64,000 nt of DNA, from contig NZ_JACHXK010000001.1 in the NCBI RefSeq assembly GCF_014192105.1, positions 806,001 through 870,000 of the forward strand, in the 5' to 3' direction. Position numbers and translations under genes: made by a program. Source of the DNA: Paenibacillus phyllosphaerae. Lineage in GTDB: Bacteria; Bacillota; Bacilli; Paenibacillales; Paenibacillaceae. Numbering within the stretch: the first letter of the stretch is position 1; the number at the start of each line of letters is the position of its first letter. Positions 1-64,000 of the stretch are shown here, piece by piece. Below the pieces are notes generated by a model. It was given only the letters and a program-made list of their open reading frames with translations, searched no databases and was not told where the DNA came from.

Positions 1-444
1 AGCCGAGCAAATCGTATATTGAAGGCGCGTCGCGCCAAGATGATGAAAGAATCTGCGGTCGAGCCCTTCCGTGCCAAGCATCCCCATATTCCCGTAGAAG
101 GAATACGGCATAATCGAATCCGCGCCTTCATCGGCGATCAGCCGCTTCCACTTCGACGTGATCGTCTCGACGGCTTCCTCCCAGCTAATTCGTTCGAAGA
201 GCCCTTCGCCCTTCCGGCCGATCCGCTTCATCGGATACTCCAGCCGTTTCGGGTCATACAGCCGCTCGGCCATATTCCGAACCTTGTTGCATATCTTGCC
301 TTGCGTTACCGGGTGCGAAGGATCCCCTTCCACCTTAACGATTCTTCCCGCTTCTTTATGAATGAGCAGCCCGCATTGGTCCGGGCAATCGAGTGAGCAG
401 ACCGATGGGAATACCCCAGTCTGTTCATCCACAAATCGTGTCAT
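1..444 (-). CDS. Molybdopterin oxidoreductase, N-terminal part (runs off the left edge)
   Basis: The reverse strand reads open from an ATG at 444 to the window edge, giving 148 residues. Four cysteines (C16, C20, C24, C52) form the C-x3-C-x3-C-x27-C cluster motif that binds a 4Fe-4S centre at the start of bis-MGD molybdopterin oxidoreductases. It is followed by the family's EGDPSHPVTQGKICNK segment. An AAAGGAAAG ribosome site lies 7 bases before the ATG. The enzyme class moves electrons from a small substrate (formate, oxyanion, sulfur compound and others) to a carrier; the substrate cannot be told from this fragment. No twin-arginine signal is seen, so a cytoplasmic enzyme is likely. The rest lies outside the window. 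Confidence 0.9.
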   Translation of the reverse strand, partial: MTRFVDEQTGVFPSVCSLDCPDQCGLLIHKEAGRIVKVEGDPSHPVTQGKICNKVRNMAERLYDPKRLEYPMKRIGRKGEGLFERISWEEAVETITSKWKRLIADEGADSIMPYSFYGNMGMLGTEGLDRRFFHHLGATRLQYTICSA

Positions 445-598
445 GGGCCGTCTTTCCTTTCTGCTCGTAACTAATGAAAAATGCCGTGATGCTATCATAC
501 CACGACAGCGCAAGCGTGGGTGATCCCTCCTGTGAAACTCGCATTAATTTTCATCCCTGCGATGAAAGCTCATAATTACCCTTCGTCGATATGAAAAA

Positions 599-645
599 GA
601 CCCCTCCCGACATCTCCAATGAAGATGTTAGGCGAGGTCCTCTCC
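599..645 (-). terminator. Terminator of the cstR operon
   Basis: Just after the cstR stop the reverse strand folds GACCTCGCCTAACATCT against AGATGTCGGGAGGGGTC with a short loop, followed by TTTTTC. This is a typical intrinsic terminator with a few mismatched or wobble pairs. Confidence 0.8.
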
Positions 646-651
646 TGGCCG

Positions 652-912
652 CTAACGGCTCTTGACCAGCAAATCTACGGCTTGCTTAATGACCGCATCG
701 GGCGACCGGCCCTCGGCTAGTTCTTCCTGAATGCAATGTTCCAGATTGGCGCCGATGACGGTACCGATCGTCTTGTCCACCGCCGTACGGATCGCCGACA
801 GCTGGGTGACGATATCGCGGCAGTCCTTGCCTTCCTCCAGCATAGCCAGCACGCCGCGCACCTGGCCCTCGATTCGTTTCAGCCGATTCTTCGTTGCGTT
901 ATCGTATTCCAA
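652..912 (-). CDS. cstR: CstR-type persulfide-sensing repressor (CsoR/FrmR family)
   Basis: An 86-residue all-helical DUF156 (CsoR/FrmR) protein. It has cysteines at positions 31 (GKDCRD) and 60 (NLEHC), the pair used by Staphylococcus CstR to form di- or trisulfide crosslinks with persulfides. The residue four before the second cysteine is Asn56; copper-sensing CsoR has His there, which argues against copper sensing. It is the last gene of an operon with the sulfur-transfer fusion protein 15 bp upstream. Palindromes of the CsoR-family operator type lie over that operon's promoter, so it probably represses its own operon and releases on sulfide or persulfide. The sensing function is inferred from residues and context. 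Confidence 0.88.
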   Translation of the reverse strand: MEYDNATKNRLKRIEGQVRGVLAMLEEGKDCRDIVTQLSAIRTAVDKTIGTVIGANLEHCIQEELAEGRSPDAVIKQAVDLLVKSR

Positions 913-927
913 GCCCGTTCACTCCTA

Positions 928-3414
928 TCAGATAAACAGGTTAACCCCTGCATCCTCCGCATCCCCGAGGTAGCTGGCCACGCCTGCATAATCGATGCCG
1001 TCGATCAATTCTTCTTTCTTAATGCCCATGATGTCCATGCTCATCGTGCATGCGACGATGTGGACGCCCGAGCGGATCGCCCCCGCCATCAGCGACTCGA
1101 GCGATTCCACGTTCTTGCTCTTCATCACGTAGCGGATCATGCGCGGACCAAGGCCGCCCATATTCATCTTCGACATCGGAAGCGCCTTCGTTCCCTTCGG
1201 CATCATCATCCCGAACATCCGCTCGATCGCGCTCTTCTTCACCGCGGGCCCGTCCGGCTTGCGCAGGATATTGAGCCCCCAGAAGGTGAAGAACATCGTT
1301 ACCTTCTTGCCCATGGCCGCAGCGCCGGACGCGATGATGAAGGACGCGATCGCCTTGTCCAGATCGCCGCTGAACACCACCATCGTCGTGCCTTCCTTCG
1401 CGGCGGCGTTGCCGGAAAGGGATGGCAGTTGCTGTCCTTTGCGCACGACCGCCGAAATGACGCCTCCCGCCGTATCGAGCGATTCCAGCGTATGACCGGA
1501 CTTCTCGCTCCATTTGGCAATATCCGCGGCAAAACCGAAGTCCGAAGCTTTCACTTCCAACAGATCGCCGTCGCTTAACGTATTCATCGTTTCATATACC
1601 TTCATAATAGGTCCTGGACACTGAAGTCCGCAAGCATCGACCGTGATTCGCACAGGTTCGGGAGTCGTCGCTTCCTGCGCGGCTGCTTGCTCATGCGTGG
1701 CTGCATGGACGGCAGACTGTACTGCCGAATTGGCAGCAGCCGGTGGAGGCGTTGGCTTGGCAGCTGTCCCGCCGAACATCGCCGCGTAGGTTTTGTAACC
1801 GCCGTCGACGTTGCGCACCTGATAGCCGTGCTGAGACAGTAATCTTGCTGCTACATATCCCCGTTGTCCCACTTGGCATGAAACCACGATCGGCGCGTCC
1901 TTCGGAATATCGTGCAGACGGCTGCGCAGGTCGTTCAGCGGAATATTCGTCGAGCCCGGGATAAAGCCCATCTCACGTTCGATCGGATCTCGGACGTCGA
2001 TGAGGAGGCCTCCCCCGTTCACATAGGCATCCACTTCGTGCCATTGCATCGTCGTAACCAATCCATCCAACACGTTCGAGGCGACATAGCCGAGCATGTT
2101 GACCGGATCCTTCGCCGACGAATACGGCGGTGCGTAGGCAAGCTCCAGATCAGCCAAATCATGGACCGTTAGTCCGCCGCGCATGGCTGTTGCGATGACG
2201 TCAATTCGTTTGTCCGCGCCATCGGCTCCGACCGCCTGCGCCCCCAGAATACGACCGGTCTCCGGTTCGAAGAGCAGCTTCATCGCGATCGGCGAAGCGC
2301 CCGGATAATAGCCGGCATGCGAGCTTGGGTGCGTATGAACCGCTTCGTACCGGACGCCGAGCTTGCGCAGCATTTTTTCGTTCGCGCCGGTCACAGCAGC
2401 CGTCAGATCGAATAGTTTCACAATCGCAGTCCCGTATGCTCCGGTGTAGGAGGATTTCAATCCGCTGATGTGGTCTGCCGCCAGACGGCCTTGCCGGTTC
2501 GCTTCCCAAGCAAGCGGAACGACAGTCTCCATGCCAAGCACCTTATGCATCACCTCGATCGCATCGCCGACCGCGTAGATGGAAGGATCGCTTGTCCGCA
2601 GATGCTCGTTCACGCGTATCGAGCCGCGTACGCCTTGCTCAAGTCCCGCCATCGCTGCCAGCTGGCTCTCGGGCTGCACGCCGATCGCCAGAACGATCAT
2701 ATCGGTCGCAAACTCACGCCCTGAAGCAAGCTTAACTAAGCTGCCGTTGTTGCGGATAGCTTCTACCGTCTCGCCTAATTCAAGCTCGATCCCTTTTAGC
2801 TCCATATGCCGTTCAACCGGACGCGTCATCTCTGGATCCAGCGCGCCGAGCACTTGCTCGTTACGGTCGATCAACGTGACAGCCACGCCAAGGTGCCGCA
2901 GATTCTCCGCCATCTCGACTCCAATGAAGCCGCCGCCCATAATCGTCGCATGCTTCGGATTGCGTTCCTGGACGAATGCCTTCATCCGGTCGGTATCGGC
3001 CATGTTGCGCAGCGTGAACAGGTTGTTCGCCTCCGCAATGCCCGGAAGATCCGGCACGATCGGTTTCGCCCCAGGCGACAGAATGAGCACGTCATAGCTA
3101 TATTCCACGACTTCACGCGTATCGAGCTGCTCAGTGCGGACGACCTTACGTTCCCGATCGATCGCCGTTACCTCCGTACGGATATGGACGTCGATGCCGA
3201 ACCGGTTCTTCATCGCCTGCGGTGTCTGCAGCAGCAGCCGCTCCCGCGACGTAATCGTATCCCCGATATAATAAGGCAGCCCGCAGTTGGCAAAAGAAAT
3301 ATGCCCGCCGCGCTCGAACATTCGAATTTCATCCTGCTCGTTCAGCCTTCGAAGTCTGGCAGCGGCGGAAGCCCCTCCTGCGACGCCTCCGACAATCACG
3401 ATTTTCCTTGTCAT
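928..3414 (-). CDS. CoA-disulfide reductase / rhodanese / TusA / DsrE four-domain fusion
   Basis: A protein of 828 residues with four sulfur-handling modules. Residues 1-450 are an FAD/NAD(P)H pyridine nucleotide-disulfide oxidoreductase of the CoA-disulfide reductase type, with a GGVAGGASAA dinucleotide fold and single active Cys44 (FANCGLPYY). Residues 455-550 are a rhodanese with Cys513 in CQVGQRG. A Pro/Ala-rich linker follows. Residues 588-662 are a TusA-like domain with Cys599 in the LQCPGP motif. Residues 677-828 are a DsrE/DsrF-like domain with Cys789. Such fusions are expected to reduce CoA persulfides or polysulfides and relay sulfane sulfur between cysteines in the cytoplasm. It is the first gene of the cstR operon and lies behind a doubly palindromic operator. 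Confidence 0.9.
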   Translation of the reverse strand: MTRKIVIVGGVAGGASAAARLRRLNEQDEIRMFERGGHISFANCGLPYYIGDTITSRERLLLQTPQAMKNRFGIDVHIRTEVTAIDRERKVVRTEQLDTREVVEYSYDVLILSPGAKPIVPDLPGIAEANNLFTLRNMADTDRMKAFVQERNPKHATIMGGGFIGVEMAENLRHLGVAVTLIDRNEQVLGALDPEMTRPVERHMELKGIELELGETVEAIRNNGSLVKLASGREFATDMIVLAIGVQPESQLAAMAGLEQGVRGSIRVNEHLRTSDPSIYAVGDAIEVMHKVLGMETVVPLAWEANRQGRLAADHISGLKSSYTGAYGTAIVKLFDLTAAVTGANEKMLRKLGVRYEAVHTHPSSHAGYYPGASPIAMKLLFEPETGRILGAQAVGADGADKRIDVIATAMRGGLTVHDLADLELAYAPPYSSAKDPVNMLGYVASNVLDGLVTTMQWHEVDAYVNGGGLLIDVRDPIEREMGFIPGSTNIPLNDLRSRLHDIPKDAPIVVSCQVGQRGYVAARLLSQHGYQVRNVDGGYKTYAAMFGGTAAKPTPPPAAANSAVQSAVHAATHEQAAAQEATTPEPVRITVDACGLQCPGPIMKVYETMNTLSDGDLLEVKASDFGFAADIAKWSEKSGHTLESLDTAGGVISAVVRKGQQLPSLSGNAAAKEGTTMVVFSGDLDKAIASFIIASGAAAMGKKVTMFFTFWGLNILRKPDGPAVKKSAIERMFGMMMPKGTKALPMSKMNMGGLGPRMIRYVMKSKNVESLESLMAGAIRSGVHIVACTMSMDIMGIKKEELIDGIDYAGVASYLGDAEDAGVNLFI

Positions 3415-3454
3415 CTATGATCCCTGCTTTCTGGTTTGTTTGTTGGTTGGTTTC

Positions 3455-3474
3455 GTATACCCCATGGGGTATAC
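3455..3474. promoter_or_regulatory. CstR/CsoR-type operator 1 (perfect 20-bp palindrome)
   Basis: GTATACCCCATGGGGTATAC is its own reverse complement. TACCCC...GGGGTA half-sites are the hallmark of CsoR/CstR family operators. It covers the -10 element and start region of the promoter read leftward into the sulfur fusion gene. Confidence 0.85.
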
Positions 3475-3501
3475 TATATACCCATGGGGGTATGTTGTCA
3501 A
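3473..3501 (-). promoter_or_regulatory. Sigma-A promoter of the sulfur operon
   Basis: On the reverse strand TTGACA (3496-3501) and TATAGT (3473-3478) are separated by exactly 17 bases. Operator 2 fills the spacer and operator 1 overlaps the -10, so a bound repressor would block polymerase directly. Confidence 0.82.
3477..3494. promoter_or_regulatory. CstR/CsoR-type operator 2
   Basis: TATACCCATGGGGGTATG is an imperfect second copy of the ACCC-ATG-GGGT palindrome, two bases from operator 1 and inside the promoter spacer. Tandem sites suggest cooperative binding of two tetramers; that is inference. Confidence 0.75.
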
Positions 3502-3503
3502 AC

Positions 3504-3537
3504 CAAAAAGGCTTGGGAGAGTTTACCTCCCAAGCCC
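3504..3537 (-). terminator. Terminator after the DoxX gene
   Basis: GCTTGGGAG and CTCCCAAGC form a stem of about ten pairs, with TTTTTGG following on the reverse strand. It separates the DoxX transcript from the sulfur operon promoter just downstream. Confidence 0.85.
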
Positions 3538-3572
3538 TACTTTACGCGTTGCGCGGTTGTTATTCGGTCCGC

Positions 3573-4115
3573 TTAGATGTGCGCCGTCTTCTTGGCGCCT
3601 TTAATCGTCATGCCGCCTTGCCCTGTCGTGCCGTCTCTGCGGATCAGTTTGCGAAGCAGCGGCAGCAGGTAATAGTCAACCCCGAAGCGTCCGGCATTCG
3701 CGCCTGCCATCATTACGATCCCGCCCAGCAGGATGAGCCATGGGTTCGTGCTTACGGTTCCGGCGAAGAGGAACATGAAGTTCATGAAGAGACCGAAGAA
3801 TGCGGCTGTCGCTGTCAATGCACCGAGTATGAGACCAAGGCCGACAAGGAATTCACCGAGCGGGATGAGTACATTGAACAATTTCACATTCGGCAATGCA
3901 ACATGTTCGAGGAAACGCGTAAAGGTCGGATAGACCAATTCGCCAGTCGCTTTGTCCGCAATCGGATTGCCGATCGCCCCTTTCATGAAGCCTGCCGCGT
4001 CAAACCCGTCTTTCAGCTTGTGGAAGCCTGCGTTCAGCCATTGCCAGCCGACATAAACCCGAAGAACCAACATAAGTCCTGCGACGTAAACATTTTTCCG
4101 TAAGAATTCCATCAT
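3573..4115 (-). CDS. DoxX family membrane protein
   Basis: A 180-residue membrane protein with an N-terminal hydrophobic helix (GLMLVLRVYVGWQWLNAGFHKL, the DoxX signature region) and three more hydrophobic segments after residue 80. DoxX/DoxD proteins include the small subunit of thiosulfate:quinone oxidoreductase; many others are uncharacterised quinone-linked membrane proteins. Position directly before the persulfide operon suggests a role in oxidation of reduced sulfur at the membrane, which is inference. A GAGGAG ribosome site precedes the ATG at 4115. It has its own terminator and an upstream Fnr-type box correctly spaced from a -10 element, so it is likely induced by low oxygen. Confidence 0.85.
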   Translation of the reverse strand: MMEFLRKNVYVAGLMLVLRVYVGWQWLNAGFHKLKDGFDAAGFMKGAIGNPIADKATGELVYPTFTRFLEHVALPNVKLFNVLIPLGEFLVGLGLILGALTATAAFFGLFMNFMFLFAGTVSTNPWLILLGGIVMMAGANAGRFGVDYYLLPLLRKLIRRDGTTGQGGMTIKGAKKTAHI

Positions 4116-4187
4116 CTTGACTCACTCCTCAATATAGGTAGTTGTTAAATGCGTTGTGGTCGTATATAAGTGGATTGCGCTTAAGTT

Positions 4188-4203
4188 AGTGAATATTTTC
4201 ACA
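4188..4203. promoter_or_regulatory. Possible second Fnr/Crp-type box
   Basis: AGTGA-ATATTT-TCACA differs from the TGTGA-N6-TCACA consensus by one base. It lies 73 bases before the DoxX start. Its distance to the nearest -10-like TATATA (4173-4178) is too short for a standard activator site, so it may repress or be a chance match. Confidence 0.45.
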
Positions 4204-4318
4204 TTCTCATATGCAGTGAGTGGCTGCTGTTTCTTGAGATGGAGGTTCGGGATCGCTTCATAACGCGAACACTTCCTTTCCTGCTTGCTGCTTGTTGCTT
4301 GTTCTTCCTTACACCTTT

Positions 4319-4361
4319 ACTATAAGCCATCCGTTGCACGCTGCATGTGAAAAAAATCACA
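4319..4361 (-). promoter_or_regulatory. Fnr-type box with matching -10 element, reading toward doxX
   Basis: TGTGAAAAAAATCACA (4346-4361) is a perfect TGTGA-N6-TCACA palindrome, the site recognised by Bacillus Fnr and other Crp-family regulators. On the reverse strand TATAGT (4319-4324) is centred 32 bases from the palindrome centre, which places the box near -41.5, the usual position for activation. No Fnr gene is in the window, so the identity of the regulator is inferred. Confidence 0.7.
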
Positions 4362-4459
4362 GATGAAAGTTATTTTATTCGCTTCCTACAGCCACCGCAT
4401 AATTTGCCGCTACAGATTCATCCTATGTGGGTAAGCGTTGGCGTAAGGAGGTTATTCCA

Positions 4460-4576
4460 ATGAGTGAAAGCTTGGTTCACCTGTACTATATTATCGTGCT
4501 CGGCGCGTTGCTGGCGCTCGGGATCGGCGGCATGGCTTGGTTTGTGTATCATAAGAGGAAGAGGAGAGCTAGGTAG
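4460..4576 (+). CDS. 38-residue single-span membrane protein
   Basis: A strong TAAGGAGG site sits nine bases before the ATG. The 38-residue product has a short N-terminus, one hydrophobic helix (about residues 10-30) and a basic tail KRKRRAR, which predicts an outside N-terminus and inside C-terminus. It is divergent from the DoxX gene across a region with Fnr-type boxes. I do not recognise the family. The excellent ribosome site and membrane-protein composition support a real gene; its role is unknown. Confidence 0.6.
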   Translation: MSESLVHLYYIIVLGALLALGIGGMAWFVYHKRKRRAR

Positions 4577-4599
4577 CCCTCCCCTTTGACCCCACCGTT

Positions 4600-5045
4600 G
4601 GGAGAACAAGGGCTGCGCCCTTATGACCCAGCTTTGTTAGCCTCGCCCCTTCCCCCTCCATTGGGGGAACCAAAGGGCCATCGCCCTCTGGACACCGATA
4701 ATAAGCGTGACACGTGACGCGGCCGTCGTTGATCTGTCCTTTCGGGCTTGGCCCGCTTTTGTTCTAGGAGCAATTCGCACGTCCCATGGACATGCGGATT
4801 GCTCCTAGAACAAAGCTCTGGTGCGAGCTTCGTTCGCGGCTTTGATGCCTTGGGGTGGGGGCTTGGTGGGATAGTCGGATTTGCCTGGCAGCGAGCTGAC
4901 TCTCGCTTGACGTCCACTGCGTGGACACGCTGACTTTTAACTTCTTTGTTGTGGGGACCTGCTTGGCTACGGATTGGCGGCACAGCGAGCGGACCCTCGC
5001 TTGACGTCCACTGCGTGGACACGCTGACTTCTTTAACTGCATATA
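4600..5045. repeat. Dispersed noncoding repeat, copy 1, with a 26-bp variable hairpin
   Basis: This stretch without a convincing gene matches 52560-52920 in the same order: a C-rich block (CCTTCCCCCTCC), a block with CGTGACACG-GACGCGGCCGTC and GTCCTTTCG, a hairpin, a GATGCCTTG block, and CTCGCTTGACGTCCACT-GTGGACACGCT, which occurs twice here (about 4900 and 4998). The hairpin at 4759-4813 pairs 26 bases with two wobble positions around a CAT loop. Open frames across it have no ribosome site and no recognisable domain. Confidence 0.75.
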
Positions 5046-5064
5046 CTGCAGCTGGACTGCAGCT

Positions 5065-5097
5065 CAAAATGCCCTTCCGCCGAGGAAGGGCATTTTG
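5065..5097 (-). terminator. Terminator of the vanW-like operon
   Basis: CAAAATGCCCTTCC and GGAAGGGCATTTTG form a 14-bp stem with a five-base loop right after the stop codon; the U-rich stretch is part of the stem. Confidence 0.7.
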
Positions 5098-5102
5098 CTT
5101 GC

Positions 5103-6047
5103 CTAATGCGCTTGCGCGGGTTTCTTTTTCACTGCCGCTGGGACTTCTTCCGGCAGTTCTTCGTTCATGCCCGGGACGTTGCGCGGTTTGTATTCCATCT
5201 CCTCCGAGGAGAATAGACCGACCGACATCGTGCCGTGGCGCGCGTAAGCCCGGATGAGGACCGGCTGGTTGTACTGGTTGCGGAACGTGAAGTCCGGGCC
5301 GTCCCAGCTGACCGTGGCGTCGCGGCCGGAACGGACATACGGCACGCTGCGGCTGTGGGAATACCGCTCGATGATATGCAGGCCGGCACGATCTGTCGCG
5401 TTGAACAGCGTCGAGGACACTTGGCAGATCCCGCCGCCGATGCCTTCAGACAGTTCGCCCCGGACGATAACCGGCGCCTCCTTGTAGCCGCCGGCTTTCG
5501 TGCGTCTGCCCACCACTTTGTTGAAGGAGAACCGCTCGCCGGGGAACACGACCGTGTTATTGATCGCGCTGGCCGCCAAGGCGATATTGTGGGCGCGGTT
5601 CGTATTCCTTGAATTGTAATAGGTTACGTAATAAGCAATCGGTCTCTGCCGAATGCTAGCCAGCAATTCGCGGTCTACCCTGGCCAGAACCGGCTTCATC
5701 GGCAGGTCGATCGTCATTGGCCCCGTGCCATGAAAGTAGCCGTAGAACTGCTCCAAGAATTTCAGTTGATCCAGCTGTCTGCCCGGCTTCTCCGGCACGA
5801 TGCCGCCGCTGGGACCGATGAACGCGTTCTTGGCCGGCTCCAGCGTCTGCTTGCGTATGCGGGCCGCCAACTGATCGAATTTATCGAGATCGACCATCGT
5901 AATTCCCGGCAAGGCATAATCCATCCGGTTCACCGATAACGTGCTTCCTTCCCCCAGCGTGACCGTCAGATGGTCCGAAGACTGTTCAGCCTGCAGACCA
6001 GACGGCTGCGTCACGGCCAGCAGAACCGCCAGCCATATTGCTTTCAT
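5103..6047 (-). CDS. VanW family exported protein
   Basis: About 314 residues with an N-terminal signal sequence (MKAIWLAVLLAVTQPSGLQA). The C-terminal half is a VanW domain: GERFSFNKVVG, GGGICQVSSTLFNA and a YSHSRSVPYV segment are its conserved blocks. VanW proteins occur near vancomycin resistance genes and widely in Bacillota as cell-wall-associated proteins; the biochemical function is not known. A longer frame starts at GTG 6062, but the sequence GAGGTGGAG just before the ATG at 6047 is an obvious ribosome site, so I take the ATG. It lies 30 bases after another exported protein gene, probably in one operon. Confidence 0.85.
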   Translation of the reverse strand: MKAIWLAVLLAVTQPSGLQAEQSSDHLTVTLGEGSTLSVNRMDYALPGITMVDLDKFDQLAARIRKQTLEPAKNAFIGPSGGIVPEKPGRQLDQLKFLEQFYGYFHGTGPMTIDLPMKPVLARVDRELLASIRQRPIAYYVTYYNSRNTNRAHNIALAASAINNTVVFPGERFSFNKVVGRRTKAGGYKEAPVIVRGELSEGIGGGICQVSSTLFNATDRAGLHIIERYSHSRSVPYVRSGRDATVSWDGPDFTFRNQYNQPVLIRAYARHGTMSVGLFSSEEMEYKPRNVPGMNEELPEEVPAAVKKKPAQAH

Positions 6048-6077
6048 TGCGCTCCACCTCACATTCCACGATTGCCG

Positions 6078-7175
6078 TCATTTCGATTCGACCGCTTCGA
6101 TTTTCCAAGGCTGCCAAGGCCCGCTTCTCCGCAATTGAAAGACGAAGGTTCGTTCTTCCTTGCGCTTCTCCAACCGATAGACCACAGCCCGAGCCTCTAT
6201 GTTCCGCACCAGCATGCCGTCGTCCGCTTCGTCGGGAAGATCGGTTACGCGCTTAATGGCGGTAATCTGCCCAAGCTCGGCCAAGGCAGCTTGAAGGCCG
6301 GGATGGTTCCGGACTTGGAACAGCGCGCTCATTACTTCCGGATCCTGCTGGTTAATGGCGATGAAAAAGAGCGCTATCACGTTGGCCGCCGACGAACGGT
6401 CCGCGTAACGGTACAGCTCGCCCGCCGCTTTATGCACCATCGTCTGATGGTCGGGATCGACGGTCGCCGTTTTGTGCGTGCTGCTGCCCAAAAAATGAAT
6501 GCAGAAGTGCCCGTCAAAATCATTGTCCGGAATCCCGTCCCCGCCGTGAGGCATGCCATGCATCGAGGCCGCTATCGTATGACCGTCCTTCTCGACGACA
6601 ATGGCTCTGCGTTTCCATGTCCATTTGCCCGAATAAATCTGCTTCATAATTCGCGTATCCTGCTTCGTCAAAGGCTGCACGTCCGCATGTGTGCTGCCCG
6701 CGCGACGCTGCACGTGAAAGCGGAGCCCCGTCTCGAGATCGTGCACGGTGAACCGGGACTTCATCGTCAGCACTTGCTTGGCCTGCGGCCAGGTCAGCAG
6801 CTCGCCATAGTGAACGGAGCGCAACCAGGCCATATAGCCCCTTAGCATACGCCGATAGTCTGCAGGAAGCGTAATGAGCGTGCCTTGCTGCGCATCGTAG
6901 AGCTGATAGTCTCCGTTAACGGCATACCGATGTTCACCCTGCAACACAACCATATCCGTGACAGGCGGACCGCTGCCTTTCGTCTCAGCTGCATGCTCGA
7001 ACGCCTTTTTCCAATCGGCGGATGGCAATGGCAGCTCAGTCGCAGGCACCGCTTTGGGCGATGTTTGAATGCTAATGCGTATCGGTTCGGCTGAACCTGA
7101 AGCGGCCGCAACATTGAGCAGAACACTAACTGCCGACAGTGCGCAGCACATGACGATTCTGATGATCGCAGCCAT
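6078..7175 (-). CDS. Conserved exported protein of unknown function with HGMPHGG...GHFCIHF motif
   Basis: A product of 365 residues starting at the ATG at 7175, behind an AAGGAGGAGG ribosome site; the frame's longer start at 7223 has no such site. It begins with a signal peptide ending near AAASGSAEP. Near the middle is a motif with histidines, aspartates and a cysteine (MHGMPHGGDGIPDNDFDGHFCIHF, split over about 25 residues) that looks like a metal or catalytic site. The CIHF piece recalls the SHGCIR motif of L,D-transpeptidases, but the fold cannot be confirmed by eye. It is followed by the VanW-like gene, which hints at a cell-wall role. Confidence 0.7.
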   Translation of the reverse strand: MAAIIRIVMCCALSAVSVLLNVAAASGSAEPIRISIQTSPKAVPATELPLPSADWKKAFEHAAETKGSGPPVTDMVVLQGEHRYAVNGDYQLYDAQQGTLITLPADYRRMLRGYMAWLRSVHYGELLTWPQAKQVLTMKSRFTVHDLETGLRFHVQRRAGSTHADVQPLTKQDTRIMKQIYSGKWTWKRRAIVVEKDGHTIAASMHGMPHGGDGIPDNDFDGHFCIHFLGSSTHKTATVDPDHQTMVHKAAGELYRYADRSSAANVIALFFIAINQQDPEVMSALFQVRNHPGLQAALAELGQITAIKRVTDLPDEADDGMLVRNIEARAVVYRLEKRKEERTFVFQLRRSGPWQPWKIEAVESK

Positions 7176-7308
7176 AATCTTCCCCTCCTCCTTGATAATT
7201 TGACTAGGAAAGGGGCGATCCATTCCGTGAAATTTTTCCCAAGTCCGTATTCTTCCAACTGCTGAATATACTGCTTAGTAGCACGTCGATCATGAAGGAG
7301 GAGAGGAG

Positions 7309-8280
7309 ATGCAGCAAGTTGAAAGACAGCAGCAAAACGGCTTAGGCCTCATCGCTTACACGGTCTATCGCGGAGGAGCCTTCCATATGGAGATCTATCG
7401 GCCTTCGGATGGCTGGGGCGCACCGCTGACGAGGGGACTCGCCGAGCGCTTCTCCGTTCCTTACTGGTCTGCGAACAATCGTACAATCGCTTTCATCGGG
7501 GAGCGGAACATGCTGTACACGGTCCATGTACTAACCGGTGCGGCGGCGCAAATCGAGCAACTCGAACCTTACACCCTGCTCAGCTGGTCGCCGAACAGCC
7601 GGGTGCTTGCTTATGCCAAGGATGGGTTCATCGTTCTCTATGACCGGATGGCGCACAAAATGAGGCGGATTCCTTATGACGGCGCTTACGACGTCAATTG
7701 GTTCCCTTCCGGCCGCGAGCTGCTCTTCGCGGCACCGGATCCAGAGGGCAACAGCCAGCTGTACCGAATGTCCAGCGACGGCACGAGCATTCAGCAGCTG
7801 ACCAATCAAGCGGAGGGCCCGATTCACAATGTGCGGATATCGCCCGATGGTCAATTCGCCCTCTACACCTCTCCGGGAGCAAGCATCTCGCTCATTACCA
7901 CCGTAGATATCGTCACAGGCGCAACCGTGCAGCTGGAAGGCGGTCCTCTGGCCAAAAATGCGAATCCCGCTTGGTCGCCCGACAGCAAACGCATCGCCTA
8001 CAGTACCACTATTTATGAGCAGGAGACTTACAGTTCTCTCATCGAACTAGATGCAGTCAGCGGGGGGCGACGCCAGACCATCACCGCTTCGACCTGTTAT
8101 TCCACGCCGGTCACCTGGTCGCCGAACGGCAGCCTGCTTGCTTTCTTATCCGGCTGTCCGGCGAGCGGCGATCCGGCCGATCCGACCGAGCTATGGATTA
8201 CCGGCGCAACGCCGCATCACGTCCCTTTCCGCGCGGTGCAAGGCGAGCGGATTACGGCCTTGCAGTGGTCGACCTCTTAA
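7309..8280 (+). CDS. TolB-like beta-propeller protein (PD40 repeats)
   Basis: A product of 323 residues behind a GAAGGAGGAGAGGAG site. It has repeated PD40/WD40-like blades, seen as WSPNSRVLAYAKDG, SPDGQFALYTSP, WSPDSKRIAYST and WSPNGSLLAFLSG. No signal peptide is visible, so the protein may be cytoplasmic. TolB-type propellers usually act as protein-binding scaffolds; a specific role cannot be given. It is divergent from the exported-protein operon and ends in a strong terminator. Confidence 0.75.
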   Translation: MQQVERQQQNGLGLIAYTVYRGGAFHMEIYRPSDGWGAPLTRGLAERFSVPYWSANNRTIAFIGERNMLYTVHVLTGAAAQIEQLEPYTLLSWSPNSRVLAYAKDGFIVLYDRMAHKMRRIPYDGAYDVNWFPSGRELLFAAPDPEGNSQLYRMSSDGTSIQQLTNQAEGPIHNVRISPDGQFALYTSPGASISLITTVDIVTGATVQLEGGPLAKNANPAWSPDSKRIAYSTTIYEQETYSSLIELDAVSGGRRQTITASTCYSTPVTWSPNGSLLAFLSGCPASGDPADPTELWITGATPHHVPFRAVQGERITALQWSTS

Positions 8281-8288
8281 TCGCCAAA

Positions 8289-8346
8289 TAAGCGCACGTT
8301 CGCAAACGGCGGCAATCAGCCAACCGTTTGCGAACGTGCGCTTTTT
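8289..8346 (+). terminator. Strong terminator after the propeller gene
   Basis: AGCGCACGTTCGCAAACGG pairs with CCGTTTGCGAACGTGCGCT over 19 bases and is followed by TTTTT. It lies between converging genes and may stop both. Confidence 0.9.
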
Positions 8347-8374
8347 AACGTGAATCATATAAGGCAGGCCCCTG

Positions 8375-10111
8375 TTACGGAGCAGGCAGCAAATTCAACT
8401 TTACCGCCGTCGTTACGGCCTTCACCCGATTGTTCACCTGCAGCTTCTCGAAGATGTGGCGGGTATGCACCTTCACCGTCTCCGGCGACATGACGAGCTG
8501 CGTGGCAATCTCCTTCGTCGTCAAGCCTTCCGCCATCCCTTGCAGCACTTCGCGTTCGCGCTCCGTCAGCGGGCTGACCAGCGCCGAAGACGGAGCGTTG
8601 GCCGGCGTCCCTTGAATAGCCGTCTGGGCCATGCCGAAATGCGCATGCAGCTGCTGGACCACGTGAATCTGTGAAGCGAGCGTACGCAGCACCCCGATCC
8701 GCTCCGGCTCGAATACGCTGCCGAGCACCCGGTTCTCCAGATAGAGCAGCGCTTGCCATTGTTCCTGGATCTCCACCGGCATACATAACATCGATTTCAT
8801 TCCCGTCCGGGCGATATACGGATCGGTCGCGAACATCCCTTCCGCGGCGGCCTCCTTCATCAGCACCGGTCCTTGCTTGACGAGCGCGTAGCCGACGACC
8901 TCCTGGCTGATCGGTTCGTAATCCGACAGCATCGTGCCCGGCGACTCGAACGCGTCGCCGCCCATGCCGAGCACATGCTCGATGACGAGCCCCTCCGGGC
9001 GAATGCCGATATAGCAGCAGCGGTCGGCTCCCGCAAGCTCCATCAGAATGCGCATCAATCTTGCGATAAGCGACGAGGTATCCTTCTCCTGCGAGAAGGC
9101 TTGCGAGGCGCGCATCACCGCCGCCAGATCGAGCATATGCGCATAATCGAAGCCGCTCGGATCGATGGCAGCATTGCTTGCGACCGTTGCAGGAAGCGGT
9201 TTCGCAGCTGTCCCGGAAGAAGGATCATGCTCGATCGTCTGGAGCCGCTCATGCTCGCCTAAGCCGAACTCCTCCCAAGCGCCGGTCTTCTCCCAGCTGC
9301 TCCAGCATTGCTCCAGATCCGCACGCAGGCCATAAGCGCTCTGATAGCGCTGCGCCGTCGATTTCTCTAGCAGTTTCAAGACAATACGGGAGATAATATG
9401 CGGGATGTTGCGCCCCGCCTCTTCCAACGGTCTGGGCAGCTTGGCGACATGAGCATGCGCCCACTCCAGCGGATCATGGGCCTCGAAAGGAAGCCTGCCC
9501 GTCAGCATCTCGTACAACGTTACGCCCAGCGCATACAGATCGGTCGCGCCGCTGATCGGCTGATTCATCCGGCCTGTGCGTTCCGGCGCCATATAGGGCG
9601 GGCTGCCTTCGATGAGCGGCATCGTGCGCGCATTCGTTCCCGAGCCGTCGGCGATGATGGAGTGGCCCATGCCGGTCAAATAGACCTTCATCGAGGAAGG
9701 AATGACGATCACGGTATCGGGCCTGATGTTCATATGGACCACATGCTGCTTATGCAGCTGTTCGAGCAGTCTCGCGAGCGCAATGGCGATATGCAGGAAT
9801 TGCGGGATACTTAGCTGCTCGCTCTGGCAGAAGTGCCGCAGCGTCAAGCCGTGAATCCATTCGCTCGCCAGAATAAGCCCATTGCCTTGCCGAAGCAGGC
9901 TGAGCGGCTTCAGAATGCCGGGAATATGGAGCGAGCCGGCAATCTCGTATTCGTTCATCAGCTTCGCGTTCTCGATCATCGCGCGCTGGCTATCCTTCAC
10001 CATTTTGAGCAGCACCTCGGCGCCGGTCTGCTCGTGCCGCGCGTGGCACACGCGTATATAGTCATCTTCGAAAATGAGTTGATTTAGTTGGTAGCCTGGT
10101 ACTGCTGACAT
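8375..10111 (-). CDS. Pseudokinase-GAF-LuxR transcriptional regulator
   Basis: A protein of 578 residues. Residues 1-275 have a Ser/Thr protein kinase fold (YMAPERTG, DLYALGVTLYEMLTGRLPF). The catalytic motifs are degenerate: the glycine loop is missing, HRD is HMN (126-128), and DFG is replaced by TGMG (146-149); a lysine remains at about 36. Residues 335-490 resemble a GAF sensor domain. Residues 514-578 are a LuxR/NarL helix-turn-helix (LTEREREVLQGMAEGLTTKEIATQL). It probably binds DNA in response to a ligand or partner and is unlikely to phosphorylate. A GGGGAGGGAG site precedes the ATG. The neighbouring upstream gene is the ABC exporter, separated by a terminator. Confidence 0.85.
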   Translation of the reverse strand: MSAVPGYQLNQLIFEDDYIRVCHARHEQTGAEVLLKMVKDSQRAMIENAKLMNEYEIAGSLHIPGILKPLSLLRQGNGLILASEWIHGLTLRHFCQSEQLSIPQFLHIAIALARLLEQLHKQHVVHMNIRPDTVIVIPSSMKVYLTGMGHSIIADGSGTNARTMPLIEGSPPYMAPERTGRMNQPISGATDLYALGVTLYEMLTGRLPFEAHDPLEWAHAHVAKLPRPLEEAGRNIPHIISRIVLKLLEKSTAQRYQSAYGLRADLEQCWSSWEKTGAWEEFGLGEHERLQTIEHDPSSGTAAKPLPATVASNAAIDPSGFDYAHMLDLAAVMRASQAFSQEKDTSSLIARLMRILMELAGADRCCYIGIRPEGLVIEHVLGMGGDAFESPGTMLSDYEPISQEVVGYALVKQGPVLMKEAAAEGMFATDPYIARTGMKSMLCMPVEIQEQWQALLYLENRVLGSVFEPERIGVLRTLASQIHVVQQLHAHFGMAQTAIQGTPANAPSSALVSPLTEREREVLQGMAEGLTTKEIATQLVMSPETVKVHTRHIFEKLQVNNRVKAVTTAVKLNLLPAP

Positions 10112-10175
10112 AGCTGCTCCCTCCCCACGCTAACAATTATAAACGATAGGAAGCGGATTAAGTCGAATCATGACG

Positions 10176-10216
10176 AAAAAAGAGATGACTCCCACCCGTA
10201 GCAGGAATCATCTCTT
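10176..10216 (-). terminator. Terminator of the ABC exporter operon
   Basis: AAGAGATGA pairs with TCATCTCTT and is followed on the reverse strand by TTTTTTCG. Confidence 0.85.
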
Positions 10217-10245
10217 CTAGTAAAGCGCCCCGCGATCCGCTTTCG

Positions 10246-13200
10246 CTAGAGACTTTGTTGATGAACGAGGTAATGGTACATCCCTTTGCGGTTCAGCAGC
10301 TCGTCATGGGTGCCCGACTCGACGATTCTCCCCTCGTCCAGCACAAGGATCAGGTCGGCGTTCCGGATCGTGCTCAGCCGATGCGCGATTACGAGCGTCG
10401 TCCGTCCATGCAGCATCGCTTCCATGTTGTTCTGGATGATCCGCTCGGATTCCGTATCCAGGGCGCTCGTCGCTTCGTCGAATACCAGAATGCGCGGATT
10501 GCTAAGCAAGGCGCGGGCAATGACGATGCGCTGGCGCTGGCCGCCGGACAAGCGGATCCCGCCTTCTCCGATCATCGTACCGTAGCCGAGCGGCAGCGCT
10601 TCGATGAACTCGTGCGCGCCGGCAAGTCTGGCCGCGCGTTCCACCTCTTCGAAGGGATGCTCGGTACCGGCCAGCGCGATATTATCCCGCACGCTGCCCC
10701 GGAAGATGACGGTCTCTTGCTGCACGACGCCGACTTGCCGGCGGATCGAAGCGGCATGGACGCCTTGCAGCGGATAACCGTCGATATAGATGGCTCCGCT
10801 CGTCGGCGTGAGCAGCTTGAGCAGCAGGTTCGCGATCGTGGATTTGCCGGAACCGCTGCGTCCGACGAGCGCGACGGTCTGGCCGGGCTGGATTTCGACG
10901 TTCAGGTTTTGCAGGATCATTTTGCCCCCGGAAGAATAGCGGAAGGAGACATTCTCCAGCCGAATATGGCCCCGGATGCTCGGCAGCGTCCGTAGCTTCG
11001 ACCGTTCCTCATGCTCCGGGGTCGACTCGTACACATCGTTCAGCCGCTCCATCGAGATGCGCGCCTCCGACAGCTCCCCGCTCACATGCGAGATCGCCTC
11101 CAGCGCATGCATGAAGGACGCGAACAGAACGGTGAAGGCGACCAGTTCGCCGACGCTAAGCCCGCCGCTCATGACGAAGCGCGCGCCGAAGTAGAGCAGC
11201 ACGAGATTGCTCAGCGATTGCAGCGCCGTGGAGCCTGCGGTCAGCCAAGTCTGCTGCTTATTCCCTTCGAAGCGCAAGCTCAGCTGCTTGGACAGCTTCT
11301 CCATGAGCCGCCGGCGGACCGAATGCTCCATGGCCAGCCCCTTCACCGTCGCGATCGCGCCGACCGCCTCGACGATCTGCGTCTGCGATTCGCCTTCGGC
11401 AAGCATCTGCTTGCGGAAGTTGCGGCGCATGCGAGGCAGGATATAAGCGTAGAGTGCCGCATAGAGCGGCATGACCGATAACGCTATAAGGGCAAGCGGC
11501 GGATGGTAATAGAACATCAAGCCGCCGTAGACGAAGAGCGTCAGCACATCGAGCACAAGCGAGATGCCGTGGTTCGTCAGCAACTGCCGCACCTTCTCGT
11601 TCTCGTAGACGCGCGTAATGATATCGCCCGATGTCCGTTTGGTGAAGTACGTATAAGGAAGACGGAACAGATGGCGATAGAAGCGGTCCAGCATGGCGCG
11701 GTCAATGCGATAGGCCAGCTTGCCGAGCAGCAGCTGCCGGACAGCAATGCCGACCGTACTGAGACCAGCCATGGCGAGCATTGCAAGGAGCAGTACGTTC
11801 AGCAAGGAGAGCTCGTTCCCTTCGAGCACCCGGTCGAAAATCTGCTGCGTCATGACCGGGAACGCGAGCAGGACAAGCTCCAGTACGATCGATAAAGCCA
11901 AAGCCGAGAACAGCAGCTGCCGGTAAGGCTTGAATGTCTCGGCATAGCGGCGGAACAGACTCTCCTCGTCGTTCAGCGGCGCAAGACGCTCTGTCGGCGT
12001 GAGCGTAATGACAAGGCCGCTCCAATGTTCGCCGAATGCGGATAGCGGGATCGTATCCACATAGCCGACCGCCGGGTCTGCCACGGTCGCCCGCTCGCCT
12101 TCGATGGCGTAGACGACGATGTAATGATTGCCGTCCCAATGGGCGATGAACGGCGCGTCCAAGTCTTGCAGCTGCGCTGCCGTCAGCTTCAAGCCTTTGG
12201 CTTCGAATCCCAGCGCTTCCCCCGTCTCCGTCAGCGACAGCATTGATGTGCCTTCGACGCCGACATTGCAGCGCTCGCGCATCCGGTTCACGCTGGCCTT
12301 CATGCCATAATAGCGCGCGATCATTGTTAGACATGTCGGCCCGCAGTCCATCTCGTTCTGCTGCATCAAGGCCGGATATTTCTTGCCGAACCTAAGTTTC
12401 AAGCCGCCGCGAAGCATATGCGGCCGCGATTCTGTGATCGGCCGTATCGCTTCCTCAGTGCCCCTATCTTCGGCGGCTGCCTCATCTACGACCGGTGAAT
12501 CGGGCATCGCCGAGGTCGAATAATGGGCGGAGATCCGGCGGATCGACGCGAGAATGACGGGAAAACGGACCGTCAGCGATTCGAAATCCGACTTCGCCAG
12601 CCGGAACGCCGTGACCGCTACTGCCGCGCGAACCGTCGCTTGGCGGGGCGTATCGGCGAGCAGCGCCAGCTCCCCGAAGAAATCGCCGGGATACAGGCGG
12701 TTGACGACCGCGCGGTCCGCTCCTTTCTCGACCGCGGCCGTCCCTTCCTTCAGGATATAGAAGGCGTCGCCGATCTCCCCTTCCTCCACCAGCGTCTCGC
12801 CCGCCGCATACGAGCGGATCTCGAGATGGTCGAGCAGCGAGCGGATCGCCGAGGCGTCGACGTGGGTGAAGACGGTGTTATTTTTCAGAAAAGCGTTCAG
12901 CGCCTCGGAGGAAATATAGTTGCGCACATAGTTGTCCAGCTCCGGATGCTCCTGCAGCAGCGCCATGAACCGCTCCCGGTCGAGCCGCAGCACCTCCAGG
13001 TCGGTCGAAGCCCGAATGAGCAGAGGCGAATTCGCCTTGCTGAATAGTCCATGTTCGCCGAAATGCTCGCCTGGTCCGAGCAAGCCCAAATTCTTCTCCA
13101 TGCCCTGATCGCTAAGGCCGATCTTCCGCGCATGGCCGGACACGATCACATAGAACGCCTCGGCTGGCTCGTCCTCGCTTACGATCGTTTGCCCCATGCG

Positions 13201-13308
13201 ATAACGCTCGGTCCGCATATAAGACGCGAGCGTCCGCTTCTCCTCGCCGGCGAGCAGATTGAACAGCGGCACCTGATGCAAATAGTCGATTGTGTTCATC
13301 GCGGCCAT
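10246..13308 (-). CDS. Peptidase-containing ABC exporter with two N-terminal cyclic-nucleotide-binding-type domains
   Basis: A product of 1020 residues. Residues 8-130 and 145-255 are two cNMP-binding-type beta-roll domains (GEHFGEHGLF; GDFFGELALLADTPRQATVRA). Residues 312-440 are a C39 peptidase with catalytic Cys322 (MDCGPTC), His395 (GNHYIVVY) and Asp411 (ADPAVGY). Residues 460-745 are a six-helix ABC membrane domain. Residues 780-1020 are the ATPase with Walker A GRSGSGKST (816-824), LSGGQ (920-924) and Walker B ILVFDE. Such exporters cut a double-glycine leader from a peptide and secrete it. It begins one base after the PpiC-like gene's stop, so the two are translationally coupled. No precursor peptide gene was found nearby. 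Confidence 0.9.
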   Translation of the reverse strand: MAAMNTIDYLHQVPLFNLLAGEEKRTLASYMRTERYRMGQTIVSEDEPAEAFYVIVSGHARKIGLSDQGMEKNLGLLGPGEHFGEHGLFSKANSPLLIRASTDLEVLRLDRERFMALLQEHPELDNYVRNYISSEALNAFLKNNTVFTHVDASAIRSLLDHLEIRSYAAGETLVEEGEIGDAFYILKEGTAAVEKGADRAVVNRLYPGDFFGELALLADTPRQATVRAAVAVTAFRLAKSDFESLTVRFPVILASIRRISAHYSTSAMPDSPVVDEAAAEDRGTEEAIRPITESRPHMLRGGLKLRFGKKYPALMQQNEMDCGPTCLTMIARYYGMKASVNRMRERCNVGVEGTSMLSLTETGEALGFEAKGLKLTAAQLQDLDAPFIAHWDGNHYIVVYAIEGERATVADPAVGYVDTIPLSAFGEHWSGLVITLTPTERLAPLNDEESLFRRYAETFKPYRQLLFSALALSIVLELVLLAFPVMTQQIFDRVLEGNELSLLNVLLLAMLAMAGLSTVGIAVRQLLLGKLAYRIDRAMLDRFYRHLFRLPYTYFTKRTSGDIITRVYENEKVRQLLTNHGISLVLDVLTLFVYGGLMFYYHPPLALIALSVMPLYAALYAYILPRMRRNFRKQMLAEGESQTQIVEAVGAIATVKGLAMEHSVRRRLMEKLSKQLSLRFEGNKQQTWLTAGSTALQSLSNLVLLYFGARFVMSGGLSVGELVAFTVLFASFMHALEAISHVSGELSEARISMERLNDVYESTPEHEERSKLRTLPSIRGHIRLENVSFRYSSGGKMILQNLNVEIQPGQTVALVGRSGSGKSTIANLLLKLLTPTSGAIYIDGYPLQGVHAASIRRQVGVVQQETVIFRGSVRDNIALAGTEHPFEEVERAARLAGAHEFIEALPLGYGTMIGEGGIRLSGGQRQRIVIARALLSNPRILVFDEATSALDTESERIIQNNMEAMLHGRTTLVIAHRLSTIRNADLILVLDEGRIVESGTHDELLNRKGMYHYLVHQQSL

Positions 13309-13309
13309 C

Positions 13310-14095
13310 CTAGTCCTCGTCTCCGTTCCATATCATAAGCTCCAGGTCTGTACGGTCCCGCCGCTCGCCCAGCTCCATCCGGAACAGCTGCTGCCGGATC
13401 GTCTCCCGCACTTCATCGGTCAGCTCGGCGGGATACAACGCTTCCAATCGCACGAGCCAATAGCCGGCTTTGGTCTCGATCGGTCCGGCTACCTCGCCTG
13501 CCGACGCCCCGAGCAGCAAGGCCGCCACCTCCAGCGCAAGCTCCGACCTGCTGCTGATTCCCGCATAACCGCCTGCCATCCGCGTCGCCTCGTCCAGGGA
13601 GAACATACGGGCCAACCGGAAGAACTCTTCTCCCTCCTCCAGACGAAAGTACAGTTCCTGCGCCTCGCCGTATTCCTGCACGAGCAGCCGAGATAACTCC
13701 ACCTCTTCGAACGAAGGCAGATGTTCGTGAAAATAGCGTTCGATCGTCTCATCGGTTATGACGGTCTCCGCGAGCTTGGCGGCGAGAACGACGGGGCGGA
13801 GCAGTTCGAGCGCATCCGATACGGACATGCCATGCTGCAACAGCCACGCATTCGTCTTCGCCGCCGTGAACAGCTGCCGCCCTTTGCGAAACTTGGTGAG
13901 CTCGGCCATCAGCTCCTCTTGCGTCGCACGGACATTCAGCTCGTCCGCCCATTGTCCGATCAATTGATTGTCTATCGTGTGCTCGATTATCGTTAACTGC
14001 TCAGCCATCAGCCCTTGCCGGAACAGCTCGCGGTACGTGACCGCGTGGCCGCCGATGGCGAGCGCGGTTGTTTGCAATGGTGTCAATAGCGCCAC
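13310..14095 (-). CDS. PpiC-type peptidyl-prolyl isomerase-like peptide maturation protein
   Basis: About 261 residues from the GTG at 14095. The middle has a parvulin/PpiC-like region (SRLLVQEYGEAQELYFRLEEGEEFFRLA split across lines, then GGYAGISSRSEL and GPIETKAGYWLVRLEALYPAE), after an N-terminal helical SurA-like part. No signal peptide is seen, so it should act in the cytoplasm. Parvulin-like proteins next to C39 ABC exporters are often predicted peptide-maturation partners. The start is uncertain: TTG at 14131 lies inside the upstream terminator, while GTG 14095 and TTG 14086 follow AAAAAGGAAG. The gene abuts the exporter gene with one base between them. Confidence 0.75.
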   Translation of the reverse strand: MALLTPLQTTALAIGGHAVTYRELFRQGLMAEQLTIIEHTIDNQLIGQWADELNVRATQEELMAELTKFRKGRQLFTAAKTNAWLLQHGMSVSDALELLRPVVLAAKLAETVITDETIERYFHEHLPSFEEVELSRLLVQEYGEAQELYFRLEEGEEFFRLARMFSLDEATRMAGGYAGISSRSELALEVAALLLGASAGEVAGPIETKAGYWLVRLEALYPAELTDEVRETIRQQLFRMELGERRDRTDLELMIWNGDED

Positions 14096-14129
14096 ACTTC
14101 CTTTTTCCCTCTGCGTGTTTGAAAAAAGC

Positions 14130-14154
14130 AAAAAGGATGGGCTCCCCCATCCTC
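14130..14154 (-). terminator. Terminator after the thioesterase gene
   Basis: AGGATGGG and CCCATCCT form an eight-base stem with a four-base loop, followed by TTTTTGC on the reverse strand. Confidence 0.8.
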
Positions 14155-14265
14155 TGCACCGTTCTTATTTTACTAGGTCTGTCAAGCATGGACCTATACC
14201 GCGTTCGGGTTATCTTGTCGCCGCATGCACGCGAGATGCCAGCCTCACTCGCCGAAGCATTAACG

Positions 14266-14682
14266 TTACTTGTCGAGCACGCGGAACGATGCCGTCGCCA
14301 TCGAGCACAGCTTGCCCGCTTCATCGGTCAGCCGTCCCTCCGTCGTGATCATCCGGCCGGATTGGTGGACAATCTCTGCAACGACGGTCACCTTTCCCTT
14401 CCGGACCGGCGCCGTAAAATGCATGTTAAGGCCGGCGGTCACGACCGCCTCTCCGGGGCGCACGTTCATCGCGATCAGCCCCATCGCCGAGTCGAGCAGC
14501 GACGTATGGACGCCGCCATGCAGAATGCCCAGCAAATTCAGGTGATGCTCCTGCACATCCAGCGTGACGACGGCCTTCTGTTCATCCAATTCGGCTAGTT
14601 CGCACCCCAAGTAGCCCCAGAACGTGCGCTTCGCTTGTTCGAGCAGCTCCTTGTCGGCCATCAGTCCGCCTGTTTGATCCAT
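14266..14682 (-). CDS. PaaI family hotdog-fold thioesterase
   Basis: A 138-residue hotdog protein with the diagnostic motif HLNLLGILHGGVHTSLLDSAMG (two segments) followed by TAGLNMHFTAPVRKGKV. It hydrolyses acyl-CoA or aryl-CoA thioesters in the cytoplasm; the exact substrate is unknown. It is the last gene in a leftward series with fadD and fadE, so removal of dead-end acyl-CoA during fatty-acid breakdown is a reasonable guess. A hairpin-repeat cluster lies between it and fadD. Confidence 0.85.
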   Translation of the reverse strand: MDQTGGLMADKELLEQAKRTFWGYLGCELAELDEQKAVVTLDVQEHHLNLLGILHGGVHTSLLDSAMGLIAMNVRPGEAVVTAGLNMHFTAPVRKGKVTVVAEIVHQSGRMITTEGRLTDEAGKLCSMATASFRVLDK

Positions 14683-14697
14683 TTGAGTTACCCCCTA

Positions 14698-14825
14698 GCT
14701 GATTGGTTTGCGTGTCTGGTAGGACACGCAGCATTCCCGCAGATTGGTTTACATGTTTGTTAGAACATGTAGCATTCTGCGACGCTGATTGGTTTGCGTG
14801 TTCATGGAACTAGCAGCATTCCCGC
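14698..14825 (+). repeat. Hairpin repeat cluster 1 (three units of ~43 bp)
   Basis: Three tandem units with constant arms GATTGGTTT and AGCATT around a changing stem. Unit 1 stem: TGCGTGTC/GACACGCA. Unit 2: TACATGTT/AACATGTA. Unit 3: TGCGTGTTC with an imperfect GAACTAGCA. Between units 1 and 2 three base pairs change on both sides. The cluster lies between the end of fadD and the thioesterase start. Confidence 0.85.
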
Positions 14826-16511
14826 TTACTTCACCTTCTCGGCCTCCTGGTTCTGGTCCTCTTCGGCCAGCTTGCGCCGTAGAATCTTGCCGGCCATCGT
14901 CTTCGGCAGGCTGGCGCGGAACTCGTAAATCCGCGGCACTTTATACGCTGCCAGGCGCTCTCTGCAGAATTTCTCCAGCTCTTCCTTGGTCAGCTTCGCG
15001 CCCTCCTTCAGCACGACGAATACCTTCACCGTCTCGCCCCGGTATTGGTCCGGCACGCCCATGACGACGGCCTCGGCGATCGCCGGATGCTCGAACAGCA
15101 CCTCTTCAACCTCCCGCGGAAAAATATTAAAGCCGCCCGCGATAATCATGTCCTTCATCCGGTCCATGATGTAGAAGTAGCCGTCCTCGTCCATCCGCGC
15201 CATGTCGCCGGTGCGCAGCCAGCCATTGTTCAGTACCTTCGCCGTCTCGGTAGGAGCATTCCAATAGCCTTTCATTACCTGCGGCCCGAAGACGGCCAGC
15301 TCGCCGATCTGCCCTTCCGGCACATCCTCGCCCGTCTCAGGATGCACGATCTTGGCGATCGTATCCGGGAACGGAATGCCGATCGAGCCGAATTTGCGCT
15401 TCTCCCATATATTATTCGCATGCGTCACCGGCGAAGCCTCGGTCAAGCCGTAGCCCTCGATCAACCGGCCGCCGGTGATCGCCTCGAAACGCTCCTGCAC
15501 CTCATGCGGCAGCGGCGCAGCCCCGCTGATGCACATTCGGATCGAGGACAGATCGTAATTACGGATGTCCGGATGATTAATGAGGGCGATATACATCGTC
15601 GGCGCGCCCGGGAAGATCGTCGGTTTCATCGTATGAATGAGTTTCAGAATCGCAGCGATCTCGAATTTGGGCACCAGGAGCATCTCGCCGGCCAGCATAA
15701 TCGCCTGATTCATCAGAACGGTTAACCCGAACACATGGAAGAACGGAAGAGCTGCCAAGTAACGTTCTTGTCCCGGTACGCTTTTGTACGCCCAGAGGCT
15801 CGTCTGTATCGTGTTCGCGATCATGTTGTAGTGCGTGAGCATGACGCCCTTGGACAGTCCGGTCGTCCCGCCCGTGTACTGCAGCAAGGCCAAATCGCGC
15901 TTCGCGTCGACCTCCGTATGCAGCGGCGTTGCCGGGGAACCGCGCAGCAGCTTGCGGAAGGCGTGCACGCGGCCGCCGTATTGGACTTCGCGCTCCAAGC
16001 CGTCCTTCTTCGCCTTAATCGGATAGAGCACGTTACTCGGGAACGGAAGATAATCCTTGATCGACGTCACGATGATATGCGTGTCGGTCATGGACGGGAC
16101 CGCGCTCATGACTTTGCGGTATAGAAAATCAAGTGTGACGACCACCGAAGCGCCGGAGTCGTGCAACTGATGCGCTAGCTCCCGCTGCATGTACAGCGGG
16201 TTCGTCATCACGACGACGCCGCCGAGATGCAGCACCCCGTAATAAGCAATGACCAGCTGCGGGCAGTTCGGCAGCATGATCGCCACCCGGTCCCCTTTGC
16301 CGACGCCAAGGCCGCGCAGGGCGTGGGCGAATCGGTAAGAAGCGGACAGGAGCTGCGCGTAAGTCAGCTCCTTGCCCAAGAAATGCAATGCTTTGTTGTT
16401 CGGATATTTCGAGGCCGACTCGATAAGGAAGCCGGCCAAATTTTGCTCAGGATACGGGTAAGTCGAAGGCACCTCTTGCGGGTAATGCGAGTACCACGGC
16501 TGTTGTGACAA
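14826..16511 (-). CDS. fadD: Long-chain fatty-acid--CoA ligase
   Basis: A product of 561 residues of the ANL superfamily. It has the AMP-binding motif YTGGTTGLSKGVMLTH, the YGLTEASP motif, GWLRTGD and the C-terminal lysine region PKTMAGKILRRKL. It activates long-chain fatty acids with ATP and CoA at the inner membrane face, the first step of beta-oxidation. The start is TTG at 16511, eight bases after AGAGGTG; the nearby ATG is out of frame. It follows fadE by 33 bases and belongs to the fad gene cluster. It resembles Bacillus LcfA, another acceptable name. Confidence 0.93.
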   Translation of the reverse strand: MSQQPWYSHYPQEVPSTYPYPEQNLAGFLIESASKYPNNKALHFLGKELTYAQLLSASYRFAHALRGLGVGKGDRVAIMLPNCPQLVIAYYGVLHLGGVVVMTNPLYMQRELAHQLHDSGASVVVTLDFLYRKVMSAVPSMTDTHIIVTSIKDYLPFPSNVLYPIKAKKDGLEREVQYGGRVHAFRKLLRGSPATPLHTEVDAKRDLALLQYTGGTTGLSKGVMLTHYNMIANTIQTSLWAYKSVPGQERYLAALPFFHVFGLTVLMNQAIMLAGEMLLVPKFEIAAILKLIHTMKPTIFPGAPTMYIALINHPDIRNYDLSSIRMCISGAAPLPHEVQERFEAITGGRLIEGYGLTEASPVTHANNIWEKRKFGSIGIPFPDTIAKIVHPETGEDVPEGQIGELAVFGPQVMKGYWNAPTETAKVLNNGWLRTGDMARMDEDGYFYIMDRMKDMIIAGGFNIFPREVEEVLFEHPAIAEAVVMGVPDQYRGETVKVFVVLKEGAKLTKEELEKFCRERLAAYKVPRIYEFRASLPKTMAGKILRRKLAEEDQNQEAEKVK

Positions 16512-16544
16512 AACCCATCACCTCTTTAGGTTCGGAATCGCGTA

Positions 16545-18323
16545 TTAGCACAGGTAGCGTTCGGCTGGAATCACTCGTGCCGCGATTTGGCGCTTGAGGG
16601 CGACCGTATTGACGGAACTGCGGCGCGTCAGCTTCTTCAGCACGGACAGCTGCGTGCGCAGCGTGTCGCCGGTCTCGATGGCGGACAACGTCTCTTTGGC
16701 CAACGCCTCGATCTCGGCGAACGCCTCGTGAATGAACACCTGCGCCATCGCGATCGCGGCTGCCGATTTGTCCTCGCCTTGCTTGGCGATAAGCTTCTTC
16801 GTACGGAGCAGCGCGCTCTCCATCGCATAGATCTGGATCATGACGTCCGCAAGGGCGCTGAGCACCTCTTGCTCCTGCTCGAGCTTCGTGTTCAGCTTCT
16901 GGACGGCCGTGCCGCCGGCCATGAGGAAGATTTTCTTCGCCATGGAGACCAGATGCGTCTCTTCTTCGAGCGTTCCTTCGAAAATTTGGCCCGGCACGAG
17001 CTGCAGCAGTTCCGCTTGCAGTCCTTGCGCCTTCTGAAGCAGCGGAAGCTCGCCTTTGATCGCGCGCTTGACCAGCGTACCCGGAATGAGGAGACGGTTG
17101 ATCTCGTTCGTCCCTTCGAAAATCCGGTTGATCCGCGAATCGCGATAGATCCGCTCCACTTTGTACTCCTGAATGAAGCCATAGCCCCCGTGAATCTGAA
17201 CGCCCTCATCGGAGACGAAGTCGAGCACCTCGGAGCCGAACACTTTGTTGATCGAGCATTCGATCGCATATTCAGCAATCGCCTTGGCCGACTGCACGCC
17301 CGCTTCCGGGCTGTTATGGTCGATGTCGCTGAGCCCCGCGTCCATCAGGCCGGCCGTGCGGTAGATGATGCTCTCCAGTACGTAGGTGCGCGTGTTCATC
17401 TCGGCCAGCTTTTTGCCGATGAGCGGGAACGAGGAGATCGGCTTGCCGAACTGGGTGCGCGTATTCGCGTATTTGGCGCTCAGCTCGATGGCTTCCTTGG
17501 AAGCGCCGAGGCAGCCGACCGCCAGTTTGAAGCGCCCGATGTTCAGGATGTTAAAAGCGATCAGGTGGCCTTTGCCAACCTCCCATAACAGGTTCTCTAC
17601 CGGCACCTTCACATCCTCCAGAATAAGCGGACGGGTCGAGGAGCCCTTGATCCCCATCTTCTTCTCTTCCGGTCCGACGCTGACGCCTTCATACGTGCGT
17701 TCGACGATGAACGTGCTGAAGTGCTGGCCATCCACCTTCGCGTACACGATGAACACGTCCGCGAAGCCCGCGTTCGTGATGAACTGCTTCGTGCCGTTCA
17801 GGATGTAGTGCTGGCCGTCTTCGGACAGTTTGGCTGTGGCTTTGGCACCCAAGGCATCGGAACCGGAGGAGGGTTCGGTCAAGCAATAGGCCGCGATCAA
17901 CTCGCCGGTCGAGAGAGCAGGCAGGTACTTGTTCTTCTGCTCCGTATTGCCGAAATAGACGATCGGCAGCGTCCCGATCCCGACATGCGCGCCGATGGAG
18001 AGGGCAAACGACGCCGCGCGGGAGAGATGCTCGCTGATGAGCGTCGAGCTGACTTTGTCGAGGCCAAGCCCGCCGAACGCTTCAGGCACGTCCGCGCCGA
18101 GCAGGCCGAGCTCGCCGGATTTGCGCATCAGCTTCACGGTCAGGTCGTAGTCCAGCTTCTCCAGCTGCTCGTCGACCGGCAGCACGTCGCGCTCCACGAA
18201 TTCCGCCGTCGTTTCGGCGATCATGCGCTGCTCGTCGGTCAGCTCATCCGGGGTCACAATCGAGTGGAAGTCCTGGTCTTCGATAATAAAGCTCGCGCCG
18301 ACGACTTTTTTGGTTTGGGTCAT
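16545..18323 (-). CDS. fadE: Acyl-CoA dehydrogenase
   Basis: A product of 592 residues, the length of Bacillus FadE. It shows the acyl-CoA dehydrogenase signatures AYCLTEPSSGSDALG, FITNAGFADVFIVYAKVDG and QIHGGYGFIQEYKVERIYRDSRI, plus a C-terminal helical extension of about 190 residues typical of this subgroup. It oxidises acyl-CoA to enoyl-CoA with FAD, passing electrons to the EtfAB pair encoded further right. The ATG follows GAGGAG. A ~690-bp tandem repeat block separates it from fadA, unlike the compact fadN-fadA-fadE of Bacillus. Confidence 0.93.
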   Translation of the reverse strand: MTQTKKVVGASFIIEDQDFHSIVTPDELTDEQRMIAETTAEFVERDVLPVDEQLEKLDYDLTVKLMRKSGELGLLGADVPEAFGGLGLDKVSSTLISEHLSRAASFALSIGAHVGIGTLPIVYFGNTEQKNKYLPALSTGELIAAYCLTEPSSGSDALGAKATAKLSEDGQHYILNGTKQFITNAGFADVFIVYAKVDGQHFSTFIVERTYEGVSVGPEEKKMGIKGSSTRPLILEDVKVPVENLLWEVGKGHLIAFNILNIGRFKLAVGCLGASKEAIELSAKYANTRTQFGKPISSFPLIGKKLAEMNTRTYVLESIIYRTAGLMDAGLSDIDHNSPEAGVQSAKAIAEYAIECSINKVFGSEVLDFVSDEGVQIHGGYGFIQEYKVERIYRDSRINRIFEGTNEINRLLIPGTLVKRAIKGELPLLQKAQGLQAELLQLVPGQIFEGTLEEETHLVSMAKKIFLMAGGTAVQKLNTKLEQEQEVLSALADVMIQIYAMESALLRTKKLIAKQGEDKSAAAIAMAQVFIHEAFAEIEALAKETLSAIETGDTLRTQLSVLKKLTRRSSVNTVALKRQIAARVIPAERYLC

Positions 18324-18346
18324 GGTTGCACACTCCTCAGAGATTT

Positions 18347-19035
18347 TTGCGTGCGTAGCCCGACGGATTAGTCGAGCAAAAAACTCACTTCGGAAGCAAA
18401 GGCTTTGATTTTTGCGTGCATTGCCCGACGGTTAGTCTAGCAAAAACTCGCTTCGGAAGCATAAGCTTTGATTTTTGCGTGCGGTGCCCGACTTGTAGTA
18501 GCACTGGCGCTACTGCAGCTGCATACTCGTTACTCGACTTACTTTCTAGTCGCACTGGCGCTACTGCAGCTACATACTCGTTGCTCGACACACCTTCTAG
18601 TCGCACTGGTACTACTGCAGCCACGTACTCGCTACTCGACTCACCTTCTAGTCGTACTGGTGCTACTACACAATTCCGCTCGCCTGACCGCCAGTTAGTC
18701 CACTGCAGCTCACTATTCTGGACCTTTCGCTCGCCTGACCACCAGTTAGTCCACTACAGCTCACTATTCCGATCTTCCGCTCGCCTCACCGCCATTTAGT
18801 CACAAATTTACCGCTATTCCGATCCACCTTCACACGGGCGCACCATTTAGCCGCAAATTTACCGCTATTCCGATCCACCTTCACACGGGCGCATCATTTA
18901 GCCGCAAATTTACTGCTATCCTGAGCCAGACTCCCACGGGCGCACCATTTAGCCGCAAATTTACCGCTATTCCGATCCACCTTCACACGAGCGCACCATT
19001 TAGCCGCAAATTTACCGCTACTCCGGTCTAGCCTC
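18347..19035. repeat. Mosaic minisatellite of ~51-bp units between fadA and fadE
   Basis: Four successive families of tandem units fill the gap. Block A (18347-18480) has 2.5 units starting GATTTTTGCGTGC with TTTTTGC/GCAAAAA arms. Block B (18495-18665) has about 3.5 units of 51 bp around TAGTCGCACTGGCGCTACTG. Block C (18668-18790) has three units with TTCGCTCGCCTGACC. Block D (18793-19035) has 4.5 units of 51 bp with CATTTAGCCGCAAATTTACC. Neighbouring blocks share pieces (TAGTC, CTGCAGCT, CTATTCCGATC), so one repeat seems to change along the array. No gene is credible here. Confidence 0.85.
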
Positions 19036-19081
19036 ACCTGGAGATGCACGCGCCCGCCAACTACCAGGCGGTGTCTCCCGG

Positions 19082-20266
19082 CTACTCCCCGTACACCTCG
19101 AACACGCCGGCTGCGCCCATGCCGCCGCCGATGCACATCGAGACGACGCCGATCCCGCCGCCGCGGCGCTTCAGCTCGTGAATCAGGCTGACCGTCAGCT
19201 TCGTGCCCGTGCAGCCGAGCGGATGGCCAAGGGCGATGGCCCCGCCGTTCACGTTCACCTTCTCCTCAACGAGTTCCAGGGCCCGGATAATGTGCAGGCA
19301 CTGGGACGCGAACGCCTCATTGATCTCGAAGAGATCGACATCGTCCACCGAGATTCCGGCCATCCGCAGCGCCTTGGGGATCGCCTCGACCGGCCCGACG
19401 CCCATAATATCCGGATCGACGCCGGCGAGCGCGAACGACTTGAAGCCCGCGAGCGGCTTCAGCCCGAGCTCGTCGGCTTTCTCGCGGCTCATGATGAGCA
19501 CCGCTGCCGCCCCGTCGCTCATCTGCGACGTATTGCCGGCCGTGACGGTACCGCTTGCCTTGAACGCCGGCTTCAGCTTCGCCAAGCCTTCGACCGAGGT
19601 ATCCGGACGCACGCCTTCATCCATCTCCAGCACGATCGGCTTCTCCCACGCCTTGCCGTTGTCTCCGAAGCCGCGGAGCGAGGTCGCGACCGGCACGATT
19701 TCCTCCCGGAACACGCCGGCTTGCAGCGCCTGCGCCGCCTTGCGGTGGCTGCTTGCCGCGAAGCGGTCCTGGTCCTCGCGGGAGATGCCGAAGCGCTCCG
19801 CCACGTTCTCGGCCGTATGGCCCATCGCGATGTAGATATCCGGCCGCTCGTCGACGATGCGCGGATGCGGAGCAGGCTTGAAGCCGGCCATCGGCACATG
19901 GCTCATGCTCTCCACGCCGCCCGCGACGATGATATCCGCGGCTCCGACCATAATGCGCTCCGCCGCAAAGGCGATCGACTGAAGGCCCGACGAACAGAAT
20001 CGGTTAATCGTCAGCGCCGGCACGGTCGACGGATACCCCGCATACAGCGACATGATGCGGGCAAAGTTCAGCCCCTGCTCGCCCTCGGGCATCGCGCAGC
20101 CGATGATGATATCTTCGATATCCGCTTTGCTCACGCCCGGCGCCCGATCGATCACGGCTTCCAGCACCGCTCTGCCTAAGTCCTCGGCTCGCGTATGCGC
20201 GAAGCTCCCTTTCTTCGCACGTCCGACCGGCGTTCGTGCCACAGCTACGATAACTGCCTCTCTCAT
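19082..20266 (-). CDS. fadA: Acetyl-CoA C-acyltransferase (3-ketoacyl-CoA thiolase)
   Basis: A thiolase of 394 residues. The nucleophilic cysteine lies in [11 protein letters not shown] near residue 92. The second half has [21 protein letters not shown] with the catalytic histidine, and the C-terminal [11 protein letters not shown] cysteine motif. It cleaves 3-ketoacyl-CoA with CoA to acetyl-CoA and a shortened acyl-CoA, the last step of each beta-oxidation round. It follows fadN by 27 bases with a GGAGAGGTG site, so fadN and fadA are surely co-transcribed. Confidence 0.95.
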
Positions 20267-20293
20267 GCGTTCACACCTCTCCTTCGATCGTCG

Positions 20294-22690
20294 TTAGTTG
20301 CGAAGCGCCTTGCCCTTGGCCAGCATGTGCTGCATGCGCTGCTGCGTCTTCGGTTCGCCGCACAGGCTGAGGAACGCCTCCCGCTCCAGATCGAGCATAT
20401 ACTGCTCCGTCACGAGCGTCCCTGCCGGCACATCGCCGCCTGCGAGCACATGGGCCAGTTTGTTCGCGATCAGCAAGTCATGGTCGCTGATATACCCGCT
20501 TTGGCGCATGCCGAGCGCGCCCATCTTCATGACCGCCTTGCCGTCCGAGCCGACGACGCGAATCTTCTGCTGTCCAGGCGCTTCGTATCCGGCCTGCACG
20601 AGACGCAGCGCCGCCTGCTTCGCTTCATGGATGAGGTAATCCTGGCTCATGATGACGCGGTCCGAACCGCGGAGATAGCCAAGCTTCCTGGCATCATGCG
20701 CGCTCGTCGATACTTTGGCCGTGCCGATATTGAGGAATAGCTGGTTGATATGCGGCTGCAGATCGACTTCCGGATTCGGATTCGCCAAGCTGGCGCGCAG
20801 CGTCAGCTCCTTGCAGCCGCCGCCTGCCGGAATGAGTCCGACGCCGGCCTCGACCAGGCCGTAATACGTCTCGGCGAACATGCATACTTCGTCGGCCGGC
20901 AAGCATACCTCGACGCCGCCGCCCAGCGTCATCCGATGAGGCGCGGCCACGACCGGCTTCTCCGAATGCTTCAGCTTCATCATCGTGTTCTGGAACAGCC
21001 GGATGATGCCGTCGACCTCATCCCACTCTTCATCCTGTGCTTCCATAAGCAGCAGCATAAGATTGGCGCCGACGCAGAAATTGCGCCCTTCGTTCGCGAT
21101 GATCAACGCCTCGTAATTGCTGCGGACCTCATCGACGCTCTGCTGGATCATGACCAGAATATCCGCGCCGATCGCATTGTTCGGCGAATGGAACTCGAGC
21201 GCCGCCACCCCGTCGCCGACGTCGATCAGACTCGCGCCGCTGTTGCTGCGGATCACTTTGCCCTGTTCCTTCAGCGCGCGCAGTGAGATTTTCTCCTTCG
21301 GCTGCTCAACCTGGCGGTACTTGCCCTCGTAGGCATAAGCAACCGAACCCGCTTCCTTCTTATAAAAGGACGTGTTGCCCGCGGCGATCCATTCCTTCAC
21401 CCAGGCCGGCACCTGCGTGCCTTCGGCTTCCATCCGCTCGACCGATCGCACTAGACCAATCGCATCCCACAGTTCGAAAGGACCGAGCTCCCAGCTGAAG
21501 CCCCACTTCATCGCCTTATCGATATCCTCGATCGTATCGGCGATCTCGCCGATCTTCGCCGCCGAATATACAAGCGTCAGCTTCGTAATCTCCCAGGCCA
21601 AATCGGAATAGCGGTCCCTTCCGCCGAGCAGCGCCTTCGTCTTCTCCTTTGCTCCTTTGGCAGCCTTAGCCGCTTCGAGGGAAGCAGAGGCAGGTTTCTT
21701 GCCCTTGGCATAGTCCATCGTGTTCAGATCGAGCGACAGTATCTCGCTTCCCGCCGCGCCTTTGATTTTCTTATAAAAGCCTGCCCCCGCCTTCTCCCCG
21801 ATCCAGCCTCTGGCGACCATGTCCCTCAGCAGCTGCGAAGGCTCGAACACGGCACGCTCCTCGGCGTTATCCACCTTCTCGAACACATTGTTCGCCACAT
21901 GGACGAACGTGTCGAGACCGACGAGATCGAGCGTGCGGAACGTTGCGCTCTTCGGCCGCCCCAGCGCAGGACCGGTGACCGCGTCCACCTCATCGACGGT
22001 GAAGCCCTTATCCGCCATCACTTGCAGCGTCACGAGCAGCCCATAAGTACCGATCCGGTTCGCGATAAAGTTCGGCGTATCTTTGGCGATGACGACGCCT
22101 TTGCCAAGGGCCCGCTCCGAGAAGGCGGCCATCTTGTGCACGATCGCAGGGTCAGTCGATTCGCCCGGAATGATCTCCATCAGCTTCATGTAGCGCGGCG
22201 GGTTGAAGAAATGCGTCCCGAGAAAATGCCGCTTGAACTCCGCCCCGCGCTCCTTCGCCATCTCGTTGATCGAGATGCCGGACGTATTGGAGCTGACGAT
22301 CACGCCCGGCTTCCAATGCCGTTCGATCTTCTCCAGCAGGCTCTGCTTGACGTCCAGGTTCTCAACAACAACCTCGATGACCCAATCCACGCCCGCGATC
22401 TTGTGAAGATCGTCTTCGATATTGCCCGGCATTATGCGGCTTGCGAGCGCATCGTCATACAGCGGCGACGGCTTGATGGCAGGCAGCTTGGCGAGCGCCG
22501 CCGTTGCCAATCTGTTGCGTACGGCAGGGTGGGCCAGCGTCAGCCCTTTGGCTTCCTCCTCCGCGGTCAAGGCTTGCGGGACGATATCGAGCAGCAGGCT
22601 CGGGATGCCTACGTTCGCCAGATGCGCGGCAATGCTGGCGCCCATGACGCCTGACCCGATTACAGCGGCTTTCTTAATGGATGCTGCCAT
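20294..22690 (-). CDS. fadN: 3-hydroxyacyl-CoA dehydrogenase / enoyl-CoA hydratase
   Basis: A product of 798 residues, close to Bacillus FadN. The N-terminal half is an NAD-dependent 3-hydroxyacyl-CoA dehydrogenase (GSGVMGASIAAHLANVG at 12-28; NTSGISINEMA; HFFNPPRYMKLMEI). Residues about 480-690 form an enoyl-CoA hydratase/isomerase (crotonase) domain (NEGRNFCVGANLMLLL; MTLGGGVEVCLPADEV; VGLIPAGGGCKEL). It hydrates enoyl-CoA and oxidises the hydroxyacyl product. The domain order is dehydrogenase first, as in Bacillus and opposite to E. coli FadB. Its ATG follows GGAGGGATC; the fadF-like gene ends 38 bases upstream. Confidence 0.94.
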   Translation of the reverse strand: MAASIKKAAVIGSGVMGASIAAHLANVGIPSLLLDIVPQALTAEEEAKGLTLAHPAVRNRLATAALAKLPAIKPSPLYDDALASRIMPGNIEDDLHKIAGVDWVIEVVVENLDVKQSLLEKIERHWKPGVIVSSNTSGISINEMAKERGAEFKRHFLGTHFFNPPRYMKLMEIIPGESTDPAIVHKMAAFSERALGKGVVIAKDTPNFIANRIGTYGLLVTLQVMADKGFTVDEVDAVTGPALGRPKSATFRTLDLVGLDTFVHVANNVFEKVDNAEERAVFEPSQLLRDMVARGWIGEKAGAGFYKKIKGAAGSEILSLDLNTMDYAKGKKPASASLEAAKAAKGAKEKTKALLGGRDRYSDLAWEITKLTLVYSAAKIGEIADTIEDIDKAMKWGFSWELGPFELWDAIGLVRSVERMEAEGTQVPAWVKEWIAAGNTSFYKKEAGSVAYAYEGKYRQVEQPKEKISLRALKEQGKVIRSNSGASLIDVGDGVAALEFHSPNNAIGADILVMIQQSVDEVRSNYEALIIANEGRNFCVGANLMLLLMEAQDEEWDEVDGIIRLFQNTMMKLKHSEKPVVAAPHRMTLGGGVEVCLPADEVCMFAETYYGLVEAGVGLIPAGGGCKELTLRASLANPNPEVDLQPHINQLFLNIGTAKVSTSAHDARKLGYLRGSDRVIMSQDYLIHEAKQAALRLVQAGYEAPGQQKIRVVGSDGKAVMKMGALGMRQSGYISDHDLLIANKLAHVLAGGDVPAGTLVTEQYMLDLEREAFLSLCGEPKTQQRMQHMLAKGKALRN

Positions 22691-22728
22691 GTACGTGATC
22701 CCTCCTAGAACAGTTATGGATTACCCTA

Positions 22729-24858
22729 TCAACCGAATACGGCTTGCTCCAATATCTCGGCGACATCGCGCGCCTTCACGCGTTCGTCCGCTTCCTTCTG
22801 CTTCGTGCCATCCTCGAGCATCGTCAGGCAATACGGGCATGCGCTGCTGATCATCGTCGGATTCACCGCAAGCGCCTGCTCGGTCCGGGCCACGTTCACC
22901 CGCTTGCCGGCCGTCTCTTCCATCCACATCATGCCGCCCCCGGCGCCGCAGCACATCCCGTTCTCCCGCGAACGGGCCATCTCGACCAGCTCAACGCCCT
23001 GAATCGCCCGGAGTATATTCCGCGGCTGATCGTACACATCGTTGTAACGCCCGAGGTAACAGGAATCGTGATACGTAATGCGCTCCTTCACCGCATGCCG
23101 CGGCGTAAGGCGCCCTTCCTTCACCAGCTGGTCGAGCAGCTGCGTGTGGTGCAGCACTTCCACCCCCTCCATCCCGAATTCGGGATATTCGTTCTTCAGC
23201 GTATTGAATGTATGCGGACATGCGGTCACAATCTTGCGGACGCCGTACTTCCGGAACGTCTCGATGTTCTCCGTGCACAGTTGCTGGAACAGCATCTCGT
23301 TGCCCATCCGGCGCGGCGTGTCGCCCGAATTCTTCTCCTCGTTGCCGAGGATCGCGAAGCTGACGCCGGCTTCGTGCAGCAGGCGGACGAAGGCGCGGGA
23401 AATTTTGCGACTGCGGTTGTCGTACGATCCCATCGAACCGACGAAGAACAGAACCTCGAAGTCCGAATTCTGCTTCACCGTCGGCACCTTGATGCCCTCG
23501 ATGTCCTCCGTCCAGCGGCTGCGGTCCGCCCGGCTGATGCCCCACGGATTGCCTTGGCGCTCGATATTCTGCATCGCGCGCTGGCCCTCATGCGGCACGC
23601 TGCCCTCCATCAGCACGAGGTGGCGGCGCAGGTCGATGATTTTGTCCACGTGCTCGTTGCCGACCGGACATTGATCCTCGCAATTGCGGCATGTGGTGCA
23701 AGCCCAGATCTCATCCTCCGTCATGACGTCGCCAATGAGCGACAGTTCCTCGGCCTTCTTCTCCGCCTGCTGCCATCCGGCTTTTTGCCAGTTCAACGTC
23801 GGCTGAATATCCGTCACGCCCTCCGACTCCCAACCTGCGGCAAGATCGGGTGCGGACATGCTGTGAACGCTTCCATTTCCGAAAGCAAAGGCCGGCATCC
23901 AAGGCGATTTACTCGTGACCGCCGCTCCCTTCTCCGTCAGATGATCGCGCAGCTTCACGATCAGATGCATCGGCGAGAGCGCCTTGCCCGTATTCGAGGC
24001 CGGGCATACGTTGGTGCAGCGTCCGCATTCGACGCATGCGTAGAAGTCGAGCATTTGCTTCTGCGTGAAATCTTCGATCTTGCCGACGCCGAACGATTCC
24101 GCCTCTTCGTCCTCCAAGTCCAGCTTGGCGAGCTTGCCGACCGGCTCGCTGCGGCCGAGGAAAATATTGATCGGCGCCGTAATGAGGTGAAAATGCTTCG
24201 ACTGCGGCACGTACACCAGGAACGCGAGCAGGATGACCAGATGCGCCCACCAGCTGACGAAGAACAACGCTTTCGCCGCACCTGCAGACAATCCGCCGAA
24301 CAAGGCAGCCAGCAATGACGATACTGGCGCGTACCCGGATGCCTCATGGCCCATCCATACCCGGTGGAAGCCGAGCGACAGAATAACGGACAGCATTAGG
24401 AAAAAGATAAAGAACAGGACGATCGCCGGCTTCCAGCCTTTTTTGAGCCGCGCCAGCATCTCGCCGTAACGCCTGTAGGCCGCATATCCGGTGGCCAGCA
24501 GGATCACGAGCACCGTAATCTCCTGCGTCAGCCCGAACACCGAATAGCCGGGGATCGGCAGCGGGTCGCCGCCGGACAAGCCGGTATAGATAAGATCGAG
24601 CGCGCCGAACTGCAGAATGATGAAGCCGTAGAAAATAAACAGATGCATGATGCCGCTTCGGCGGTCTTTCAGCAGCTTGCTGTGCCCGAACGCCTGAACC
24701 GCCAAGTCGCCGACCCGGCTGCGCCAGTCGAACGGCTTCTCCGGCTTCTTCCCGAGCCGGATGTAGAGATAACGATGGTACACGGCCCGGTAAAATAACG
24801 AAAGGGCGTACCCTGCAACGAGCAGGAAGAGCAAATAATGCAGCCACGACAATAGCAT
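22729..24858 (-). CDS. fadF: FadF-like membrane iron-sulfur oxidoreductase
   Basis: About 709 residues. The N-terminal 240 residues have several membrane helices like nitrate reductase gamma or HdrE subunits. Two 4Fe-4S ferredoxin motifs follow (CVECGRCTNVCP, CTTCRNCEDQCP), and then two CCG domains typical of HdrD/GlpC (HDSCYLGRYNDVYDQPR; CCGAGGGMMWMEE). In Bacillus the homologue FadF belongs to the FadR regulon and probably passes electrons from ETF to membrane quinone. The ATG at 24858 is better placed behind AAAGGA than the GTG at 24864. It heads the leftward fad operon and faces fadR across a FadR box. Confidence 0.88.
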   Translation of the reverse strand: MLLSWLHYLLFLLVAGYALSLFYRAVYHRYLYIRLGKKPEKPFDWRSRVGDLAVQAFGHSKLLKDRRSGIMHLFIFYGFIILQFGALDLIYTGLSGGDPLPIPGYSVFGLTQEITVLVILLATGYAAYRRYGEMLARLKKGWKPAIVLFFIFFLMLSVILSLGFHRVWMGHEASGYAPVSSLLAALFGGLSAGAAKALFFVSWWAHLVILLAFLVYVPQSKHFHLITAPINIFLGRSEPVGKLAKLDLEDEEAESFGVGKIEDFTQKQMLDFYACVECGRCTNVCPASNTGKALSPMHLIVKLRDHLTEKGAAVTSKSPWMPAFAFGNGSVHSMSAPDLAAGWESEGVTDIQPTLNWQKAGWQQAEKKAEELSLIGDVMTEDEIWACTTCRNCEDQCPVGNEHVDKIIDLRRHLVLMEGSVPHEGQRAMQNIERQGNPWGISRADRSRWTEDIEGIKVPTVKQNSDFEVLFFVGSMGSYDNRSRKISRAFVRLLHEAGVSFAILGNEEKNSGDTPRRMGNEMLFQQLCTENIETFRKYGVRKIVTACPHTFNTLKNEYPEFGMEGVEVLHHTQLLDQLVKEGRLTPRHAVKERITYHDSCYLGRYNDVYDQPRNILRAIQGVELVEMARSRENGMCCGAGGGMMWMEETAGKRVNVARTEQALAVNPTMISSACPYCLTMLEDGTKQKEADERVKARDVAEILEQAVFG

Positions 24859-25092
24859 GAGCACCCGTCCTTTCTTGCGAGACTATTCATGTAAGCCTTT
24901 TCACGGTGAAAATAAAAAAATGAATCGTCTTGCCCCCTGCCAAACATCGCCTGCGGGACGGTCTTCTTCAAACTCCAACACACATACAGCCAGCCGATTG
25001 CGGACAATCTATTGCCTGCTTACATGTACAAATCTTATGCGCGAATAACGTTGACAACGCCTTGCGGATTTCATAAGATGGAATCAGAAAAA

Positions 25093-25110
25093 TGAATGAC
25101 GATTCATTCA
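25093..25110. promoter_or_regulatory. FadR operator between fadF and fadR
   Basis: TGAATGACGATTCATTCA is a near-perfect 18-bp palindrome. It fits the Bacillus subtilis FadR site TGAATGAMTANTCATTCA at all positions except one or two in the centre. It lies 29 bases before the fadR start, in the divergent fadF-fadR region, so it can control fadR-etfBA and perhaps the leftward fad operon. Long-chain acyl-CoA would release the repressor, as known for FadR. Confidence 0.85.
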
Positions 25111-25138
25111 GTTTGAATTTTATCACCGAGGTGCGCAC

Positions 25139-25723
25139 ATGACAAGTAAAAAAATGAATAAATTTGAATTGATCCTTGGTGCCGCCGTGAAGGTGTTCGC
25201 CGAGACCGGCTTCCACGGATCGCAGGTATCGAAGATCGCCCGCGAGGCCGGCGTCGCGGACGGAACGATCTATTTATATTTCAAGAACAAGGAAGATATC
25301 CTCGTCTCCCTGTTCCGCGAGCGGTTAGGCGAGCTGGTCGGCAAGTTCGAAGCGTCGGCCCGCGATTCCGAGACCGCCGATGAAGCGCTGCGCAAGATAT
25401 GCGAGCTTCATTACACGGAGCTCGAGAACAACCCCGATCTGGCTTATGTGACCCAGATCGAGCTGCGCCAGAGCTCCCTGGAGCTGCGCAAGGCGATCGG
25501 CCAGACCGTCAAGCCGTACATACAGCTGATTGAGAACGTCCTGGTTCAAGGGATGGAGGAAGGCACCTTCCGACAAGGGCTGGATGTGAAGCTGACGCGC
25601 CTGCTGATCTTCGGCGCGATGGATGAAGTTGTGACCTCCTGGCTCATCGCCGGGCGGAAATATTCGCTTGCCGCGCAGATCGACAACACTGTTTCCTTTT
25701 TCCTAAGAGCGTTGAAGCCTTAA
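25139..25723 (+). CDS. fadR: TetR family fatty-acid regulator
   Basis: A product of 194 residues with a TetR helix-turn-helix (ILGAAVKVFAETGFHGSQVSKIAREAGVADGTIYLYFKNKEDI across residues 10-54) and a C-terminal ligand domain like Bacillus FadR (YsiA). It should repress beta-oxidation genes until long-chain acyl-CoA binds. The surrounding genes (fadF, etfB, etfA, fadN, fadA, fadE, fadD) and the FadR-type palindrome 29 bases upstream support the name. A GAGGTG site precedes the ATG. Confidence 0.9.
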   Translation: MTSKKMNKFELILGAAVKVFAETGFHGSQVSKIAREAGVADGTIYLYFKNKEDILVSLFRERLGELVGKFEASARDSETADEALRKICELHYTELENNPDLAYVTQIELRQSSLELRKAIGQTVKPYIQLIENVLVQGMEEGTFRQGLDVKLTRLLIFGAMDEVVTSWLIAGRKYSLAAQIDNTVSFFLRALKP

Positions 25724-25728
25724 AGTGC

Positions 25729-25900
25729 GTATTCAAAAAGTCGACCATTCAGCACCGAGAAGCTTGCTGTGAAGGCGAAGAAGGAGGAGCGGAGTTTAGG
25801 CAAACCTAAATGAGCACCGGACTTCAAGCCTGCACGCAAGATTCGATGACGAGTTACTCCCTGATTTACTTCGTGATCAATGGATGGCTTTTTGAATAAC
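25729..25900. mobile_element. MITE-like element with terminal inverted repeats
   Basis: A 172-bp stretch between fadR and etfB starts GTATTCAAAAAGTCGACCATT and ends in the inverted counterpart of GTTATTCAAAAAGCCATCCATTG, giving roughly 22-bp inverted termini with a few mismatches. It codes for nothing. No target-site duplication is clear. Non-autonomous elements with these TTCAAAAAG ends are, as far as I recall, common in Paenibacillus genomes. Confidence 0.65.
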
Positions 25901-25946
25901 CTCTAAATCGTCTACCCACCCTTCCATGTAGAGAGGAGCAAGTCAG

Positions 25947-26714
25947 ATGAATGTGGTTGTGCTGCTGAAGCAAACGTTTGATACGGAGGAGAAAATCGTC
26001 ATCGAGAATGGCGCGGTATCCGAGGACGGCGTCAAATTCGTCATCAACCCTTACGACGAATACGCCGTCGAGGAGGCGCTGCGCATCAAGGAGCAGGACG
26101 GAAGCACGGTCACCCTGCTCTCCGTCGGTCCCGCGCGCACGACGGAAGCGCTGCGCACCGCCCTTGCGATGGGCGCCGATGAAGCCGTTCTCATCGAAGA
26201 CGCGCGGATTCCGCAGGATGAACATGCGATAGCTACCGTTCTTGCCGCTTATCTGAAGCAGCAATCGTACGATCTGATCCTCGGCGGCAACTTCTCCGTC
26301 GATAACGGCGGCGCGCAGGTGGCGGTCCGTCTGTCCGAACTGCTCGGCATTCCGCATGCTTCCTCGATTACCAAATTAACGCTCCAAGGCGGAACGGCCA
26401 GCGTGGAGCGCGACGCCGAGGGCGATCTGGAGCTGCTGGACGTGACGCTCCCGGCCCTGTTCACCGCGCAGCAAGGGCTCAATGAGCCGCGTTATCCTTC
26501 CCTGCCCGGCATTATGAAGTCGAAGAAAAAGCCGCTGCGCACGCTGACGCTGGATGATGTCGGCCTGACGCCAGATCAGCTGGAAGCCCGAACCGAGCGT
26601 ACGTCGCTCTCGCTTCCGCCATCGCGCCAAGCCGGCCAAATTCTATCCGGGGACATCCCGCAGCAAGCCGCGAAGCTCGTCGAGCTGCTCCGCACGCAGT
26701 CGAAAGTCATCTAA
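25947..26714 (+). CDS. etfB: Electron transfer flavoprotein beta subunit
   Basis: A product of 255 residues with the ETF-beta signature (VVLLKQTFDT, NPYDEYAVEEALRIKEQ, AMGADEAVLIED, GNFSVDNGGAQVAVRLSELLGIP). With EtfA it binds FAD and AMP and carries electrons from acyl-CoA dehydrogenase toward the membrane. A GAGAGGAG site precedes the ATG. It lies 31 bases before etfA and is separated from fadR by a MITE-like element. Confidence 0.95.
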   Translation: MNVVVLLKQTFDTEEKIVIENGAVSEDGVKFVINPYDEYAVEEALRIKEQDGSTVTLLSVGPARTTEALRTALAMGADEAVLIEDARIPQDEHAIATVLAAYLKQQSYDLILGGNFSVDNGGAQVAVRLSELLGIPHASSITKLTLQGGTASVERDAEGDLELLDVTLPALFTAQQGLNEPRYPSLPGIMKSKKKPLRTLTLDDVGLTPDQLEARTERTSLSLPPSRQAGQILSGDIPQQAAKLVELLRTQSKVI

Positions 26715-26745
26715 TCCTAGAGGCGATCAAAGGAGGAATTCCAGC

Positions 26746-27726
<981 letters not shown>

Positions 27727-27760
27727 CGCGAACCGCCATCCTTTTATTCATTCCTTCATT

Positions 27761-27805
27761 CGAATCCCGCCGTCACTTTAAGTGGCAGCGGGATTCGCGC
27801 TTTTG
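27761..27805 (+). terminator. Terminator after etfA
   Basis: GAATCCCGCcGTCAC pairs with GTGGCaGCGGGATTC around a TTTAA loop, followed by GCGCTTTT. Confidence 0.85.
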
Positions 27806-27893
27806 GCAAGGAGATCGGTGTCGACAAACCGTTCCCACCGCTCTTATAATATTAGTAATTACTGGAATACATCATGAGGAGCGTGAAGATGTC

Positions 27894-28352
27894 ATGCATG
27901 AAGACGCCTTTGACGAGAAAAGCATGGATCATATCTATGCCATACCGGTCGGTTTCTGGGCCAGGCTCGGCGGGTTGCTGATTGACGGTCTGATCTTCTC
28001 TATCCCGCTTGGCTTCGTCGGCCTGCTTATTTTCGGCGAATGGAACGGCAACAAGGTCTGGTCCTATTCCGTCGATGCGCTTAGTTACTTGTACATGATC
28101 TTCCTGCCGCTGCTCTGGGGCGGCCGTACCCTCGGCAAGAAAGCGATCGGCGCTCGGATCATCCGCGTGAACGGCGAGCCGCTCGGGATCGGGACGATGC
28201 TGCTGCGAACGATCGTCTCGAATATCCTATACGCCATCACCTTCGGTATTGGGGCTTTGATCTCCGCGATCATGGTCGGCGTCCGCGACGATAAGCGCAG
28301 CATCCATGATTTCATTGCCGGTACGCAGGTCGTGGCCGACTCTGACCGGTAA
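27894..28352 (+). CDS. RDD family membrane protein
   Basis: A product of 152 residues with the RDD pattern (FWARLGGLLIDGLIFSIPLG, then GGRTLGKKAIGARII and DDKRSIHDFIAGTQVV) and three predicted membrane helices. RDD proteins are small membrane proteins of mostly unknown or transport-related function. The GAGGAG site is 12 bases before this ATG; two other ATGs nearby are out of frame. Confidence 0.85.
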   Translation: MHEDAFDEKSMDHIYAIPVGFWARLGGLLIDGLIFSIPLGFVGLLIFGEWNGNKVWSYSVDALSYLYMIFLPLLWGGRTLGKKAIGARIIRVNGEPLGIGTMLLRTIVSNILYAITFGIGALISAIMVGVRDDKRSIHDFIAGTQVVADSDR

Positions 28353-28456
28353 CCGTCGACTTGACCTTTTCCCCCGAGCACCACTGGTAATCTGCTGCTT
28401 CTCGAATCGTTTGCGCTAGCTAATCTGCTGTTATCAAGCAAAGGAGATGCTAAAGA

Positions 28457-29317
28457 ATGAATGATCCTCGTATGGGAAGTCGAATTGGCGAAGGCGGATG
28501 TTCAGAGGTCTATGCCTGGGAAGACGATAAGCGGATTATTAAGGTGGCTAAGCCGAACACGAGCTATGAAGCGCTCCGCTTCGAATATACGAACACCAAA
28601 GCTGCCTGGGATCACGGCCTCCCCGCGCCCAAACCTTACGAGATGACCACCATCGAGGGCCGTCACGGGCTTGTGATGGAGCGGATTGACGGTGAGACGA
28701 TCATGGGACGCTTCACGCGGCAATTGATCGAGTGCGCTGACGCAGGATCACATCTTGAAGATCGCTTTGCCCTCGTCGCAACGGCTCCCGTGCTCCACAA
28801 CATCCATCGCGAAGCAAGCGACATCCAGCTGCCAGCTCAGCGTCCCATCATCAGAGACGCCATTCTCCGCGCGCCCTACCTAACGATTAACGAGAAATCC
28901 AAACTGATGGCCATGCTCGATTCGCTGCCTGCCAAACGCCGGATCTGCCATGGCGATCCGAATCCGAACAATATCATTATGGCCGACGATGGCCGGGTAA
29001 CGATGATCGATTGGATGAATGCGACGATCGGCAACCCGGAGGCGGACTTAGCCGAGTTCATATTAATGGTCCGCTATGCGGTCCTGCCCAAGTCCTTCCC
29101 GCGTGCCGCCGCCGCATACTTCGATCACATTCGAGAGAACCTTATTGATCTGTTCATGGATACGTATGCGCGATTGTCCGGCATTAATTACGCCGACGTG
29201 GAGCCGTGGCTCGTCCCGCTCGCAGCTCGGAAGCTGATCGCGGACGGCATCTCGGAAGACGAGAAGAAGCTGCTCGTACGGGAGATCAGACGAAACTTGA
29301 AGGATATCGCCTCATAA
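28457..29317 (+). CDS. Aminoglycoside phosphotransferase-like kinase
   Basis: A product of 286 residues of the APH/choline-kinase fold. It has a GEGGCSEVYAW glycine loop near residue 11, a lysine in IIKVAK, the Brenner motif HGDPNPNNIIM and the metal-binding IDWMNATIGNPEADLAE. It should phosphorylate a small molecule with ATP. Drug resistance cannot be assumed: many Bacillota chromosomes carry such genes with unknown substrates. An AAAGGAGATG site lies upstream. Confidence 0.8.
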   Translation: MNDPRMGSRIGEGGCSEVYAWEDDKRIIKVAKPNTSYEALRFEYTNTKAAWDHGLPAPKPYEMTTIEGRHGLVMERIDGETIMGRFTRQLIECADAGSHLEDRFALVATAPVLHNIHREASDIQLPAQRPIIRDAILRAPYLTINEKSKLMAMLDSLPAKRRICHGDPNPNNIIMADDGRVTMIDWMNATIGNPEADLAEFILMVRYAVLPKSFPRAAAAYFDHIRENLIDLFMDTYARLSGINYADVEPWLVPLAARKLIADGISEDEKKLLVREIRRNLKDIAS

Positions 29318-29340
29318 CGCCTCATAAGGAGTTGTTTCAC

Positions 29341-29520
29341 GTGGAAAAAGAGAGGCTCCAGCTCATATCCAGCGTCCTCTTCTTCACTGCCGCCGTCCTT
29401 ATCCTCGTCAGCGGCTTGTTCGGCGGCCAACTGTTCGCCAGCATCGGACTGTTCGCGATCTTCACCAGCCTCGGGGCGGTCAATCTCGCCCTGTACAACC
29501 AAGCGAAGAACAAGTCTTGA
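29341..29520 (+). CDS. Small two-helix membrane protein
   Basis: I start this 59-residue protein at GTG 29341, twelve bases after AAGGAG and 24 bases past the stop of the kinase gene, although the frame extends further upstream. The product is two hydrophobic helices (ISSVLFFTAAVLILVSGLFGG and LFASIGLFAIFTSLGAVNLAL, roughly) joined tightly, with charged ends. The family is not recognised. It is likely co-transcribed with the kinase and ends at a strong hairpin. Confidence 0.65.
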   Translation: MEKERLQLISSVLFFTAAVLILVSGLFGGQLFASIGLFAIFTSLGAVNLALYNQAKNKS

Positions 29521-29538
29521 CTTATATATGAATGCAGC

Positions 29539-29573
29539 AAAGCCCGCAAGCATGATGCTTGCGGGCTTTGGTA
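29539..29573 (+). terminator. Terminator hairpin after the small membrane protein gene
   Basis: AAAGCCCGCAAGCAT and ATGCTTGCGGGCTTT form a perfect 15-bp stem around one G. It lies between converging genes and may serve both strands. Confidence 0.85.
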
Positions 29574-29594
29574 TAGGAACGGGCAAGTTCGCGG

Positions 29595-30719
29595 TTAGTC
29601 CGCGACCGGGAACCAGCCAGGCGTATTCACGATCGCCTGCCAGAGCGGAGTCGGCACGTTCAGGCGCTCCTGGTCATTACGCGTGAGCGTTGTCGCAATG
29701 TCCGATTCTTGGCCATCGCGCACTTTCTGCACCCAATGCGGCTCAATGATGAGTTCACGGCCGAGCGCCAGCAGCTCAATGCCGGATTCGAAAGCTTTGG
29801 CTGCTTCATCCGGCGTATGGATCGATCCGACGCCGATGACCGGCACGCGGCCAGCGACACGATCGACGATCCATTCGATGCGCGACTTGCTCTCGTCCGC
29901 TCCGCGTCTTGGCGCCGACCAGAATTCCATCAGCGAAACATGGAGGTAATCCAGCTCTTCTAGGGCGAGCGTATCGAGGAGGCGGAACGTCTCTTCCATC
30001 GTAATCCCCGGCGTCTCTGCCTCTTCCGGCGAGAACCGGTAACCGACCGCGAAAGGCGCCTTCGCATGCTCGGCGACCACCCGCTTCACCTCGCGCACCA
30101 CAGCCAGCGGGAACGCCAGGCGTTTCTCCAGATCGCCGCCCCAACGGTCCTCTCGGCGGTTGGCATGCGGAGAGAAGAACTGCTGAATCAGATAGCCGTT
30201 CGCCCCGTGGATCTCGACGCCATCGTAGCCCGCTTCAATCGCGCGCCGCGTCGTCTCGCCGAAGTCGCGGATGATCGATTCGATCTCGGCCTCGCTCAGC
30301 TCGCGAGGCGTAACGCTTGGATTCTGCTCCGAGCTGACCGCGCTTGCGCTCACCACGTCTCCATTCGGCACAAGCGCCGCCGGTGCTTGACGGCCTGCAT
30401 GGAAGATCTGCAGGATCGCCTTAGCCCCCTTCGACTTAATGCCGTCCGCAAGCCGCTTCAAGCTCGGGACGAATTCATCCTGATGACCGGCGAATTCGCC
30501 GTGGAAGCCTTTGCCATTGGCCGTAACGAAGGTACACGCCGTAATGACAAGGCCTACGCCGGCGGAACGATGCTCGTAGTAGCTAAGCTCGGCGTCGCTT
30601 ACATGGCCTGCTTCATCCGAGGAGAAGTTGGTCATCGGCGCCATCACGAGGCGATTGTTCAACTCTACGCCGCTCTTCAGTTTGAAGCTGTCGAATAGAG
30701 GTTGGTACTGTGGTTTCAT
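29595..30719 (-). CDS. NADH:flavin oxidoreductase of the old yellow enzyme family
   Basis: A product of 374 residues, an FMN-binding TIM barrel. Conserved blocks are LVMAPMTNFSSD, FHGEFAGHQDEFVPSLKRLAD, GYDGVEIHGANGYLIQQFFSPHANRREDRWGG (spread over two segments) and PVIGVGSI. These enzymes reduce activated C=C bonds with NAD(P)H; the true substrate is rarely known. Thiol or oxidative-stress roles are possible. The ATG follows AAGGAG. It appears to be a single-gene unit. Confidence 0.88.
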   Translation of the reverse strand: MKPQYQPLFDSFKLKSGVELNNRLVMAPMTNFSSDEAGHVSDAELSYYEHRSAGVGLVITACTFVTANGKGFHGEFAGHQDEFVPSLKRLADGIKSKGAKAILQIFHAGRQAPAALVPNGDVVSASAVSSEQNPSVTPRELSEAEIESIIRDFGETTRRAIEAGYDGVEIHGANGYLIQQFFSPHANRREDRWGGDLEKRLAFPLAVVREVKRVVAEHAKAPFAVGYRFSPEEAETPGITMEETFRLLDTLALEELDYLHVSLMEFWSAPRRGADESKSRIEWIVDRVAGRVPVIGVGSIHTPDEAAKAFESGIELLALGRELIIEPHWVQKVRDGQESDIATTLTRNDQERLNVPTPLWQAIVNTPGWFPVAD

Positions 30720-30761
30720 GCTTGGTTCGCTCCTTCAATCAGTCGGTTGACTGTTCTCTTA

Positions 30762-31133
30762 TTATTTCAATCCTTGCGAGCCTAAACGATTATAGCTGGC
30801 TGTATCCGGAATGGATTGGCTCGTAGGATGTCCTTCCTGGCGGGGACCCTGATTTAATCTGGCCGAAAGCTCCAGAAACCATGCCTCATCCCGTACCGTC
30901 AGCGCCAGATCGATCAGATCCTTCAGTTGGCCCATGCTCTCGCCCGCCGCAGGGATCTCACGCAGCCGCGCTTCGCGCATCGGTATGACCCGGCCTACGG
31001 CGTCTTCATTATCGGATTTGACGACGTGCACCTTAGCCACCGCCCCGCCTTCATAACTGGCGACGACAAAGCCTTGGATCAATTCGCCGCTCTCCGTGTT
31101 GCCTTGCACCCAATCGCTGACTTGGAATTTCAT
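30762..31133 (-). CDS. IDEAL-domain protein
   Basis: A product of 123 residues. Residues 1-55 look like a small beta-barrel (DWVQGNTESGELIQGFVV). Residues 69-94 (LKDLIDLALTVRDEAWFLEL) match the IDEAL motif of Bacillales, a short helix that docks on partners such as ComK/MecA-type complexes. The C-terminal 25 residues appear disordered. No enzymatic function is suggested. It is probably a cytoplasmic adaptor; the partner is unknown. Confidence 0.65.
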   Translation of the reverse strand: MKFQVSDWVQGNTESGELIQGFVVASYEGGAVAKVHVVKSDNEDAVGRVIPMREARLREIPAAGESMGQLKDLIDLALTVRDEAWFLELSARLNQGPRQEGHPTSQSIPDTASYNRLGSQGLK

Positions 31134-31396
31134 CTTCGAACACCACCTGTCTATTCATTTTAACTGTAACAAGTTCCATTACACTTAGAGTAATAAATGA
31201 GACGATCCGCCTGCCTTCACCTGCTGCGTCGTCACATTAACTATATATTTAATAGTTACACTCATAATAAAAGTTTGAAACAACTTTGTCAAGTGGCAAG
31301 GTAATGAGGTTGGCAACGACTTGCGCGGCAGGTGCGGATGGTTAAGGATGAATGCAATGGAAGCCGACGCGCGCTGCATCGGCCCCTCTACTAGCT

Positions 31397-32299
31397 TTAT
31401 ATCCAGCTGCCGTACTGCTCAAACAGTTGCAGCGTAATGGCTAACGTCTCCGCCTGCTGCACGAGCAGCTGCTCCCTTGCCCAAGGTCCCCCGTCACCGG
31501 ATAAATCTTGCGCGATCAGCTTGAGCATCCATAGCGAGAATATGATGGCGAATTGCCCGTATGCCTGCAGGAACGCCTCCCGGTCTAGCTTTGCGCCCAA
31601 GCGCTGTGCTTCTTCCCAGTAAGTCTGAAGCAGCTCCTCCCGCCAAGCAAGCGCCGTTCGCCTCGGATATAACGGATGCGAGAGGTCAATAACGTGGAAC
31701 AAGTCCCAGTAACGGCAGCTCAGATGCGCATGCTCCCAGTCGAGAATATATAACTGGCCGCCGATCAGCGAATAATTGCCCACATGCAGATCGCCATGCG
31801 AAATCACTTGATCCGTATCGATTGTCCGGCTGCCGATCTCGGCCAATAGCCGCCGCAAGTCCACGCCGCTGTCCTGTCCGCCCAGCAAATCGGCTAGTCT
31901 TGCCTCATCCCGCCTCAGCTCGGCAACCATATCGGCATACGAAGGCTTGACGCCTTCTCCGGCAATCCCCGACATAATAGCAGGCGGCAGCTCATGCCAG
32001 CGAGCCATCTCGGTCATGACCTGGCTGGCTGCCTCAAGGTCGTAGGGATGCTCCAGCTCGCCAAGATCCTCGAACAATAGCCATCCGCTGCTTTCCTCCT
32101 CCCACTGCGAGAGCAGCTTCGGATAGCGGGCCGAGATCGCGGGCAGCACTTGTTCATAGACCATCGCTTCCCGTGATGGATGGCTGCTTGGCTTTACTAT
32201 AAAGCTTCCGCCCGTCTCGTCCATCACCCGCTCTACCTTCCGTTCACCAAGTCCGGCATAGATGATCGTTGCCTGCTGAAAATCTAGCTTGCGCGTCAT
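31397..32299 (-). CDS. Aminoglycoside phosphotransferase-like kinase (second in window)
   Basis: A product of 300 residues with the APH fold: FIVKPSSHPSREAMVYEQVLP near the N-terminus, Brenner motif SHGDLHVGNYSL and metal site ILDWEHAHLS. It is not closely similar to the kinase at 28457-29317. The substrate is unknown. The ATG follows GAAGAGGCG. The 260 bases downstream, to 31134, hold the IDEAL gene promoter region and nothing else I recognise. Confidence 0.8.
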   Translation of the reverse strand: MTRKLDFQQATIIYAGLGERKVERVMDETGGSFIVKPSSHPSREAMVYEQVLPAISARYPKLLSQWEEESSGWLLFEDLGELEHPYDLEAASQVMTEMARWHELPPAIMSGIAGEGVKPSYADMVAELRRDEARLADLLGGQDSGVDLRRLLAEIGSRTIDTDQVISHGDLHVGNYSLIGGQLYILDWEHAHLSCRYWDLFHVIDLSHPLYPRRTALAWREELLQTYWEEAQRLGAKLDREAFLQAYGQFAIIFSLWMLKLIAQDLSGDGGPWAREQLLVQQAETLAITLQLFEQYGSWI

Positions 32300-32419
32300 T
32301 GTTATCGCCTCTTCCCCGTTCCTATCGATTTATCCGACCGGCCTGCCTCTATTCTAACATGACTCGATTCTGCTTGAACTTTAGCTTTCCATTGCCGTAT
32401 AATAGCTACAACTTTATTG

Positions 32420-32490
32420 CGTATTGTATAACCTCAATAATATGGTTTGAGGGTCTCTACCAGGAGCCGTAAAATCCTGATTACAAAAAT
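32420..32490 (+). ncRNA. Adenine (purine-class) riboswitch aptamer
   Basis: The conserved purine core is visible: TATAACCTC ... AATATGG, TCTCTACC, GCCGTAAA and GATTAC. P2 pairs CCTCAA with TTGAGG, P3 pairs CAGGA with TCCTG, and P1 pairs TTGTA with TACAA. The ligand-reading base in GATTA is U rather than the C of guanine riboswitches (GACTA), so the ligand should be adenine. It lies directly upstream of adenine deaminase. Confidence 0.92.
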
Positions 32491-32528
32491 GTGTATCGTA
32501 CCTACATGTTTTTGTGATCGGGATTTTT
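32473..32528 (+). terminator. Riboswitch-controlled terminator
   Basis: AATCCTGATTACAAAAATGTG pairs imperfectly with TACATGTTTTTGTGATCGGGATT and is followed by seven Ts. The 5' arm includes the 3' strands of P3 and P1, so adenine binding should prevent it and switch expression on, as in pbuE. Confidence 0.88.
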
Positions 32529-32556
32529 TTGTTTTTTATCGAGAAGAGGAGTGTGG

Positions 32557-34314
32557 ATGATGGGGAACAACCGGGCAGCATTGCAAACTCGCATCCGAGT
32601 GGCGGCCAAGCAGGAACCAGCGGATCTGGTCATTCGGGGTGGCCGGATCGTGAATGTATTTACGGGTGAGCTGATGGAAGGCGACATCGCCATCGTAGAA
32701 GGCATGATCGCCGGGATCGGCGCCTACGAGGGCAAAGAAATCGTCGATGCGCAAGGGAGGTATATCGTACCCGGCTTCATCGACGGCCACGTTCATATTG
32801 AGAGCTCGCTGCTCACGCCGCAGCAATTCGCCCGGGTATCGCTCCTGCACGGGGTCACGACGGTCGTGACCGATCCGCACGAAATCGCCAATGTCGCAGG
32901 GGCGGCCGGCATTCAATATATGCTCGATGCGGCGGAAGGGCTGCCGCTCGATTGTTACGTCATGCTGCCCTCCTGCGTCCCGGCAACCCCGTTCGAGAGC
33001 AACGGCGCGCAGCTGGGCGCCGAAGAACTGGCTCCCTTCTATGGCCACCCGAAAGTGCTTGGGTTAGCGGAGGTGATGGATTATCCATCGGTGGCGAGTA
33101 CGGATGCGCGCATGCTGCACAAAATCGCGATGGCGCAAGAGGCCGGCGCCGTCATCGACGGACACGCCGCGGGGATCAGCCGCGAGGGGTTGAACGTGTA
33201 CATGGCCGCGGATATCCGAAGCGATCATGAGAGCGTCAGCTTGCAAGAGGCGCGGGATCGGCTCGACCTCGGGATGTACCTGATGATCCGCGAAGGGACG
33301 GTCGCCAAGGACCTGGAAGCGCTGCTGCCGGCCGTCACCCCGCGCAACGCGAGACGCTGCCTGTTCGTCACCGACGATAAGCTGATCGACGATCTGCTCA
33401 GCGAGGGCAGCATCGACCATATCGTGCGGCTCGCGGTCGGCCGGGGACTCGATCCGGTCACCGCGATTCAGATGGCGACGCTCAATACGGCCGAATGTTT
33501 CCGCCTGCGTCATCATGGCGCCATCGCGGCAGGGTATCAGGCCGACCTGCTGCTGCTCGACGATCTGGAACAGGTCACGATTCACCAAGTGTATAAGCGC
33601 GGCCGCTGCGTCGTGGATGCAGGCCGATTGGTGGAGGAGGCCTTCCCTTCGACTGCACCGGAGAGCGGCAGCTGCAATGCAAGCGGCAAGCTGCCCGGAC
33701 TGAATGCTAAGAAGGTCGAAGCGGCTCACCTGGCGATCCCGCTCCAAGGCGACCGCTGCCACGTCATCGCAATCATTCCGAACTCGCTGGTGACCCGGCA
33801 CCGGATCGAACAGGTCGACGTGAAGGACGGCTGCTTCTTCCCTTCCGTGAACAGCGACTTGCTGAAACTAGCCGTCATCGAGCGGCATAACGCGACGGGG
33901 AACGTTGGCGTAGGCGTCGTCCAAGGCTTCGGATTGAAGCGCGGGGCAATCGCGACCACCGTGGCGCATGATTCCCACAACATCGTGGTGGTCGGGACAT
34001 CCGACGACGACATGTTGGCGGCGATCGATGAAGTGACGCGCACCGGAGGCGGAGCCGCGGTCGTAGCCGGTCGCGAGGTGCTCGCTTCCTTGCCGCTGCC
34101 GATTGCCGGATTACTGTCCGATCGGCCCTATCTCGAGGTGTATGAGGGGTTGAAACAGCTCGGGCTGGCGATGGCGCAGATCGGAGCCTCGGAAGCTTTT
34201 AACCCGCTGCTGACCTTGTCGTTCCTGACGCTGCCGGTCATCCCGCACTTGAAGCTGACGGACAAAGGCTTGTTCGATTTCAACTCGTTCTCTCATATTC
34301 CGGTGGAAGCGTAG
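32557..34314 (+). CDS. ade: Adenine deaminase
   Basis: About 585 residues of the amidohydrolase superfamily. It has an early metal site PGFIDGHVHIESS, then TDPHEIANV, LGLAEVMDYPSV, DGHAAGIS, IRSDHES and FVTDDKLIDDL, all typical of bacterial adenine deaminase. It converts adenine to hypoxanthine and ammonia for purine salvage. I start at ATG 32557, after AGAGGAG; the frame begins at GTG 32551. Expression is set by an adenine riboswitch with terminator directly upstream, a direct substrate-induction loop. Confidence 0.94.
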   Translation: MMGNNRAALQTRIRVAAKQEPADLVIRGGRIVNVFTGELMEGDIAIVEGMIAGIGAYEGKEIVDAQGRYIVPGFIDGHVHIESSLLTPQQFARVSLLHGVTTVVTDPHEIANVAGAAGIQYMLDAAEGLPLDCYVMLPSCVPATPFESNGAQLGAEELAPFYGHPKVLGLAEVMDYPSVASTDARMLHKIAMAQEAGAVIDGHAAGISREGLNVYMAADIRSDHESVSLQEARDRLDLGMYLMIREGTVAKDLEALLPAVTPRNARRCLFVTDDKLIDDLLSEGSIDHIVRLAVGRGLDPVTAIQMATLNTAECFRLRHHGAIAAGYQADLLLLDDLEQVTIHQVYKRGRCVVDAGRLVEEAFPSTAPESGSCNASGKLPGLNAKKVEAAHLAIPLQGDRCHVIAIIPNSLVTRHRIEQVDVKDGCFFPSVNSDLLKLAVIERHNATGNVGVGVVQGFGLKRGAIATTVAHDSHNIVVVGTSDDDMLAAIDEVTRTGGGAAVVAGREVLASLPLPIAGLLSDRPYLEVYEGLKQLGLAMAQIGASEAFNPLLTLSFLTLPVIPHLKLTDKGLFDFNSFSHIPVEA

Positions 34315-34350
34315 GAGCAGAAGCGCTGACTAGGGACAAAATAGGTCCAT

Positions 34351-34385
34351 ACGCAAACGGCAGCCATCGGGCTGCCGTTTGCGTT
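34351..34385 (+). terminator. Terminator between ade and the converging gene
   Basis: ACGCAAACGGCAGCC and GGCTGCCGTTTGCGT form a perfect 15-bp stem with a four-base loop, followed by TATTT. It may also serve the gene on the other strand. Confidence 0.85.
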
Positions 34386-34402
34386 ATTTGAAGCCGATTC
34401 CG

Positions 34403-34987
34403 CTAAGGTCGGAGCTTGATCGGAATGTCTGCCTGCTCAGGTTCCACGAGTTGCGGAATCGACCGGAAATCGATTTCGTACGTACCATCGTTAGACTCCT
34501 CCGCGTACTCCTCGCCATAGATCTCTTCCGAGTCATCGCTGAATTCGAGCCCCGGGTCGGCCTGCACAGGAAAATACTCCGTTTCGATGCCGGCATCCTC
34601 GCGAAAATGCGCCAGGACGTCTTTCATCATATACATCGCGCCTGGCAACGCGTCCGAAAAGTAAAGCACGAGCAGGAATAACGCCGCCAACCCTCTGATC
34701 GCATGCAGCCTCGAACCGTGTTGGGGCTTCTCCTCAACTTCCTCCTCGGTCTCCTGTTCGGAGATGAATGTAACGATATCCTTCGCTTGTTCATAGCAAT
34801 CGACCGGAACATAGAGCCGTATAGCAGACGGAGCCGCCCCCATGTAGAGACGCAAATAGTTGCCAGTTCCCGGCTCGACCCGATAGAACGGAATATTCGC
34901 CGACTCGAGCAATGGCTCGATAAACATGGCTTCAAGTTCACTGCAATCCTTGAGAGCAACGAATGAAGCCCGATCAAATTTATTCAC
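34403..34987 (-). CDS. DUF2007-like protein with a membrane segment
   Basis: A product of 194 residues starting at GTG 34987 behind GGAGG. Residues 8-75 resemble a DUF2007 (putative signal-transducing) domain (LKDCSELEAMFIEPLLESANIPFY). One hydrophobic segment lies near residues 98-120. The C-terminal 60 residues are strongly acidic (many D/E). Function is unknown. Confidence 0.6.
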   Translation of the reverse strand: MNKFDRASFVALKDCSELEAMFIEPLLESANIPFYRVEPGTGNYLRLYMGAAPSAIRLYVPVDCYEQAKDIVTFISEQETEEEVEEKPQHGSRLHAIRGLAALFLLVLYFSDALPGAMYMMKDVLAHFREDAGIETEYFPVQADPGLEFSDDSEEIYGEEYAEESNDGTYEIDFRSIPQLVEPEQADIPIKLRP

Positions 34988-35078
34988 GCTTTAACCTCCG
35001 TTACAGCATCATCACGGGAATGATTATAGCGCACAGCAGACCACCTATAAATAGAGGTTTCTGGGAATTAATAGAATT

Positions 35079-36752
35079 TTAAACTTGAGGCGAGGAAGAC
35101 TGCCCCGTCACCGCTGCCTTCAGCTCGGTCTCCACCTCGGCCGCGTAGCGCTTCTTCTGTTCGCTCGTATACTTCAGCTGCTCCGCCATCGCGCGTATGA
35201 CGGCGTCCTTGATCTCGCGCACCTGGGCAATATCGAAGTAAAGCGCGCCTGTCCGGCGGATGAGAAAATCGACCGGCTTGTGCGCCATCTCCTGCTCCAT
35301 GCTGTACTGCAGCTGGGCCATGACGTACGGCTCCAAGCCGTATCGTCTTGCCTCCTCCTGCAGCGCAGGCATACGGAACATGATCGAGGGCGCGTTCGAG
35401 CCGTAACGGCGGGCCAACTGGGCCGCTTCCGACTCCGTCAGGCCGAGCTCGACGCCTGGCTTCACCTGGCTGCGGACGAAAGCTTCGAATCCCGCAGCGC
35501 CACCGACATCGCCGCCGGAGATCGGGATCGTCTTCGTCTGGCAGCGGCGGAACGGGCCGTGGCCCTCCTTCTCCAGCGACTGCACGAGCAGATCCGTCAC
35601 CGACTCCGCCATCTTGCGGTAACCGGTCAGCTTGCCTCCCGCAATCGTCATGAGCCCCGATGGCGACTGGAAGATCTCATCCCGCCGCGACACCTCGGAA
35701 GGCGATTTGCCCTCTTCATAGATGAGCGGCCGGAGCCCGGCCCAGCTCGACTCGACGTCGGCAGCCGTCAGCTTCAAGGTCGGAAACATGGCTCCCGCCG
35801 CTCGGACCAGATAGCGCAGGTCGGCAGCATCCATGCGCGGCGTTGCCGGATCGCCCTCGTAATCGGTATCCGTCGTGCCGACATACGTTTTGCCGTCTCG
35901 CGGAATCGCGAACACCATGCGGCCGTCCGGCGTATCGAAGTATACCGCTTGGCGCAGGGGGAACCGTCTGCCGTCGAAGACGAGATGGACGCCTTTGGTG
36001 AGGCGCAGCGTCTTCCCCTGCTTCGAGCCGTCGAGCTCGCGCAGCCCATCGACCCATGGACCAGTAGCGTTAATCACGCGGCGGGCACGCAGCGTGAGCG
36101 TACGTCCATCAAGCACGTCTGCCGCTTCCACCCCAGTCAGCTTGCCGTCCTCCTGAAGCAGCCGCACCGCTCGCGTGTAATTGATCAGATCTGCGCCGAG
36201 CGACGCCGCCTTCTTCAGCACCTCGATCGTCAGACGCGCATCGTCCGTCCGGTATTCGACGTAATAGCCGCCGCCTTTGAGCTCCTTGCGGCGCAACAGC
36301 GGCTCCTTGCCGACGACGGCATCTTTGCTCAGCATTCGCCTGCGCTCCGAACGTTTCACGCCGGCCAGGTAATCGTACAGGCGCAAGCCGAATGAGGCGG
36401 TAACCGGTCCGAACGTGCCGCCCTTGTAGAAGGGGAGCAGCATCCATTCCGGCGTCGTCACATGCGGCCCGTTCTCGTAGACGATCGCCCGCTCCTTGCC
36501 GACCTCCGCAACCATGCGGACCTCGAATTGCTTCAGATATCTTAAGCCCCCGTGAACCAGCTTCGTCGAACGGCTCGAGGTGCCCGCCGCAAAATCCTGC
36601 ATCTCGATGAGCGCCGTCCTCAGCCCCCGCGATACGGCATCCAGCGCAATTCCCGCACCCGTAATCCCTCCGCCGATAATGAGCACGTCATATTCGCTTG
36701 CCTCCATCTGCTGCAATTGCGTTGTCCGATGGAATGCATTCAAGTCCGCCAT
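35079..36752 (-). CDS. glpD: Aerobic glycerol-3-phosphate dehydrogenase
   Basis: A product of 557 residues from the ATG at 36752, preceded by GGGAGGGAGAG. The FAD-binding motif IIGGGITGAGIALDA is at 25-39, followed by GTSSRSTKLVHGGLRYL and KGVHLVF. The enzyme oxidises glycerol-3-phosphate to dihydroxyacetone phosphate and feeds electrons to quinone at the membrane. It lies downstream of glpK on the same strand with a hairpin-repeat cluster between. No glpF or glpP is in the window. Confidence 0.95.
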   Translation of the reverse strand: MADLNAFHRTTQLQQMEASEYDVLIIGGGITGAGIALDAVSRGLRTALIEMQDFAAGTSSRSTKLVHGGLRYLKQFEVRMVAEVGKERAIVYENGPHVTTPEWMLLPFYKGGTFGPVTASFGLRLYDYLAGVKRSERRRMLSKDAVVGKEPLLRRKELKGGGYYVEYRTDDARLTIEVLKKAASLGADLINYTRAVRLLQEDGKLTGVEAADVLDGRTLTLRARRVINATGPWVDGLRELDGSKQGKTLRLTKGVHLVFDGRRFPLRQAVYFDTPDGRMVFAIPRDGKTYVGTTDTDYEGDPATPRMDAADLRYLVRAAGAMFPTLKLTAADVESSWAGLRPLIYEEGKSPSEVSRRDEIFQSPSGLMTIAGGKLTGYRKMAESVTDLLVQSLEKEGHGPFRRCQTKTIPISGGDVGGAAGFEAFVRSQVKPGVELGLTESEAAQLARRYGSNAPSIMFRMPALQEEARRYGLEPYVMAQLQYSMEQEMAHKPVDFLIRRTGALYFDIAQVREIKDAVIRAMAEQLKYTSEQKKRYAAEVETELKAAVTGQSSSPQV

Positions 36753-36883
36753 TCGACTCTCTCCCTCCCTGGCTCCGAAGCGTCTTCCTATGCCAAAAAA
36801 CCTCGAACACTCCTTGGCGCACGAACGCACCAAAAGAGCCCCAAGGTTTCTTCTCGTCTTACCGCTATGAACTTAGTATTGCC

Positions 36884-37013
36884 AGTCAATGCTGCGTTCC
36901 TATCGTGAACGCAAACCAATGACCCTAAGTCAATGCTGCGTTCCTATCGTGAACGCAAACCAATGACCCTAAGTCAATGCTGCGTTCCAATCTATGAACG
37001 CAAACCAATGACT
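36884..37013 (-). repeat. Hairpin repeat cluster 2 (three units of ~44 bp)
   Basis: On the reverse strand three tandem units read ATTGGTTTGCGTTC-loop-GAACGCAGCATT. The stem TGCGTTC/GAACGCA is identical in all three, while loops differ (ACGATAG twice, ATAGATTG once). The cluster fills most of the glpK-glpD gap. Confidence 0.85.
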
Positions 37014-37068
37014 CCTTTATCTTACCATTACCCTGCTTGTCATTCCCAGTAAAGTTCTTGCGAATTTT

Positions 37069-38664
<1,596 letters not shown>

Positions 38665-38757
38665 TTACTGCCAAAAGTGCCGTGCCTACTGTATACTGGC
38701 TTTAGCTCTAATGTTCATCGATAAAGTAAGTTAATGTAAAATCCCAAGGAGGACGCC

Positions 38758-41502
38758 ATGAACCCTACGTTCGATGACTCCCTGTTATTCCGGCAAGCCT
38801 ATCATCGCGCCCCCTTCGGTATCGGTGTCTATCATGCGAATAACCGCAGCTTCGGCCAGGCGAATGAAGCGTTGTGCCAGCTGCTGGGCTGCAAGGAAGA
38901 AGATCTGTGCAGATCGGCTGGATCTGCTTTCGATAGCGGCGAGCCGCTGCTTGCCTTCGAACTCCCGTCGCAAGAGGTTCCCTGTGCCGTTGACCCCTGC
39001 GAGATCGAACGCCACTTCATTCGTCAGGATGGTACGGAGATATGGGTATCGTTCCAGTTGACCCCGCTTGCCACGCCTGATGCAGGGGCGGATGCGTATC
39101 TCGTCGTAGCCACCGATATTACCGAGCAGCGCAAACTCCAAGAAGCGTTCCGCACAAGCCAGCAGAAGCACGGGGTCATCTCGGATTTGTCGCTCGATTG
39201 GATTAGCGTTCATACCGCCGATGAGGAGGCCACAATGGTGTATTCCTCGCCGAGTTGCCGGGATTTCTTCGGTTTCGAGCCGGAGGAAATGGTCGGACGG
39301 AGCGCCATCGCGCTCGTGCATCCCGATGATTTGGACCATGTGCGGCAGTTCCTCAGCGATATCAAACATTGTGACGGCAGCCGGGTTATCTTCCGCTTCC
39401 GGAACAAGTCCGGCGACTACGTGTGGCTCGAATCCAGCAGCCGTTATACCTATGATGAGCAAGGCGAGGTAAGCGAAATAATTGCGGTCTCGCGCGATAT
39501 AACCAAGCGGATCCGCGCCGACAAGCTACTGCAGGAAAGCGAACAGCGTTATAAGTCATTGTTCGACCATAATCCGGCCGCCGTCTACTCGATGAGCCTG
39601 GACGGCAATTATTTGACAGCCAATCCGAATCTGGAGAAGCTGACCGGCTACAGTCTGGATGAATTGATCGGCATGTATTGGGGGCCGATCGTCGTACCTA
39701 AGGATCTGCCCAAGACGCTGCGCAATTTCGATCTGGCGAAGCAAGGCTATCCGCAGAGCTACGACTTGACGATTACCCATAAAGACGGCCATCTGGTCGA
39801 GATCAACTCCACCAATGTCCCGATCATCGTAGACAATGAGGTCGTTGGCGTATTCGGCATATCGAACGACATTACGGAACGCAAACGGTATATGGAACAG
39901 GTCGAGAAGCTGAGCCGAGAGTATACCCTCATCCTCAACGCCGTTTCCGAAGGCATCATCGGACTGGATACCGACGGCAACACCATGTTCATGAATCCAA
40001 GCGCTGCCGAGCTGATCGGCTTCGATCCGGCGGAGCTCATCGGTCAGCCCTATCTTCTGTCGATGTCTTGCGGATATTCCGGCAGCGCGACCTTGTCCGC
40101 CGTGCAGGAAGTGATTGCGCAGGCGATGAAAGCCGGCCGGACCTGTCGCGGCAAAGATGGCGTGCTATGGCGGAAGGATGGCTCGAGCTTCCTCGCCGAG
40201 TATGTCGTCTCCCCGATGATGGATAAGGACCAGCTCATGGGAGCTGTTCTGGTCTTCCGCGACATGACGAGCGAGCATGAGATTATACTCGCGAAGGAAT
40301 CGGCGGAACGCGCCGATCAGGCCAAATCGGACTTCCTCGCCGTCATGAGCCATGAGATTCGCACGCCGATGAACGGCATTATCGGAATGGCGGACCTGCT
40401 CACCGACACGGAACTGACCGAAGAACAGCGCAACTACACGGACACGATCCTGGCCAGCAGCGAGGCATTGCTGCGTATCGTCAGCGAAGTGCTCGATTTC
40501 AGCAAGATTGAAGCCGGCATGATGGAGCTCGCTGAGGATGTCTTCCATCTGCCTGCCTTGCTCGACAGTATCATATCGTTGTTCCAGAGCCGTGCTGAGG
40601 GCAAACAGATTACGCTTAACTGGGAGATTGGCGACGCCGTACCGCCAACCGTAACCGGTGACGAAGGCAAGCTGCGGCAGGTGCTCACCAACCTCATCAG
40701 CAACGCGATCAAGTTTACCGAGCGCGGCCATGTCTGCCTCTCCTTGCAACTATTGATGGCCGGACCGGAAGCGGACCAACTGGTGCTCGGATTTAACGTA
40801 CGGGATACAGGGATCGGGATTCCGCTCGAGAAGCAGCCGCTGCTCTTCCAGTCGTTCACCCAGCTGCACCCGATGATGAACCGCAAGTATGGCGGGACCG
40901 GGCTCGGGCTTGCCATATGCAAGAAACTTGCCGAGCTGATGGGCGGCACCATCCAAGTCCGCAGCGAAGCAGACGAAGGTTCCGCCTTCACCGTTACGCT
41001 GCCATTCCGCCTGCCGGCGGCAATGGGATTGGCTGACGCGGAACCGCATGGCGCGGTCTCCCTCGCCCCGGCAACCGCGGAAAGCCAGCTTGTGCGAATC
41101 TCTGCCTCCAACGCCGCTCAGTATGGCCCGCTTCGCCTGCTGGTGGTAAACGATCATCCGGTCAATCGACAGCTGCTGTCCGCGATGCTGACTAAGCTCG
41201 GCTACACGCCGGATACCGCGGACAATGGAGCTGCAGCCCTCCGGGCCGCCGGCGGCAAGCACTATGACATCGTCTTTATGGACCTGCAGATGCCGGTGAG
41301 GAATGGTTATGAGGCAGCCGAGGCGATGAATCAGCTCTACGGTCCTGGCAACGGCCCTGCCATCATTGCCGTCACCGCCTTTGTCCGGCCGGAAGACCGC
41401 GCCAGATGCATGGCGGCGGGCATGCAGGATTTTATCGAGAAGCCCATCCTGATCCAAGAGGTTGAACGCGTCTTGAAGCAGTGGTCTCCTGCTGCCCTGT
41501 AG
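38758..41502 (+). CDS. Hybrid sensor histidine kinase with PAS domains and receiver
   Basis: A soluble kinase of 914 residues. Four PAS-like segments occupy about 1-128, 140-253, 262-377 and 385-507 (each ends in a D(I/M)T motif such as [33 protein letters not shown]). The DHp helix has His532 in [12 protein letters not shown]. The ATPase domain (about 630-755) has DTGIGIP and [14 protein letters not shown] receiver at 793-912 has phospho-acceptor Asp842 (VFMDLQMP) and a KP pair; one acidic-pocket residue is Asn798. No membrane helix is seen, so signals are cytoplasmic. An AAGGAGG site precedes the ATG. No separate response regulator is adjacent. Confidence 0.92.
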
Positions 41503-41525
41503 ACATCGGCCTACGGGACGAGAAT

Positions 41526-41628
41526 CCAAGGTGAAACGGCTAACGCCGTCTTTGATGGCGTAGGCGCGTTTCATTCCGGAGAAATAGAAGATGACTTATA
41601 TGCGTGCAACTTATAAATTCTTATATTT
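41526..41628 (+). repeat. Dispersed ~103-bp repeat, copy 1
   Basis: Starts CCAAGGTGAAACGGCTAACG and ends TTATATTT; about four of five bases match 61415-61518 over the full length. GAAACG pairs with CGTTTC and ACGCC with GGCGT, giving a hairpin in the first half; the second half is A/T-rich. No coding potential. Confidence 0.8.
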
Positions 41629-41635
41629 GGACATA

Positions 41636-41661
41636 GCCCCCATCCCGGGATGAGGGCCTTT
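41636..41661 (+). terminator. Terminator after the hybrid kinase
   Basis: GCCCCCATCCC pairs with GGGATGAGGGC with one mismatch and is followed by CTTT. The loop is very small, so the hairpin may be less regular than drawn. Confidence 0.55.
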
Positions 41662-41779
41662 CGCATTCGCCGGCGAACGCCAGGCTTGGTCTATTTTTTA
41701 CGTGAATGATACATTTCGTTAACGGGGCGATAATGTTTTCCGGCTACAATAGGTTGCATGGGAAAGGAGGTATGAATCG

Positions 41780-41860
41780 ATGTACTACGAAGAGGATCGC
41801 GTTCCATTCGATCAGCCGGACGATATTAAGCCAGTCGCCGCTGATGAGCAATCGGCCTAA
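41780..41860 (+). CDS. Possible 26-residue peptide
   Basis: A strong AAAGGAGG site is followed nine bases later by an ATG opening 26 codons of a polar, acidic peptide (MYYEEDRVPFDQPDDIKPVA...). No hydrophobic segment and no double-glycine leader is present. The ribosome site is much better than chance, but nothing else supports function. It may be a small regulatory or spore-type peptide, or spurious. Confidence 0.4.
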   Translation: MYYEEDRVPFDQPDDIKPVAADEQSA

Positions 41861-41992
41861 TTCAGGCCTATCACCGTCTATTCGAGGCATCCGGGCGCAC
41901 GATGTCTCCATACATAAAACAGGGCAGGACAGCTGAATTCAAAGCCGTCTATGCCCTTATTCATGTTCATCGACGACTGACTAAGCACCCAG

Positions 41993-42460
41993 TCACTCTT
42001 CGGCGCTGCGAATGGATCGGTTCAGCAGCTCCATCAATAGCCGTCCTAGGCCAAGACCGACGAAGCAGCTGATCATCGGGAGCCAGACCGGCCCCCATTT
42101 GACCCCGAATAGATGACAGTTGGCATAAAAGACGCCTACGGTCGCGCAATAGGCGGCGGTTACGGGCGGCAAGAAACCGAATCGGTTCACATTCCCCGCG
42201 TCCCGGTAAGCGTCCCAGATGCCGAACATATAGAAACAAGGATAGAACAACAGCCACTGGAAATTGGTCGTGCTGACCGCTTCATCAATCCGGCCCAGGA
42301 AGCTAAGCATAATGATCTCATTCAAGTGCGCCTTCACATTGATGAGCACTTCCGAGGCGATTAAGACGATCCCCTTGATATATTTACCATTCAGCAGTTG
42401 GCCAAATCCCGGTAATGCGATGCTCCATAACGCTTTCTCAATTTGAATCGATTTGGCCAT
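41993..42460 (-). CDS. Membrane protein of unknown function
   Basis: A product of 155 residues with four hydrophobic stretches. The start (ALWSIALPGFGQLLNGKYIKGIVLI) is the pattern of TM2/DUF5683-like small membrane proteins common in Bacillales. No catalytic motif is visible. An AAGGTG site precedes the ATG. It follows the DUF3231 gene by 17 bases and is probably in the same operon. Confidence 0.65.
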   Translation of the reverse strand: MAKSIQIEKALWSIALPGFGQLLNGKYIKGIVLIASEVLINVKAHLNEIIMLSFLGRIDEAVSTTNFQWLLFYPCFYMFGIWDAYRDAGNVNRFGFLPPVTAAYCATVGVFYANCHLFGVKWGPVWLPMISCFVGLGLGRLLMELLNRSIRSAEE

Positions 42461-42477
42461 AGTTACACCTTGCTCTG

Positions 42478-43482
42478 CTAAGAATGAATGAGCGCGTCAC
42501 GCTCAAGGGCACCCGGAATTTTCTCGAGCCACCCCTTCTTTATCATCAATTCCGCCCCATCGTCCGCGAAAGTTCCGACTTCGGCCATCAGCCGCAAATA
42601 CGTAATCGCCAGATCTCTCCTCGGGCTTGCGGCGGCGGCCGTGCCGTAATTGCCGATCCCGGTCGCCGCGAGCGACAACGTATGGAAGAGGATCAGCCGA
42701 TCGGAGAACGGCGAAGCGACGGAATCGAACACCTCCGCCTCCAGCGTCGTCGGCACCGGCAGGTCATCGTCCTTAATGGTGCTGCTGAATACCTCGATGT
42801 GCTTGGACGAGATATCCCTCGCCCGGATGGCGAAATCCTTCACGTCCTGGGCAACCGCTACTTGCGCAAAACCCATCATGATCGCCTTGCCGAGCGCGTT
42901 CGAAGCCACATTGAGGAAAAGATGCGTAATCTCGACGGCATTGAGCGGTCTTCGGTCGCCTAACAGCCCGTTAATCCAGCTCTCCTTATGCACCCATTCG
43001 GTCGATTGCGGCGGGGTCAGATGAGGCGGCTTGACCCAAATCCCCTTCTCCAGCATTAGGGTTGTCGCTTTCTCCGATAGCTCAGCGGCCGTCTTCAGAT
43101 TGTGGTTGAAAAAGTCCCTGATATCCACACGTGACGCGCTGGTAAGCGCTAATGCATAAGCGACCATACCCGCCGTGCCCATCTGCTTCAAATAATGGAG
43201 CATCAACGTATCCGAGAACAGCTTGGGCGCAGCCTCGTTCACATCCTGATCGCTGAAGGCTTGGGGCGGAATGAGGCTCTCTCTCTGAAATAAATGATCC
43301 TTGAATCCCATATGCTCTTCGGTAAGCGAGCACGCGTATTTCAACACCGTCTTGACCTCGCGGTCTTCCACCGTTGCTAGGAAATACCGCAGGACACTAT
43401 TGGCCATACTGTCGCCTAAATATCCTGTCCATAAGGGGGCAACCTCCGAGGCGATTAACGGAACACTTTTTTTAATTTTCAA
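42478..43482 (-). CDS. DUF3231 family protein
   Basis: A helical protein of about 334 residues made of two similar halves: the first starts near VPLIASEVAPLWTGYLGDSM, the second near WVHKESWINGLLGDRRPLNAVEITHLFLN. This is the DUF3231 pattern, a ferritin-like helical family found mainly in spore-formers and thought to relate to spores or coats, though function is not established. I choose TTG 43482, behind AAAGGG, over TTG 43500. Confidence 0.8.
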   Translation of the reverse strand: MKIKKSVPLIASEVAPLWTGYLGDSMANSVLRYFLATVEDREVKTVLKYACSLTEEHMGFKDHLFQRESLIPPQAFSDQDVNEAAPKLFSDTLMLHYLKQMGTAGMVAYALALTSASRVDIRDFFNHNLKTAAELSEKATTLMLEKGIWVKPPHLTPPQSTEWVHKESWINGLLGDRRPLNAVEITHLFLNVASNALGKAIMMGFAQVAVAQDVKDFAIRARDISSKHIEVFSSTIKDDDLPVPTTLEAEVFDSVASPFSDRLILFHTLSLAATGIGNYGTAAAASPRRDLAITYLRLMAEVGTFADDGAELMIKKGWLEKIPGALERDALIHS

Positions 43483-43614
43483 CGCGATCGCCCTTTGCAA
43501 GTAGAATCGTTATCCGGTTATTATAGCTTTCTCCACTGCGATCGAATTTATTAAAGATAATCGGGAAGTAGACGGAGTTTAGAGGATACGAAATATGGTC
43601 CGTAACGCGAATAA

Positions 43615-43636
43615 CCGGGTCGGCAGCCCGACCCGG
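43615..43636 (-). terminator. Hairpin after pepA
   Basis: CCGGGTCGG and CCGACCCGG form a nine-base stem; the following reverse-strand sequence TTATT is only weakly U-rich. Confidence 0.6.
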
Positions 43637-43686
43637 CAATAGCATGAGGAACAGCTGCTAGACTAGCGCCCGTTCCCTGATTCCTA

Positions 43687-45210
43687 TTAATCGTTCTGCT
43701 CGCGCAAGAACAGCTCGGCAAGCGTCCGTACCATGACGCCGGTTCCGCCTTTCGGCTCCCAACCGCGCGCGCGCTCGAGCCATGCGGTACCTGCGATATC
43801 CAGATGCAGCCATGGACGCTCCTCGGCGAATGCGCCGATGAACAAGCCGGCAATGCTTGCCGCGCCATAGTTGGCTCCCTTGTTCTTCAGGTCCGCTGCA
43901 TCCGAATCGAGCTGGCGTCTGAACTCCGGATAGTTCGGCAACGGCCATACCCGCTCCCCGGCTTGCTTCGATGCGAGGATCACCTTCTGAAGCAGCTGAT
44001 CGTCATTGCCGATAGCCCCGGTCGCCAGATCGCCCAGCGATACCAATACCGCGCCGGTCAGCGTCGCCACGTCGATCAGCTTCGTCGCTCCGCGGCGGAT
44101 CGCCGTCGTCAGGCCGTCAGCCAGCACGAGACGCCCTTCGGCATCCGTGTTCACCACTTCCACCGTCGTGCCGTTCATCATCGTCAAGACATCGCCCGGC
44201 TTGAACGCCCGGTCGGACGGCATATTCTCCGCGGAAGGGATAACCGCGACAACGTTGATCGCCGGCTTCAGTTCCGCGAGAATGCGCATCGTGCCGATAA
44301 CGGCGGCCGCGCCGCCCATATCGGAGATCATCTCTTCCATGCCAGGCGCCCGCTTGAGCGAGATGCCGCCCGTATCGAACGTAATCCCTTTGCCGATTAA
44401 GCCCCACGTTTCCTTCTCGTCCTCATTGCCGCGATAGTGGATGACGATCATGCGCGGCGGATGCGCGCTGCCTTGGCCTACGCCAAGCAAGCCGCCCATT
44501 CCCTGTTCCTTCGCCGTGAACTCATCCAGCACTTCGACTTCGATGTCATCATAAACGGCGAACGTGTCCTCAATGTCCATCGCCAGCTGCTCGGGATACA
44601 GCTTGTTGCCCGGCTGATTCGTCAGATCGCGCGCGTAATTGACGGCATTGGCGAATACGCTGCCGCGGCGAATCCCCGTGGCCCATCCGGCAGCAGCTTG
44701 CTCCGAAGCAGCGGCACCCGGGATGAACGCAACCGCCTGCACCGTTTGCTTGGCCTTCTCCTTCTTCAGCGCATTACGCTTGTACAACGACAGCGCATAC
44801 CCTTCCGTCATCGCCTGCGCCGCTTGCTCCGGCGTGTAGGTCGACGATCCGAGCGTTGCCGCATCCGGCAGAAGCTGTTGGATGGCAACGGCCTTCAGTT
44901 TGCTCGCTGCTTTCGCCGCGGCAGCCGACGCATCGCGCAGACTATCCACCGTATCCGCTTTATGCGATACGCCTACGTACACGGCATGGCTGGCCGGCAC
45001 CAATCCAAGCGTGGGCAGTACGAGCGTCTCGTTCGGCTCTCCTTTGAACAGCCCTCTGGCTGCATGCTGGCGGACGGCCTCATCCAATTGCGGATGGATC
45101 CACTCCGCGCCTTCTGCCTTCAGATCATCCCGGTCGACGAATCGAATGATGACGTCATAATCTGCTGCGTTCCGATCTCCGATGCCATATGTATATTGAA
45201 CTTGGCTCAT
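43687..45210 (-). CDS. pepA: Leucyl aminopeptidase (M17)
   Basis: A product of 507 residues. The C-terminal catalytic domain has the M17 metal and active-site motifs: LIGKGITFDTGGISLKR, ISDMGGAAAVIGTM and the signature NTDAEGRLVLADGL. It cleaves N-terminal residues, preferably leucine, from peptides in the cytoplasm using two metal ions and usually forms a hexamer. The N-terminal 160 residues are the less conserved macro-like domain. It is transcribed alone. Confidence 0.93.
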   Translation of the reverse strand: MSQVQYTYGIGDRNAADYDVIIRFVDRDDLKAEGAEWIHPQLDEAVRQHAARGLFKGEPNETLVLPTLGLVPASHAVYVGVSHKADTVDSLRDASAAAAKAASKLKAVAIQQLLPDAATLGSSTYTPEQAAQAMTEGYALSLYKRNALKKEKAKQTVQAVAFIPGAAASEQAAAGWATGIRRGSVFANAVNYARDLTNQPGNKLYPEQLAMDIEDTFAVYDDIEVEVLDEFTAKEQGMGGLLGVGQGSAHPPRMIVIHYRGNEDEKETWGLIGKGITFDTGGISLKRAPGMEEMISDMGGAAAVIGTMRILAELKPAINVVAVIPSAENMPSDRAFKPGDVLTMMNGTTVEVVNTDAEGRLVLADGLTTAIRRGATKLIDVATLTGAVLVSLGDLATGAIGNDDQLLQKVILASKQAGERVWPLPNYPEFRRQLDSDAADLKNKGANYGAASIAGLFIGAFAEERPWLHLDIAGTAWLERARGWEPKGGTGVMVRTLAELFLREQND

Positions 45211-45245
45211 GAATGAATACCCTCGCTTTCCTGGCGTGCAAATGC

Positions 45246-45276
45246 AAAAAATCGGGTAGTCCCGACATACCCGATT
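45246..45276 (-). terminator. Terminator after the RsbU_N-type histidine kinase
   Basis: AATCGGGTA pairs with TACCCGATT and is followed on the reverse strand by TTTTGC. Confidence 0.85.
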
Positions 45277-45284
45277 CTAATCTT

Positions 45285-46658
45285 TTACTGGACTAATGGC
45301 AAATAGATCTTGAAATCCGTGCCTTCCCCGGAATTGCTGGTCACCCGGATCGAACCGCCGTGGTTGCGTACGATGCGATAGCTGACGGCAAGCCCAAGTC
45401 CTGTGCCTTCGGCTTTGGTGGTGAAGAACGGATCGAATAGACGGGTCTTGGTTAGATGGTCCATCCCCTTGCCATTATCGCGCACCGTAATCTCGGCGTG
45501 CATGCCTTCCCGCTTGGCGACGACATCGATGCGGCCGCGAATATCCATGCCGCGTTCTTCGATCGCCTCCATCGCATTGCGCATCATATTCAGGAACACT
45601 TGCTTTACTTGCTTGACGTCAATCGAAGCGATTAGCTCCTCGTCATAGGCTTCGAGCTGAATCTCGCTGCCTTTCATGAGCGCCTCGCTCTCGAACAGCA
45701 GGATGACTTCCTGCAAGAGCGACGGCAGATGCACGTTCTGTTTCATAGGGGCCGAAGGCTTGGATGAGTTGAGGAATTCATAGATGATGTCATTGGCACG
45801 ATCAATCTCAGTTAAGATAATACGGGCGTATTCTTCTTTGCCCAGCTGCATCAGGTGCGGACGCAGCAGCTGGATGAAACCGCGGATCGATGTGAGCGGG
45901 TTGCGAATTTCGTGTGCGATCGAAGCGGCAATCTTGCCAAGCATCGCCAGCTTGTCATTCTGATAAGCCGACTGTTCGATTATTTTGTATTCGGAGACGT
46001 CCTTGACGCTGAACAAATAATCGCCGTCGAGCTGATCGCCGTATGTAATCGTGATGAGCAAATGCCGCCCGTTCGCATCCTGGAATTCGATGTACCGGCT
46101 GCGGCGGTGGAACATCTCCTGGTAAACGCGCAAGACGATGCGCTTCGTTCCTTTGCGCAGCTGCTTATGCTTCAGAATCTCCAGCAAGTTGCAGCCGATC
46201 AGCGTCTTGCGCGGAATATCGAGCAGCTTGGCCATCTGCAGGTTGACGAACGAGAGCAATCCGTCCTGATCGAAGATCGCAAGGCCGCTGTCCATGTATT
46301 GCAGCACGTTCTCATACTTGTTCTTCACCATTCGCACGGAACGATGGGAGTTCAGCAGCATATCCCGCATCTCGCTGAAACGCTGCTCCGGTGTCTGCTC
46401 CGGTTGGTCGCGGAAGCGAAACGCCACCATAAGCTCGATCAGGAAAATAAACGATCGACTGTAAAGCTTCAGCGCCTCTTCCGATTCCACATTGGCGACG
46501 AGCATCTGCATCGATTCCTCATGAATCGCAATGATATCCTCCGGATGGACGCCCTGCAGCCATTTGCCGATCTCCGTTGCTTCGTAGAGCGATTGCTCAC
46601 TTCCGCTTCGTACATATTCGGCAAGCGCTGGAAAATAGCGCTTTCGAATTGCTAACAT
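45285..46658 (-). CDS. Histidine kinase with an RsbU-type N-terminal domain and PAS
   Basis: About 457 residues from the ATG at 46658. Residues 1-95 closely follow the N-terminal RsbT-binding domain of RsbU: RYFPALAEYV, SLYEATEIG, PEDIIAIHEE and FIFLIELMVAF align with RsbU blocks RYHQLLSRYI, SLYQAQKFS, PEEIISIHRK and LDFLIEVMIGY (from memory). Residues 112-225 are a PAS domain. The DHp motif has His249 (IAHEIRNPLTSIRGFIQLL), as in Bacillus sporulation kinases, followed by an ATPase (RDNGKGM; GTGLGLAVSYRI). No membrane helix is present. It lies eight bases after an RsbT-like gene. A role in a phosphorelay such as sporulation is inferred. Confidence 0.85.
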   Translation of the reverse strand: MLAIRKRYFPALAEYVRSGSEQSLYEATEIGKWLQGVHPEDIIAIHEESMQMLVANVESEEALKLYSRSFIFLIELMVAFRFRDQPEQTPEQRFSEMRDMLLNSHRSVRMVKNKYENVLQYMDSGLAIFDQDGLLSFVNLQMAKLLDIPRKTLIGCNLLEILKHKQLRKGTKRIVLRVYQEMFHRRSRYIEFQDANGRHLLITITYGDQLDGDYLFSVKDVSEYKIIEQSAYQNDKLAMLGKIAASIAHEIRNPLTSIRGFIQLLRPHLMQLGKEEYARIILTEIDRANDIIYEFLNSSKPSAPMKQNVHLPSLLQEVILLFESEALMKGSEIQLEAYDEELIASIDVKQVKQVFLNMMRNAMEAIEERGMDIRGRIDVVAKREGMHAEITVRDNGKGMDHLTKTRLFDPFFTTKAEGTGLGLAVSYRIVRNHGGSIRVTSNSGEGTDFKIYLPLVQ

Positions 46659-46666
46659 GCTTTGCT

Positions 46667-47065
46667 CTACTCCTCTCCTGCCGCATAAATCGGTGAACCC
46701 ACACGCAGGGGGCCGAGCCGCCATTTGCGAAATAAAACCACATTCCCGCGCGAAGGATCGAGAATCAATTCGAGATCATCGACAAGCTGCTCTGCCCAAA
46801 ACGAATTCAATCGGCTCTTCCCGCGATAATGCTCGTACATCCGCACCTCGATGCCGGTGTCGGACTCCTCCTTGCTCCGCTGCAGCTTTCGAATCACCAT
46901 ATGACCTTTCTCCGGGAACTGAATCAATTTGAGCGCCAGTTCTGATATCGTGTATGCCACGATCGTCTGATCCACCAAGCCAAACCCCAGCTTAGCCGCA
47001 AGTTCTCTGCCTCTCTGCCGGGCATGGATAGCATCCGTCCAATCTCGAATATGCAACATTTCCAC
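46667..47065 (-). CDS. RsbT-like protein lacking ATP-binding motifs
   Basis: About 132 residues. Residues after the start follow RsbT strongly: HARQRGRELAAKLGFGLVDQ and TISELALKLIQF correspond to AARQLGRNVAKELGFGTVDQ and AISELARNIYLY. The Mg-binding Asn of the N-box is Lys here, and neither the DQGPGI box nor the glycine-rich lid of RsbT is present. It is thus probably a non-kinase partner protein. It is encoded directly before a histidine kinase with the RsbT-binding domain of RsbU. The start is uncertain; I use GTG 47065, ten bases after GGAGG. ATG 47059 is an alternative. Confidence 0.72.
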   Translation of the reverse strand: MEMLHIRDWTDAIHARQRGRELAAKLGFGLVDQTIVAYTISELALKLIQFPEKGHMVIRKLQRSKEESDTGIEVRMYEHYRGKSRLNSFWAEQLVDDLELILDPSRGNVVLFRKWRLGPLRVGSPIYAAGEE

Positions 47066-47299
47066 GAATCCATCGCCTCCGCTCTTGCTTTTGGATAAAA
47101 GCCTTTTTCGAAAAACCGACAACGATTATTGCCCGTTCTTAGGATGCGCTTACAAATAATGATAGTAATTGCGCTCCCCGATTGCAACAGAAGAGATTGT
47201 CGAATACCGCCGTTCCTACAAAACAGTAAACAAAGACAGCGCGCGGCATAGCCTGCCACGCGCATATCTTGCAGCTGTATTGCCCGAGCTTTCCCCGTG

Positions 47300-48937
47300 C
47301 TAGTCCCGGCTGGAACTTCCGTTGTTCTTCGAATCGTCGTCGCCATCATCGTTCTTCTGAGTATCCTTCTTCTGGTTGTTGCCCTTCGATGACGCGCTGC
47401 TGTTCTTCGACTGGTTTCCGTTCGATTGCTCCTTCTGTTGCGCTTGCTTCTCCTCGTTGTTCCGGTCATCGTCATCGTCGGATTCGGACGTGGATTTCCC
47501 GCTATTGGACTTCGAGCCATTCGACTTGGAACTGTTCGAATTCGATCCATTGGCAGTCGAACCGGCGGACTTGGAACCCGAACTATTGCTTTGACTGCCG
47601 GAGGCTTGAGTTCCCGACGAGCTTTGCGATTGTTTGCTGCTATTCTGTTCCTTCTTGCTCGAATCGTCCGAGTCATCGTCCTTGTCGTCTTTACCTTGAT
47701 TCCCTTGCTGGGAACTCGGATTATCCGACCCCTGTTCCTTAGACTCATACGTATAACGGCCATCATGACGGCCAGTAGTACTGGAATTTCCAGCCTGCTG
47801 CCCGTCATCCCGCTTCCCGTTGTCATCCTGCCCGGAACGGTTGCTTTTTTGGCGATCATTATTCTGCTTGGTCTTATCCTCTTGCCCTTGCTTCGCCGGC
47901 GGTTTCTTCGTATCCCCGCGCTTGGGATCCGTTGCGGCAGCAGGTTTCGCTGCCTCGCCGCTTGCGCCTTTGCCTGCGGCGGCAGGCGTTGAAGGCGTTG
48001 AAGGCGTTGCCGGCTGCGTCTTGCTCTTGTCTTGCGCCTTTACCGCCTTTTGCTCCTTCGCTTGTTGCTTGCGCGCCGCTTTCTCCTGCTCAGCCAGTTC
48101 TTTGAGCTTGGACTTGAGCGTCGTAGACTTACTGCTGCCTTGCTCAGCTTGCGGCTGGGTCGTGATTACCTTATCCACGCCGCCGAGCGCCGCTGCCGAC
48201 TTATGAATCGAGGTATGGCGCAGCTCCTCCAGATCCACATCATGTCCTTCGCTCTTCGCCAGCAGATAATAAGCCATTTTGCCCGACGAGACGCCGCTCT
48301 TCTTCGCGACTTCCCGGACTTCTTCCGGCGCGCTGACTGTCGTTACCTGCACGGTGCGCGTACCGCTCTCGTCGTGGGAAGCAAGCGACTCCTGAACGGC
48401 GGTCTGCACATGAGCCGTGAGCTCAGATTCGTACGTCTCATCGCCCTGGCCGACAAGAATGCTCGTAATGACGACATCGCCATCGCCGGAGTCAAAATAA
48501 TGCGCATTCTCGACGCGCTCCATTATGCTTGCCGCCACCACTTCGACCGGCTGCCCTTTATACGTCAGACCTTCCGCCAATTTCTTGGCGTCCGGATTGA
48601 GCGGAAGCAACCCGAGTACGTTCTCCTCGTTGTCGACGGCTAGCTCAATGCTCGGATTGATGTCCATCGTCAAATAAGCCGCCACCGCCTGGTCTGGGCT
48701 TCCGAATTTCGTGAGCCAAGGGACGCAAAGAAGCAGCACGACCGCAGCTGCCGCCGCCCCTGCACTAAACTTCCATTTGAGTGCAAAGGCCCGTCCCGGG
48801 CTTTCCGTCACGTCTTCGAGACGAATTTCTTCGCCTACAGCCATATCGGCTGCCGCTCGTATACGCCGGAACTCGCCATCAGGCGTCATGACGACTGCAA
48901 ACCGTTTCCCTACTTCCATAATGACGCCGCGATTCAT
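47300..48937 (-). CDS. rsgI: Anti-sigma-I factor RsgI-like protein
   Basis: A product of 545 residues. Residues 1-48 are the cytoplasmic RsgI anti-sigma domain (RGVIMEVGKRFAVVMTPDGEF). A single membrane helix is at about 53-72. The outside part begins with YLTMDINPSIELAVDNEENV, a conserved RsgI extracellular domain reaching to about 235. From about 275 the tail is low-complexity, rich in Lys/Gln and then Ser/Asn/Asp, and has no carbohydrate-binding module. It should hold SigI inactive at the membrane. It overlaps sigI by four bases (ATGA), showing translational coupling. Confidence 0.9.
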   Translation of the reverse strand: MNRGVIMEVGKRFAVVMTPDGEFRRIRAAADMAVGEEIRLEDVTESPGRAFALKWKFSAGAAAAAVVLLLCVPWLTKFGSPDQAVAAYLTMDINPSIELAVDNEENVLGLLPLNPDAKKLAEGLTYKGQPVEVVAASIMERVENAHYFDSGDGDVVITSILVGQGDETYESELTAHVQTAVQESLASHDESGTRTVQVTTVSAPEEVREVAKKSGVSSGKMAYYLLAKSEGHDVDLEELRHTSIHKSAAALGGVDKVITTQPQAEQGSSKSTTLKSKLKELAEQEKAARKQQAKEQKAVKAQDKSKTQPATPSTPSTPAAAGKGASGEAAKPAAATDPKRGDTKKPPAKQGQEDKTKQNNDRQKSNRSGQDDNGKRDDGQQAGNSSTTGRHDGRYTYESKEQGSDNPSSQQGNQGKDDKDDDSDDSSKKEQNSSKQSQSSSGTQASGSQSNSSGSKSAGSTANGSNSNSSKSNGSKSNSGKSTSESDDDDDRNNEEKQAQQKEQSNGNQSKNSSASSKGNNQKKDTQKNDDGDDDSKNNGSSSRD

Positions 48938-49743
48938 GCGCTTCCTCCTCTCTTTGCATCCTGGGTAATTGCTGGCGGTCTAAGATGTTGCAAATAACTT
49001 TGAAGATACGGGTAATCCCCCTGCCAAAGCAAAGCGATGGCAATAATATATTTGCGGTTACGTTCAATCGTCTTGCGGGATACGCCGCATAGCTCACACA
49101 GCTCCTTGATCGGCATCTTGCCGCTTTCCTCCAGGGAGAGGAATAAAGGAGCCGACTCGACCAGCTGCATCGCAATCGACGCAAGCAGCAGCCTGGAATC
49201 GGCATGCTTCGGAGACAAATCCGGCAAATCTGTAAATTGGATGTCGTAACGCTTCAAACCGTTGTTATATTCCGCGATCTCCAGCCTTCTGGCATCCGCC
49301 TCCTGCTGCAGACCATAGCGGCTTAACGCTTCTTGCCGCTCAATCGGGTTAATGACTTGCTCGTCCTCATCGGTCGTGTCGAAGGAACTGTATGGCACGC
49401 TTTGCAGATGCCGTTGCTCCTTGCGGACATAGTCGATCAGCCTGCGACGCATGACCGTCTCCGCGAAGCCGAGAAAGGATCGGCCCGCTTCAGGCGAGAA
49501 CTGGGTAATAGCTTCGTCGAATGCGCTTAGCGCCACACTGAATTCATCATCACAAGCCGGGTTCACATAACGTTTGCAGAACTTGCTTGTCACCTTTGCA
49601 ATGTAAGGTTCATAGGAGGCGATGAATGGATCACGTGAAGCCTCACCCGCATGAATGCGAGCTACATATGCTTCAGGTGAGCCGAATTCGGACGCCCCCC
49701 TGCTCTGCTTGCCGAAAAATCGCTTAAACAGTACGAGTAGCAA
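48934..49743 (-). CDS. sigI: RNA polymerase sigma-I factor
   Basis: About 269 residues of the SigI branch of sigma-70 proteins. Region 2 is seen as FIASYEPYIAKVTSKFCKRYV, DEFSVALSAFDEAI and FLGFAETVMRRRLIDYVRKE. The C-terminal SigI-specific part has LCELCGVSRKTIERNRKYI as helix-turn-helix. Targets in relatives include heat-stress, cell-wall and polysaccharide genes. I take the TTG at 49743 after GAGGTG; a longer frame begins at GTG 49752. Upstream is a promoter of the SigI type, so it is probably autoregulated. Confidence 0.9.
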   Translation of the reverse strand: MLLVLFKRFFGKQSRGASEFGSPEAYVARIHAGEASRDPFIASYEPYIAKVTSKFCKRYVNPACDDEFSVALSAFDEAITQFSPEAGRSFLGFAETVMRRRLIDYVRKEQRHLQSVPYSSFDTTDEDEQVINPIERQEALSRYGLQQEADARRLEIAEYNNGLKRYDIQFTDLPDLSPKHADSRLLLASIAMQLVESAPLFLSLEESGKMPIKELCELCGVSRKTIERNRKYIIAIALLWQGDYPYLQSYLQHLRPPAITQDAKRGGSA

Positions 49744-49767
49744 CCGCTCCACCTCTTGATCATAGTT

Positions 49768-49796
49768 TTCGCATCCCGTGGTTGTATTGAGGGGGT
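49768..49796 (-). promoter_or_regulatory. SigI-type autoregulatory promoter
   Basis: On the reverse strand ACCCCC (49791-49796) and CGAA (49768-49771) are separated by 19 bases just before sigI. ACCCCC and CGAA are the -35 and -10 elements known for SigI-dependent promoters in Bacillus and clostridia. The predicted start site is only about 20 bases before the TTG start codon. Confidence 0.7.
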
Positions 49797-49810
49797 ACGT
49801 ATATTAACGA

Positions 49811-49845
49811 AAAAAGGAAAGCCTCCTTAATTATAAGGAGGCTTG
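49811..49845 (-). terminator. Terminator between the zinc-ribbon/IDEAL gene and sigI
   Basis: AAGCCTCCTTA and TAAGGAGGCTT form an 11-bp stem followed by TCCTTTTTT on the reverse strand. Confidence 0.88.
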
Positions 49846-49850
49846 AATAC

Positions 49851-50276
49851 TTAACAATAACCTTCCGAAGTCCGCCGCTGCCGCAGCTTCATCTTGCGTT
49901 GAACGAGTACGTTGAGACGCTTCTTCAGCTCCTGGCTCCAAGCCTCATCCCCGATCTGGGAAGCAAAGCTGAGCAGATCCAGCGCCATATCGATCTGGTT
50001 CGTTACCACATCGATCGGATCCTCGTTCTCGTTATTTACACAATTTTCAAACAATACAGTGCCGTCTTGCTCCACATACTCCAGGAAATCCACCTCGGAG
50101 GCACCGTCGCCATGCGCGTATTCCGCGAGAATCTCGTATTCGTTCTCGATTCCGTGATGAATCTCAACCCGGTGGCATACCGGACAAAAAAGAATAGGAA
50201 CATTATGAATATGAGTCCGGAAGTGTTTCAACGTGCCGTTCGTCCCAATCATGCTTGCGCCACAACAAAAGCTCAT
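49851..50276 (-). CDS. Small zinc-ribbon protein with an IDEAL-like helix
   Basis: A product of 141 residues. Cysteines at 4-5 and in FCPVCHR (31, 34) suggest a zinc site, though a complete four-ligand set is not certain. Residues 86-125 (DPIDVVTNQIDMALDLLSFASQIGDEAWSQELKKRL in two pieces) resemble the IDEAL helix. A GAGGAG site precedes the ATG. Function is unknown; it may be an adaptor like the other IDEAL protein in the window. Confidence 0.6.
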   Translation of the reverse strand: MSFCCGASMIGTNGTLKHFRTHIHNVPILFCPVCHRVEIHHGIENEYEILAEYAHGDGASEVDFLEYVEQDGTVLFENCVNNENEDPIDVVTNQIDMALDLLSFASQIGDEAWSQELKKRLNVLVQRKMKLRQRRTSEGYC

Positions 50277-50499
50277 GTCCGTTCTCCTCCTATTTATCCA
50301 TCTATCTGTTCAAGATTGAATCCTCTATCGCCATAGAAAAAGACTGCTACGTGTCCATTAGGGTCAGACTAGCCTATTAAGCGGCTCTCTATCTATATCG
50401 ACATTTCCACAGCAATCTTTAAGCTTTCCTCTTCGCTTCTTTTAAGGTATTCGCTCCCTGCAGGCGTAATTCCTGCTTTCTTGCGACGCTATAAAAACG
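50277..50499. other. Intergenic stretch without a recognised feature
   Basis: The gap between the peroxiredoxin terminator and the zinc-ribbon gene holds the latter's promoter region but no clear sigma-A elements, repeat or conserved RNA that I can support. A short reverse frame (68 codons) covers the peroxiredoxin terminator and looks spurious. Confidence 0.5.
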
Positions 50500-50534
50500 G
50501 AAAAACCCGGTATCCTTGGGAGGACGCCGGGTTC
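50500..50534 (-). terminator. Terminator after the peroxiredoxin gene
   Basis: AACCCGG pairs with CCGGGTT around a 16-base loop, followed by TTTCCG on the reverse strand. Confidence 0.75.
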
Positions 50535-50614
50535 TTCTGGTGTCTGGCATGAATTCGCAATCAACCTGATTGGAATTCCGCTTGCACCGACTGCGATTCG
50601 TAGATGTACGTATA

Positions 50615-51163
50615 TTATTGAGCAACCAGGTGCTTGTCGCCTGGTTTCCAGTTCATTGGGCACAGACCGCCGGATTGCAGAGCTTGCAGAACGCGAAGAG
50701 TCTCTTCTACGCTGCGGCCTACATCGTTATGGTTTACGACTTGGTATTTCAGTTCGCCTTCTGGATCGATGATGAACAGGCCGCGCAGTGCAACGCCTTC
50801 TTCTTCGATCAGAACGCCGTAGTCGCGAGCAACTGTCTTCGTGAGGTCAGCAGCAAGCGGGAATTGCAGTTGGCCCAGGCCGTTGTCGGCAACTGGCGTG
50901 TTGATCCATGCACGGTGGCTGTGGATGCTGTCTACGGATACGCCGAGGATCTCAGTGTCGAGCTCGGAGAATTGAGGAGCAGCGTCGCTCAGTGCAGTGA
51001 TTTCAGTTGGGCAGACGAACGTAAAGTCCAGCGGATAGAAGAACAGTACGAGCCATTTGCCTTTGTAATCGGAAAGGGAAGCTTTACCAAAAGTTTTGCC
51101 GTCACCGGAAACAGTCTCCATTGCGAAGTCTGGAGCCGGACGACCTACAAGACGTTGTGTCAT
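50615..51163 (-). CDS. 2-Cys peroxiredoxin (AhpC/TSA family)
   Basis: A product of 182 residues from the ATG at 51163. The peroxidatic cysteine is Cys51 in FYPLDFTFVCPTE, and the resolving cysteine is Cys168 in GGLCPMNW near the C-terminus, the typical 2-Cys pattern. It reduces hydrogen peroxide and organic peroxides, being re-reduced by thioredoxin or AhpF. An AGGAGG site lies 11 bases upstream; GTG 51172 is too close to it. It is a single-gene unit with a good sigma-A promoter. Confidence 0.93.
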   Translation of the reverse strand: MTQRLVGRPAPDFAMETVSGDGKTFGKASLSDYKGKWLVLFFYPLDFTFVCPTEITALSDAAPQFSELDTEILGVSVDSIHSHRAWINTPVADNGLGQLQFPLAADLTKTVARDYGVLIEEEGVALRGLFIIDPEGELKYQVVNHNDVGRSVEETLRVLQALQSGGLCPMNWKPGDKHLVAQ

Positions 51164-51231
51164 GTGAAACACTACCTCCTCAGTATGGGTTCTCTATTTA
51201 AACAACGGTCACAAACGTGACTTACGAATAA

Positions 51232-51260
51232 ATAGTAGCATTAGATTAAAATAGAGTCAA
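51232..51260 (-). promoter_or_regulatory. Sigma-A promoter of the peroxiredoxin gene
   Basis: TTGACT (51255-51260) and TACTAT (51232-51237) on the reverse strand are 17 bases apart. A/T-rich sequence surrounds it; no clear PerR box was found. Confidence 0.75.
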
Positions 51261-51301
51261 CATGAAAACGACTTTTTAACTGTAATGATTTTAATCTACG
51301 A

Positions 51302-52381
51302 TTATTTTACCATAGCGGCAACGATCAGATCGCCCATCTCGGTTGTACCGATTGCTTTGCTCTTGTCGACTGCGATATCGCCCGTGCGATGGCCTGCATC
51401 CAGCACGTTCTTCACCGCGTCTTCAATCAGTTGCGCTGCTTCATGATACCCAAATGTCAGACGGAACATAAGCGCTACGGACAAGATTGTCGCGATCGGG
51501 TTGGAGATGCCTTGTCCAGCGATGTCCGGCGCGGAACCGTGTACCGGCTCATACAGGCCGAAGCTTCCTTCACCCAGCGATGCGGAGGACAGCATGCCGA
51601 TCGAACCTGTCAGCATCGCGGCTTCGTCGCTCAAGATATCGCCGAACATGTTCTCCGTAACGATAACGTCGAAGCTCGATGGGCGGCGGAGCAGCTGCAT
51701 TGCGCAGTTGTCGACCAATACATGCTCGAGCTCAACTTCCGGATACTCAGGCGCGATGCGGTTTACGACTTCACGCCACAGGCGGGATGTCTCGAGTACG
51801 TTCGCTTTGTCGACCGAAGCGAGCTTCTTGCGGCGGGTTTGCGCGATTTCGAACGCTTGGCGCACGATACGCTCAACCTCGACCACGTTGTAGACGCAAG
51901 TATCTACCGCTTCTTCGCCTTGCGCGCCTTCGCGGCGGAATTTCTCGCCGAAGTAGATGCCGCCTGTCAGTTCGCGAACGACGATCAGGTCAGTGCCTTC
52001 GAGTACTTCCGGTTTCAGCGTGGAAGCTTCCTTCAGGCAATCGAATACGTTCGCCGGGCGGATGTTGGAGAAGAGGCCAAGCGCTTTACGAATGCCGAGC
52101 AGGCCCGTTTCCGGACGAAGTTCTTTCGGGTTGTTATCCCATTTTGGACCGCCGACAGCACCGAGCAGTACCGCGTCAGCGGATTTACAGATATCCAATG
52201 TTTCTTGCGGCAGCGGAGTGCCTTTCTCGTCGATCGCGATGCCGCCGAACAGGCCGTGCTCCGTCTCGAATTGGTAGCCGAAGAGTTCCTCGGTTTTCTT
52301 CAATACTTTCAGTGCTTCGCCAACTACTTCCGGACCGATTCCGTCACCTGCGATGACAGCAATTTTCTTCACGTCAGCCAT
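51302..52381 (-). CDS. leuB: 3-isopropylmalate dehydrogenase
   Basis: A product of 359 residues with family motifs [39 protein letters not shown] and the C-terminal [27 protein letters not shown] (in two parts). It oxidises and decarboxylates 3-isopropylmalate with NAD in leucine biosynthesis. Unlike the usual ilvBNC-leuABCD operon, it is separated from leuA by a two-component system and a repeat. leuC and leuD are not in the window. Confidence 0.96.
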
Positions 52382-52559
52382 TATTGTACACAGCTCCCTC
52401 TAGGTTCATTCCGCTGCCAATGTGCGCGTGATTGCGCGGCATGCGGGGTTATAATCACGAATTCTCATTCTGTTATCAGTTGTACCATAATCGGGTACGT
52501 TAGACAAAGATATAAAAGCTATCATTTTTATAGGATAATGTAATAAACCATTATTTCTG

Positions 52560-52920
52560 CCTCCCCCTTCCCCCTCCAACGGAGGAGAACCAGAGGGCCA
52601 CGGCCCAAGCTTATGCTTCCGAAGTGAGTTTTCCGTCCGGAAAACTCTGAGGACACCCGTAAATGGCGTGACACGGGACGCGGCCGTCTTCGATTTGTCC
52701 TTTCGAGCGAGGCCCGCGTTGTCCCTTATTGGGATGGGTCGCATTCAGGTATGCTCCATTCCAGTTAGCGGGACAAAGCTTTTGTTTGAGCTCCGTTCGT
52801 TACGTTGATGCCTTGCGGAGCAGACCTGGTACGTTTGCGCCGGGTACGCTTCTCCGTGCCTACCCTCGCTTGACGTCCACTACCGTGGACACGCTTTACT
52901 TCTTTGTCAGGCTCTCTCTT
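52560..52920. repeat. Dispersed noncoding repeat, copy 2, with a different long hairpin
   Basis: Shares with 4600-5045, in the same order, the CCTTCCCCCTCC block, CGTGACACGGGACGCGGCC, GTCCTTTCGAGC, GATGCCTTG and CTCGCTTGACGTCCACT. Between GGCCCGC and CAAAGC lies a 58-bp imperfect hairpin (52719-52776; TTGTCCC ... GGGACAA at the base) of unrelated sequence to the hairpin in copy 1. An insert at 52609 (AAGCTTATGCTTCCGAAG) matches, inverted, block A of the fadA-fadE repeats. Confidence 0.72.
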
Positions 52921-52927
52921 TCCCACA

Positions 52928-52965
52928 CAAAAATACAAAAGGTCTGGATGTCATCCAGACCTTGT
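52928..52965 (-). terminator. Terminator of the two-component operon
   Basis: CAAGGTCTGGATG pairs with CATCCAGACCTTTTG around one base, followed by TATTTTTG on the reverse strand. Confidence 0.88.
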
Positions 52966-53002
52966 CTATACCTTTAACTAACTTTAATTAGCTTTAACTA
53001 TC

Positions 53003-53671
53003 CTAGAACAAGCCCTTATCCTTTGCCTGCTGCGCTGCGTCTTTACTGCTTTTCGCTCCGATTTTGCGAAGAATATTGTTGACGTGATTCTTCACCGTCC
53101 GCAGAGACAAGAAGGATTTTTCCGCGATTTGGGATTGGCTGTACCCTTCGTGGATCATCGAGAGCAGCTGCACCTCGGCTGGCGTGACCATTCGTTTGAA
53201 CTTGTCGGTCTCGTACTCTTGCTCGACCGACTTGAGCCGGCGGAACTCGGCGAGCATCAGCTGAGCCGCCGCGCCGTCGATCGCCGACCGGTCTGCCGCG
53301 GCTTGACGAACGGCAGCCGGGATCGCGGTAAAGTCCGATTTGACGAGATAGTTCACCGCTCCGGCGCGGAACGCCTCGACGACGAATGCCTTGTCCTCCA
53401 TCGAGGTCAGCATGATGACCCGCGCGCCGGTTGCCTGCGGCAGCTCGCCGGCCAGCTTAAGTCCTTCCGGACTATCCGCCATCATAATGTCGAGCAGGAT
53501 GACATCCGGCTTGGCCTGAAGCGCGAGCGCAAGCGCATCACCCGGGGCATCGGTCTGCGCGATGACCGTTAAGTCCGCTTCATTGTTCAAATAGGCGACG
53601 AGCCCGCGCCGCCAGTCCGGATCGTCCTCGACGACCATTATTTTAATCCGTTCGTTCTGCATGGGATCCAT
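53003..53671 (-). CDS. NarL/LuxR family response regulator
   Basis: A product of 222 residues. The receiver (residues 9-125) has the acidic pair VVEDDPD and phospho-acceptor Asp in DVILLDIMMAD; the lysine is in NYLVKSDF. The DNA-binding part (about 160-222) is a LuxR helix-turn-helix (LLSMIHEGYSQSQIAEKSF, LRTVKNHVNNILRKIG). AGGAGG precedes the ATG. It overlaps the kinase gene by 29 bases, so the two form one unit. Target genes are unknown; leuB lies downstream beyond a terminator and repeat. Confidence 0.9.
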   Translation of the reverse strand: MDPMQNERIKIMVVEDDPDWRRGLVAYLNNEADLTVIAQTDAPGDALALALQAKPDVILLDIMMADSPEGLKLAGELPQATGARVIMLTSMEDKAFVVEAFRAGAVNYLVKSDFTAIPAAVRQAAADRSAIDGAAAQLMLAEFRRLKSVEQEYETDKFKRMVTPAEVQLLSMIHEGYSQSQIAEKSFLSLRTVKNHVNNILRKIGAKSSKDAAQQAKDKGLF

Positions 53672-55067
53672 GGTTGCCCTCCTGTTGGCTCTTCACAATC
53701 GGCTGCTGAGCCGCCTTATTCCCCTTAATCTTCGGAAAATGAAACAGCACCTTCGTCCCTTTGCCCCGCTCGCTCTCCAGACGCAGCTCGCCCCCTTGGC
53801 GATTCATCAGCTGATAGCAATAGGCAAGCCCAAGTCCGAAGTTCATCTGTTTGCCGCTCTTGGTCGTATAGAAAGGCTCGACCACCTTGCGCAGCTCCCG
53901 CTTCTCGATGCCGATGCCGGTATCGCGCACCTCAATGGTACTCCCGCGCTTACTGCTGCGCACTTCGACGTAGAGCTCCCCGCCTTGCGGCATCGCTTCA
54001 ACCGCGTTGCTGAGCACATTGCCGATCGCTTCGAGCGTCTGCGCGGCATCGCATACCGCTTCGGCGTCGGGATCGAGCTTCGTGCGCAACCGGATTCGCC
54101 CTTCGATCACCGGCGCAAGCGAGGCAAGCTGCTGCGAGACAAGGCCGGCAAGCGCGTACCGCTGCGGCTGCAAGCGCAGTTCCTGCGTCCGGTCATGCAC
54201 GCTGCGGATCATCGCTTCAATATGCTGCGCCGCATTGGCGATAACCCGGATATCTTCGCGCAGTTCGCCGAGCTGCTCGCCTTCCGCGGACCGTTCGATT
54301 TTGTCGGAGAACAGCTTGATCTTGCCGATATCGTTCTTGATCGCATGGTTGAGCATCGCGGTTCCGCTCGTGATGGCGCGCAAGGAATAGTCCATTCTCC
54401 GCCGCTCAATAAACAGCTGTACACCCAAAAAGCCAAAATTAAACAAGGCGATTATAAAAATAAGGAAGGCGATCGTAATCGGCCATACATTGTAACGCCA
54501 CATCCGATAGACGCCGAACAGCGGCATGCCATAGTTCATCGTCATCGCGATGAGCAGCGCCGGCAGTACGGCTGCCGTGACGACCAGATGCGCTCTGCGT
54601 TCAGCCGGATTCATCCCCCGTTTGCGGAGCAGCAATACCGCGCCGGCGATGAAGTAGGGCAGCGCCCAAATGGCGAGAATATCGAAATTGACCGGCGTTT
54701 CCGTCTCGATCGGCAGCGTCAGCATGAAGAGCGGCGGCGCCAGGGCTGCGACCGGCAGCCAACGGACGATCCAAGCGCGCAGCGCCTCCCGATTATAGAC
54801 CGACGCAAAACATAAGAAGGTGTAAGGCAGCCCATAGTAGCTCAACCAGGAGCATCCCCGCTGAATGATTCGTGCCAACCGCTCATCCGCAGCCGTCATC
54901 CCGCCGGCATCGACGGCGCTTACGATCCACCCTTCCATCGTCCCGGCAAGCGCGCCGGTCCCGCCGCACAGCGACAGCAGGCTAAGCCACCGCACCGCTA
55001 CGTTTCCCCGGTTCGTCGCGACGAGCAGCGCCGAAGTCACCCATAACGCAATCCAAACAAACAACAT
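53643..55067 (-). CDS. Membrane sensor histidine kinase
   Basis: A product of 474 residues. The first ~230 residues contain about seven hydrophobic helices, then a DHp region with His in LNHAIKNDIGKIKLF and an ATPase domain (NVLSNAVEAMPQGG, RDTGIGI, FYTTKSGKQMNFGLGLAYCY). The NHAIKND phospho-acceptor context differs from the HE-x-R-x-P motif of common kinases. It overlaps the NarL-type regulator gene, its presumed partner. The signal is unknown; a 7-helix sensor suggests a membrane or small-molecule cue. Confidence 0.88.
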   Translation of the reverse strand: MLFVWIALWVTSALLVATNRGNVAVRWLSLLSLCGGTGALAGTMEGWIVSAVDAGGMTAADERLARIIQRGCSWLSYYGLPYTFLCFASVYNREALRAWIVRWLPVAALAPPLFMLTLPIETETPVNFDILAIWALPYFIAGAVLLLRKRGMNPAERRAHLVVTAAVLPALLIAMTMNYGMPLFGVYRMWRYNVWPITIAFLIFIIALFNFGFLGVQLFIERRRMDYSLRAITSGTAMLNHAIKNDIGKIKLFSDKIERSAEGEQLGELREDIRVIANAAQHIEAMIRSVHDRTQELRLQPQRYALAGLVSQQLASLAPVIEGRIRLRTKLDPDAEAVCDAAQTLEAIGNVLSNAVEAMPQGGELYVEVRSSKRGSTIEVRDTGIGIEKRELRKVVEPFYTTKSGKQMNFGLGLAYCYQLMNRQGGELRLESERGKGTKVLFHFPKIKGNKAAQQPIVKSQQEGNHGSHAERTD

Positions 55068-55125
55068 CCGCTTTCTACCCCGCCATCACACTCTTTTTTG
55101 CATCATTATACCATGGGAACGAAGC

Positions 55126-55284
55126 GGATTGGTTTGCGTTTTCGGTCGTAAGACCGAGAATGCAGCATTCCGCTTATTACGGATTGGTTTGCGTTTTCGG
55201 TCGTAAGACCGAGAATGCAGCATTCCGCTTATTACGGATTGGTTTGCGTTTTCGGTCGTAAGACCGAGAATGCAGCATTCCGCT
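55126..55284 (+). repeat. Hairpin repeat cluster 3 (three units of 55 bp)
   Basis: Three almost identical units, each GGATTGGTTTGCGTTTTCGG ... AATGCAGCATTCCGC. The stem TGCGTTTTCGGTC/GACCGAGAATGCA is 13 pairs with two G-U pairs and a GTAA loop. Located between the leuA terminator and the histidine kinase start. Confidence 0.88.
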
Positions 55285-55302
55285 TTTAAATGCTTGTATT
55301 TC

Positions 55303-55359
55303 AAAAAAGGAGCCAAACCGGACGTCTGCGCATCGGCGGGCGTTCGATCTGACTCCTTC
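55303..55359 (-). terminator. Terminator after leuA
   Basis: AAGGAGTCA pairs with TTGGCTCCTT around a G/C-rich partly paired interior, followed by TTTTG on the reverse strand. Confidence 0.75.
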
Positions 55360-55369
55360 ATTCCTAGAC

Positions 55370-57031
55370 CTAACCTTGGGTCAATTTGTTCACTGCGCTG
55401 AACAATGCCTTCACGGAGGAGGTCATAATATCGACGTCCGTGCCGCAGCCCCAGTATACGGTACCGTTCTTCGCTTTAATGCCGATATAGGAGACGGCTT
55501 GCGATTTGGAACCGGTCTCGAGCGCATGCTCGGTGTAGACCAGATCGCCGTATTCGAGGTTGAACTCCGTCTGCAGCGCATTGTTGATCGCGTCGAGGCG
55601 TCCGTCGCCGCTGCCCGTAATTTCCCGTACTTCGCCGTTTGTCCGAATCGTAACGACCGTCTGGAAGTCATCATTGTCGGTGAAGCGGTACTTGATGAAT
55701 TCGACCGGCTCTTTGATGTTGACGTATTCCTTGGCGAAGATGTCGTAGATTTCATCTGGGGCGAGCTCTTTTTGCTGATGGTCGGACACGTTCTTGACGC
55801 AATAGCCGAAGTGCTCGCGCATCTTGGCCGGCAGATCCAGACCATATTTCTGCTGCAAAATGTACCCGATGCCGCCTTTGCCGGATTGGCTGTTGATGCG
55901 GATGATGTCGCCTTCGTACTCGCGGCCGATGTCCTTCGGATCGATGAGCAGATAAGGCACGGACCAATGCTTCGGCTCCTTCTCTTCGCGCCACTTCATC
56001 CCCTTGGCGATCGCATCCTGATGGGAACCGGAGAACGCGGTGAAGACCAGCTCGCCGCCGTAAGGATGTCTCTCGCTGACGCGCATCTTGGTCAGACGCT
56101 CGTAGACCGAGATAATGTACGGGATGTTCTCCAGATTCAGGTTCGGGTTCACCCCGTGCGAGTACATGTTCAGCGCCAGCGTCACGATGTCGACGTTACC
56201 CGTCCGCTCGCCGTTGCCGAACAGCGTGCCTTCTACGCGCTGCGCGCCGGCCAGCATGCCTAGCTCCGCGTCGGCTACGCCTGTGCCGCGGTCGTTGTGC
56301 GGATGCAGCGAAATGATTACATTCTCGCGGTGTTTCATGTTATCGCTCATGTACTCGATCTGGCTCGCGTACACATGCGGCATCGACATGGATACCGTCG
56401 CAGGCAGGTTGATGATGACCGGATTGGCTGCCGTCGGCTGCCATACGTCGAGCACGGCGTTACAGATCTCAAGGGCGAACTCCACTTCCGTGCCGCTGAA
56501 GCTCTCCGGCGAATATTGGAACTGGAAGTTGCCTTCCGTCTCTTCCGCGCATTCTTTCAGCAGCTTAGCGCCTGTCAGTGCGATATCGATAATCTCTTCC
56601 TTGGACTTGCGGAAGACTTGTTCCCGCTGTGCCACCGATGTGGAATTGTACAGGTGAACGACCGCTTTCTTCGCGCCGCGCAGCGATTCGAACGTCTTGC
56701 GGATAATATGTTCGCGGGATTGGGTCAGCACTTGGATCGTGACGTCGTCCGGAATGAGGTTCTGCTCGATCAGCGTCCGCAGGAACGTGAACTCCGTCTC
56801 CGAAGCGGCAGGGAAGCCGACTTCGATCTCCTTGAAGCCGATCGCCACGAGCAGCTTGAAGTATTCCAGCTTCTCTTCGAGGTTCATCGGCACGATCAGC
56901 GCCTGGTTACCGTCGCGAAGATCGACGCTGCACCAGATCGGGGCTTCCGAAATGTATTCCTTCTGCGTCCATTTGAGGCTCTGTGCCGGCGGCATAAAAT
57001 ATCCTCTGGCGTACTTTTCCACATTCTTCAT
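55370..57031 (-). CDS. leuA: 2-isopropylmalate synthase, long (type 2) form
   Basis: A product of 553 residues from the ATG at 57031. The catalytic TIM barrel shows DLRDGNQ at 37-43, EVGFPAAS, YSPESFSG, NLPATVSMSMPHVYA and HPHNDRGTG, and the C-terminal regulatory domain covers about 430-553. DLRDGNQ rather than the short-form TLRDGEQ marks the fungal/actinobacterial-like type. It condenses acetyl-CoA with 2-oxoisovalerate, the first step to leucine. It has its own promoter and Leu T-box. Neighbours upstream are ilvC, ilvN and ilvB. Confidence 0.94.
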   Translation of the reverse strand: MKNVEKYARGYFMPPAQSLKWTQKEYISEAPIWCSVDLRDGNQALIVPMNLEEKLEYFKLLVAIGFKEIEVGFPAASETEFTFLRTLIEQNLIPDDVTIQVLTQSREHIIRKTFESLRGAKKAVVHLYNSTSVAQREQVFRKSKEEIIDIALTGAKLLKECAEETEGNFQFQYSPESFSGTEVEFALEICNAVLDVWQPTAANPVIINLPATVSMSMPHVYASQIEYMSDNMKHRENVIISLHPHNDRGTGVADAELGMLAGAQRVEGTLFGNGERTGNVDIVTLALNMYSHGVNPNLNLENIPYIISVYERLTKMRVSERHPYGGELVFTAFSGSHQDAIAKGMKWREEKEPKHWSVPYLLIDPKDIGREYEGDIIRINSQSGKGGIGYILQQKYGLDLPAKMREHFGYCVKNVSDHQQKELAPDEIYDIFAKEYVNIKEPVEFIKYRFTDNDDFQTVVTIRTNGEVREITGSGDGRLDAINNALQTEFNLEYGDLVYTEHALETGSKSQAVSYIGIKAKNGTVYWGCGTDVDIMTSSVKALFSAVNKLTQG

Positions 57032-57097
57032 GCAAACGACCTTCTTTCTCGTCAAAGTGTTGTTTATCGCAAGGTGAGATGAAATATGTTATTAACA

Positions 57098-57385
57098 ACG
57101 CAAAAAAGCCCTTCATCTCCAATACTAGAGACGAAAGACATCGATATCTTACGCGGTACCACTCTACTTCATATCCGTTCGGGGCGGATATGCGCTTAGC
57201 GGAGCAGGGAATTCCTGCATCCTCCTACTGTAACGGTTAGGCTCCGGCTCCGCTTACTGCAAGTTCAGCGAGCTACTCCAAGGTGAGTTTCCGATTCTAC
57301 AAGACGGCTGTTTCGCACCAACCAACAGCTCTCTGAGCGTCCATACAATCGTACTGGTCCTTATCGACATATTTTAATATTCTCA
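57098..57385 (-). ncRNA. T-box leader of leuA (Leu, CUC specifier)
   Basis: On the reverse strand: a stem I with AGAGAGCTG and GGTGCGAAACAG, a specifier loop GAAACTCACC whose CTC codon reads leucine, the T-box AGAGTGGTACCGCG (about 57151-57164), and a terminator pairing CTTTCGTCTC with GAGATGAAGG followed by TTTTTTG (57105-57142). Uncharged tRNA-Leu should pair with the T-box and allow transcription of leuA. Confidence 0.93.
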
Positions 57386-57386
57386 T

Positions 57387-57415
57387 AATTTAATCCATCG
57401 CATTCATCTTGTCAA
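57387..57415 (-). promoter_or_regulatory. Sigma-A promoter of leuA
   Basis: TTGACA (57410-57415) and TAAATT (57387-57392) on the reverse strand, 17 bases apart, directly before the T-box leader. It shows that leuA can be transcribed apart from ilvBNC. Confidence 0.78.
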
Positions 57416-57465
57416 TATCCCTTGTTAGTATATTCACCCAAGAGACAGAAATTCACAACGTGAGG

Positions 57466-57512
57466 AAGAAAAAACAGCCCCCGTACTACCGGTTAAGGAC
57501 GCACAGGGGCCG
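57466..57512 (-). terminator. Terminator after ilvC
   Basis: GGCCCCTGT pairs imperfectly with TACGGGGGCTG and is followed by TTTTTTC on the reverse strand. Confidence 0.75.
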
Positions 57513-57531
57513 TCATTACGTTAATGCTGGC

Positions 57532-58631
<1,100 letters not shown>

Positions 58632-58701
58632 CCAAACGGGTATATAAGCTGATTATGATGAACTGGACGTTACTAATGGACTTGTGCTGCGTGCCGCAAT
58701 C

Positions 58702-59187
58702 TTACCCTCTTACGTTACCGCGTGTCATCGCCGTTACGCCGGTGCGCGACAATTCGCGGATGCCGTACGGCTTGAGGAGCTCGACCATTGCGTCGATTTT
58801 CTCCGTGTCACCGACAACCTGTACCATCAGCGTGCTCGTGCCGATATCGACGACGGAGGCGCGGAAAGTCTCGACGACCCCCAGAATCTCCGGACGCGAG
58901 GCCGGCTCGGCGTTCACCTTGATAAGCGCAAGCTCGCGGGCAACCATCGGGTTCGCGCTCAGGTCGATGACTTTGATGACATCGATAAGTTTGTACAATT
59001 GCTTCGTAATCTGCTCGAGCGTATTCTCGTCGCCCGTCGTGACGATTACCATCCGGGACAAGCCAGATTCCTCGCTCGCCCCGACGGTAATGCTCTCAAT
59101 ATTGAAGCCACGGCGGCCGAACAGGCCGGATACGCGCTGCAGGACGCCGGGCTGGTCATTCACAAGAACGGCAATCGTGTGCTTCAT
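58702..59187 (-). CDS. ilvN: Acetolactate synthase small (regulatory) subunit
   Basis: A product of 161 residues with an N-terminal ACT domain (IAVLVNDQPGVLQRVSGLFGRRGFNIESI) that binds valine, and the C-terminal ALS small-subunit domain. It gives feedback control to IlvB. Its ATG shares one base with the ilvB stop (TAATG), so translation is coupled. Confidence 0.96.
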   Translation of the reverse strand: MKHTIAVLVNDQPGVLQRVSGLFGRRGFNIESITVGASEESGLSRMVIVTTGDENTLEQITKQLYKLIDVIKVIDLSANPMVARELALIKVNAEPASRPEILGVVETFRASVVDIGTSTLMVQVVGDTEKIDAMVELLKPYGIRELSRTGVTAMTRGNVRG

Positions 59188-60932
59188 TATTCTTCATCCC
59201 CCATTAACATCTGGTCGATCGTGGAGCCCTGCGTAACCATCGGGTATACGTTCTCTCCCTTACGGACGACGAACTCGACGACAGCCGGACCCGGGTGATT
59301 CATCGCTTCGATCCAAGCCGCACGCGCTTCTTCTTTGTTCGAGGCGCGGAAGCCTTTGACGCCGTATGCTTCAGCCAGCTTAACGAAGTCCGGGCTGCCG
59401 GCCAGGTCGATATGGCTGTAACGGTTGTCGTAGATCAGCTCCTGCCATTGGCGAACCATGCCGAGCACCTGGTTGTTCAGGATCGCCACTTTGACCGGAA
59501 TGTTGTTGATCGCACAGATCGCAAGCTCTTGCGCACACATCTGCATGCCGCCGTCGCCGTTGATCGATACGACCGTGCGTTCCGGATGCGCCATCTGCGC
59601 GCCGATCGCGGACGGGAAGCCGAAACCCATCGTGCCGAGACCGCCGGAAGTAACCCACGAACGCGGTTGGTTGAACTTGTAGTACTGAGCAGCCCACATC
59701 TGATGCTGGCCAACGTCAGTCGTTACGATCGCTTCGCCTTTGGTCTCTTCGTGGATCATCTCCACGACCCATTGCGGCTTAAGCTCGGTATCGGAATCAG
59801 TATAGCTGTATGGCTTCTCCGCCTTCCAAGTTGCGATCTTCTCGCGCCATGCGTCCGCTTTGGCCGCCCACTTGACGTCCTTGTTCGCGATCTGCAGCGC
59901 CGTCTTCACATCGCCGACGATCGGGATGTCCGTCGGTACGTTCTTGCCGATCTCAGCAGGATCGATGTCGATATGGACGATCTTCGCATGCGGCGCAAAT
60001 CCTTTCAGCTTACCTGTTACACGGTCATCGAAACGTGCGCCGATGCTGATCAACAGGTCCGAGTTCTGAATTGCCATATTCGCCGTCCAAGTGCCATGCA
60101 TGCCTGGCATGCCCATCCACAGCTCGTTGCCGCTTGGGAATGCGCCAAGGCCCAGCAATGTTGTCGTGATCGGGATACCGGATTTCGTAATGAACTCGAA
60201 CAGTTCCTCATGACCGCCGGAGTAAACGACGCCTCCGCCTGCCAATACGACAGGGCGCTCCGCTTCTTCGATCGCCTTGATCATCTTGTCGATCTGCGGT
60301 TTCTTCGGCGTTACCGTCGGATTGTAGCCGCGAAGGTTCACTTCGGTTACCGGTTGGAACATCGTCAGTTCAGCGGATACGTCCTTCGGAATATCGATCA
60401 GGACCGGTCCTTTGCGACCCGTGTTCGCAAGGTGGAATGCCTCATGGATAACGCGCGGCAGGTCAGCTGCCTTGCGCACCAGGTAACTGTGCTTCGTAAT
60501 CGGCATCGTGATGCCGGTAATGTCCGCCTCTTGGAAAGCGTCCGTGCCGATCAGCGTCGTAGCTACGTTGCCTGTAATAACGACCATCGGTACGGAATCC
60601 ATGTACGCCGTCGCGATCCCCGTGACCAGGTTTGTCGCCCCCGGACCGGATGTCGCGATACAAACGCCGACCTTGCCGCTTGCGCGTGCATAGCCGTCGG
60701 CTGCATGGATAGCGCCTTGTTCGTGACGAGTCAGGACGTGATTAAAATCAGAGAACCCGTGCATCGCGTCATAAATGTACAACACCGCGCCGCCTGGATA
60801 GCCGAACACACACTCCACACCTTCTAACACCAAGCTGCGAAGCAGAATCTCCGAACCCGAAATAACTTCAGGCTTCTTCAGCTTCTCGATGATTTCTTCT
60901 TTCGACTTTAACGTTGCATTTTGCGCGACCAT
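59187..60932 (-). CDS. ilvB: Acetolactate synthase large (catalytic) subunit
   Basis: A product of 581 residues, a thiamine diphosphate enzyme. Motifs: GYPGGAVLYIYDAM with the catalytic glutamate soon after (RHEQGAIHAADGYARA), VTGIATAYMDSVPMVVITG, and the cofactor motif INGDGGMQMCAQELA...NNQVLGMV. It makes acetolactate from pyruvate, the first common step for branched-chain amino acids. It follows a Leu T-box leader and heads the ilvB-ilvN-ilvC operon. A GGGAGG site precedes the ATG. Confidence 0.97.
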   Translation of the reverse strand: MVAQNATLKSKEEIIEKLKKPEVISGSEILLRSLVLEGVECVFGYPGGAVLYIYDAMHGFSDFNHVLTRHEQGAIHAADGYARASGKVGVCIATSGPGATNLVTGIATAYMDSVPMVVITGNVATTLIGTDAFQEADITGITMPITKHSYLVRKAADLPRVIHEAFHLANTGRKGPVLIDIPKDVSAELTMFQPVTEVNLRGYNPTVTPKKPQIDKMIKAIEEAERPVVLAGGGVVYSGGHEELFEFITKSGIPITTTLLGLGAFPSGNELWMGMPGMHGTWTANMAIQNSDLLISIGARFDDRVTGKLKGFAPHAKIVHIDIDPAEIGKNVPTDIPIVGDVKTALQIANKDVKWAAKADAWREKIATWKAEKPYSYTDSDTELKPQWVVEMIHEETKGEAIVTTDVGQHQMWAAQYYKFNQPRSWVTSGGLGTMGFGFPSAIGAQMAHPERTVVSINGDGGMQMCAQELAICAINNIPVKVAILNNQVLGMVRQWQELIYDNRYSHIDLAGSPDFVKLAEAYGVKGFRASNKEEARAAWIEAMNHPGPAVVEFVVRKGENVYPMVTQGSTIDQMLMGDEE

Positions 60933-60954
60933 CAGTCGTCCTCCCTTCTATGAA

Positions 60955-61297
60955 AAACAAAAAAACCTTCCGCCGCCAGCTGCCTTCGAATAAGACAACT
61001 AGGGACGGAAGGTTATAGCCTCCGTGGTACCACCCAGGTTTGTTATTCTCCTCGCGAAGAATAACCTCAATAAGTACGTCAGTAAGCGACCGATCGCTCC
61101 TGATCATACTTGGCACATTAACGCGTGCCTCACGATTTCCCCTAATGCGGCGCGATGCCTTTTCAGGGAAACAGCTCCGAGGTGAGCTCGTTGGAAAGGG
61201 ATTTTGGCGACGGTTGCAGCAAATCCGTCCGCTCTCTGAGCAAAAGAGCCCTTAACACTTCGTCCTCATCATTGCAGATGTAATTATTAGCTTGTTG
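60955..61297 (-). ncRNA. T-box leader of ilvB-ilvN-ilvC (Leu, CUC specifier)
   Basis: On the reverse strand: stem I with AGAGAGCGGAC, specifier loop GAGCTCACC with codon CTC (leucine), T-box AACCTGGGTGGTACCACGG (about 61021-61041), and a terminator pairing AACCTTCCG with CGGAAGGTT followed by TTTTTTG (60955-61012). Low charged tRNA-Leu should antiterminate. Confidence 0.94.
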
Positions 61298-61300
61298 ATG

Positions 61301-61329
61301 ATTATATACTCCCCATACAGGTTCGTCAA
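61301..61329 (-). promoter_or_regulatory. Sigma-A promoter of the ilv operon
   Basis: TTGACG (61324-61329) and a perfect TATAAT (61301-61306) on the reverse strand, 17 bases apart, placing transcription start at the beginning of the T-box leader. Confidence 0.88.
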
Positions 61330-61414
61330 GGAGTCGTTTTCTCGCAATTCGAAAAAGTGCTTATTGCCTAACTTGCACCGCAACCCGCTTATCCACATAC
61401 GATACAGCATCCTA

Positions 61415-61518
61415 CCAAGGTGAAACGGCTAACGCCGTCCTCTGGCGGCGCTGGCGCGCTTCATTCCGAGGAAATAGAGGATGATTCATAAGCGTGAAAC
61501 TTATTAATTTCTATATTT
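61415..61518 (+). repeat. Dispersed ~103-bp repeat, copy 2
   Basis: Matches 41526-41628 in the same orientation from CCAAGGTGAAACGGCTAACG to TATATTT. Differences cluster in the hairpin loop region. It ends 12 bases before the GNAT start codon, so it forms that gene's leader or promoter region. Confidence 0.8.
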
Positions 61519-61530
61519 TAAGAAAGCGGG

Positions 61531-62001
61531 ATGAATGCCATCGCCCTGATCCGCCGACGTCGTCCCCGAACGGACGATAAAGAAATTATCCGGCTTATCC
61601 GCACCGAGCTGATGCCGCTGTCCCATACAGCCAATCCTAAGGATACCCAAACGATCCGCGAATTACCCAAACGGCTGCGGGAAGGCGTCACTTTCGTTAT
61701 TTCGCACAAAAAAACGAGCATGCCGCTCGGATTCCTTCACCTGTACATCATCGGTGACATCCTCCAATACGACATGCTCGCCGTCCACCCGGATCACCGG
61801 GGCAAACAATGGGGCCGCCTGCTCATGTCCCACGGCGAGGCGTACGGCCGCTCCAACAATTGCACAGCTGCCCGCCTCTTCGTGGACGAAGGCAATGACA
61901 AGGCCCACCGGCTATACCGCAAGCTCGGTTTTGCGACCGTGCGCTACTACGCCCAAATCCGCTGCTACGAAATGGTGAAGAGGCTTAATTCCGCCACTTG
62001 A
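61531..62001 (+). CDS. GNAT family N-acetyltransferase
   Basis: A product of 156 residues. The acetyl-CoA-binding core is LAVHPDHRGKQWGRLLMSHGEAYGRS, followed by the family's C-terminal pattern LFVDEGNDKAHRLYRKLGF. It moves an acetyl group to an amine of a protein or small molecule; the substrate is unknown. AAGCGGG lies before the ATG and is a weak ribosome site. A dispersed repeat lies immediately upstream. Confidence 0.85.
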   Translation: MNAIALIRRRRPRTDDKEIIRLIRTELMPLSHTANPKDTQTIRELPKRLREGVTFVISHKKTSMPLGFLHLYIIGDILQYDMLAVHPDHRGKQWGRLLMSHGEAYGRSNNCTAARLFVDEGNDKAHRLYRKLGFATVRYYAQIRCYEMVKRLNSAT

Positions 62002-62008
62002 TCCCTCC

Positions 62009-62118
62009 TGGAACGCAAACCAATCTACTTTCGATCAATGCTGCATTCCTACCCCTGGAACGCAAACCCATCTACTTTCGATCAATGCTGCATTCCTACC
62101 CCTGGAACGCAAACCAAT
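62009..62118 (-). repeat. Hairpin repeat cluster 4 (two full units and a partial)
   Basis: On the reverse strand the units read ATTGGTTTGCGTTCC-loop-GGAATGCAGCATTGATCG. The stem TGCGTTCC/GGAATGCA includes one G-U pair and the loop is AGGGGTA. The unit next to the GNAT stop has only one arm. It lies between converging genes. Confidence 0.82.
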
Positions 62119-62131
62119 GATCGTCGTCAAA

Positions 62132-62554
62132 CTAGAAAATGCCCGGGTAGCCTCCGTAAGGACCGTAAGGACCTATCGGACCGCCGAAACCTGGGCCTAC
62201 CCCTGGACCGAATCCTGGGCCAGGACCACAGCAAGGACCGTCGAAGCCGCCTGCGAATTCAGGACCATATCCGAATCCGGGACCGAAGCCTGGGCCGAAT
62301 CCACCGCCGAAGCCGCCGCCGAAACCGCCTCCCCAATACGGGAGCGTCCCGATAGCAAGCAAGTCAAACAGGACAAGCGGGAGAATCGCTTTCGTTTTGA
62401 CTTTCTTCCCTTTGTCTGCTCCGACCGGCTTAAGGATAAGTTTATTATTCGAGACGCGGACGAGTTTGCCTGTAGCGACGGAGCCGTCTTTACGCATGGC
62501 ATACACCGTTTTGCCAACGAGTTTGCGGACCTGCTCTTGGGTAACGCGCTGCAT
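62132..62554 (-). CDS. Glycine/proline-rich-tail protein of unknown function
   Basis: A product of 140 residues. Residues 1-55 look like a small beta-barrel (VRKLVGKTVYAMRKDGSVATGKLVRVSNNKLIL), a hydrophobic patch follows, and residues 75-140 consist of GFG/GPGFG repeats ending GPYGPYGGYPGIF with one Cys pair. Such tails are seen in Paenibacillus and Bacillus spore-coat or surface proteins. A GGAGGG site precedes the ATG. Function unknown; a coat or surface role is inference. Confidence 0.7.
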   Translation of the reverse strand: MQRVTQEQVRKLVGKTVYAMRKDGSVATGKLVRVSNNKLILKPVGADKGKKVKTKAILPLVLFDLLAIGTLPYWGGGFGGGFGGGFGPGFGPGFGYGPEFAGGFDGPCCGPGPGFGPGVGPGFGGPIGPYGPYGGYPGIF

Positions 62555-62702
62555 GGAAGAATCCCTCCTAGGATGTGATAGAGCTAAGCTAAGTCGCTAA
62601 CGTGCCATCCTCTTAAGCGGATAAGCGCAAGCTTAGTTGTCCTCTATCCTATTCATTGCGGCGCGATCTGGTTTGTATCTTTGTCCCGCGAACAGTCACC
62701 TA

Positions 62703-63086
62703 TCAGCGGATGCTGGCATTCAGCTCGATGATGTTACGGTCCGGGTCCAGGACGAAGATCTGAGCAAATCCCGTTATACTGTCCGGCTTGGCCTTATGCT
62801 CGATCCCATGCTTCGCAAGCCATGCGATCGTCTCCTCATAGCTTGCGACCCGGATGGCAAAATGCCCATCCCGCGTATCGATCCCGCCGTTACGCTTCGT
62901 CTGGCCATCGTGCACGATCAGATGCAGCTGATGGCCGGTCTCGCCGACCGCATACCACGCCCCGGGGAAATCGAATGCCGGCCGCTCCATCTCCTTAAGG
63001 CCGAGCACCTGCTCATAGAATTGCTTGGCCCTTGCAAGATCGGTCACGATCACGCTCGCATGATGCAAGCCTATATGGGTAATCAT
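62703..63086 (-). CDS. VOC family (glyoxalase/dioxygenase-fold) protein
   Basis: A product of 127 residues with the paired beta-alpha-beta-beta-beta fold pattern: GLHHASVIVTDLARAKQFYEQVLGL at the start, HLIVHDGQTKR in the middle, HFAIRVASYEETIAWL and FVLDPDRNIIELNASIR at the end. Histidines and the final Glu are candidate metal ligands. It may act on a small electrophile or antibiotic; nothing more can be said. A GAGGAGG site precedes the ATG. Confidence 0.85.
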   Translation of the reverse strand: MITHIGLHHASVIVTDLARAKQFYEQVLGLKEMERPAFDFPGAWYAVGETGHQLHLIVHDGQTKRNGGIDTRDGHFAIRVASYEETIAWLAKHGIEHKAKPDSITGFAQIFVLDPDRNIIELNASIR

Positions 63087-63189
63087 CGTAGTAGCCTCCT
63101 CTGTCCATCGTCTATACCCTATTCTAACCGCAACGGCGCCCCGGAAAAAGCTCCGGCCCGGTCCCTATCGCGCGCGGACGACAAACAGC

Positions 63190-63226
63190 AAAAAGACGCC
63201 GGATTCAAGAATCCGACGCCTCTTTT
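63190..63226 (-). terminator. Terminator after rplT
   Basis: GGCGTCGGATTC pairs with GAATCCGGCGTC with one wobble pair and is followed by TTTTTGC on the reverse strand. Confidence 0.88.
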
Positions 63227-63242
63227 ATAAAAGCACGCAAAT

Positions 63243-63602
63243 TTACGCGTTTACTTTTTCTTTTGCAACTGCAGCAAGCGAGTTGAATGCATTGATGTCG
63301 TTAACCGCGAGGTCAGCGAGCATTTTGCGGTTTACTTCAACGCCGGCTTGTTTCAGGCCGAACATGAATTTGCTGTAGGACAGGCCTTGTTGGCGAGCAG
63401 CCGCGTTGATACGAACGATCCACAGTTTGCGGATGTCACGTTTGAACTGACGGCGGTCACGGTATGCATACATAAGAGACTTCATTACTTGCTCTTTTGC
63501 TGTCTTAAACAGGCGGTGTTTGGAACCGAAGTAGCCTTTCGCGAGCTTCAAAATTCTTTTACGACGACGTGCGCGGACGAATCCGCCTTTAACTCTTGCC
63601 AT
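63243..63602 (-). CDS. rplT: 50S ribosomal protein L20
   Basis: A product of 119 residues with the L20 signature ([37 protein letters not shown] and the C-terminal [25 protein letters not shown]). It is an early assembly protein of the large subunit and represses its own operon in Bacillus and E. coli by binding the leader RNA. GGGAGG precedes the ATG. Last gene of infC-rpmI-rplT. Confidence 0.98.
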
Positions 63603-63660
63603 GAGTAGAAACCTCCCGAGTAATGTTTAGTGCATATTCAAAGATCCGTAAGCGTACGGA

Positions 63661-63861
63661 CTATTTCAGGTTTGCAAGACCTTGTTGCAGACGGCGAACG
63701 TCGCCAGCTGCCATGAGCGGTTGACCCGCAAGAACGCGTTTTTGACGACCGGATTTACCGGAGAGCAGGTGGTTGCGGAACGCTTTGTAACGTTTCACTT
63801 TGCCTGTACCTGTAATTTTGAAACGGTCTTTCAAACTGCTGTGCGTTTTCATCTTAGGCAT
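63661..63861 (-). CDS. rpmI: 50S ribosomal protein L35
   Basis: A product of 66 residues, strongly basic, beginning MPKMKTHSSLKDRFKITGTGKVKR, the L35 signature. It lies between infC and rplT, the standard order. A GAGGAGG site precedes the ATG. Confidence 0.98.
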   Translation of the reverse strand: MPKMKTHSSLKDRFKITGTGKVKRYKAFRNHLLSGKSGRQKRVLAGQPLMAAGDVRRLQQGLANLK

Positions 63862-63883
63862 GTGATGATCCTCCTCAAAGAAT

Positions 63884-64000
63884 TTAAGCTTGGTTGTTTT
63901 TCGGTGCCAAAATCATGATCATGCTGCGACCTTCAAGCTTTGGCATCCGCTCGACGACACAAATATCAGCGACTTCCTTCTGAAGCCGATCAAGAATGCG
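63884..64000 (-). CDS. infC: Translation initiation factor IF-3, C-terminal end (runs off the right edge)
   Basis: The last 38 codons are in the window. They read [20 protein letters not shown] and end [17 protein letters not shown], a match to the IF-3 C-terminal domain. The stop lies 22 bases before the rpmI start. IF-3 controls start-codon selection on the 30S subunit. The leader region that L20 binds is outside the window. Confidence 0.96.

Follow-up and report, generated by a model that had tools for sequence, protein, structure and literature searches.

A long repeat present twice in the window

The window analysed here, a 64,000-nt stretch of the Paenibacillus phyllosphaerae genome, holds two non-coding regions that each carry a long hairpin at the same point. 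The initial annotation read the two stems as unrelated and proposed either an element whose structure matters or a hotspot for palindrome insertion, which raises the question of what kind of element this is and how its hairpin comes to vary. That the regions share conserved blocks in the same order was borne out by alignment, which gave three pieces (67.5% over 271 positions, 91% over 44 and 81% over 48; E values from 1e-16 to 7e-8). Neither region codes for a credible protein, as had been noted: open reading frames overlapping the copies had no Pfam match, and indels among copies break the frame. The same observations speak against a decayed common gene as the source of the flank similarity.

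Copy 1 (4607..5034; plus strand, as are all parts of both copies) comprises a left hairpin sub-module, a module A of two adjacent GC-rich hairpins with a sharp left edge at CCTC (4641..4694), the most conserved core block (ACGCGGCCGTC-TCGAT-TGTCCTTTCG, 4717..4744), the variable hairpin (4758..4814) and two tail units. The tail hairpins lie at 4902..4931 (CTCGCTTGACGTCCACTGCGTGGACACGCT) and 4996..5025, the second representing a tandem copy of the ~95-nt tail unit. Adjoining the tail, and outside the repeat, is a terminator-like hairpin on the minus strand (5066..5097) that belongs to a convergent VanW-domain gene (5103-6062, minus strand). Copy 2 (52560..52905) has an extra hairpin cassette inside module A (AAGCTTATGCTTCCGAAGTGAGTTTTCC-loop-GGAAAACTC, 52607..52648), followed by the core block (52678..52705), the variable hairpin (52718..52777) and a tail hairpin (52864..52895). 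The long hairpin was found between GGCCCGC and CAAAGC in each copy, as annotated; it is 57 nt long with Watson-Crick pairing in 25/27 aligned pairs in copy 1, and 60 nt long with 20/25 Watson-Crick and two G-T pairs in copy 2. Elsewhere the window has ordinary Rfam matches to a T-box leader (57124-57376, minus strand) and a purine riboswitch (32404-32503, plus strand).

Copy number and sites of the family

BLASTN with copy 1 recovered tens of further copies in the host genome (7.9 Mb, draft). When the genome was searched with a pattern of the most conserved block, allowing up to three mismatches, 84 core matches were obtained, distributed across the contigs, against 0 for a control in which the same pattern was reversed. 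The repeat is thus a dispersed, non-coding sequence of ~300 nt present in ~90 copies. Nearly all copies are at best 70-86% alike, so the family is old or fast-evolving, and no recent burst of copying is visible. Two tandem neighbours (C13:97360 and C13:97687) are 84% identical and end in a different tail-like hairpin (TTGTCGACnnnGTCGACAA).

Copies are mainly intergenic, often past the terminator of a neighbouring gene, and in convergent gene pairs they typically start within ~110 nt of a gene's stop; the gene calls behind these context counts come from a simple ORF picker, which limits their precision. Among 101 genomes searched, the core pattern occurs only in the host and in Paenibacillus methanolicus, and it is absent from 21/22 congeners. 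For comparison we scored 34 element copies in the sister genome, P. methanolicus BL24, and found that only 2/34 sites are collinear with a host copy on both flanks, with a few more collinear on one flank. We conclude that element sites differ mostly between the two genomes and have turned over.

Modular organisation

Across the family the module order is fixed: module A is followed by the core (ACGCGGCCGTC-TTCGAT-TGTCCTTTCG) and then by the variable hairpin, which TTTGTCC/GGACAAA closes. Next come a conserved block around GAGCTTCGTTCG and between one and five tail units, each with a CGTCCAC-loop-GTGGACACG hairpin. A small AGGGCTnCGCCCT hairpin often lies at the left of module A, which starts abruptly at CCTC. 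The right end is ACnTTTT. Element boundaries are sharp, the left flanks are not conserved and both ends are weakly T-rich. No terminal inverted repeat was found, the ends CCTCCCC and ACnTTTT not being complementary, and for the element copies we neither recognised a target duplication nor obtained a clean empty site.

The numbers of tail units and cassettes vary among copies, the second hairpin cassette within module A being present in 14/68 tail-bearing copies, copy 2 of the window included. We observed that the AAGCTTATGCTTCCGAAGTGAGTTTTCC cassette is a repeat in its own right in many congeners (G015, G011, G014, G022 and others), where it also forms tandem arrays (for example with period 79 in G015); it lies mostly on the C-rich strand, at 19:3 in the host and 21:3 in P. 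methanolicus. Module A, too, is found as an independent repeat across many Paenibacillaceae; in several species of one other genus, for example, it lies upstream of an apparent era gene. In genus g13 (L172-L181), module A together with a tail-like hairpin (CGTTCCC-GGGAACACGCTT) stands at an apparently conserved position upstream of the era-like gene, and this hairpin has a different stem in the same frame as the element's tail.

The variable hairpin diverges between copies and stays paired

Most host hairpins have 20-27 aligned pairs and fit a single loose, diverged palindrome of ancestral type (..GCGGAATGG..TTGCATG..CATGCAA..CCATTCCGC..). Across the family the hairpins are therefore not unrelated, as had been supposed for the stems of the two window copies, although a few do look wholly different from the shared palindrome. 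Across 68 hairpins the arms form a mean of 13.3 Watson-Crick pairs within a copy, compared with 8.3 when arms are swapped between copies and 6.4 after shuffling, and ungapped identity between copies is ~30% in the arms against 92% in the adjoining core. The arms thus covary, and the suggestion that the structure of the element matters is supported.

We also searched for the hairpin sequences elsewhere in 1.6 Mb of the host genome; apart from two additional, split copies of the element, only short matches at chance level turned up. On this ground we reject insertion of the hairpins from elsewhere in the genome. A hotspot that takes up unrelated palindromes could explain the few hairpins of wholly different look, and in some copies module A does contain a genuine insertion of a second hairpin repeat; however, at the position for which a hotspot had been proposed most hairpins share one ancestral palindrome, and outside element copies their sequences gave only short, chance-level matches in the 1.6 Mb searched. 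We regard this explanation as very improbable, and the earlier proposal to this effect is for the most part not upheld.

It had been reasoned that copies with no hairpin at this position would count against a structural role. The P. methanolicus copies come part of the way, as they have only a 6-8 bp hairpin there (e.g. CTTGTCCTTCGGACAGG or CTAGTCCTTCGGACTGG); the hairpin is short but not absent, and a few host copies have one equally short. Since P. methanolicus has this short form, the simplest view is that the long variable hairpin arose in one lineage by enlargement of a short stem.

Of 1,099 aligned pairs, 926 are Watson-Crick, 45 G-T, 27 A-C and 101 others. In one sister pair of copies the stem shows 10 double Watson-Crick changes and zero single changes; ungapped counts of this kind can be trusted only where the two copies compared have stems of similar length. 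Together with the small number of G-T pairs (4% of the aligned pairs), this fits templated copying of one arm from the other, and the scarcity of non-Watson-Crick pairs fits such copying at least as well as selection at the RNA level. An alignment-wide mutual-information scan was noisy, since the hairpins align poorly. We set aside an RNAalifold strand test, in which the fold itself favours G-T pairs, and pattern counts of tail and H2 pairs in the host, which were contaminated by chance matches.

A structured RNA family transcribed from the strand given here, with a peripheral stem that varies in sequence and not in pairing, would also account for arms of this kind. Conserved unpaired blocks lie between the variable stems and could mean a functional RNA; in the long hairpins G-T pairs are in slight excess over A-C on the given strand (45 to 27, p 0.044), and many of the short P. 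methanolicus hairpins keep a conserved T-G pair. However, the G-T share is small, neither window copy has a promoter-like site near its left boundary, where flanks are not conserved in any case, and the typical start of copies just past a gene's stop in convergent pairs is not what this explanation would lead one to expect. Rfam 15 gave no match to the element at gathering score, and a known RNA was rejected on that basis. We consider a structured RNA unlikely.

Orientation follows replication

Among host copies with enough context, 83/85 lie on the C-rich strand (p 2e-22), as do 33/34 copies in P. methanolicus (p 4e-9), replication direction being read from GC skew in draft genomes. For module A alone, scored in three complete genomes from another genus, the C-rich strand holds 20/22 cases, several of them at orthologous sites and hence representing fewer independent cases. 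Because the leading strand of Firmicutes is the G-rich one, the element is read against the direction of the fork, and its complement matches the lagging-strand template in sense. Where neighbouring genes are convergent or divergent, 32/33 copies still follow the skew, as do both copies (2/2) whose two neighbouring genes share the element's strand. We conclude from the convergent and divergent contexts that orientation is set by replication, and reject transcription as its cause.

Only two host copies run against the rule (C13:176500 and C7:356302), the C7 copy being without hairpin and tail. The module A exceptions (L196:9571, minus strand; L202:9846, plus strand) share an unusual sequence type (GGGCTGGCCGCCC), and each has as its neighbour a copy that obeys the rule and points the other way.

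This polarity bears on three of the alternatives. In 98% of copies a transcript of the given strand would be made against the direction of replication, a further point against a structured RNA. The same 98%, and the presence of the element across the genome's contigs, would suit a polar chromosomal signal kept by selection to mark the direction of the fork or of segregation, as KOPS or SRS motifs do. Such a signal would not be expected to be 300 nt long and modular with varying tail and cassette numbers, to be missing from nearly all congeners at the level of the core pattern, or to occupy sites that are mostly not shared with P. methanolicus, and we think this reading distinctly improbable. 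A MITE-like relic of a conventional DDE transposon, its orientation bias arising from beta-clamp-linked target choice, would agree with the sharp ends, and replication-linked orientation is found in many IS families (PMC5371812). The element nevertheless lacks the terminal inverted repeats of a MITE, its copies showed no target duplication that we recognised, and near-complete polarity combined with serial hairpins fits a single-strand mechanism better; a relic of this kind is quite unlikely.

An IS110-family element targets the core

At least five host contigs end in the same inserted sequence, at the same core point of five different copies (C3:1, C18:1, C34:1, C20 end and C13 end). Matching right halves occur at three contig starts (C11:1, corresponding to L102:1-1150, C13:1 and C30:1), preceded by a common sequence; at C11 the right half also follows the C-terminal portion of a transposase of the IS110/IS116/IS902 family (Transposase_20, E 4e-26). 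An IS110-family element therefore targets one position of the repeat's core, in the block found at 4717..4744 in copy 1, in at least five other copies. These insertions explain some of the assembly breaks, and they offer a concrete target for bridge-RNA-type recognition.

A proposed mode of spread

Taking these observations together, we infer that the repeat is probably a composite, REP/BIME-like modular palindromic DNA element that has spread through insertion coupled to the replication fork, and whose stems remain paired owing to structural selection, template switching or both. The substrate of this process would be single-stranded DNA at the fork: the G-rich complement, having the sense of the lagging-strand template, would fold into a row of hairpins. 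These would be cut or joined by a putative enzyme, apparently outside the detectable Y1 class. The long variable hairpin would be an enlarged TTGTCC-GGACAA hairpin, of which P. methanolicus still has the short form. Its arms may diverge between copies and yet keep their complementarity because structural selection acts on mobile copies, because template switching at replication copies one arm onto the other, or for both reasons.

A search for Y1 transposases (PF01797) gave matches in control genomes but none in the host, in six congeners or in P. methanolicus, and a Y1 transposase was therefore rejected as the mobiliser in these genomes; nor was a reverse transcriptase (RVT_1) found in P. methanolicus. 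The mobilising enzyme may therefore have been lost or be of a non-Y1 type. A derivative of a group IIC intron was also rejected, as there was no Rfam intron match and RVT_1 is absent from the element-bearing P. methanolicus. A link to group II introns by way of the copies near terminators was dismissed because the distance between tail and terminator is not constant.

The usual account of REP-like repeats invokes Y1/RAYT transposases; ~90 copies with near-complete polarity and no such enzyme point to another route of spread at the fork, or to selection for polarity. It is possible, if rather doubtful, that non-Y1, fork-coupled single-strand mobilisation spreads multi-hairpin elements among Paenibacillaceae, while template switching at the fork renews one internal hairpin and gives each copy its own paired stem. 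A hairpin that is hypervariable yet always paired, beside a 92%-identical core, provides natural material for telling structural selection apart from template-switch mutation.

Comparison with known systems

Like BOX and bcr repeats of other Firmicutes, the element is modular and intergenic with predicted structure. With REP, BIME and REPIN sequences it shares a dispersed, palindromic, intergenic nature, placement mostly between co-directional or convergent genes, a copy number in the tens, within the tens to thousands typical of REPs, and a mosaic organisation. It also resembles them as an IS110-family target, insertion of this family into REPs being known (PMC1525189). It differs in being ~300 nt long with six or more hairpins, where REPs have 20-40 nt, and in having tail units head-to-tail in tandem, where REPs form inverted pairs. 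REPs fall into GTAG and CGTC super-families (PMC3733652); the 6-bp stem, loop and flanks of the element's tail hairpin are unlike the published CGTC families, and the element has neither form of REP. A Y1 gene flanked by the repeat, as expected of a REP system, was missing from the host, P. methanolicus and six congeners, where PF01797 is absent.

Insertion orientation follows replication in the IS200/IS605 family, a precedent for fork coupling (PMC5371812), and the element resembles this family in its hairpins, which are subterminal in IS200/IS605, and in following the lagging-strand template. It is unlike it in lacking a Y1-type TnpA in the host genome, in its variable internal hairpin and in having no identified cleavage site or guide tetranucleotide. 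Template switching can make and maintain hairpins (PMC8794818), and the long near-perfect stems and multi-base complementary changes seen here resemble those of template-switch hairpins and quasipalindromes, except that here the process would recur at one fixed position in tens of copies of one element. Failing the tests for the known REP, IS200/IS605, MITE and Rfam families, the element is a variant of the REP/BIME kind.
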